Shown: one piece after another, positions 1-34,807 of the stretch
Layout of the letters: every line of letters starts with the position of its first letter
Position numbering within the stretch: position 1 is the first letter of the stretch
Origin: Phycisphaerae bacterium
GTDB taxonomy: Bacteria; Planctomycetota; Phycisphaerae; Sedimentisphaerales; Anaerobacaceae
Assembly (NCBI GenBank): GCA_016782755.1
Contig: JADHXY010000006.1
Coordinates: forward strand, 1 to 34,807
Length of the DNA: 34,807 bases
Direction of reading: 5' to 3'
Made by a program: the position numbers and the translations under genes
Notes under the pieces: model-generated
The model's database searches: none
What the model was told of the DNA's origin: nothing
Seen by the model: only the letters and a program-made list of their open reading frames with translations

Positions 1-276
1 GATCGCAAGACGGCTTGAAACCATAGATTCTCGTTTGAGAGGCTCGAGCTTTGATAGAGACTTATCGGATATAATTGAGCAAGCGGATTCGATATCCAAT
101 TTTCTCCAGCCGTAACTTTCGCTGATGTCCTTGAGGCAGACACCTGTCGATTTGATATACATATACTTTGCGTCATCGGTTTTTGCAGAGATATTGCCGC
201 TGCTGCCCTGAACAATTGCGGGATCAGAACCAAGTTTATTCGAAATACTAATTAATTCAGACAATGCTTTGTCCAT
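1..276 (-). CDS. Class II aldolase/adducin-family protein, N-terminal part (runs off the left edge)
   Basis: Reading the minus strand from an ATG at 276 gives an open frame to base 1 that starts MDKALSELISISNKLGSD and contains QGSSGNISAK. That is the N-terminal glycine/asparagine loop of class II (zinc) aldolases such as L-fuculose-1-phosphate and L-rhamnulose-1-phosphate aldolase. The family cleaves ketose 1-phosphates to DHAP and lactaldehyde in the cytoplasm. The metal-binding histidines lie beyond the window edge and cannot be checked. An AAAGGA ribosome site sits about ten bases before the ATG, and the gene follows the dehydrogenase stop by 24 bases, so it belongs to the same operon as the rhamnulokinase. 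Its exact substrate (fuculose or rhamnulose phosphate) is not decided. A non-aldolase member of the superfamily is possible. Confidence 0.75.
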   Translation of the reverse strand, partial: MDKALSELISISNKLGSDPAIVQGSSGNISAKTDDAKYMYIKSTGVCLKDISESYGWRKLDIESACSIISDKSLSKLEPLKRESMVSSRLAI

Positions 277-300
277 GTGAATACATCCTTTAGGTAAAAA

Positions 301-1971
301 TTATTTTGTGTAATTATCTATTAACGCCTTTTCAGCTTCAACTGCCCATATGCCACTATTAAGGCAACTATGAACATCTGGTAAAGTGTCCTTTAATTTG
401 TCCAGTGTCGTAAGAGCAAGGTTCTTGCAGGCCGGGTAGACAATGATCTTGCCCGGGATGATGTGGTTTTCGACAGCTCTTATTCCTTCGACCGCAGATT
501 CAAGGCCGCAAACAGCTGCGACTGAAATATTTGTGTCAAGTGAGCCGGATTCCACTTTTGACAAAACCACTTTCATGTCTTCGAGAGTTGAACCGCTTGT
601 GCCAATAAAATACATCTGGTTTTCAATATATCTATTGAGGTCGATATCGGCTGTTACGTTTGCGGGAATACCGGCAAAAATATTGATAATCGCTTTTTGG
701 GCGGCATCTTTAACAGCATTTGTAACAAGAATCGGAACAGGTGCCATCAGCGAAATATAATCAAAGTTTATTTCAACTTTATCTTTTTTAGGATTGATCG
801 GCTTGTACCCGACATTATTTTTTTGTGCGATAGGTTCTGCGATTTTCGTCAGAGCAGCCAATCGCTGGTCATCAAGGTCACTTGCAAAAACGGTTACATC
901 CTGTACTCCCTGGCAGAGATTTCGAACTACGTGCATAACACCCATTGGGCCGCCCGCACCTATGACACTAATGTTGTCAGATTTGCGAATCTCGCCGGAG
1001 TCAGGTATATATTGCATGGATTCTGAAGAATCAGAGCCGGTCGTACCGATTATACGTATGCCGCCATAGTGAACCCGGCCAACTTGCGTGCAGACATCGG
1101 CTGTGAATTTTCCTCCGCAAAGCACTATATTAAGAAGGCCGTGCGAAGCAACTTTGCTGAAGAGCTGTTCAACAGTTTTATTATCAGAACCATAGTATAT
1201 AACATCATCAAATGATGCGTCCGGCAATTCGGAGATATCTTTTGCGGCTTTTACAGGTATATCAAGTGCTTCCAGCTTCGAAGAGCAAGCGTCCACAAAT
1301 GTTATTTCTGCAGGTTTGCCAAATCGGCCAATAAAAGAAACAAGTTCATCTATAGAAAACTCTGTTGCTACGACAACGAGCATTTTACCACCCTCTTTTA
1401 GAATGGTGCGTTCTTTTACGGCATAGGCATCTTCAACGCAAGCCCAGGGTTCGACAAGAGCTATCGCTGAGGCACTAAGAGTGTCGGAAGCCGGAATCAG
1501 CATCGAATCGCCATCTGGAGAGGTTATTACACGCTGATCCATAATAACATACTGCTGCAAAGCACCTTCAAAATTATAACCGAAGGCAGCGTTGGAACTT
1601 TTTGTCGGCAGCCAGCGATAATCGGTCTGGACAAGATAACGGTCGCCAGATTTTACATTTTCGACCTTGTCACCAATTTTGCAGATTCGCACTACAGCTT
1701 CATGGCCGGGAACAGTGGGATTTTTTTGGGGAACATAACTTGGCACCTGTTCTAAAACATCCTTAGATACGCCACCTGTAACTTCGCTTTTTCTTGCGTG
1801 AGAATCAAACTGCTTTAGAAGCTTGAGGTCGGAAAAACAAAGGCCCACGGCTTCGACCTGAGCGAGTATCTGGTAAGGGGCCGGTTCGGGGATAGATTTT
1901 TCGGTATTTAGTTTTAATTCGTCAGGGCCAACAAGTTGAACGGCTGTCTGTTTCTGGCAATTAATTGTCAT
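301..1971 (-). CDS. Zinc-type medium-chain alcohol dehydrogenase-like protein with two tandem Rossmann domains (556 aa)
   Basis: Residues 25-180 form a GroES-like MDR domain: candidate catalytic zinc ligands are C45 in GLCFSDLK, H90-E91 in PGHEA and E175 in VEPWAC. The four-cysteine structural zinc lobe of typical alcohol dehydrogenases is not apparent. A first Rossmann-like unit (about 195-315) lacks a clean glycine motif and ends in IIGTTGSDSSESM. A second unit (about 333-480) has the dinucleotide motif GAGGPMG at 338-344 and ends in the parallel FIGTSGSTLEDM. MDR enzymes are normally about 340-380 residues, so the extra ~170 residues look like a duplicated nucleotide-binding domain. It lies 10 bases after the PHP gene with its own AAGGA site. 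Its place beside kinase and aldolase suggests oxidation or reduction of lactaldehyde or a sugar intermediate (inference). Substrate unknown. Confidence 0.8.
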   Translation of the reverse strand: MTINCQKQTAVQLVGPDELKLNTEKSIPEPAPYQILAQVEAVGLCFSDLKLLKQFDSHARKSEVTGGVSKDVLEQVPSYVPQKNPTVPGHEAVVRICKIGDKVENVKSGDRYLVQTDYRWLPTKSSNAAFGYNFEGALQQYVIMDQRVITSPDGDSMLIPASDTLSASAIALVEPWACVEDAYAVKERTILKEGGKMLVVVATEFSIDELVSFIGRFGKPAEITFVDACSSKLEALDIPVKAAKDISELPDASFDDVIYYGSDNKTVEQLFSKVASHGLLNIVLCGGKFTADVCTQVGRVHYGGIRIIGTTGSDSSESMQYIPDSGEIRKSDNISVIGAGGPMGVMHVVRNLCQGVQDVTVFASDLDDQRLAALTKIAEPIAQKNNVGYKPINPKKDKVEINFDYISLMAPVPILVTNAVKDAAQKAIINIFAGIPANVTADIDLNRYIENQMYFIGTSGSTLEDMKVVLSKVESGSLDTNISVAAVCGLESAVEGIRAVENHIIPGKIIVYPACKNLALTTLDKLKDTLPDVHSCLNSGIWAVEAEKALIDNYTK

Positions 1972-1981
1972 TTTGTGTTCC

Positions 1982-3313
1982 TTATGCGTTTATTAAGTTT
2001 AATATGTCCTGAGGTTTTGAATTTTCGTTAATATTATTGAGTATATTTTCGCTGTCAGGATCGATCGATTTGCCGATCATTTCAAAAAATTCGTTTTTTT
2101 GCTTTGTGGTTTCGAAATTCTCGTCAGCCCATTTGCCCGTGTAGCCAATGGAAGCATTTCTTTGAAGAATCGAGTGGGCATACACTATATAAGCACCTTT
2201 GAGAAAAACGGGTGCAAGCGGGGCCAGCTGTTTGGAATTGAAATCGTCTACAAATTTCTGGCCGGGACTGTTCATTTCGGTACCGGCTATTACTGGCAGG
2301 TCGAGTTTTTGGGCGAGTTCGACAAAAGCATATAATTTTTCGCACTTAATGTCTTCGCCTTCGCAGTCAGGGTCATAGTTTCGATCCGGAATAATATTTA
2401 CAGCTGCCACACCGGAAGAGATCGCAATTTTTAGAAGCTCTTCAATTTGCTGCTCGCCTTCAGTTGTTCCATTTAGCCATGCAAGGGTAGGTATTCCACC
2501 GGCTGCGAGTACAAAATTATTCATCTCAGCCATAAGGGGAAAGGCTTTCCCATCCGGCTGAACATAACCTACGCCACCGCGCTTCATAGTTTTGGATCTG
2601 ATCAGATTTGTAAGTTTTACGGTCTGGGGCAAATCCTCGATGTTAATTTCGGCTGAGAGTTTGGTTGACCAAAATTGGGCCAGCTGATCATTATTGGTGA
2701 AAATTTGCTGAGCCTTTTGTGCATACGCAACAGTTATGTGTCTTTCTGTTGCATTTCCAGCCGGCGTAAGCGGCAGGACATCCTTCTCGTAATCAAGGAT
2801 GACAGGGTCGAGAAAAGCGTTGACCCTTTTTACAAGGCCGCGATTTCTATCGGCTGTAGTCTGGCGAAGTTTATCTGCAAAACCACTTAAATCCTCGGGG
2901 ATTGAAGCTGTCGGAAAACCTGTACCCATGTGGTAAGCAATTCCGGGTTCGCCGGGTGAGTTTATTACTTTGTCATGAAATTCGGGTACAAATACGCGTG
3001 TCTCAATGCCTGCGGTTGCTTTGATGTTTAGCTTTTTGGCGGCAGAGAAAAATTCTTCAACCGCATCCAAAACATCAAAATCAACGATGCCGGCGACTGC
3101 AAGATTAGCCATTTTTGATAGCCAGGCGATCTTTGTCGGAGAATATCCGCAGCAATTGAAAGAGAAAAAAGTGTGAAAATGCAAGTTGGTGTCGGTGCCG
3201 ACGGGCTGCGGACTCAGCCGCCCATTTTCAATTAGTTCCTCTAATGCCTGTTTTCTGGTCAAAATATCAAAGCTGTCCAGATTAGCTTGAAGTTGCTCTA
3301 CCGATAAAGTCAT
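1982..3313 (-). CDS. PHP-domain metal-dependent hydrolase (443 aa)
   Basis: The protein carries PHP (polymerase and histidinol phosphatase) signatures: HFHTFF with H45 and H47 as an HxH metal pair, the aspartates of VDFDVLD, GIETRV about 25 residues later, a second acidic site in AGTEMNSPG, and a late histidine in YAHSI. PHP proteins usually hydrolyse phosphoesters using two or three metal ions. There is no signal peptide, so it should be cytoplasmic. It sits 16 bases after the rhamnulokinase stop and 10 bases before the dehydrogenase, so it is co-transcribed with a deoxysugar pathway. A phosphatase acting on a pathway phospho-intermediate is a reasonable guess, but the sequence does not fix the substrate. 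The ATG at 3313 has an AAAGGA site five bases upstream. Confidence 0.75.
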   Translation of the reverse strand: MTLSVEQLQANLDSFDILTRKQALEELIENGRLSPQPVGTDTNLHFHTFFSFNCCGYSPTKIAWLSKMANLAVAGIVDFDVLDAVEEFFSAAKKLNIKATAGIETRVFVPEFHDKVINSPGEPGIAYHMGTGFPTASIPEDLSGFADKLRQTTADRNRGLVKRVNAFLDPVILDYEKDVLPLTPAGNATERHITVAYAQKAQQIFTNNDQLAQFWSTKLSAEINIEDLPQTVKLTNLIRSKTMKRGGVGYVQPDGKAFPLMAEMNNFVLAAGGIPTLAWLNGTTEGEQQIEELLKIAISSGVAAVNIIPDRNYDPDCEGEDIKCEKLYAFVELAQKLDLPVIAGTEMNSPGQKFVDDFNSKQLAPLAPVFLKGAYIVYAHSILQRNASIGYTGKWADENFETTKQKNEFFEMIGKSIDPDSENILNNINENSKPQDILNLINA

Positions 3314-3329
3314 GAAAATCCTTTTAAGC

Positions 3330-4805
3330 TTAGAATATTTTTTCTATTTTTGCATACTGCTGATCCCAGTTTTGTTTATCCTGCGGCAAATACTCATTAA
3401 GCTCTATTGAAGAAGCAATTATTTGACGGCCCTGTTCGAGGGATTTAATCTGGCCGGAAGCTTTGGCTTGCATGAGGATATTGCCGCTTGCAGTACCTTC
3501 TACAGGGCCGGTGATGACCTTTCTGCCAATAGCATTTGCAGCGAACTGGCAAAGAAGCTGGTTTTGAATGCCTCCGCCTACCATATGCAAAATGTCAATC
3601 TGGCTGCCGATTATTTGCTCTATCTTTTCAAGCGTCCAGCGATAATTTAAGGCAAGCGATTCAAGGATGATCCTGACGATCTGTCCTTTATCGTCGGTAG
3701 TCTGTTGAGATGTTTCTTTGAGGTATTCGTTAATTCTTGCAGGCATATCGCCGGGGCTATAGAACCTGGAGTCGTTTGGATTAATGAAACCGACAAAAGG
3801 CTTTGCTTCGGAGGCTAATTTTGTTATCTGGCTATAATCGAGGTCAACGCCCTGCTGTTGCCACTGACGGCGGGATTCCTGAACCAGCCACAAACCCATG
3901 ATATTCTTCAAGAGTCTGATAGTATTCTCAACGCCGCCTTCGTTGGTAAACCCATATTCGAAAGTATTGTCATCAATCCTTGCCTCTGGAATCTCCGCAC
4001 CCATAAGGCTCCATGTTCCGCACGAAAGATATGCCCAGCTATTACCCTTTGCCGGTACGGCTGCGACGGCACTGGCAGTATCATGCGATCCAACAGCAAC
4101 AACGGGTATCTGCTTGCAACCGAGTTCATTTGCAATCTCGGGCTTTAGCTTACCAACGACTGTTCCGGGGGATACAACCTCAGGCATAATATCTATCGGA
4201 AGTGACATTTTATCAAATATGGCCTCGGACCACTTCGAGGTTTTCATGTCCATCAACTGGGTAGTGCTCGCAAGACTGTATTCAGCGAAAGGTTGACCGC
4301 AAAGATGATACGAAACGAGATCGGCCATGAAAATAAGCTTCTTCGCTTTTTTTAAGACCTCTGAGCTAGACAATTTCATGGCCAAAAGCTGAAAAAGGGT
4401 ATTGAACTGCATAAACTGGATGCCGGTGTTGTTGTAAATGTCCCGCTTCGGCATGAACTCGAAAGATTTTTCAATCATTTTTTCGGTACGGCTGTCTCGA
4501 TAGTTGTATGGATTTTCCAAAAGCTCGCCGTCTTCACCAAGCAAGCCGAAATCTACACCCCAGCTGTCAACACCAATGCTGGTAACCGGGCCGTCTGCAG
4601 CTTTTACAGCCTTTGATATACCGGCTTTAATTTCGGAAAAAAGTTTTTCAAAATCCCACCTGAGCGTACCATCCACCTCGATCGGGCCATTTCCAAAACG
4701 ATGTATCTCGTCAAGCTGCAAATTCGAGCCGTTTACAGTGCCTAAAATCACTCTGCCGCTTTCCGCACCGAGATCAACAGCGATATATCTTCTGGTATCT
4801 GCCAT
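3330..4805 (-). CDS. rhaB: Rhamnulokinase, FGGY family
   Basis: This FGGY-family sugar kinase phosphorylates L-rhamnulose (some members also L-fuculose) at O1 with ATP before aldol cleavage. The N-terminal phosphate loop DLGAESGR, the substrate-side SIGVDSWGVDFGLL, the central VGSHDTASAV and SCGTWSLMG, and the C-terminal adenine-site MVGGGIQNQLLCQ are all present in RhaB order. At about 491 residues it matches full-length RhaB. I start it at the ATG at 4805, seven bases after an AAGGGG site. An in-frame TTG two codons upstream is less likely. It follows the E2 gene by about 50 bases. No L-rhamnose isomerase or L-fucose isomerase is in the window, so that gene must lie elsewhere. Confidence 0.9.
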   Translation of the reverse strand: MADTRRYIAVDLGAESGRVILGTVNGSNLQLDEIHRFGNGPIEVDGTLRWDFEKLFSEIKAGISKAVKAADGPVTSIGVDSWGVDFGLLGEDGELLENPYNYRDSRTEKMIEKSFEFMPKRDIYNNTGIQFMQFNTLFQLLAMKLSSSEVLKKAKKLIFMADLVSYHLCGQPFAEYSLASTTQLMDMKTSKWSEAIFDKMSLPIDIMPEVVSPGTVVGKLKPEIANELGCKQIPVVAVGSHDTASAVAAVPAKGNSWAYLSCGTWSLMGAEIPEARIDDNTFEYGFTNEGGVENTIRLLKNIMGLWLVQESRRQWQQQGVDLDYSQITKLASEAKPFVGFINPNDSRFYSPGDMPARINEYLKETSQQTTDDKGQIVRIILESLALNYRWTLEKIEQIIGSQIDILHMVGGGIQNQLLCQFAANAIGRKVITGPVEGTASGNILMQAKASGQIKSLEQGRQIIASSIELNEYLPQDKQNWDQQYAKIEKIF

Positions 4806-4854
4806 TATCAATCCCCTTAAAAAGACTAATTAGTAAATAAAACAAATAGTCTTT

Positions 4855-6426
4855 TTACAATAAAGCTTGCGGATTTTCCAGCAGTTTTTTGACATAATCA
4901 AGGAATATGGCAGCATTGGCACCATTAGCAACCTTATGATCAATGGACAAAGTCATATCCATTAATTTTCTGATCATAATATTGCCATCGATTGGCACAC
5001 AAGTATCAGTTATCTTGCCAACGCCAAGAATGGTAGTCTGGCCGGGAACAACAATAGGAATAAAGGAATCGATTCCGAATCCTCCAAGACTGCTGACGGT
5101 AATACATCCGCCCTCAATGTCTTCTATGCCGAGCTTGCCGTCCTTAGCCCTTGCGATGACGGCTTTGCTGGTTTGGGCGACCTGTATAAGGTTTTCCTTG
5201 TCCGCATTGCCAACCAACGGAGCAACAAGTTCGTCTCCTACTGATATTGCAAGGCCGATCTTAATTTCTTCTGCAAGCTGGATGTGGTCGTCTTTGAACT
5301 GGCCTGTCATTTCCGGGAACTGCTTGAGGCCAAGGCCGATAGCCCTGATAATAAAGTCATTAAAGGCTATCTTAACACTGCCGGTCTGGTTGAGATTTGT
5401 GCGAAGTTTAACCATCTCAGTTGCATCTACTTTCACGGTCAGATAAAAACAAGGTATCTGATTCTTTGACTGGAGCATCTTCTGGGCTGTTATCTTCTGG
5501 AACTTGCTCAAAGGTACTTTCTGTCCGAGCTTATAGGCCGGCTCGGGCATCTGCGGCAAAGCAGCAGGTGCAGTTGCTTGACCAATTGCAACTCCCCCAG
5601 CCGTTGCAGCTCTGACATCCGCTTCTACTATACGCAATCCATTAGAAGGCTGAACTCTGGAAAGATCAATGCCGAGTTCCTGAGCAACCATCTTTGCCCG
5701 CGGAGAAGCGAAAATCCTGCCTGCTGTAACAGGTGCTGGTTTGGTTTCTACTGATGAAGGTTTTGGTGCAGCTGTTTTCTCGGCAGGTGCCTTTTCGACA
5801 GGAGTCGGCGCAGCTTCTGTACCCACCAGGGAATCAATAAAGCTTTGCGGCAGCTGGTCGTCTTTTCCTGCAAGAACTAAAACAGGGACGTTGACAGGGA
5901 TGGTTTCGCCTTCTGAGACGAGAATCTTTTTGACCCAACCTTCTGCCGGTGATTCCATTTCGAGTGTCGCCTTATCGGTCTCAACCTCAAATATCACGTC
6001 GCCTTTGGCAACCTTATCATCATTTTTGATGAGAATATTTACGATAGTACCCTCTTCCATTGTCTGGCCGAGTTGAGGAAGTTTTACAACTTTCGCATCT
6101 ACAGACTCAGCAGATGCCGCAGCCGTTTCAGCCGGTTTTTCGCCGCCAGCAGAGACAGATGCCGAATGCTCCGGACTTAGCTGTTCATCTTTTTCGCCGA
6201 GTATGACCATCAGCTGACCGACAGGAATAGTCTCATCCGCACTTACGAGGATTTTTTTCACAAAACCTTCTGCCGGAGATTCCATTTCCAATGTTGCTTT
6301 ATCTGTTTCTATTTCAAACAGCACGTCGCCCTTTTTAACCTCATCACCTTCTTTAATGAGAATATTCACGATAGTGCCTTCTTCCATTGTCTGGCCTAAT
6401 TGTGGAAGCTTGACTTCTTTAGCCAT
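4855..6426 (-). CDS. Dihydrolipoamide acyltransferase (E2) with two lipoyl domains
   Basis: This is the core subunit of a pyruvate-type 2-oxoacid or acetoin dehydrogenase complex, moving the acyl group from E1 to CoA. Two lipoyl domains (about 4-78 and 113-187) each hold ETDKATLEMESPAEG, with lipoylated lysines expected at K43 and K152. Alanine/proline linkers flank a peripheral subunit-binding domain near 236-273 (FASPRAKMVAQELGID). The CoA-dependent acyltransferase domain fills 300-523. Its catalytic motif reads SIDHKVANGA, so the usual HxxxDG has asparagine (N501) in place of aspartate, while H497 is kept. AGGAG lies seven bases before the ATG. The gene follows E1 by 39 bases. No E3 (dihydrolipoamide dehydrogenase) gene is in view. 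Confidence 0.9.
   Translation of the reverse strand: MAKEVKLPQLGQTMEEGTIVNILIKEGDEVKKGDVLFEIETDKATLEMESPAEGFVKKILVSADETIPVGQLMVILGEKDEQLSPEHSASVSAGGEKPAETAAASAESVDAKVVKLPQLGQTMEEGTIVNILIKNDDKVAKGDVIFEVETDKATLEMESPAEGWVKKILVSEGETIPVNVPVLVLAGKDDQLPQSFIDSLVGTEAAPTPVEKAPAEKTAAPKPSSVETKPAPVTAGRIFASPRAKMVAQELGIDLSRVQPSNGLRIVEADVRAATAGGVAIGQATAPAALPQMPEPAYKLGQKVPLSKFQKITAQKMLQSKNQIPCFYLTVKVDATEMVKLRTNLNQTGSVKIAFNDFIIRAIGLGLKQFPEMTGQFKDDHIQLAEEIKIGLAISVGDELVAPLVGNADKENLIQVAQTSKAVIARAKDGKLGIEDIEGGCITVSSLGGFGIDSFIPIVVPGQTTILGVGKITDTCVPIDGNIMIRKLMDMTLSIDHKVANGANAAIFLDYVKKLLENPQALL
5866..6417 (-). repeat. Tandem lipoyl-domain coding repeat inside the E2 gene
   Basis: The segment coding the first lipoyl domain (6193-6417) and that coding the second (5866-6090) are near copies. 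Both start KLPQLGQTMEEGTIVNILIK and both hold the same lipoylation motif, and the DNA is also clearly similar around the GTCTGGCC and CTTCCATTG stretches. This looks like a fairly recent internal duplication, or one kept similar by gene conversion. Confidence 0.8.
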
Positions 6427-6465
6427 TATAAATCTCCTGGTAATCCCAATTTTAAAATTTACTGC

Positions 6466-8706
6466 TTAAACAAGCGACCTTACTGCTGCAACGATTTTTT
6501 CGACGCTCGGAATACTTGCCAGTTCGAGTGGTTCACTCATTGGCGGAGGTACATCCGCAGCTCCAAGGTTCAGCGGTGCGGCATCAAGATAGTCAAAACC
6601 TGTCCTGCCGTCTTCGTATTTGTACTCGAAGAGCCGCCTGTTTATTTCAGCACCACTGCCGCACATCACAAAGCTCTCGCAAACAGTAATAAGTCTGCCG
6701 GTTTTTCTCACAGATCGAGCAACTGTATCGATATCCAACGGCTTTAACGTCCTGAGGTCAATTACTTCAGCATCGATACCGTATTTTTCTGCAAGCTCTT
6801 TTGCGGCTTGGAGTGCGAACATCGTCTGTCGGCTATAAGTTACGATTGTTGCATCCTTACCCTGCCTTTTGATATCAGCAACGCCGAGAGGTATAATATA
6901 TTCATCGGTCGGAACCGCACCCATCTGGCCGTAAGTTGCTTTATGCTCAATGAAGACAACTGGGTTGTCGCTTCTGATAGCTGCTTTTAACAATCCCTTG
7001 GCATCATAAGGCGTTGAAGGCATAACAACATAGAGGCCCGGAATATTCATTAACCATGGCTCGAGAGACTTTGAATGGTGGGCTGCTATACATCTTCCCA
7101 CGCCGCCTTCACTCCTGACCACCATCGGCACCTTTGCATGTCCGCCGAACATATAGCGATTGAAAGCACCATTGTGCATCAACTGATCCATTGCAATAGT
7201 AATAAAGTCAACGTACATCAGTTCTGCTATCGGACGCAGACCACGAATGGCTGCACCTACCGCTGAACCGACAATAGCTGCTTCTGAAATGGCTGTATCA
7301 ATCACACGATCCGTACCAAATTCGTCAACAAGACCCTTAGTTGCGCCATAAGCACCGCCATAAAGACCAACATCCTCACCTTCGATAATCACGTTCTTGT
7401 CACGACGCATTTCCTCGGCCTGGGCCTCGGCGATTACTTCCTTCATCATCAAAACATTCACACCATACTCATCTTTGATCTTGGCCTTTGATTTTTCGGT
7501 AATCTCTTTTTTGCTTTTGCCCTCAATAGTCTTAAGGGCAGCTTCAAAGGCATCAGTTGCCTCTAAAGCCTTTACCGCAGATTTCTTCTCAGCTTCAATC
7601 AGGCTTTGCGGATATGATTCCTCAACGTACACATCATTTGCTAATTCGGCAGGATCTGGCCATGCACTATCGATACCAAACTGCGTAGAGTCCTCGATCG
7701 TCTTCTCGGCTTTATCGCGTATAGCCCTGAGGTCTTCTTCGGTTGCCAGTTTCTCAGCCAAAAGCTTATCAGAAAGAACAGTAATAGGATCTTTTTCACG
7801 CCATTTTGCTTCTTCCTCTTTTGTCCGATAGGCACGAGGATCGCTTCGGCTATGACCATACCAGCGGTAACATTTTGCCTCGACCATCATCATCTTATTG
7901 TTCTTTCTGGCGTATTCAGCAGCTTCTCTAATCGCGATGAACACTGCGACAACATCTTGACCATCGACAATCATGGCCGGGACATCGTATGCGGCTGCTC
8001 TTTGAGCGATATCTTCGACATTGCTCGCCCTGCCAGCACCCTTAACCTCACTTGCAAAGAAAGGAACACTCATACCGTAAAGGTTATTTTCAACAATAGC
8101 GACCAAAGGAACATCAATCGTCGAAGCCATATTCATTGATTCATGAAAAGTACCGGTATTCGTCGAACCATCGCCAAAGAACGATAAGACAACTTTTCCG
8201 GTCTTCTTATATTTTTCAGCCAAGGCTGCACCAACAGCCGTCGGTTGGTTACCACCAACGATACCAGTAGAACCGATATTGTGACACTTATCAACATCGG
8301 CTATATGCATCGAACCGCCGCGGCCTTTGCAGTAACCGGTTTCCTTACCCATCAACTCTGCCATCATACGATTCCAATGAGTCTGACGTTCTTCTTCTGT
8401 TTGAGCATACTTGTTGCCGACGGCTCCGCAGTGTCCATGACCACGGTGAGTTGAACCAATGACATCACCTTTCTCAATCGCAGCCATAGCTCCGGTTGCC
8501 ACAGCTTCTTCACCTGCATAAAGGTGAGAAGCACCTTTTATTATGTTCTGACCAAGAAGATCGAATACCTTTTCTTCAAAAAAGCGTATTTCATGAATAG
8601 TTCTCAACCAATCCAATGCATCTTCCTTTTTAATCACCCCATCTTTGATCAGCGTAGCAATCTTGGGAGTAGCTTTCTTTCGCATGTCTTCAATTTTAAA
8701 ACCCAT
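6466..8706 (-). CDS. Fused E1 alpha-beta subunit of a pyruvate/acetoin-type dehydrogenase complex (746 aa)
   Basis: Residues 1-375 are an E1 alpha subunit: STHRGHGHC, GRGGSMHIAD, the thiamine diphosphate motif GDGSTN (178-183) with ENN at 206-208, and a phosphorylation-loop-like HSRSDPRAYR at 285-294. A charged K/E/A-rich linker (about 376-412) joins it to an E1 beta subunit (about 413-746) with IIEGEDVGLYGGAYG and DTAISEAAIVGSAVG. The enzyme decarboxylates a 2-oxoacid (or cleaves acetoin) and passes the acyl group to lipoyl-E2. In most bacteria alpha and beta are separate genes, and fused forms are known in some lineages. Similarity to AcoA is strong enough that acetoin cannot be excluded as substrate. 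It is the first gene of the operon, with AAGGAG seven bases before the ATG and the DeoR regulator divergent upstream. Confidence 0.88.
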   Translation of the reverse strand: MGFKIEDMRKKATPKIATLIKDGVIKKEDALDWLRTIHEIRFFEEKVFDLLGQNIIKGASHLYAGEEAVATGAMAAIEKGDVIGSTHRGHGHCGAVGNKYAQTEEERQTHWNRMMAELMGKETGYCKGRGGSMHIADVDKCHNIGSTGIVGGNQPTAVGAALAEKYKKTGKVVLSFFGDGSTNTGTFHESMNMASTIDVPLVAIVENNLYGMSVPFFASEVKGAGRASNVEDIAQRAAAYDVPAMIVDGQDVVAVFIAIREAAEYARKNNKMMMVEAKCYRWYGHSRSDPRAYRTKEEEAKWREKDPITVLSDKLLAEKLATEEDLRAIRDKAEKTIEDSTQFGIDSAWPDPAELANDVYVEESYPQSLIEAEKKSAVKALEATDAFEAALKTIEGKSKKEITEKSKAKIKDEYGVNVLMMKEVIAEAQAEEMRRDKNVIIEGEDVGLYGGAYGATKGLVDEFGTDRVIDTAISEAAIVGSAVGAAIRGLRPIAELMYVDFITIAMDQLMHNGAFNRYMFGGHAKVPMVVRSEGGVGRCIAAHHSKSLEPWLMNIPGLYVVMPSTPYDAKGLLKAAIRSDNPVVFIEHKATYGQMGAVPTDEYIIPLGVADIKRQGKDATIVTYSRQTMFALQAAKELAEKYGIDAEVIDLRTLKPLDIDTVARSVRKTGRLITVCESFVMCGSGAEINRRLFEYKYEDGRTGFDYLDAAPLNLGAADVPPPMSEPLELASIPSVEKIVAAVRSLV

Positions 8707-8761
8707 TAAAAAACTCCTTAGAACGTTAATAATACCAGTCTTTTAAACTTTTCGTACACCT

Positions 8762-8770
8762 AATATAGCA
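8762..8770 (-). promoter_or_regulatory. Candidate extended -10 promoter of the E1/E2/rhaB operon
   Basis: On the minus strand TGCTATATT forms an extended -10 element about 55 bases before the E1 start codon. A -35 match upstream is poor (a TTGTTT at 8788-8783 with a short 15-base spacer), which would be compatible with TGn-dependent recognition. This is pattern matching only. Confidence 0.35.
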
Positions 8771-8799
8771 CTTTTAGCATGAAAACAAAACTCAAAATA

Positions 8800-8852
8800 T
8801 TCGATTCGTAACTATTTATCAGCCCATAAATCACAAACAGTAACAAATCGAA
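8800..8852. promoter_or_regulatory. Candidate DeoR operator: inverted repeat TTCGATT...AATCGAA
   Basis: In the 239-base gap between the divergent E1 operon and deoR, TTCGATT at 8800-8806 is mirrored by AATCGAA at 8846-8852, with half-site centres 46 bases apart. The position between both promoters, and the TTCG/CGAA core shared with known DeoR/GlpR-type operators, make it a plausible autoregulatory site. Confidence 0.4.
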
Positions 8853-8862
8853 CATTTTTTTA

Positions 8863-8891
8863 TTGATTTCTGAACCATACTTAAATAAAAT
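8863..8891 (+). promoter_or_regulatory. Candidate sigma-70-type promoter of the deoR-family gene
   Basis: TTGATT at 8863-8868 and TAAAAT at 8886-8891 are separated by exactly 17 bases. A start site near 8898 would leave a leader of about 48 bases before the GTG at 8946. The right half of the inverted repeat ends 10 bases before the -35. Confidence 0.45.
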
Positions 8892-8945
8892 TTAAGTTGT
8901 CAAAGGATACTCAATTAAAATGAATTGATATTAGAGGGCACAAAA

Positions 8946-9755
8946 GTGGGTTTATTAGCAGAAAAAAGATATAATTACATCCTGACTGAACTAAGGAACA
9001 ATGGAAAAATTTTAGTTGGTAACATTGCTAAAACTCTCGGTGTTACCGAAGTAACCATTCGCAGAGACCTTTTGCATTTGCAAAAAGACGGATTGCTCAA
9101 AAAAACCTACGGCGGAGCTGTATTATCAGAACCCGACTTAAACACCTCGACTCATTTCAGGCAGACCAGAAACCTAAAAGCAAAAAAAATCATAGGAAAA
9201 TTGGCAAGCGAACTTATCGAAGACGGCGACATACTCTATTTCGAAGCGGGCACTACATGTTATGAGATTCTTCCTTATCTTGACGGGTACAAAGACCTTA
9301 CGATCATAGTTAATTCGCTTTACCTTATGAGCGGACTTCATGAAATGGCAAACCATAAAGTAATAATAATAGGCGGCCAGTACAGGCCGGAAAGAATGGA
9401 TATGGTCGGACCAACAGCAGAAGCAACCATTTCTCAACTCGGCGGTTTTAAGGCTTTTACCGGAGCTGACGACATAAGCATACACTCCGGCATCAGCGGT
9501 GCGGACGTAGTTACGGTCGGCTTTGCAAAACTCATCCTTCAACGAGCTTCGCAGGTTGTCTTCGTCGGTGACCATACAAAATTCAACAAGCCGGCACTAT
9601 ACAAAATAGCCGACATAGACCATCTCGACTACATAGTGACAGATATCAAACCCTCGGATCAGTGGCTGAAAACCTGCGAGCAAAACAACATAAAATTAAT
9701 CCATCCCGACGATAAAGCCCAATCTGCCACACAAAGTAAAAACGTATGGGCTTAA
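8946..9755 (+). CDS. DeoR-family transcriptional regulator (269 aa)
   Basis: An N-terminal DeoR winged helix (residues 5-60) carries the family signature VTEVTIRRDLLHLQKDGLL followed by KTYGGAVL. The C-terminal DeoRC effector domain shows YFEAGTTCYEI, VNSLYLM, the glycine pair of IIGGQY, FVGDHTKFNK and a terminal VTDIKPSDQWL. Members usually sense a phosphorylated sugar and repress catabolic operons. I start it at GTG 8946, seven bases after a GAGGG site. An upstream TTG at 8925 would add seven residues but has no good ribosome site. It is divergent from the deoxysugar operon and convergent with mtaC (41 bases between stops). It probably controls the E1/E2/rhaB operon through the intergenic region. 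A decayed copy of its 3' end occurs at 13408-13551. Confidence 0.9.
   Translation: MGLLAEKRYNYILTELRNNGKILVGNIAKTLGVTEVTIRRDLLHLQKDGLLKKTYGGAVLSEPDLNTSTHFRQTRNLKAKKIIGKLASELIEDGDILYFEAGTTCYEILPYLDGYKDLTIIVNSLYLMSGLHEMANHKVIIIGGQYRPERMDMVGPTAEATISQLGGFKAFTGADDISIHSGISGADVVTVGFAKLILQRASQVVFVGDHTKFNKPALYKIADIDHLDYIVTDIKPSDQWLKTCEQNNIKLIHPDDKAQSATQSKNVWA
9612..9700 (+). repeat. Left copy of direct repeat: 3' part of deoR, matched at 13429-13517
   Basis: These bases of the deoR 3' end are repeated in the same orientation about 3.8 kb downstream, with roughly 86% identity by eye. The match includes a perfect 38-base block (9663-9700 and 13480-13517). The two copies bracket mtaC, mtaB and the AraC-type regulator. 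Confidence 0.85.
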
Positions 9756-9796
9756 CCCACAAAAGGGCAAACCAAGGGAATTTAAGCAAACTTGCG

Positions 9797-10426
9797 TTAC
9801 GCTACAACAAGATCCATCGCCAGATCAACCGCCGAAGCCGCATCCGGAGCATACCCATCGGCCTGTATTTTGTCCGAGTATGCCTGAGTAATCGGTGCGC
9901 CGCCTATCATTATCTTAGCTTCTACACCGGCATTCCGCAGTGCCTGAATGGTTTTTTCCATGGCAGGCATTGTAGTGGTCAACAGAGCACTTAAACCTAT
10001 CAATTTGGCTCCACTGCTCCTGGCCTTTTCCACAAATGCATCTGGTGAAACATCCACACCGGCATCGACAACCTCAAAACCATTACCCTTGAGCATCATT
10101 ATAACAAGATTCTTCCCTATATCGTGCAAATCACCCTGTACCGTTCCGATAAGGGCCTTTCCGACGGGCTCGACCCCAGCCTCGGTCAGCTTGGGCTCGA
10201 GCACTTCCATTGCTGATTTCATCGCTCTAGCAGCTATAAGAACCTCAGGAATATAAACTTCATTAGCCTTGAAACGCTTTCCAATCACGCCCATTCCTGC
10301 AACCAAACCGTCATTTAGTACCTTTTGTGGTTCAACACCTTCATCCAACGCTTTTTTTGTCACTTCTACCGCAGTCTTCATATCACCTTTGATAATCGCA
10401 TCTGCCAAATCTTTCATATCAGCCAT
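9797..10426 (-). CDS. MtaC-like corrinoid (cobalamin-binding) methyltransferase protein
   Basis: The 209-residue protein has the two-domain build of corrinoid proteins such as MtaC and MtbC. A helical cap domain comes first (about 1-85, with NDGLVAGMGVIGKRF and VYIPEVLIAARAM). A Rossmann-like B12 domain follows, with GDLHDIGKN where H101 would be the lower cobalt ligand (D99-x-H101-xx-G104), then GLSALLTTT and IMIGGAP. It should carry a methyl group from a substrate-specific methyltransferase to an acceptor. It lies 50 bases downstream of the mtaB-like gene, with AGGAG eight bases before the ATG, so the pair is an operon. No second methyltransferase (MtaA-like, or a tetrahydrofolate-specific one) or reactivation protein is in the window. 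MtaC is the likeliest class because of its partner. A generic corrinoid protein is the alternative. Confidence 0.85.
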   Translation of the reverse strand: MADMKDLADAIIKGDMKTAVEVTKKALDEGVEPQKVLNDGLVAGMGVIGKRFKANEVYIPEVLIAARAMKSAMEVLEPKLTEAGVEPVGKALIGTVQGDLHDIGKNLVIMMLKGNGFEVVDAGVDVSPDAFVEKARSSGAKLIGLSALLTTTMPAMEKTIQALRNAGVEAKIMIGGAPITQAYSDKIQADGYAPDAASAVDLAMDLVVA

Positions 10427-10476
10427 TTGTTGATCTCCTACAAAACAACAATTCCATCTCTATAAATTTACTCGTC

Positions 10477-11853
10477 TTAAATTCCATATTCAGCCGGCAA
10501 GAATTTACCTCTGAATTCCGGTCTCTGCAGCATTTGCTCTATCAGTTGTTCTTCATCTTCTGGCAACGTCTCTAACTGTTGCTCTATCATATCGAGCCAT
10601 TTCAGTTCGTTTTCTTTTATTTTCACTTTCCCTTCCCGGCTGTCTCGCTTAAGTACTTCCGTCGCCGACCGGGCCGCTTCAAGGCTCTGCTCATAAGGGT
10701 TATCCTGAGCAATGATTCTTTCGCTTATTTCCAGCACAATCTCCGGCTTCAGGACGTAAGCTTGTGGATCCAGCGGTGAGTCAGATTCACTAAGCCAGTC
10801 ACGCAATCGAATTATACTTTCAATTCCCTCAGAAGCAGCCACATTCATAAGCCGGCAGTCATAAGCAAGTTGTTCCATTGAAACCGTGGGAGCGTTAGCA
10901 CTCAACATGCGGATATTCTGTGTACTTTCATTCGACCAGCAGTCACATACCGCCTGACTTACGTTACCAACCGGTGACAGATGAGCACATGCCGCCGATT
11001 TACCTTCCATTGATATTGGAACTCCAGCTATCGCTTTGAGGTAAGGCCCTTCGTAGGCACAGTCTTTGGTCGGGCCCTTCGCTCCCTGTCTAATCGCTAC
11101 CAGGCTGCGAGGCACGGATATTACTCGAACTATAGCAGCAAATACGCGAGGTATCATATTCTGTTCTGCCAGAACCATAGCCGTATTTGCAAAGCCGCAA
11201 GCCGAGTCCCCGCTGGGAACAACACCCGTCCGATTACAATAATCAGTAATGTGATTCCACAAAAACTCCATATCCCTGGCTCCCAGCACACCCAGCGCAA
11301 ATATAGAAGCGCCCACATCACAGTTCACCAATGCCTCATCGCCGATCTCCTTGCCCCCGGTGGACTCTATAGCAATAAGATCTGCCCCTGCTTCGGCACT
11401 ACCTTCTAATATTCCGCAAAGATTGCCCCAGTATTTGCCGCTGCGCATAAGAGGCGGCCTATTGAATTCTCTTACGTCATTTATAGTAAGACGAAGTGCC
11501 GATTTCAGGCCGTAGTCCCTATAGCACCGATCCATTTTGTCCGCCAGAAGACGCGTTATTTCCAGACCCCACTGTGGCCGGTTAGTCATCTCCGGCAGAG
11601 TCTCGAATTCAACTAACAATTGCGGAACTTCAAGACGAACTGCTCTTTTGAGCACACCGTCAATTATTTCCTCGTATTGCTTGATAACCTCACACCAATT
11701 TTTATCGTCGATAGTCATCATGGGCAATGTAAAGTTTATCTCCGGGATTACCTGCCCGGCTCCAATTTCAACCTCCCGGCCACACCTGACAACAGAGGGT
11801 GCTTTGCCGTACAAAAAGTTCTCAATTTTATTAATTTTTAGTGTATTGGCCAT
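10477..11853 (-). CDS. mtaB: Methanol:corrinoid methyltransferase, MtaB family
   Basis: This zinc enzyme transfers the methyl group of methanol to the cobalt of its MtaC partner. The 458-residue length and the N-terminal REVEIGAGQVIPEINF fit MtaB. Three candidate zinc ligands sit in conserved settings: E163 in AIESTGGKE, C219 in SGDSACGFANTAM and C265 in PTKDCAYEGPYLK. These correspond to the E164/C220/C269 set known in Methanosarcina MtaB. The later SMEGKSAACAHLSPVGN block is also conserved. The gene starts at ATG 11853 with AGAGGG seven bases upstream and is divergent from an AraC/PocR regulator. In anaerobic bacteria such systems feed methanol into one-carbon metabolism. Here the methanol could come from polysaccharide methyl esters (inference). 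A related methoxy substrate is possible. Confidence 0.87.
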   Translation of the reverse strand: MANTLKINKIENFLYGKAPSVVRCGREVEIGAGQVIPEINFTLPMMTIDDKNWCEVIKQYEEIIDGVLKRAVRLEVPQLLVEFETLPEMTNRPQWGLEITRLLADKMDRCYRDYGLKSALRLTINDVREFNRPPLMRSGKYWGNLCGILEGSAEAGADLIAIESTGGKEIGDEALVNCDVGASIFALGVLGARDMEFLWNHITDYCNRTGVVPSGDSACGFANTAMVLAEQNMIPRVFAAIVRVISVPRSLVAIRQGAKGPTKDCAYEGPYLKAIAGVPISMEGKSAACAHLSPVGNVSQAVCDCWSNESTQNIRMLSANAPTVSMEQLAYDCRLMNVAASEGIESIIRLRDWLSESDSPLDPQAYVLKPEIVLEISERIIAQDNPYEQSLEAARSATEVLKRDSREGKVKIKENELKWLDMIEQQLETLPEDEEQLIEQMLQRPEFRGKFLPAEYGI

Positions 11854-12021
11854 AATTATGCCCTCTGATTAATGAAATTGGTTTCTCTCAAGACTTCAAG
11901 ACGATTGTATCCTAACAAAAACACCTCATCTATTCTTCCAATATTTTGCTGTAATCTTGAACTATTCTGCTAATATTTTTTAAAAAATAAGCCCAAAAGC
12001 GTTTTCAAAAGCCCCCTAAGA

Positions 12022-12057
12022 AACAATTTGCATTGTTAGTTGCTATTATTGTACAAT
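12022..12057. promoter_or_regulatory. Two short palindromes between mtaB and its divergent regulator
   Basis: AACAAT-TTGC-ATTGTT (12022-12037) is a perfect six-base inverted repeat, and ATTGTACAAT (12048-12057) is a ten-base palindrome sharing the ACAAT/ATTGT core. They lie 40-75 bases before the AraC-type start and are the best operator candidates in the 244-base divergent gap. A 16-base T6A6 palindrome at 11974-11989 is AT-rich and less informative. A TACAAT -10 candidate for mtaB lies on the minus strand at 11909-11904, with no clear -35. Confidence 0.35.
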
Positions 12058-12097
12058 GTTGCTGCTAAATGATTCACTTATCGGAGACTAAATACAG

Positions 12098-13378
12098 ATG
12101 GCCGATACAAAAAACAAAAAAACTTTGCTTACTAAAAAAGAGTTTCTTCGCATAAGCCAGACATTTGCCAACAATTTTAATATGCCGATTGAACCGCTGG
12201 GTATCACAGGAAGGCCACTTAGGGGCTTAAATTGTTGCTGTCCTAAGCCAACCTTTTGCAAACTCATTGACGCAACCACACAAGGCCATAATCGCTGCGT
12301 ACAGGACAGGCTCCGTAGCATGCAAATGGCTTTTGAGACCGGTCAGGCGTATATATCCATCTGTCATGCCGGAATATTTAGCGTCTGCGTCCCAGTCATG
12401 GATGGGGACGACCCCCTTGGCGGCCTTTTTTTCGGTAAGTGTCTAACCCAGCCCCTGAATATAGTTACCGATAACGACATAGAAAAAAGGCTCCGCGATT
12501 TGCCTATCGACTGGAGCAATGTCCTCGTGGCCGCGGATAAACTTGATATAGTGCCAACACGCACCATACACGAAGCCGCCGAGTTTCTCTACATAATTCT
12601 TTACCAGAATACCAATCTCGACCCTCGCATCATAAAATGGCAGCAAAATAAGACCCAGCAGCAAGCCCGCATCGGTGAATATATACAGCAGGTTAAGGGT
12701 CGGGCTGAAACCATTAAATATCCATATCACATTGAGCGCGAACTCATGAACTGTGTCAAAATGGGCGATAAAGCTGGAGCCAAAGATATACTAAATTCCA
12801 TACTTGGCAGCATCGTGGTGCAAAACCCCGGGAGCTTAAATATATTAAAGGCAAGGGTCGTCGAGCTTTTATCTATCCTGTGCAGATCCGCCGCTGAGGC
12901 CGGGGTGGATATCAATTTACTGCTGAAAAGAAATTCCGGCTACATCAGCGGAGCTATCCAAATCGACTCACAGCAGGACCTTTGCGCATGGCTCGCCCAG
13001 GCGATTACCGAATTCATCGAAAGTGTTTACGAGATACAGGATACATCGAGGATCAGTAGGCTTAACCCTGTTATCGATTTTATCCAGAAAAACTACACCA
13101 AAAATCTGACTATTGCCGACATTGCTGAAGCTGCTTACCTGAGTCCTTCCCGGCTGGCCCATGTATTCAAGGAGCAAACAGGCCAGACCATCATTGAATA
13201 CCTAAACCGCATCCGTATCAACCAAGCAAAACTCCTTCTATCAACTACAGATGAAAATTGTACCCAAATATGCTTTCAGGTAGGATATAACAACCAAAGT
13301 TATTTCAACAGGATTTTTAAAAAAGTCACGGGAGTTACTCCAAAAAATTTCAGATTAACCGTCCGGGAATCTAACTAA
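12098..13378 (+). CDS. AraC-family regulator with N-terminal PocR-like sensor domain (426 aa)
   Basis: Residues 12-120 resemble the PocR ligand-binding domain: an RGLNCCCPKPTFCKL cluster, a second cysteine in GHNRCVQD, SICHAGIFSVCVPV and GGLFFGKC. The cysteines at 46-48, 54, 67, 89, 97 and 115 could bind a metal or corrinoid-type ligand (inference). The C-terminal 100 residues are a double helix-turn-helix AraC domain, with NLTIADIAEAAYLSPSRLAHVFK and then ICFQVGYNNQSYFNRIFKKVTG. The ATG at 12098 follows a GGAG site by 11 bases. It is divergent from mtaB, so it most likely activates mtaBC in response to methanol or a related small molecule. PocR itself senses 1,2-propanediol in Salmonella, and that compound is a possible product of fucose/rhamnose fermentation, so a diol ligand must also be considered. 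Confidence 0.88.
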   Translation: MADTKNKKTLLTKKEFLRISQTFANNFNMPIEPLGITGRPLRGLNCCCPKPTFCKLIDATTQGHNRCVQDRLRSMQMAFETGQAYISICHAGIFSVCVPVMDGDDPLGGLFFGKCLTQPLNIVTDNDIEKRLRDLPIDWSNVLVAADKLDIVPTRTIHEAAEFLYIILYQNTNLDPRIIKWQQNKTQQQARIGEYIQQVKGRAETIKYPYHIERELMNCVKMGDKAGAKDILNSILGSIVVQNPGSLNILKARVVELLSILCRSAAEAGVDINLLLKRNSGYISGAIQIDSQQDLCAWLAQAITEFIESVYEIQDTSRISRLNPVIDFIQKNYTKNLTIADIAEAAYLSPSRLAHVFKEQTGQTIIEYLNRIRINQAKLLLSTTDENCTQICFQVGYNNQSYFNRIFKKVTGVTPKNFRLTVRESN

Positions 13379-13407
13379 AATGTGGTTTTGTATATTTATC
13401 AAAATAA

Positions 13408-13551
13408 CCTCTGACGATATACCGCCCTAACATAGATCAGCTCGACTACATAGTAACAGATATCAAGCCGTCAAACCAATGGCTGAAAACCTGCGAGCAA
13501 AACAACATAAAATTAATTTATGCCAATGGTCAAAATCAAACTGCTGTGTAA
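13408..13551 (+). pseudogene. Decayed 3' fragment of a deoR-family gene
   Basis: An open stretch of 47 codons ending at TAA 13549-13551 reads DQLDYIVTDIKPSNQWLK and then TCEQNNIKLI. This matches the C-terminus of the regulator at 8946-9755 almost residue for residue, with close DNA identity from about 13429 to 13517. A stop codon at 13405 closes the frame upstream, and no DNA-binding domain is present. It lies between the AraC-type gene and the first sulfatase. It is either the far copy of a direct repeat made when the mta module entered, or the relic of a second regulator that once controlled the sulfatase cluster. Confidence 0.85.
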
Positions 13552-13586
13552 ATCAATACCTTCAGAATTCGGGCACTGCCGTTGTT

Positions 13587-15065
13587 TTATTTCGGTTTAT
13601 ATCCTGGATTTGGGGTCGGCATCTGAGCGTTAACCTCTTTGCGCCACTTATGCAGAATGTCTCGAAGTTCATTAACTTTTTGAGGCATCTTCTCGGCAAG
13701 GTTATTCTTCTCGCCAATATCATCCTTGAGATTGTAAAGCTCGACGTTGAAATCCTCATAAAATTCAATAAGCTTGTAATCCCCGCTCCTAACGGCTCCA
13801 GCCGGAGTATTTCCGAGGCTATGATAATGAGGATAATGCCAGAAAATCGCTTCACGATCCAATTTACCGTTACCGTTGCCTTTTAATAATGGCACGAGAC
13901 TTACGCCATCAAGATGCTGGCTTGGCCTTTGTTTCAATCCCGCCATTTCAAGTATCGTCGGATAAAAATCTGTACTTATTACCGGCTGATTACATACGCT
14001 CGACTCTTTAACGACACTGGGCCACTTGACGATCATCGGCTCCCTTATGCCGCCCTCGTAAAGCCACGCCTTGCCTGCACGCAGCGGCAGATTAGATGTT
14101 ACCCCGAAAAGGCCGCCGTTATCAGACATGAAGATAATCGCCGTGTTTTCACCAAGGCCAAGCTGATCAACCTTTGATAATATCCTGCCGATGCTTTCAT
14201 CCACAGCTGCGACCATGGCTGCATAATCAGGATTGTCCTGAACCTGCCTGACTTTCTTGCCCTCTACGGTAATATATGAAGGGCCTTGAGACTTTGGCAT
14301 ATCTTCGAGCTTGGATTTGTATTTTTCCGCCAAATCCTTACGAGGCTCGATTGGAGTATGAACCGAATAGAAACAATGGTACAAGAAGAACGGTTTATCA
14401 CCAACAGTATCAAGGAATTTTACAGACTCATCTGCAAGGCGGTTGGTGAGATATTCGCCCGGCTTGCCGTCTTCGAGTCCGGGTACGTTCGACCAGGTAT
14501 GCACCGGATGCTTATAAGGATAATAATATGAACCCGGCTGACCTGCCCTGTGTCCGGCGATATTTATATCAAAACCCTGATGTTGGGGATGGTATTTTTC
14601 TTCGTGGCCTATGTGCCATTTGCCAGCAAAATAGGTCGTATAACCAGCCTGCTTCATCGCCTCGGCGATCGTAAGCTCTTCCAAAGGCAAATCACCAGTA
14701 GTCTTGGGAGGTTTGAGCTTCTTTGAAGGACCTGCAAGACCGTCAAAATTGGTTATGTTCAGCCTGGTCGAATATTTGCCGCTCATTATAGATGCACGTG
14801 TCGGCGAACAAACCGGGCAGTCAGCATATGCATCTGTGAATTTCATACCCTGGGCAGCTAACCTGTCGATATTCGGAGTCTCATAAAACTTGCTACCGTA
14901 ACAGCCGAGGTCCGCCCAGCCAAGATCATCTACAAGGAAAAATATAAAATTAAGCTTTGGGCCATTATCAACATTGGACGTCTTAACAACACCCGAAGCA
15001 CAGCCCGGTATCGCCATAACCGACATGGCTGCACCAACATTTTTTAAAAAAGTCCTTCTGTTCAT
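13587..15065 (-). CDS. S1-family sulfatase, twin-arginine lipoprotein-type signal (492 aa)
   Basis: This is a type I (formylglycine) sulfatase for removing sulfate esters from saccharides outside the cytoplasm. The N-terminus MNRRTFLKNVGAAMSV...PGC combines a twin-arginine motif with a lipobox-like cysteine. Metal ligands D46-D47 lie in VDDLGWADLG. The formylglycine cysteine C86 lies in CSPTRA (86-91). GKWHIG is at 148-153, and D315-N316 in SDNGG complete the active site. It ends as the last gene of the cluster, converging on the deoR fragment. GAGGG precedes the ATG by seven bases. Its S1 subfamily and regiospecificity cannot be read by eye. Confidence 0.92.
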   Translation of the reverse strand: MNRRTFLKNVGAAMSVMAIPGCASGVVKTSNVDNGPKLNFIFFLVDDLGWADLGCYGSKFYETPNIDRLAAQGMKFTDAYADCPVCSPTRASIMSGKYSTRLNITNFDGLAGPSKKLKPPKTTGDLPLEELTIAEAMKQAGYTTYFAGKWHIGHEEKYHPQHQGFDINIAGHRAGQPGSYYYPYKHPVHTWSNVPGLEDGKPGEYLTNRLADESVKFLDTVGDKPFFLYHCFYSVHTPIEPRKDLAEKYKSKLEDMPKSQGPSYITVEGKKVRQVQDNPDYAAMVAAVDESIGRILSKVDQLGLGENTAIIFMSDNGGLFGVTSNLPLRAGKAWLYEGGIREPMIVKWPSVVKESSVCNQPVISTDFYPTILEMAGLKQRPSQHLDGVSLVPLLKGNGNGKLDREAIFWHYPHYHSLGNTPAGAVRSGDYKLIEFYEDFNVELYNLKDDIGEKNNLAEKMPQKVNELRDILHKWRKEVNAQMPTPNPGYKPK

Positions 15066-15113
15066 AATCTTACCCTCTACTTAAAATTTAAAAGCTATTT
15101 TGATAAGCGCATT

Positions 15114-16940
15114 TTAATTTATCATATCTTGGCAAAGAAACATATAAGTCTGCTCTTTTTGCAGATCGTTTATCTCTACCTCAGTTTGCCCGTTAACAGG
15201 TACGATTTTCATTAGTCCGTTCCAGCTATAAACAAATATATTAGTGGCCCCAGCAGGTATATCTGTCAAGGTAAAAGAATTTAAATAAATATTTGTCCAC
15301 TTATTTCGGTTCTGCCAAACCCATAGTTTCTTTCCATTACCCCGCAGAACATATACCCCTGTCCCATAGGGGTCGAGTGACACAAATTGCATCCCGCTTG
15401 TTATGTTCAAAACCATCTGAAGAACCTTTCCACGCATAGTAGGTATCCACGGGTCTTGCTGTAAACTTAATCCATAATTGTGATCGCTGCTCTCAAGAGC
15501 AAATATATTCCAGGGCATCGCAAAAACCGTCGCCGGAGCATGACCGTCATTTTTAACCACACCCAGATTGTCCCAGATACCTGTAAGCAATCCCGCAGAT
15601 GCCTGTTCCTCGGTCACTTCCCTGTACTTGTAATTATACTCAGTAGAAAAGAACTCAATATCCGCGGTAATCCCGCATGCATTTTTTATAAATTCAAAAT
15701 TCTTCTGTGCAGAATCATTGTAGGTATTTTCCATAGGAGCCCATTGAACGTCGTAATAAGTATGTAAATCAAGCCCTGCCAGTTTACCTTGATTGAAAAG
15801 CGTCGCAATAACAGGCCCCAACCCTCTAAGTGTCCAGTCGTTATAAGCATTTGGAGATGAAAAACCACCGGGTAAAACTTTGAACAAAGAATTTACTGAA
15901 TGCACTCCATCTGCCAGACCTTCAAGAGCATTTGCGTAATCCTGTGCATTGGGAGTACTGTCAACACGAAAACCACCAGTACCATCAGGCTCGTTCATGG
16001 CCGTATAAATCGTAATACCAAAATCCTCAATCCCATTTTCCTGTCCCCATGTACCACCGGGGCAATAACGAGCCGCAAAAGACCGCCCTATATTATACCA
16101 CTGCTGATAATTCCCAAAACCTTCATTGTTGTCGTAATAACTCCTGTAGTATTCAAAAAGCAAAATTGGCGTAACCGCATGCTGATGCGCCAACATCATT
16201 ACATCATCAAGACTATCGCAATTTGGAGTATTCCAGTCTCCATTCTTAATATAATACCCTGGGTAAACATTTACCCGGCACATTTTTGCGCCAAGACTCT
16301 CCAGAATCCCAAAGTCTCTTAGCTGTTCGTCGTTGGTCCAGCCGTTTGTAAAATTTCCACCGCCACACATTGAACCGGGATCATTAACAGCCGCTCCGTT
16401 GCTATTTGATACCCAAAAACTCCAGACATCCCCTTTATAAATATTTGAGCCGACAACTTCGTCAACTCGCCAAAAATATGTCTTATCAACAGCTAAAGGC
16501 TTAGCAAGAACAAATTCATTAGAATCACATCTACCCAGATACGGTGTTTCTCTATGCCAGTCCTTAGCAAAAATTCCAAAATCCAGCATATTTACAATAT
16601 CATCTTCATTTAAATTCGCATAATATTGACCAAATACCGGCTCAGTTAACCATTGAACTGCCATAATAGCCAAATCATTAAAATCAACCAAACCTGTCTT
16701 ATTAATATCACCATAAAAAGGCGTCGCTATTTCCAATTCGTCAAAATCCGTACCCAGATAAACATCGTGGTTTACCTCCCCTGTTCCAGATACCCAACTC
16801 AAAACCACATTACAATCATCAACAATAAAACCATTTCCCGGATTTGGATTAGACACGCATGGGTCGTTTCCAAAAACAACTTGAAAACTTGTCAAAAGTA
16901 GTATTAAAATTGTTGTTTGTGTATATCTAAATTTCTGCAT
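15114..16940 (-). CDS. Secreted clan GH-A-like glycoside hydrolase with embedded dockerin-like repeats (608 aa)
   Basis: A signal peptide (1-24) is followed by a fibronectin-like module that opens with LSWVSGTGEVNHDVYLGTDF and closes with KTYFWRVDEV...GDVWSFWV (about 35-178). Between those halves, at about 77-129, are two calcium-loop/helix repeats (GDINKTGLVDFNDLAIMAVQWL-type and NLNEDDIVNMLDFGIFAKDW) that look like a dockerin-type pair. The catalytic part (about 195-530) has the clan GH-A layout, with an acid/base candidate E317 in TAMNEPDG and a nucleophile candidate E434 in FSTEYNYK. A beta-sandwich tail follows. I cannot assign a GH family. The start lacks a strong ribosome site. It sits 48 bases before one sulfatase and 19 bases after another, so it is part of the polysaccharide cluster. 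Confidence 0.78.
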   Translation of the reverse strand: MQKFRYTQTTILILLLTSFQVVFGNDPCVSNPNPGNGFIVDDCNVVLSWVSGTGEVNHDVYLGTDFDELEIATPFYGDINKTGLVDFNDLAIMAVQWLTEPVFGQYYANLNEDDIVNMLDFGIFAKDWHRETPYLGRCDSNEFVLAKPLAVDKTYFWRVDEVVGSNIYKGDVWSFWVSNSNGAAVNDPGSMCGGGNFTNGWTNDEQLRDFGILESLGAKMCRVNVYPGYYIKNGDWNTPNCDSLDDVMMLAHQHAVTPILLFEYYRSYYDNNEGFGNYQQWYNIGRSFAARYCPGGTWGQENGIEDFGITIYTAMNEPDGTGGFRVDSTPNAQDYANALEGLADGVHSVNSLFKVLPGGFSSPNAYNDWTLRGLGPVIATLFNQGKLAGLDLHTYYDVQWAPMENTYNDSAQKNFEFIKNACGITADIEFFSTEYNYKYREVTEEQASAGLLTGIWDNLGVVKNDGHAPATVFAMPWNIFALESSDHNYGLSLQQDPWIPTMRGKVLQMVLNITSGMQFVSLDPYGTGVYVLRGNGKKLWVWQNRNKWTNIYLNSFTLTDIPAGATNIFVYSWNGLMKIVPVNGQTEVEINDLQKEQTYMFLCQDMIN

Positions 16941-16959
16941 TATAATTCTAATGAAAAAT

Positions 16960-18390
16960 CTATTTTTTGTCTTTTCTCATCTTTGAAAAACAATTAGAAG
17001 GAGGACTTGTCGGTAGCTCCGATTTCCATTTACCTACCATTGAAACCAGTTTTTTCACAACATCAGGATGCTTATCAGCCAAATTGTTCGATTCTGACCT
17101 GTCGGAAGGAATATCATACAACTCCACCCTGCTATGGTCATAATTGGTAAGCAGCTTCCACTTTTTATAGCGAACTCCAAGCCTGGGCCAGTTAACGCCG
17201 TTTTTATCTCCTCGCCACTGCCAGAATATTGGCTTCGTTCGCATTACCTGTTTACCCTTAAATGCATCGAGCATGTTCTCGCCATCAGGCACATAACCAT
17301 GGGGCAGTTTGATAGCCGCCGCAGCACAAAACGTCGGAAGCAAATCGACAGCAGTAATTTCAGTAGTCTTATTTATTTTGCCGGCAGGCACTTTTCCGGG
17401 CCATCTAACTATGAAAGGTACACGAACCCCGCCTTCATACAATGAACGTTTGCGACCGCGAAGACCACCGGTTGTCCCAACAGAATAATAGTGACCAAGA
17501 CCGCCTCCAGTGGAAATATCCCCTGTGTATTTGTTCTCAGCTCCTCCGGTAATTTCGGGGCCATTATCAGAAGAGAAGACCACGAGAGTATCCTTTTCAA
17601 GCCCCAACTGCTTGAGTGTATCGAGAACCTTGCCTATACGTCTGTCTCCATCGGCAATAACGGATGCATAAACCTGATTCTGTTCATCAAGATCAGAAAA
17701 CCTTTCCATTGACTCCTTGCTCGGATAGTGCGGAGTATGAGTTTCATGAACCCATAAATTAACGAAGAAAGGCTCATTACTATGACGTTTGATGAAGCCT
17801 ATCGCCTTATCGCATGATTCATTCGGATGTATCTGCGGCCCGGGGCAATTAAAAACTGCATACTCATCATAACCGTATTCAGGTGGAAGAGGCGCATCTT
17901 CGATATGCCTGTTAGTTAGATGCCATTTGCCAAAATGCCCGGTAACATATCCTGCCTCCTTAAACATACGAGACAACAAAAGCACATTCGGATCAAGCCA
18001 GTCCGGCATACCGGCTTGCTGGTGGTGCTCAATAGTGGCAAAATGCTGATTGACACAATGCCTGACAGGAAAATGACCTGTCATCACTGCCGTTCGGCTC
18101 GGCGAACACACCGGGTTATTAACATTAAACTGGTAAAACTCTGTACCTTGCGAAGCAAAACGATCTAAATTAGGCGTTAAGAACATCTCATTGCCATGAC
18201 AGCTCAGGTCGCCCCAGCCCCAGTCATCAGCAAAAATAAAAAGGACATTTGGTGTCTTGGCGTTCGCTTCTTTATAATCGTAACTCGTAGTAGATGTACA
18301 CGATGTAAGAAAACCTCCTGCACCAGCTGTAAAAAAACCGCCAACCGCACATCTTTTCATCATTTCTCGCCTGCTGATTACATGACTCAT
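16960..18390 (-). CDS. S1-family sulfatase, exported (476 aa)
   Basis: This second type I sulfatase has D55-D56 in FADDWGWGDLS as metal ligands, formylglycine cysteine C95 in CSPSRT, GHFGKWHL for the active-site lysine/histidine, and SSDNGPE near mid-protein. The N-terminus SRREMMKRC...GGFLTSC suggests twin-arginine export with a possible lipid anchor. I start it at ATG 18390, nine bases after AAAGGA. An in-frame TTG directly before is the alternative. It is 32 bases downstream of the 956-residue protein. Its sequence differs clearly from the other two sulfatases, suggesting a different sulfate position or sugar. Confidence 0.92.
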   Translation of the reverse strand: MSHVISRREMMKRCAVGGFFTAGAGGFLTSCTSTTSYDYKEANAKTPNVLFIFADDWGWGDLSCHGNEMFLTPNLDRFASQGTEFYQFNVNNPVCSPSRTAVMTGHFPVRHCVNQHFATIEHHQQAGMPDWLDPNVLLLSRMFKEAGYVTGHFGKWHLTNRHIEDAPLPPEYGYDEYAVFNCPGPQIHPNESCDKAIGFIKRHSNEPFFVNLWVHETHTPHYPSKESMERFSDLDEQNQVYASVIADGDRRIGKVLDTLKQLGLEKDTLVVFSSDNGPEITGGAENKYTGDISTGGGLGHYYSVGTTGGLRGRKRSLYEGGVRVPFIVRWPGKVPAGKINKTTEITAVDLLPTFCAAAAIKLPHGYVPDGENMLDAFKGKQVMRTKPIFWQWRGDKNGVNWPRLGVRYKKWKLLTNYDHSRVELYDIPSDRSESNNLADKHPDVVKKLVSMVGKWKSELPTSPPSNCFSKMRKDKK

Positions 18391-18425
18391 CAATCAATAT
18401 CCTTTCGTTACAAATCCCTCTTTTC

Positions 18426-21296
18426 TTATTTGCTTTTAAGTTTAATTGACTTACCTTCTGTCATAAATTGCACCTCAAGCCACGGCAGCATTTGCTTCTG
18501 CGAAGTAGTAACCGAAACTTTTGACCAGCCCTTTTTCATTTTATAATTTTTCTTCTTAACATTCAACTCTTTGAGCTTGTTCCAGTTTTCATCGTAAACA
18601 GTTACTTTATCCCCTCCTTTATACTCGACATACTCACCGCTATCAATCGTACCATCGATACTAAGACTGCCCCTGTCAATGCGAATAACCGGATTTACGA
18701 GTTTCGTCGGTGTTTCTTTCAAAGCTGTGATCTTCTCAACCTTAACATTTGTCTTTGTCTGAGGCGGCAAAAACCCGAATCCAATTTTCAAACGATTAAC
18801 GTGACTGTAGTTTGTACGCTTTGTCCCCATCCGCCAACCCCAGTAACCATTTGCCCATGCCGCTTCACCGTTAGGTATCTCGATGTAGCGTTTACCCTTA
18901 AAGTTAACAGGCATCACATAATCTCTACCGGGAATCTGAAAAACAAGTACCGAACCACTTCCATCACCAGTAACATGCATTCCAATACCGCGATGATTTG
19001 ACATGTCAACTCGACGATTCCAAGTTGGAAGTTTGGATTCTTCCCAAAGCTCCTCGCTGCGAGCATTTTCTGCGGAAATCAGAAAGCCATCACCCTCAAC
19101 AGCAAAAGATGTATCTCTCGTATCAGTTATTTGCGAAACTTCCGGCTGCAAACTAATATTATCTTCATCATCTACGTCGGTAGCATTCATAACACGAATA
19201 ATAAATTTCACCGGCTGAGAATTGTATATATTTTCAAGTTTAAGCTCATCACCAGGTTTAATAAATTGTTTCGGAGCAATCGGGCCGTGTTCCTGTCCCT
19301 TCCTCCACATAACATCGCCTTGTTCCCTTGTAAGTACTTTTACGGGGACGATCTGGAAACCTTCATCTGTTTTACGAACAGTGTGAAGAATCGGTGACGA
19401 CGGATGCGGGTCCATATCATCAGCCATATTCAAAGACCATTGAGGATAACTCAGAGTTTTCAGCATCTCCTGCCTCTGGTCTTCGGTCATCAACCTGCTG
19501 GCATCTTTCCAATTCTTAACAGTTTGAAGTATCTGCTCGGTTATACCAAGGCCCTTGAACGTATCTATCGAAATACCAAACAATGGTTCAGGTTTTGAAA
19601 CATTAAAACGCCTGAAGTTCTGAGCCGCCTGCAAACTCAAAGCCCAATGTGCATCAAGAAGACTGCTTGCAACTCTCGATGGCTGATGCAAGATAACCGG
19701 AGCACCATATCCATGATAACCGGTCCTGCCCAAAAGTTTTTTTGATGAATTGAAAAAATATTCAACAAAACAAGGCGGTGCAGCCGCATGGCTGGTGTTA
19801 GCAGTCATAGGATGGTCAATGTTCTCATAAAGTATAGTCGCAAATTTATCAAATCCCCACATCCTGCCGTTATAAGTATGTATCTCGGCACCATCAAATT
19901 CAGAATGACTTACGCCGCAGCGATTCAGCATACTCGCATAATTTTCCGCGATCTCTGTCAAAAGAGTTGAATCGTTATCCGGAATGAAATTGACACCGTA
20001 AGCATCTATAATACCAACCACTTCATTATCACAATAATGCTCAACAGCCTCAGTATCATAAAGGCCCCTCTGGCAGCCTCTTAAGACCCACACACCCTTT
20101 TCAGTGTCATCAAATTCTTTCACTTTGATAAGCTCATCACCTATACACACAATATCATACTGAAAAACGCTCTGTAACGCATAAGACCTGCTGGGCAGAT
20201 ACTTCCAGTGATTGCTTGGCATCCTGAAAGGAAGTTCTACGCCCTCTTCGGAAACAAAACGTATTGTCGTTTCATCGGCACTGATTTCTTCGGCGAGCCT
20301 GCCCTTGCCCCAGCTGGCAAGTCTTCTATCGGGTTTACTGCCAATGTACTCAGGGTCATATTGACCTAACCCGCCACTGACATAATGAAATTTAAGACTT
20401 ATTCCTTTGCTCCTGAGAAAATCAGAATACTTACGAACGTCTTTCTCACCATTTGGAAATATCTCTTTGTTGATCTCCCAGTTAAGCTTATGTACAGGCC
20501 AAAACGGATCACCTCGCCAAACATTACAGAACAGGAAAATCTCCTTAATATCAGCCATCTGTGCATATTTGACACCCTCATAAAGCTCATCTATACTTGA
20601 CGCATCAAGCCAGAGTCTGCTCTGGTCAGCAAATCTTTGTTGCCATTTCGCGAGCCAATTTTTCGCCACCTCATAATCCCATTCACTTTCCACTTTCGGA
20701 TGAGCCATCTCGCCACTACCCCAAAGCCTCAAAAGCGACTCGTCCTCTTCATCTAAGCTCGAACCATAAAAAACAGCAAAACCACCAAGAGGATTCTTAC
20801 TGCTCCGCTGAGAAAGATGATTCCAGTTAACCCTGATCTTATTATCAGAGTCGCTCACATCCGTCATATAATCTAAACCTATCGCTCTGACACGACCAAC
20901 TGTATTCATCTCAAAGTGCAGCGAAAGATCGTACTGCTTACTAACAGATTTCAACTTTTCAATCTTAAAAATTATATAACCATCTCCTTCTTTAACAGAG
21001 AAAATCACTTCCGGAGTCCCGAATTGGGCAGAGGCTATAAACTTATCACCTTCGATAGCCATATTCTGAAGATGTATTGGATGCTCGCCTTTACACTTGA
21101 GTATAAAACCAGCACCAGGATCAAGCTGATCAAGCAGCTCCTTACCCTCAGCCGTCTTAAACGATGCCGGCTTACCATCCGATGCAAACCTCAACTCAAA
21201 CGAATCCGCATTAATTGCCAGATCACCTGCAAAAACCGAACCAATACCCAAGATGCACATAATAACCAACTCTGTAATTCTCATTCTCGCTTTCAT
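18426..21296 (-). CDS. Secreted 956-aa protein, putative new glycoside hydrolase; paralogue of 31797-34799
   Basis: I do not recognise a named family. The protein has a signal peptide (1-23), an N-terminal beta-rich region, and a central region whose alternating strands and helices suggest a TIM barrel: EIFLFCNVWRGDPFW, GISLKFHYVSGGLG, EFDGAEIH (467-474, with D468 and E471 as catalytic candidates) and NIDHPMTANTSH. A WVLRGCQRGLYDTEAVEH segment interrupts it. The C-terminal part has a carbohydrate-binding-like beta-sandwich (GMHVTGDGSGSVLVFQI and FKGKRYIEIP) and a final small domain ending WLEVQF. The 1000-residue protein at the right end shares all of these blocks. AAAGGG lies seven bases before the ATG. 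Its place among fucosidases and sulfatases supports a glycosidase role (inference). Confidence 0.72.
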   Translation of the reverse strand: MKARMRITELVIMCILGIGSVFAGDLAINADSFELRFASDGKPASFKTAEGKELLDQLDPGAGFILKCKGEHPIHLQNMAIEGDKFIASAQFGTPEVIFSVKEGDGYIIFKIEKLKSVSKQYDLSLHFEMNTVGRVRAIGLDYMTDVSDSDNKIRVNWNHLSQRSSKNPLGGFAVFYGSSLDEEDESLLRLWGSGEMAHPKVESEWDYEVAKNWLAKWQQRFADQSRLWLDASSIDELYEGVKYAQMADIKEIFLFCNVWRGDPFWPVHKLNWEINKEIFPNGEKDVRKYSDFLRSKGISLKFHYVSGGLGQYDPEYIGSKPDRRLASWGKGRLAEEISADETTIRFVSEEGVELPFRMPSNHWKYLPSRSYALQSVFQYDIVCIGDELIKVKEFDDTEKGVWVLRGCQRGLYDTEAVEHYCDNEVVGIIDAYGVNFIPDNDSTLLTEIAENYASMLNRCGVSHSEFDGAEIHTYNGRMWGFDKFATILYENIDHPMTANTSHAAAPPCFVEYFFNSSKKLLGRTGYHGYGAPVILHQPSRVASSLLDAHWALSLQAAQNFRRFNVSKPEPLFGISIDTFKGLGITEQILQTVKNWKDASRLMTEDQRQEMLKTLSYPQWSLNMADDMDPHPSSPILHTVRKTDEGFQIVPVKVLTREQGDVMWRKGQEHGPIAPKQFIKPGDELKLENIYNSQPVKFIIRVMNATDVDDEDNISLQPEVSQITDTRDTSFAVEGDGFLISAENARSEELWEESKLPTWNRRVDMSNHRGIGMHVTGDGSGSVLVFQIPGRDYVMPVNFKGKRYIEIPNGEAAWANGYWGWRMGTKRTNYSHVNRLKIGFGFLPPQTKTNVKVEKITALKETPTKLVNPVIRIDRGSLSIDGTIDSGEYVEYKGGDKVTVYDENWNKLKELNVKKKNYKMKKGWSKVSVTTSQKQMLPWLEVQFMTEGKSIKLKSK

Positions 21297-21404
21297 AGCT
21301 ATTCCCTTTATTTCAAAAATTAGTAAACAACCGCCGCTCTAATCGGCAATATCAAGACCATATATACCCTACAAAACTATAACCCGGCTTAATATCTATG
21401 CCAA

Positions 21405-23186
21405 TTAAAGACCTTTTACAGTAACGTACATCGCTCCAAATTTATTATCTTGAGCTTCCATCCATGCTCTAATTTTGCATTTGCCCTTAGTTAATTTTAC
21501 AGGGCCAAAGTCAACATTTTTCGTTCCGGCTTTTATCAAAGAACTAAGCTTCTTATCTCCTGCCCACAAATACACCTTACCGGGTGACTTTAATGGCTGG
21601 GAAAATTCCACCTCAAAAGAATATCTTCCCGCATTAACCACCCGAACATTCCAGTGCCCGACATCACTATCACTCCAGCCGTCCGCGCCTCGCCAATCCT
21701 GACGTGTTAAAATCGAAGGATTTTCGTGTGATGAGCCAATATAAATATCAGAAACTTCGCCACATCTTTTTGAAACATCCTTTAACCATTCGATGTATTT
21801 TTGTTTCATATCTGCAACAATTTGGAGATATTTCCCGGCAAGGTCATTTTTTTCACCGGGATCTTGTGAAATATCAAATAATTCATATTTGAATTGCTTT
21901 GAATCCCCCTCCCCCGTCCAACCCTGAGCCTGAACAAGTTTATACCTCTGGTTGCGAACAGCAAAACTACGATATAACTCCGGCACATCTCCACGATGCC
22001 ACTGAAAATAAAGAGTCCTGTCAGGCCAGGATTTACATGTACCATCAAGCAGCGAAGTCAAATCTACACCGTCAAAGGAAACTGATTTGGGCTTGTCAAA
22101 ATTGCATATACTTAGCAGTGTCGGCATAATATCAATACCTGAGGCAATGCGATCGATCTTCTGCCCAGCCGTAAAACGACCCGGCCAACGAACAAAAAAT
22201 GGCACTTTAATCCCATTTTCATAAACAGTTGCCTTCTGCCCCCTCAAACCGTCCATAAACCTATCTTTTTCTATAGAAGAGGGACAAGGGCCATTATCAG
22301 ACATAAAAATAACAACCGTATTATCTTCGATGCCAAGTTCTCGGATTTTTGCAAGCAGACGACCAAAATCTTCATCGATATTAGCTACCATCCCGTACAA
22401 TCTTGAAGTTTTTTCACTAAGCCCCATCTCCCTGTAAGGATCTGCATACTTATCATTTATCTGTAAAGGGCTATGAGGTGTATTCGTAGCAAGATAAAGA
22501 AAGAAGGGATTATTCTTGTTTTCTTCAACAAACTTTATCGCTTCTTCTGTGTAAACATCCATGCAATAGCCGTTATATCGCTTCGCCTTACCGTTGTGCT
22601 GTAATATCGGATCAAAATAGCTATTCCCCGGCGGGTCTGACGGCTGACCGATCCCGCCTCCGTTGTGAACCACCGATTCATCAAATCCTTGATCGATCGG
22701 TCGCATAGGATAATTGTCACCAAGGTGCCACTTTCCAAATATGGAAGTATTGTATCCTCCCGACTTAAGCACCTCGGCAAGTGTAACCTCACCGCTTCGC
22801 ATCATCGCACGACCAAGGTAAGTATCCGTAACTCCCGTACGATAATAATCCCTGCCAGTCAGTAAAGCTGCTCTTGTCGGGGCACAAACCGGATTTACAT
22901 AAAAATTGGTAAGCTCAACACTTTCTTTCGCGAACTTATCTATATTGGGAGTTTTTATTGCAGGATTATTATGACTGCCAAGATCACCATACCCCTGATC
23001 ATCTGTAAGGAACAAAATAATGTTCGGCCTTTTGCCGACAGGCTCAGACCCAAACACCTTTTCCGCCTCGTTACAGCCGGAAATACCGGAACACACAGCC
23101 GCAGAAAAAACCGCCGCCCCAACCGATTTGACAAAAGTTCTCCGAGAACACCCTTTCATTTTACTATTTTTTACATCTTCTAACAT
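21405..23186 (-). CDS. S1-family sulfatase with C-terminal beta-sandwich extension (593 aa)
   Basis: This type I sulfatase has a twin-arginine signal (SRRTFVKSVGAA) and a lipobox-like GISGC, D62-D63 in TDDQGYGDLG, formylglycine cysteine C101 in CAPTRA (the CxPxR consensus with alanine at the second position), GKWHLGD and MSDNGPC. About 100 residues after the catalytic domain (from GADGWSDSD) form an extra beta-rich domain ending GAMYVTVKGL, perhaps for saccharide binding. Translation from ATG 23186 is supported by a GGAG formed at the very end of the upstream GH28-like gene. The gap is only three bases, so the two are probably translationally coupled. The next gene follows after 108 bases, the widest gap within the cluster. 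Confidence 0.92.
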   Translation of the reverse strand: MLEDVKNSKMKGCSRRTFVKSVGAAVFSAAVCSGISGCNEAEKVFGSEPVGKRPNIILFLTDDQGYGDLGSHNNPAIKTPNIDKFAKESVELTNFYVNPVCAPTRAALLTGRDYYRTGVTDTYLGRAMMRSGEVTLAEVLKSGGYNTSIFGKWHLGDNYPMRPIDQGFDESVVHNGGGIGQPSDPPGNSYFDPILQHNGKAKRYNGYCMDVYTEEAIKFVEENKNNPFFLYLATNTPHSPLQINDKYADPYREMGLSEKTSRLYGMVANIDEDFGRLLAKIRELGIEDNTVVIFMSDNGPCPSSIEKDRFMDGLRGQKATVYENGIKVPFFVRWPGRFTAGQKIDRIASGIDIMPTLLSICNFDKPKSVSFDGVDLTSLLDGTCKSWPDRTLYFQWHRGDVPELYRSFAVRNQRYKLVQAQGWTGEGDSKQFKYELFDISQDPGEKNDLAGKYLQIVADMKQKYIEWLKDVSKRCGEVSDIYIGSSHENPSILTRQDWRGADGWSDSDVGHWNVRVVNAGRYSFEVEFSQPLKSPGKVYLWAGDKKLSSLIKAGTKNVDFGPVKLTKGKCKIRAWMEAQDNKFGAMYVTVKGL

Positions 23187-23189
23187 AAT

Positions 23190-24818
23190 TTACTCCACTG
23201 TCACTGTATCAGGATTAACATCACTGCCGCTAACAACCATCTTCTCTGCCTGACCAAGATCATTACCAACCAAATTTATATCGCTGCTCCTATCACCTTC
23301 AACTTTAACAAAGATGGGCATTTTATTCCTCGAACTTGATTCACGTATAAATATTTTTCTGCCCTGTATAATCCGAATAAGACTGTCCGCTTTGCTGCCG
23401 TCAGCCTCAAATCCCGTAATCTCAATATTTTCAACATCATCACAAACTATAGCCGGCCTCTTTTCCTCACTCTGCAATTCGAATCGAACATTATCTAAAG
23501 TAATCCCCTTCGCATGCCGCAAATACAACCCGTATGAAGGCAAAACACCAAAAAAGAACTGCTCCGGATATCGTGCCTCATCTTCTGCAACTACCAGCCT
23601 CGCATCTTCGGCTGTCCCGCCGCCGGAAAAGCTTATCTCAATATCCTCAAGCAAAACATCCTCTACCATGTATCCAGGAACACCGCTTATCATCATACCC
23701 TGCCTTGCCTTATCACTTCCTTTTACAGTAGCCTGGATATTATAAATTTTGACATTACGAACTTTACCCACCGCTGCCCCCTCAGACCGAACATCCTTTT
23801 CATACACCTGTTCAGTCGGTTTATTATATACTCTGCCGCGATTTCCCAGCCGAATAAAAAGTGGCCCTTCAACGTTTTCCATCTTGATATTGGAAATCTC
23901 GATATCTTCCAGAACACCTCCATCGACCATCAAAAGTTTTATACAACCCATTCGGCAGTCATAGAAAACACAATCAGTAACAACTATATCCTTAAAACCG
24001 CCAGCCGAGGATGTCCCGCACTTAAATGCTGCCGTATTACTGCTAACCCGACAATTTTTCACTAACATATTTTTCGTCAAACGACCTGTTGTGCTCTTGG
24101 GGCATATCGAATCATCGCCGGATACTATATGAGAATTTTCTATCACAATATCCTCACAGCCGTCCAAATCAAAACCGTCATTATTATGATTTACCATGCT
24201 GTCTATTTTTACATTATCGACTCGTATCTTTTCACATGAAACCAGATGCACGCACCACGAAGCCGCATCTTTCAAAGTAATATCCTCAAATTTAATGTCC
24301 CTACATTCCACAAATCGCATCAACATCGGGCGTTCCTGAAGTTCCCCGTCAAGTTTAACTGGAAAATCTTTCATCAACCCCCTACCGTCAATCACACCTT
24401 GCCCGCAAATAGTTATATCTTCTGCATTTTCTGCATATATCAGGCACTTACTAAATTTCGGCGCCTCAATAGAACCCTGAATATCAGTAGCATAATCAGC
24501 AAGGTCTTTACTCCCGAGTATCTCCCCACCTTCAGCAACTTCAAGTGTCACTTTACTTTTGAGCTTGATCGTGCCAGTAACGTACCGGCCAGCCGGCACA
24601 ACAACAACCCCGCCCCCATTTCTGCCGCAAGCATCAATAGCCGCTTGAATAGCCGCCGTATCCAGACTCTCGCCGTCGCCTTTAGCTCCGAAATCCCGAA
24701 TATCATATGATCTTGTCTGTCCCTGAGATTTAACAATTTTATTCTGAAAAGTATCGGATTGGCAACCCGCAAAAAATATAAATAAGCAAAACACAGCAAA
24801 TCCGTTTCTTATCAACAT
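23190..24818 (-). CDS. GH28-like right-handed beta-helix protein, lipoprotein (542 aa)
   Basis: The N-terminal FGAKGDGESLDTAAIQAAID and the repeated short beta-helix coils are typical of polygalacturonase-like GH28 proteins. The catalytic aspartate motifs are present as NND (212-214) in HNNDGFDLDG and GDD (234-236). The family's GHG motif is replaced around AAFKCGTSSAGG, and the RIK motif reads CIK. I start at ATG 24818 because an AAAGGA site precedes it and the result is a clean lipoprotein signal (FFAGC lipobox). An ATG seven codons upstream lacks a ribosome site. It probably acts on galacturonic acid or a related residue exposed to the periplasm or surface, but the altered motifs leave substrate and mechanism open. 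Confidence 0.8.
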   Translation of the reverse strand: MLIRNGFAVFCLFIFFAGCQSDTFQNKIVKSQGQTRSYDIRDFGAKGDGESLDTAAIQAAIDACGRNGGGVVVVPAGRYVTGTIKLKSKVTLEVAEGGEILGSKDLADYATDIQGSIEAPKFSKCLIYAENAEDITICGQGVIDGRGLMKDFPVKLDGELQERPMLMRFVECRDIKFEDITLKDAASWCVHLVSCEKIRVDNVKIDSMVNHNNDGFDLDGCEDIVIENSHIVSGDDSICPKSTTGRLTKNMLVKNCRVSSNTAAFKCGTSSAGGFKDIVVTDCVFYDCRMGCIKLLMVDGGVLEDIEISNIKMENVEGPLFIRLGNRGRVYNKPTEQVYEKDVRSEGAAVGKVRNVKIYNIQATVKGSDKARQGMMISGVPGYMVEDVLLEDIEISFSGGGTAEDARLVVAEDEARYPEQFFFGVLPSYGLYLRHAKGITLDNVRFELQSEEKRPAIVCDDVENIEITGFEADGSKADSLIRIIQGRKIFIRESSSRNKMPIFVKVEGDRSSDINLVGNDLGQAEKMVVSGSDVNPDTVTVE

Positions 24819-24845
24819 TGTCTTTCCTTTCAATTCCATAATTTT

Positions 24846-26417
24846 TTACTTTTCTAAAACCTCAGAACCATCCACCTCGCCGGACATCTTCACCGATTCT
24901 TTTGCCCTATTAAGATTATTCGCCCTCAAATTAATCCCACCGGTTTTCTCGCCTTCCAAAGACAGAAACGTCTTAATATCATTCAAAGGCCGACAGCCAT
25001 GCAAAAACGCCTCTCGACAATCACGAAGCTTCACCAGGCAGTCTGCCCCCTCGCCGCCCTGACCGCCAAAGCCGCAAATCTCCATATCCTCCACTTTGTC
25101 GCAAACTATCGCAGCACGCATATCTTCACTTGCCAATCTGAATTTCACATCACCTAAACAAATCCCCTTAGCATGACGAGCATATAAACCGTACGCACAA
25201 AGCACGCCATACATAAAATATTCCGGATACTCATCTTGCTTATACGGAATATCCATCCGACAGGTCTCTTCGGCTGTACCGCCACCAGGGAAAGTGATAT
25301 CTACATTCTTGAAACTAATATTTTCTATCGCACCATCAGGGTTTCCTATAATGGAAATACAAGACCTGACTTCCCCTTCCATTGGCTCATGTTCAGTTTC
25401 CGAAACAACAGGTTTCGCCGCCACCGATGCCCTGATATTATTAAAGCTTATATTACGGAAAAAACCAAGTTGCTCCGTCGCATCACTCTCATTCCAACTG
25501 TGTTTTCCATGACGCAAAGAGATAGGCCCTGTCACGTTATCCATTATTAGATTTGAAAACTTCATATTCTCTATAAATGCCTTACTATCAGCCTGAAGCT
25601 TTATCGCACATCCGTACGTATCATAGAAAATGCAATTCGACACAGTAACATTTTTCACGCCTCCAGCAGAAAAATTACAGCGTATAGCCGCCCAGCGGCT
25701 GGATATCACACAATTTGTGATTACTATATCCCTGCAAATCCGATCCTCGCGGGTATTCTGCAAAGCAACTCCGTCATCACTGCAGGACAGATTACAGTTA
25801 CTAATCAAAACCCCCCTACAGCCGTTAATATCAAATCCATCGTTATTGCGGTTCACTCGGTTACGAATTGTAACACCATCGACTTTAACATTCTCGCAAA
25901 AAACAAAATTCGTACACCACGATCCAGCATTTTTCAAATAAACATCCCGCATTACTACTTTTTTACAACTCACAAGCCTTATCAGCATCGGCCTCAGAGC
26001 AGAACTTTCGTCTCCGGCTACTTTAATTGGGAATGCCCATCCCTGCCCGTCAATCGTACCTCCACCCGTTATGGATATATTTTCCTGACCCTCGGCATAA
26101 ATAAGACATTTATCAAGATGCGACTCACGCCTGAAACAACAACCCACAATATCATCGGAATAATCGTTTATATCTTTACTACCAATTATCTTAGCTCCAC
26201 CCGACAAATAAATTTGCACATTGCTTTTAAGAAAAATTGTACCTGTCAAATACTCACCCGCGCCAAACAAAACTTTTCCGCCACCATTAGCACTGCATTG
26301 GTCTATCGCTTGCTGAATACTAACCGTATCAAAAGTCACCCCATCACCTTTAGCACCATATTCAGCAACATTTAAAACAAATCCTTCGTTCATATCTATT
26401 CCATTTACAAAATTCAT
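24846..26417 (-). CDS. GH28-like right-handed beta-helix protein without signal peptide (523 aa)
   Basis: This is the neighbouring paralogue of the gene at 23190-24818. It has YGAKGDGVTFDTVSIQQAID at the N-terminus, NND at 191-193 in NRNNDGFDING, SDD at 213-215, and AIK at 271-273 where RIK is expected. The GHG histidine is again missing, with a WAAIRCNFSAGG stretch at that place. Unlike its neighbour it starts directly with the catalytic fold and shows no signal peptide or lipobox, so as predicted it is cytoplasmic. The start is uncertain: ATG 26417 lacks a ribosome site and a second ATG at 26393 has only a weak GGA. It is coupled closely to the genes on either side (eight-base and six-base gaps). 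Confidence 0.8.
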   Translation of the reverse strand: MNFVNGIDMNEGFVLNVAEYGAKGDGVTFDTVSIQQAIDQCSANGGGKVLFGAGEYLTGTIFLKSNVQIYLSGGAKIIGSKDINDYSDDIVGCCFRRESHLDKCLIYAEGQENISITGGGTIDGQGWAFPIKVAGDESSALRPMLIRLVSCKKVVMRDVYLKNAGSWCTNFVFCENVKVDGVTIRNRVNRNNDGFDINGCRGVLISNCNLSCSDDGVALQNTREDRICRDIVITNCVISSRWAAIRCNFSAGGVKNVTVSNCIFYDTYGCAIKLQADSKAFIENMKFSNLIMDNVTGPISLRHGKHSWNESDATEQLGFFRNISFNNIRASVAAKPVVSETEHEPMEGEVRSCISIIGNPDGAIENISFKNVDITFPGGGTAEETCRMDIPYKQDEYPEYFMYGVLCAYGLYARHAKGICLGDVKFRLASEDMRAAIVCDKVEDMEICGFGGQGGEGADCLVKLRDCREAFLHGCRPLNDIKTFLSLEGEKTGGINLRANNLNRAKESVKMSGEVDGSEVLEK

Positions 26418-26425
26418 AAAAAAGT

Positions 26426-28432
26426 TTATTTTTTCTCGCTGATCTTCACAAGCACAACACCATGAGACGGCACTACCGCTGTAAAACTCTCACTGAACAC
26501 ACCTATATCTCTCTGCCTCCAAAGATCACGCACAACATAATCGCCATTAATTCCCAAATTCTTAAACTTTACGGTTACCTTTTGCTTCACAAAACCATCA
26601 AGATTAAACAACCCCACAGCCGTAGAACCATCTTCCATTTTTTTCGCCCACACCTGCCTTGTCGCATCCTTAAATACCGGCACTGCCTGAATACCAAGGC
26701 TATCCTGATTAACCTCAAGCACCTCGTCATTAGTAAGCAAATTCAATGTAAACTCATCCATCTGCTCAACCGGACACCCTATCAGCAACGGAGAATCCAA
26801 TAAGCACCAAAGACTTATATGGGTATACTGCTCGTCTGGTGTCAAATTAGACGGATGCAGATTCGGTCCCCAGCCTACCTGCCCCACCACCAACATATCA
26901 GGATCGTTCCAATACCCCGGCTTAGCATAAGGCGAACACTTATCCTGAGAAAAACCAATCTTCGACATGCTCGACCAGCTGTCAGTTATATCACCCGTTG
27001 TCCGCCAGCAATTACCACCAACTTCCTCGCCCCATTCCCAGATATCGCCCATACCATACTGGCAAAGGCTGTAAACAATGTCACGTTTCACATGGTCTAA
27101 TTCTCTGCGCATTACTTGATACGGCTTTTTAAGCTCCTCCAATGTTTTCCCTTTAGATACCGTACCATATCCACACCAGTCATACTTGAGATAATCAAAC
27201 CCCCATTCTGCAAATTTCTGCGCATCGAGTGCCTCATGCTCATAGGCGCCTTCGTAAGACTGACAGGTAAAAGGACCCGGTGAAGTATAAAGACCTACCT
27301 TCAAACCCAATCCATGAATATATCCGGTCAGAGCTTGCATATCAGGAAATTTCTCATTGGTCAAAATCATCCCGTTTTCATCACGAGTTTTACCGCCAAC
27401 AATAGGATCATCAGAATTCAGCTTAACCATCCAGCAATCATCGATATTTACATAGCTCCAGCCGTGATTAATCAGCCCGCTATCTACTATCGCTTTTGCC
27501 GTTGCACGAACTTTCTCATCGTCAACCGCACACCCCCAGCAGTTCCAGCTGTTCCACCCCATCGGAGGTGTCAAAGCAATCGTGTCACCTGCTTTAATTG
27601 TAAAAGCTCGTGAATTTTTAGAAAGTGAATTCTCAGCTGCAAGCTTCACCTTGTAAGTTCCTTCTTTTTCAATTGTACCGGTTATCCGACCCGTAGCAAA
27701 ATCTAAACTCAATCCCCTCGGCAAATTAATAGCCAAAAATTTCATAGGCCTCTGACCCGTAGCGGTAACTGTAAACAAAAATGGATTTCCCGGACGTACT
27801 CCAAAAACCTTCGGCCCTGTAATACGAGGCTGCAAACCCGGCTTAGGTGTCAGAATATACGGCCTCGGCCTTGATGTATTTATAGCAACAGGCACTTTAC
27901 CAGCTATCTCAATACTTGCATCCGCCCAATCCGCATGGTCGTAGCTGTTATTCTCACCCTCGTCAACAACCAGTTTCAAATGTTTAACACCGCTGACATC
28001 AACATCCACCTGCTTTGCCGGCATCTTCGGCTTCATAACTCCGCTTCGCCAAAGTTCAACTCCGTCACCATAGACCATAAACTCTACGCTCGCCTTATGC
28101 TCACCAACCTCATCGTCAATGCCCACCGTCGCCTTAAAGCGGCTCGATTCACCATCAAGACATATATTAAACTCTCCGGTTGCATGCGTACCTATCCCCC
28201 TATCGTAAACAACTCCTGCTATTGTCATAGGATTACGATCGATAGATAAATTCCGTTGAGTACTACCGTATCCGGATGCAACCTTGCTTACGTCAAGTTC
28301 ATCAAGCCAGACCACATCGCAGTCTCGAACTATCACAGGATCATAAACATAATCTTTCGCCTGGCAGCCAAAGGAACAAAAAGACAATACGAAAATACTT
28401 ATCACCAGATTTATCTGTTGCAGTTTTTTCAT
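26426..28432 (-). CDS. GH27 alpha-galactosidase with NPCBM and Ig-like modules, lipoprotein
   Basis: This is a retaining alpha-galactosidase of family GH27 (some members are alpha-N-acetylgalactosaminidases). From ATG 28432 it has a lipoprotein signal (CSFGC), then an NPCBM sugar-binding module (about 36-180, with YDRGIGTHATGEF), then a putative Ig-like module (about 200-282, with LPRGLSLDFATGRITGTI). The catalytic barrel follows, opening with TPPMGWNSWNCWG. The nucleophile is D418 in YLKYDWCGYG and the acid/base is D484 in RTTGDITDSW. A C-terminal beta domain ends the protein. AAGGG precedes the ATG. The TTG eight codons upstream would spoil the signal peptide. It should act outside the cytoplasm on galactose side chains or galactofucan. 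Confidence 0.92.
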   Translation of the reverse strand: MKKLQQINLVISIFVLSFCSFGCQAKDYVYDPVIVRDCDVVWLDELDVSKVASGYGSTQRNLSIDRNPMTIAGVVYDRGIGTHATGEFNICLDGESSRFKATVGIDDEVGEHKASVEFMVYGDGVELWRSGVMKPKMPAKQVDVDVSGVKHLKLVVDEGENNSYDHADWADASIEIAGKVPVAINTSRPRPYILTPKPGLQPRITGPKVFGVRPGNPFLFTVTATGQRPMKFLAINLPRGLSLDFATGRITGTIEKEGTYKVKLAAENSLSKNSRAFTIKAGDTIALTPPMGWNSWNCWGCAVDDEKVRATAKAIVDSGLINHGWSYVNIDDCWMVKLNSDDPIVGGKTRDENGMILTNEKFPDMQALTGYIHGLGLKVGLYTSPGPFTCQSYEGAYEHEALDAQKFAEWGFDYLKYDWCGYGTVSKGKTLEELKKPYQVMRRELDHVKRDIVYSLCQYGMGDIWEWGEEVGGNCWRTTGDITDSWSSMSKIGFSQDKCSPYAKPGYWNDPDMLVVGQVGWGPNLHPSNLTPDEQYTHISLWCLLDSPLLIGCPVEQMDEFTLNLLTNDEVLEVNQDSLGIQAVPVFKDATRQVWAKKMEDGSTAVGLFNLDGFVKQKVTVKFKNLGINGDYVVRDLWRQRDIGVFSESFTAVVPSHGVVLVKISEKK

Positions 28433-28464
28433 AATTATAAATCCCTTCTTGTCCAAATCGTTTC

Positions 28465-29880
28465 TTATTTAACACCACTCTTGAGCTTAAGCCTGATTAT
28501 GGTATCAATCGGATCACGGTCTTTTTCGTTCACGGAAATCCTTACGCCGTTTTCGTCTTGAACGATCTCAGCCTTGCCGCCGGTAAGAACTCGACAATCT
28601 TTAATCTTACCCATTGCAGGCAAACTAAGCACATCCTCATCCCATTTAAGAACGTGCACATAAACCGTCTTTCCTTTATAGGTCGTCCCGCCCCAATCAC
28701 CCGGAACTACCGGCCCGCCACGTGTACCATAAATACTCTCTCCGTATTTACCAAGCCAATCGCCCATCTCTTTAAATCGGGCAACCTGCCTGGCCTCTAT
28801 TTCTCCTGTAGGCATAGGGCCAACATTCAAAAGCAGATTACCATCGCCGCACACACACATTACAAGCTTATCAATACACTCCTTAAAACTGGACATCTCA
28901 CCGCCCGGCATCCATGACCACTGATGCCCAACAAGCGTAATGCACGATTCCCACGCCCGATCGGTCTGAAACTTACCAACCCTCCCTTCAGGTGTGTCAT
29001 AATCACCCAGGTACTTTTTCGGCCTGTTTTTGCCACTGCCAATAGCCGACAAGCGGTTATTAATAAGAATACCCGGCTGAAGTCCTCGGATCATCGTAAT
29101 CAGTTCATCAACATTCCAGTCCTTCTCAATATCACTTATCCCAAAGCTGTCAAACCACATAATGTCTATCTTGCCGTAATTGCTCAAAAGCTCACGAATT
29201 TGCTCATGCATAAACGCATTATATTTTGAATTATCACCGATCAGGTAATCAGGATTATACCAGTCACGCTGTGAATAATAATGACCGTATTTAACCCCAC
29301 CCTTTTGACATGCAGCCGCAAGCTCGCCAACTATATCACGCTTAAAAGGCCCATTCATTATGTCGTATTCCGAAACCTTGGTATCAAAATTCGAAAAACC
29401 GTCATGATGTTTAGCCGTAAGCACCATATACTTCATGCCCGCATCTTTGGCTATCTCAACCCACTGATCTGCATTGAATTTTACCGGATTAAACTCTTTG
29501 TAGAGATTATCGTACCTTTCGACCGGCACTAACAACTTCTCCCATCCCGCCTCAGATGGAGAAACGCCGCCTCTAATATCAAACGGTCTCTTCGCCCCAC
29601 GCGACCAACTCAATTCGCCGCCGCTTACACTAACAGGACCCCAATGGATAAACATCCCGAACTTGGCATCCCGAAACCATTGCATCTGCTTCTCGGTAGC
29701 CCTGTAAGGCAGCCCAAATTCAGATTCTTTTTCCACCTCCATTTGGTTTTCAATCGTATCGACTTTACCCATAGCAAACAATTTTACACCTCCTAATCCT
29801 GACAAAACTAAAACTAAAACTGCCACTACTACCACTTTCAAAAAACTGTGCCAATTTCCAAAATTCGACGATCTTTTCAT
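28465..29880 (-). CDS. GH29 alpha-L-fucosidase (471 aa)
   Basis: This retaining alpha-L-fucosidase removes L-fucose from non-reducing ends. Family blocks seen are WFRDAKFGMFIHWGPVS, YKEFNPVKFNADQW, the TAKHHDGF core near 156-163, and the nucleophile D244 in DIMWFDSFG. It then has NNRLSAIG, a YDTPEGRV segment, and NLLLNVGPMPTGEI. I start at ATG 29880, after AAAGGG. The N-terminal hydrophobic stretch VVVAVLVLVLSGLGG acts as a signal peptide or anchor. It lies 44 bases downstream of the second GH29 gene. The two are only moderately alike, so they probably differ in linkage preference. Confidence 0.92.
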   Translation of the reverse strand: MKRSSNFGNWHSFLKVVVVAVLVLVLSGLGGVKLFAMGKVDTIENQMEVEKESEFGLPYRATEKQMQWFRDAKFGMFIHWGPVSVSGGELSWSRGAKRPFDIRGGVSPSEAGWEKLLVPVERYDNLYKEFNPVKFNADQWVEIAKDAGMKYMVLTAKHHDGFSNFDTKVSEYDIMNGPFKRDIVGELAAACQKGGVKYGHYYSQRDWYNPDYLIGDNSKYNAFMHEQIRELLSNYGKIDIMWFDSFGISDIEKDWNVDELITMIRGLQPGILINNRLSAIGSGKNRPKKYLGDYDTPEGRVGKFQTDRAWESCITLVGHQWSWMPGGEMSSFKECIDKLVMCVCGDGNLLLNVGPMPTGEIEARQVARFKEMGDWLGKYGESIYGTRGGPVVPGDWGGTTYKGKTVYVHVLKWDEDVLSLPAMGKIKDCRVLTGGKAEIVQDENGVRISVNEKDRDPIDTIIRLKLKSGVK

Positions 29881-29924
29881 AATAGCACCCTTTATAAGTA
29901 AAAATAATTTCCAAAAAAACAAAA

Positions 29925-31694
29925 CTAAAGTATAGGCATAAAATGAATCGCCTTGAGACAGGCAGTATTCATATTACCTTCCAGGCAGGAAACACTAACC
30001 TTATATCGCCCTGTTTTAGGGAAATTCAACCGGCCCATTGGGAATCGCTGATAATTATGAGAAGAATTCTGCTGGTTGCGAATAACCTCGCCACCCTCAA
30101 CAGCAACCTGCCATACCAAACGCCCCTCTCCAGCATAAGTCAACCCGACCTGGTAATCACCCGGTTCTAAAACATCCACTTCCCACGTTGCCTTGCCGCC
30201 TTCCTGCCAGTCAGTAACACGAATAACATGCTTCCATTCACCAAATTTCTCCATCCAGTTCTTACTCTCTGATTTTGCTCCTTCCACTTCCGCAAACTGC
30301 GCCAAAATATCAGTCCCGACTACCGGATCAATACTCCAGCAATCATCAACCTCCGGCTTATCTGCCAACTCAAGCTCTATCACAGAAACAAGCTTTTCAG
30401 GCCCACGATCAGGAATCTTAATCTCAACCCAGCCATTAACTTTCTTGAACTTAAGTCCACCTCCCCATTTACCTCCAAGCAATTTTGCCTTGCGAATCTT
30501 CGTCTTTAGCCCCGGCAAATAAAGACTACCGCCAGCCGGCCACTCAAAGATAGATAAATACATCCTCTTTCCCTTAACCGTCACATCGCCCCACGGCAAT
30601 GCATGCTGCCATGGCGAACCTTCTGTACCATAAACAACCTGCGGATACCGCTTAATCCACTTCCCGGACTCCCTCAACGAACTCGCCGCACGCTCCGGAA
30701 CTATGCCATCTCCACGTGGCCCGATATTCAGCATATAAGTGCCACCACGCGATACACAGGTAATCAGATTTTCCACGATCATTTTGGGCGTCTTCCAGTT
30801 CTCATCATACCACGCATAACCCCACGAGTCATTAGTAGTATCAACCGCTTCCCAAAGCCCTTCAACATTCTGATGAGGTAGCTCCATATCACCCAGCGTC
30901 TGGTAATCACCCAATCCGTGCCCCGCTCTACCGGATACAAGTGCCTCTGGCTGGTTCTTGCGTACAACCTCCACCAGCTGCTCTACATAATGTTTAGGCA
31001 TATCACCAGGCGTATCAAACCATACCAATGTAATAGGCCCGTACTCGCTGGTTATCTCTTTCACCTGGGGAAGGCATTTATTCTTAAAATAATCGTCAAA
31101 TGTTGCCTTGTTGCCCGCAGCATCTGTTTTCGGGCCATTGCCTCCACCCGGGAACGTCCAATCCTGATTATGAGAATAATAAAATCCAAAACCAAGTCCC
31201 AATTTCTGACAAGCCGCCGACAATTCCTTCATCAGATCGCGGTCAAATTGAGTAGCATCAACAATATTAAACTTATTGGCTTTTGAGTGGTACATCGCAA
31301 AACCATCATGGTGCTTGCTGGTAATGATAATATATTTCATCCCCGCATCTTTAGCAAGTTGAGCTATCTCCATCGCATCAAACTTAACAGGATTGAAACT
31401 TTTAGCGATCTCTTTATATTCATCGACAGGTATATCTGCAAGATTCGAGTTCATGATCCATTCGCCGATACCATAGTAAGTTTTGCCGTCAACCTTGTTG
31501 GCTAATTGCGAATAAACACCCCAGTGTATAAACATCGCATAATTACCCTCGGAAAAAAGCTGACCACGCTTGGCATCTTCCACGCGAAGCTTAACAACCG
31601 ACTCGCCCCACATCTCATCCATACTTTGACAATACCCAAAACCAGCCGTTACTAAAATCGTCATTAACATTAACTCTAATTTTATCCTTTTCAT
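29925..31694 (-). CDS. GH29 alpha-L-fucosidase with C-terminal carbohydrate-binding-like domain
   Basis: This second GH29 enzyme has YAMFIHWGVYSQL, FNPVKFDAMEIAQLAKDAG, ITSKHHDGFAMYHS, GFYYSHNQDW and the nucleophile in LVWFDTPGD, followed by GTYMLNIGPRGDG. After a beta domain the last ~120 residues (TWEVDVLEPGDYQVGL onward, ending in HFMPIL) resemble a CBM35/CBM6-like beta-sandwich. The signal peptide MKRIKLELMLMTILVTAGFGY makes ATG 31694 the likely start. The frame stays open upstream to an ATG at 31790, and a good GGAAGG site precedes an ATG at 31775, so a longer N-terminus cannot be excluded. It follows the 1000-residue gene closely. Confidence 0.9.
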   Translation of the reverse strand: MKRIKLELMLMTILVTAGFGYCQSMDEMWGESVVKLRVEDAKRGQLFSEGNYAMFIHWGVYSQLANKVDGKTYYGIGEWIMNSNLADIPVDEYKEIAKSFNPVKFDAMEIAQLAKDAGMKYIIITSKHHDGFAMYHSKANKFNIVDATQFDRDLMKELSAACQKLGLGFGFYYSHNQDWTFPGGGNGPKTDAAGNKATFDDYFKNKCLPQVKEITSEYGPITLVWFDTPGDMPKHYVEQLVEVVRKNQPEALVSGRAGHGLGDYQTLGDMELPHQNVEGLWEAVDTTNDSWGYAWYDENWKTPKMIVENLITCVSRGGTYMLNIGPRGDGIVPERAASSLRESGKWIKRYPQVVYGTEGSPWQHALPWGDVTVKGKRMYLSIFEWPAGGSLYLPGLKTKIRKAKLLGGKWGGGLKFKKVNGWVEIKIPDRGPEKLVSVIELELADKPEVDDCWSIDPVVGTDILAQFAEVEGAKSESKNWMEKFGEWKHVIRVTDWQEGGKATWEVDVLEPGDYQVGLTYAGEGRLVWQVAVEGGEVIRNQQNSSHNYQRFPMGRLNFPKTGRYKVSVSCLEGNMNTACLKAIHFMPIL

Positions 31695-31796
31695 TTTACC
31701 AACCATCCTTTCAAATACTTCTCTAAATTTAACGACTCTAAATATTATCTCACCCGAAGATTTCCCAGGTAACATTTTATAACCTTCCAACTTTAA

Positions 31797-34700
31797 CTAT
31801 TTCTTGATAAACATTGGCTCATCATGAACAAAAAACTGGACTTCAAGCCATGGGGCACTCTTTTTGTTATGATTGGTCACCTCAATATCTAAGTAGCCCG
31901 CTGGGGCCTCGGCTTTATCAAGCACAACAGGCAGGTCTTCGAGTTTGTTCCAATTCAGGTCATAGACCCCAACACTGTTTCCGCCTTGATACCAAAGGTA
32001 GCGATCCGAAGGAACTGTCCCTTTTATCTTGATCTTTCCATCTCCAACCTTGATTTCAGGATTGACCAGGGCAGAATCCTTTTCCGGCAGGAACCTGAGG
32101 TCTTCAATCAATACCGATGATTTGCTATGAGGTTTAATTCTGTCAATTCCCAAAGAAATTTTGGTAATGCTATTGCCCCGCCAACGTTTATAGGCATTTA
32201 AAAAGGGCCAGCGTGCATCAGTCCATGACGCTTGCGGAGTTGGAATTTCAATATAACGTTTGCCTTTGAAGTCGAGATGAACGATATAGTCACGGGTTCC
32301 CTGACCACTGATGCGGATAACCAGAATGGCGCCGCTGCCGTCACCAGTAACAACAATCCCCATACCCCCTGCCTTGGTGATGTCGGTTTTTACTTTATAC
32401 CACGGCATGGTGTCACTCTTCTCTTTAACCAGCGCAAGAACCTTGCCTGTATCATTTTGGCAGCTTATCCTGACCCCTTTGCTTTCCCGAACAAAACGTG
32501 TCTGGCCCTTCTGCTGGATATTTGCCGGATCGGGCATAATCCGATAACTGATCTCCTGGCCTGACAGATTTTTTGCAGCACGTTTTTCAATCGTTACTCC
32601 CGAGGCACCCTGGAACTTATCCAGCATGTCGTTGAACTTCTTTTCTTCTTTGCTTTCCCCTTTAGCTTTCAACCGCATCAAGGCAATATCCCGATTGAAG
32701 TCAGGCATAACACGCACGATAAATTCCGGAACCTGGCTGTGATAAGGATTGTTTACACGGAGAACCTCCCCGGGCCGAATATATTGATATGGATACACTG
32801 TGCCGTGTTCCTGATGAAAGGTCCAGCCGCGGTCAATGCCTTCCCGTTTCATAATCCGGAAAGGCACTACGCTGAGCGCGTCGCCTTCGCCCTCAAAGCG
32901 AAATATCTCATCGACCAAACTGTAGCGTGAACTCCATGGGTTTTCATACCACGAGGAGAATATACGCTTCTTGATCGCCTGGGGCAGTTTTGGCCCCAGC
33001 GTACGCCATTGATTGAAAGTCTTGCCGTAGTGATCTATCAGGCCGTGACCATTAAATATATCCATGGTTATATCATGAAATCCCGCTTGAGCCGTGATAG
33101 CCGTGCGGAGGCTGGCAGCTGTACGGGCAGGGATAGCCCAGCAGTAGGCATAGGGGCTGCTGGCAGACCAGTGGCTCTGGTGAAGACCGATCTTCATATC
33201 ATCAGCCCAGGGAATGCCCACGGAGCGACCATTGCGTGTAGTATCCATGGCGTTCTGTACCGAATGAAATTTCCCCTCAATAAAACCCCATGTCATATCC
33301 CCTCCGGAGGTGCTGCCATACACAGGGTGATCAATATTACGGTACACTTCGCCCATAAATTTGGTCGTTCCATAATGAAACATCATTGCATGAACTTCCA
33401 AAGCGTCAAAGTTGGCTGAGCCAGCATTCACTTCATTGTGAAATTCTCCAAACCGTTTAGCCATCTCTTCCATAAGGGTGCTGTCGGGATCCGGGGCAAA
33501 GGCAATGCCGTAAGTGCGATACAACCCACGCGCCTGCTCACCAGCGACATGTGAAACGGCGTCGGTGTTGCCAAATCCGCGTTTGCAGCCTTTCAGGGTC
33601 CAGGTTCCATCTCCATTGTTGGTGTATTCCGTGAAGGTGACAAGTTCATTGCCTATCTGCATGCAGTGTCTGTCATAGACTTCCACAAATTTGCGATTTG
33701 AATCATATTCAGTGCTATGTTCCCTACCTTCGGCGACGACAATTTCTTGTGATTGCCTATCGGTATTTTTGGCAAGTTTCCCACGCCACCAATAAGCTAA
33801 TCTCGCATCAGGGATCTTGCCGAGATACTCAGGATGTTTTTCTCCCAGTCCATAGCTTATCGTTCTAAAGGTCAACTTCATTCCCTTGCTTTCAAGATAT
33901 TTGCCAAATGCGACCATGTCTTTTCTGCCGCCGGGGAATATTTTCTCGCTAACCTCGAAATTATCCCGATCCGATGCCCAATATCTGTCACCCCAAGTAT
34001 TCAAATGCATGTAAACTTTTTTCATACCGAACTCCGCCGCCTTGTCGGCAAGCGGTTTCAGGTCTTCCGGTTTTCTCGGCCCGATATACATTTGTGTCGT
34101 ATAGGTTTTACACACTATGTCAATATAGTCTGATATCCATTTTTTTGCGCGTGCAACTGTCCATTCACCTTCAACCTTTGGATGCGGCATGTTTTCATTC
34201 GCCCAGACATCATAGAGTATTTCATCGTCATCCTCATCATTCTTTGGATACCACAAGGCTATTCCGCCGAGAGGATTGTCCTTGCTTCTCTGCAGAACCC
34301 CAAAGAAACTGGGATTATTACCAAGCCGAGGTGTTTTTTTGGTTACACCATCCAGAGGCATCCAGTTAGTCCCGTCAATCCTTTGCATGGTGAGTACAGT
34401 GGCATGTTCTTTCTCTGGATTCTCCATGCTGACCAACTCAAGCGTCAGGTAACTTCCCTTATCGGTAGCCTTAAAGGTAAAACGAGGCAATTCTCCTTTT
34501 GCCGGAGCAAGTTTTATCAAATCACCATTTTGAGAAACCGATTTAAGCCCGATTATCCTGCGTTTGCCGTCATCCAGGCCGTAAACATTCTCCAGCAATT
34601 CCACTGTGAATAAACAGTCTATATTTTTTATTTTCAACAACCTCTTGACCGCAGCTTTTTCGACAAGAGCCACAGCCTGACCATCAGAACTCAACACAAG

Positions 34701-34799
34701 ATCAAACCGACCACTTTCTATAAATATATTCGCAGCTTCAATATTTCCAGATAAAACAAGCAAAACCACAACCAACAATAAACTCTTGAAAATTTTCAT
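31797..34799 (-). CDS. Secreted 1000-aa protein, putative new glycoside hydrolase; paralogue of 18426-21296
   Basis: It has a signal peptide (MKIFKSLLLVVVLLVLSGN) followed by the same order of blocks as the 956-residue protein. These are KDNPLGGIALWY, HPKVEGEW, VYMHLNTWGDRYW, EKIFPGGRKDM, GMKLTFRTISYGLG, PDARLAYWWRGKLA, WTLKGCKRGFGNTDAVSH, FDALEVHA (464-471, with D465 and E468 as catalytic candidates) and NIDHPVYGSTS. The C-terminal beta-sandwich shows VVTGDGSGAILVIRISGQG and DFKGKRYIEIPTP. I know no named family with this set. It is the first visible gene of the polysaccharide cluster. Only eight bases upstream are in the window, so its promoter and ribosome site cannot be judged. Confidence 0.72.
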   Translation of the reverse strand: MKIFKSLLLVVVLLVLSGNIEAANIFIESGRFDLVLSSDGQAVALVEKAAVKRLLKIKNIDCLFTVELLENVYGLDDGKRRIIGLKSVSQNGDLIKLAPAKGELPRFTFKATDKGSYLTLELVSMENPEKEHATVLTMQRIDGTNWMPLDGVTKKTPRLGNNPSFFGVLQRSKDNPLGGIALWYPKNDEDDDEILYDVWANENMPHPKVEGEWTVARAKKWISDYIDIVCKTYTTQMYIGPRKPEDLKPLADKAAEFGMKKVYMHLNTWGDRYWASDRDNFEVSEKIFPGGRKDMVAFGKYLESKGMKLTFRTISYGLGEKHPEYLGKIPDARLAYWWRGKLAKNTDRQSQEIVVAEGREHSTEYDSNRKFVEVYDRHCMQIGNELVTFTEYTNNGDGTWTLKGCKRGFGNTDAVSHVAGEQARGLYRTYGIAFAPDPDSTLMEEMAKRFGEFHNEVNAGSANFDALEVHAMMFHYGTTKFMGEVYRNIDHPVYGSTSGGDMTWGFIEGKFHSVQNAMDTTRNGRSVGIPWADDMKIGLHQSHWSASSPYAYCWAIPARTAASLRTAITAQAGFHDITMDIFNGHGLIDHYGKTFNQWRTLGPKLPQAIKKRIFSSWYENPWSSRYSLVDEIFRFEGEGDALSVVPFRIMKREGIDRGWTFHQEHGTVYPYQYIRPGEVLRVNNPYHSQVPEFIVRVMPDFNRDIALMRLKAKGESKEEKKFNDMLDKFQGASGVTIEKRAAKNLSGQEISYRIMPDPANIQQKGQTRFVRESKGVRISCQNDTGKVLALVKEKSDTMPWYKVKTDITKAGGMGIVVTGDGSGAILVIRISGQGTRDYIVHLDFKGKRYIEIPTPQASWTDARWPFLNAYKRWRGNSITKISLGIDRIKPHSKSSVLIEDLRFLPEKDSALVNPEIKVGDGKIKIKGTVPSDRYLWYQGGNSVGVYDLNWNKLEDLPVVLDKAEAPAGYLDIEVTNHNKKSAPWLEVQFFVHDEPMFIKK

Positions 34800-34807
34800 A
34801 ACAAATA

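Follow-up and report, generated by a model that had tools for sequence, protein, structure and literature searches.

The window analyzed here, a stretch of 34,807 nucleotides from a Phycisphaerae bacterium (contig JADHXY010000006.1), encodes a large protein, P0001, which an initial annotation had proposed as a member of an undescribed glycoside hydrolase family. The locus raises the question of what kind of enzyme P0001 is and on which glycan it acts. The evidence assembled below suggests that P0001, a member of a large family, is very probably an enzyme cutting sugar polymers that is distantly related to α-galactosidases and fucosidases.

Domain architecture and predicted fold of P0001

The open frame of P0001 covers exactly positions 18426-21296 on the minus strand and encodes 956 amino acids. 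The AlphaFold model of the whole protein has a mean pLDDT of 90.4 and a pTM of 0.87, and in this model barrel strand 3 comprises residues 300-306 and strand 4 residues 462-468, with a β-domain (approximately residues 328-432) placed between them. The features of the window that are referred to in the following are:

18426-21296, minus strand: focal gene P0001, 956 aa, candidate retaining α-glycoside hydrolase (open frame; model with pLDDT 90.4)
21225-21296, minus strand: residues 1-24, signal-peptide-like N-terminus (putative, from the sequence; predicted helix 2-21)
20697-21224, minus strand: residues 25-200, N-terminal β-sandwich as in GH36, GH31 and GH101 (model; 8x1b aligned from model residue 26)
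19452-20684, minus strand: residues 205-615, (β/α)8-type catalytic barrel (modeled separately, pLDDT 90.3; VIA Z 17.0 to GH36 8x1b)
20001-20315, minus strand: residues 328-432, β-domain inserted between barrel strands 3 and 4 (model; part resembles Rcc01698_C)
19878-19898, minus strand: residues 467-473, FDGAEIH motif at the end of barrel strand 4 (alignment and model)
19893-19895, minus strand: D468, predicted catalytic nucleophile (invariant; aligned to the GH36 and GH29 nucleophile Asp)
19761-19763, minus strand: E512, candidate acid/base, present in 32/33 sequences of the focal clade (role suggested by conservation)
19182-19409, minus strand: residues 630-705, β-sandwich after the barrel (model)
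18699-19169, minus strand: residues 710-866, CBM11-like β-sandwich (structure match to 6r3m and 6r31)
18429-18698, minus strand: residues 867-956, C-terminal β-domain (model)
31797-34799, minus strand: second family copy with 1000 aa and 30% identity to P0001 (sequence comparison)

P0001 had initially been read as a secreted multi-domain protein with barrel-like repeats, an FDGAEIH motif and a carbohydrate-binding-like C-terminus. This reading agrees with the hydrophobic, signal-like stretch at the N-terminus, with the several domains of the model, with the presence of F467-D468-G469-A470-E471-I472-H473 and with the CBM11-like structure of residues 710-866, and the structure search of the central region returned a glycoside hydrolase fold for the predicted barrel. 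In Foldseek the best whole-chain matches were GH101 (E 3.7e-14), GH31 (E 2.3e-11) and GH36 (E 1e-9), with low TM-scores of about 0.3, because the placement of the domains differs. For the barrel alone, the best match in VIA was the GH36 enzyme 8x1b (Z 17.0, 3.4 Å over 261 residues), and GH13 enzymes were found at Z 16-17, while residues 710-869 match CBM11 (6r3m, Z 11.6; 6r31, Z 11.4). Barrel families of the GH36 and GH13 type are retaining α-glycosidases whose nucleophile is an Asp at strand 4. Model and alignment place both the barrel fold of the retaining α-glycosidase superfamily (GH13/31/36/101 type) and the Asp at the nucleophile position of strand 4 in P0001.

No part of the family is better conserved than the inserted β-domain. 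Its own best-conserved region, around E388, W403, R410, G411 and T415, resembles Rcc01698_C of phage and gene-transfer-agent tail hub proteins; unlike in those proteins, the domain sits inside a glycoside hydrolase barrel in P0001.

Relationship to known glycoside hydrolase families

In Pfam, hmmscan of P0001 gave a single match, of the insert to Rcc01698_C, which stays below the cut-off (E 0.013, 16 bits), and neither the NCBIfam search nor the single-sequence search against the PDB gave a match for P0001, the latter in terms of significance. The Pfam scan of 38 relatives found Rcc01698_C (PF23666) in 24/38 (best E 9e-7), CBM_11 or CBM_4_9 in a few of them and various accessory domains in individual ones, and no glycoside hydrolase family. 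At E 0.1, PF02065 (Melibiase) matched none of the 38 relatives, and neither PF01120 (Alpha_L_fucos) nor PF12905 (GH101) matched P0001 or the 38 relatives. For the GH107 and GH168 fucanases, which have solved structures, no PDB entry appeared among the sequence or profile matches up to E 10, and no existing description of the family was found in literature searches. Being absent from Pfam, NCBIfam and the PDB, the family makes a promising candidate for a new family of glycoside hydrolases.

P0001 might instead belong to an existing CAZy family without Pfam, NCBIfam or PDB entry, such as GH187 (endo-α-1,3-L-fucanase). This is unlikely: no direct evidence for such a placement emerged, and the GH187 enzyme Fun187A originates from Wenyingzhuangia (Bacteroidota), whereas relatives of P0001 were found in Planctomycetota, Verrucomicrobiota and Lentisphaerae. 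What speaks for it are the fucosidases and sulfatases in the window and the size of P0001, which is similar to that of Fun187A. Fun187A, the founding GH187 enzyme, has about 101 kDa, and the review describing it (PMC11943901) gives neither a structure nor catalytic residues for GH187.

Profile comparisons revealed remote homology to two families. Against the PDB, the barrel profile matched GH36 at E 1.8e-6 over strands 1-3 only, and the profile of the C-terminal half of the barrel gave chance matches only. With the inserted domain removed from the family profile, hhalign against three GH36 proteins of the same phylum gave P 1e-7 over 166 columns; D468 falls on the GH36 nucleophile Asp (KID-YN) and the Ser-Ser-Gly stretch of strand 5 lines up as well. 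The corresponding run against GH29 gave P 9e-5 over 131 columns, again with D468 on the nucleophile Asp (WFD-S) at the end of strand 4. In 100 column shuffles of the family profile the top scores were 23.9 (GH36) and 23.3 (GH29), compared with observed scores of 62.8 and 41.7, and the controls GH35, GH28, sulfatase, MtaB and a 608-aa protein of the window stayed at P 0.18-0.67. No match was obtained with the GH27 and GH31 profiles built for this comparison, which is attributed to their few or ragged sequences. The initial statement that P0001 matches no family thus holds at the level of families in Pfam, NCBIfam and PDB sequences; however, P0001 is a remote relative of GH36 and GH29 and not an orphan.

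With the GH36 α-galactosidases and FpGalNase (8x1b, 9awt), P0001 shares the N-terminal β-sandwich and the barrel, profile similarity in strands 1-5 and the Asp at the end of strand 4. This similarity, with the nucleophile aligned and GH36 as best structural match of the barrel, would also be expected of a divergent GH36 member, but such membership is very improbable, as PF02065 fails throughout the 38 relatives, strand 2 carries Val/Thr-Trp-Arg in place of the Asp-Gly-Trp-type motif, the strand-6 acid/base of GH36 is not conserved and a domain is inserted between strands 3 and 4. Sequence identity is about 10%, and the CBM11-like C-terminus is a further difference. The GH29 α-L-fucosidases have their strand-4 nucleophile Asp aligned with D468 and are encoded near P0001 in the window, whereas P0001 possesses an additional N-terminal sandwich and the insert and escapes the GH29 model PF01120; no counterpart of the GH29 acid/base was identified in P0001. 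The GH101 endo-α-N-acetylgalactosaminidases (5a56, 2zxq) appear similar in the order of domains and give the best whole-chain match, but show only 8% identity and a TM-score of about 0.27, and they gave no profile match, although GH101 was silent in the controls too. Most likely, the family shares ancestry with GH36 and GH29 but stands outside both.

The choice of D468 as catalytic residue in the initial annotation proved sound at the level of prediction: all relatives with data (37/37) and all sequences of the focal clade (33/33) carry D468, which in addition aligns with both nucleophiles. E471, which had been named as second catalytic residue, fared less well. It is present in 20/22 sequences of the close set and 29/33 of the focal clade; Asn takes its place in two paralogs of the same genome (contigs 19 and 120) and in one Verrucomicrobiota relative. 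E512 (32/33) is better conserved; H473 is found in 31/33. No conserved acid is present in the aligned residues 530-541, the site of the GH36 strand-6 acid/base (strand assigned from the model), and position 501 is Asp (HDSSG) in most close relatives outside the own genome and Thr in P0001. As E471 varies among the own paralogs, the acid/base assignment was left between E512 and E471, with E512 ranking no lower than E471 when judged by conservation. That P0001 is a catalytically dead glycan-binding or scaffolding relative, as the loss of E471 in two paralogs, the missing usual GH36 acid/base and the carbohydrate-binding domains might suggest, is hardly likely given an Asp invariant in at least 37 sequences, the near-invariance of H473 and E512 in the focal clade and the location of the family in operon-like arrays with degradative enzymes.

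We therefore regard P0001 with fair confidence as a secreted, multi-domain retaining α-glycoside hydrolase of a family separate from, yet homologous to, GH36 and GH29, with an ester-decorated glycan as likely target. Of this reading, the predicted fold, the remote homology, the invariance of D468 and the link to the esterase are direct results of the analysis, from which hydrolysis, retention and the substrate are inferred. In the proposed mechanism D468, at the end of barrel strand 4, would attack the anomeric carbon and E512 or E471 may serve as acid/base; the substrate cleft probably owes its shape to the insert between strands 3 and 4, comparable to domain B in GH13, and the CBM11-like domain probably keeps the enzyme on the polymer.

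Copies and distribution of the family

A second copy in the same cluster, as initially noted, is encoded at 31797-34799 and keeps the Asp, Glu and His of the motif and the equivalent of E512. Across the genome (1.86 Mb, 84.6% complete) the family is present seven times. Besides the two window copies, contigs 19, 53 and 58 each carry a complete one, and contigs 120 and 123 each carry one that is cut by a contig end. The latter two overlap in residues 385-424 and their sequences differ there, showing that they are separate genes. Two copies per cluster were also observed in L075 (G658), L076 (G764), L078 and L080, in the phylum of a Verrucomicrobia locus.

Relatives were found in 20/392 genomes of the same phylum (seven-member profile, E 1e-15) and in 12/338 genomes of the phylum of that Verrucomicrobia locus (E 1e-60), two rates that are not directly comparable because the thresholds differ. 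A scan of genome contigs yielded 17 loci with 33-44% identity, from MAGs of Planctomycetota, Verrucomicrobia, Lentisphaerae and one unassigned bacterium, and no relative was present among the viral contigs searched. In the gene tree the phyla are intermixed and the copies of the own genome fall on several branches, suggesting that these copies are old and that the gene has probably moved between lineages.

Gene neighborhood and candidate glycan target

The window encodes two GH29, one GH27 and two GH28 enzymes and three sulfatases with the C-x-P-x-R motif, furthermore a PocR/AraC-type regulator, MtaB with a corrinoid protein, a rhamnulokinase-like kinase and a class II aldolase fragment. The fucosidase/sulfatase cluster described initially is thus present, with its two GH29 enzymes and three sulfatases. 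As a clue to the polymer, however, it did not stand up: around the relatives, GH29 (4/31 focal loci versus 2/20 background stretches), sulfatase (9/31 versus 13/20) and GH28 (3/31 versus 2/20) are not enriched. This neighborhood was dropped as a strong substrate clue, since at background level it says little about the substrate. Within the window itself, the fucosidases, the α-galactosidase-like enzyme, the galacturonases, the sulfatases and the rhamnulokinase point to a sulfated fucose/rhamnose/galacturonate polymer.

Two further observations concern the window. A secreted 608-aa protein (15114-16940, minus strand) without Pfam or NCBIfam match above cut-off has a dockerin-like stretch followed by a barrel-like region with MNEPD and STEYN, which are typical of the acid/base and nucleophile of clan GH-A, and is judged by these motifs a second, unassigned glycosidase candidate. 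At 9797-11853 (minus strand), an MtaB-like methanol:corrinoid methyltransferase and a B12-binding corrinoid protein lie in the polysaccharide cluster; for this pair, methyl esters or O-methyl sugars might be the methanol source.

The neighbor that recurs around the relatives is an AXE1/DLH-type α/β-hydrolase (esterase), often within a few bases of the family gene (for example 6146/6150 in L043 and 597/608 in L044). It was found at 18/31 focal loci and in 0/20 background stretches (Fisher p 7e-6), a p-value that serves as a guide only, as the background was drawn from a small number of genomes, most of them rich in sulfatases, and the focal loci are partly non-independent and of unequal length. 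The esterase also adjoins the copy on contig 58 of the own genome, while none is present on the contig of the window. As a conserved protein of 600-720 aa it adjoins the family in L043, L044, L046, L048, L052-L056, L058, L059, L062, L079 and L081-L083; sometimes the esterase is present in two or three copies, as in L046. As this esterase stands beside the gene in most relatives, the likely target is an ester-decorated glycan, on which P0001 and the esterase would probably work together.

Bacteria of the PVC group are rich in sulfatases and glycosidases, and for many sulfated, ester-decorated algal and bacterial polymers we know of no enzymes that open them. Automatic pipelines built on the annotation libraries searched here would overlook the family, which these libraries do not contain. 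The family is directly testable: its predicted nucleophile can be aligned, one genome of 1.86 Mb carries seven copies, and it has a conserved esterase partner.
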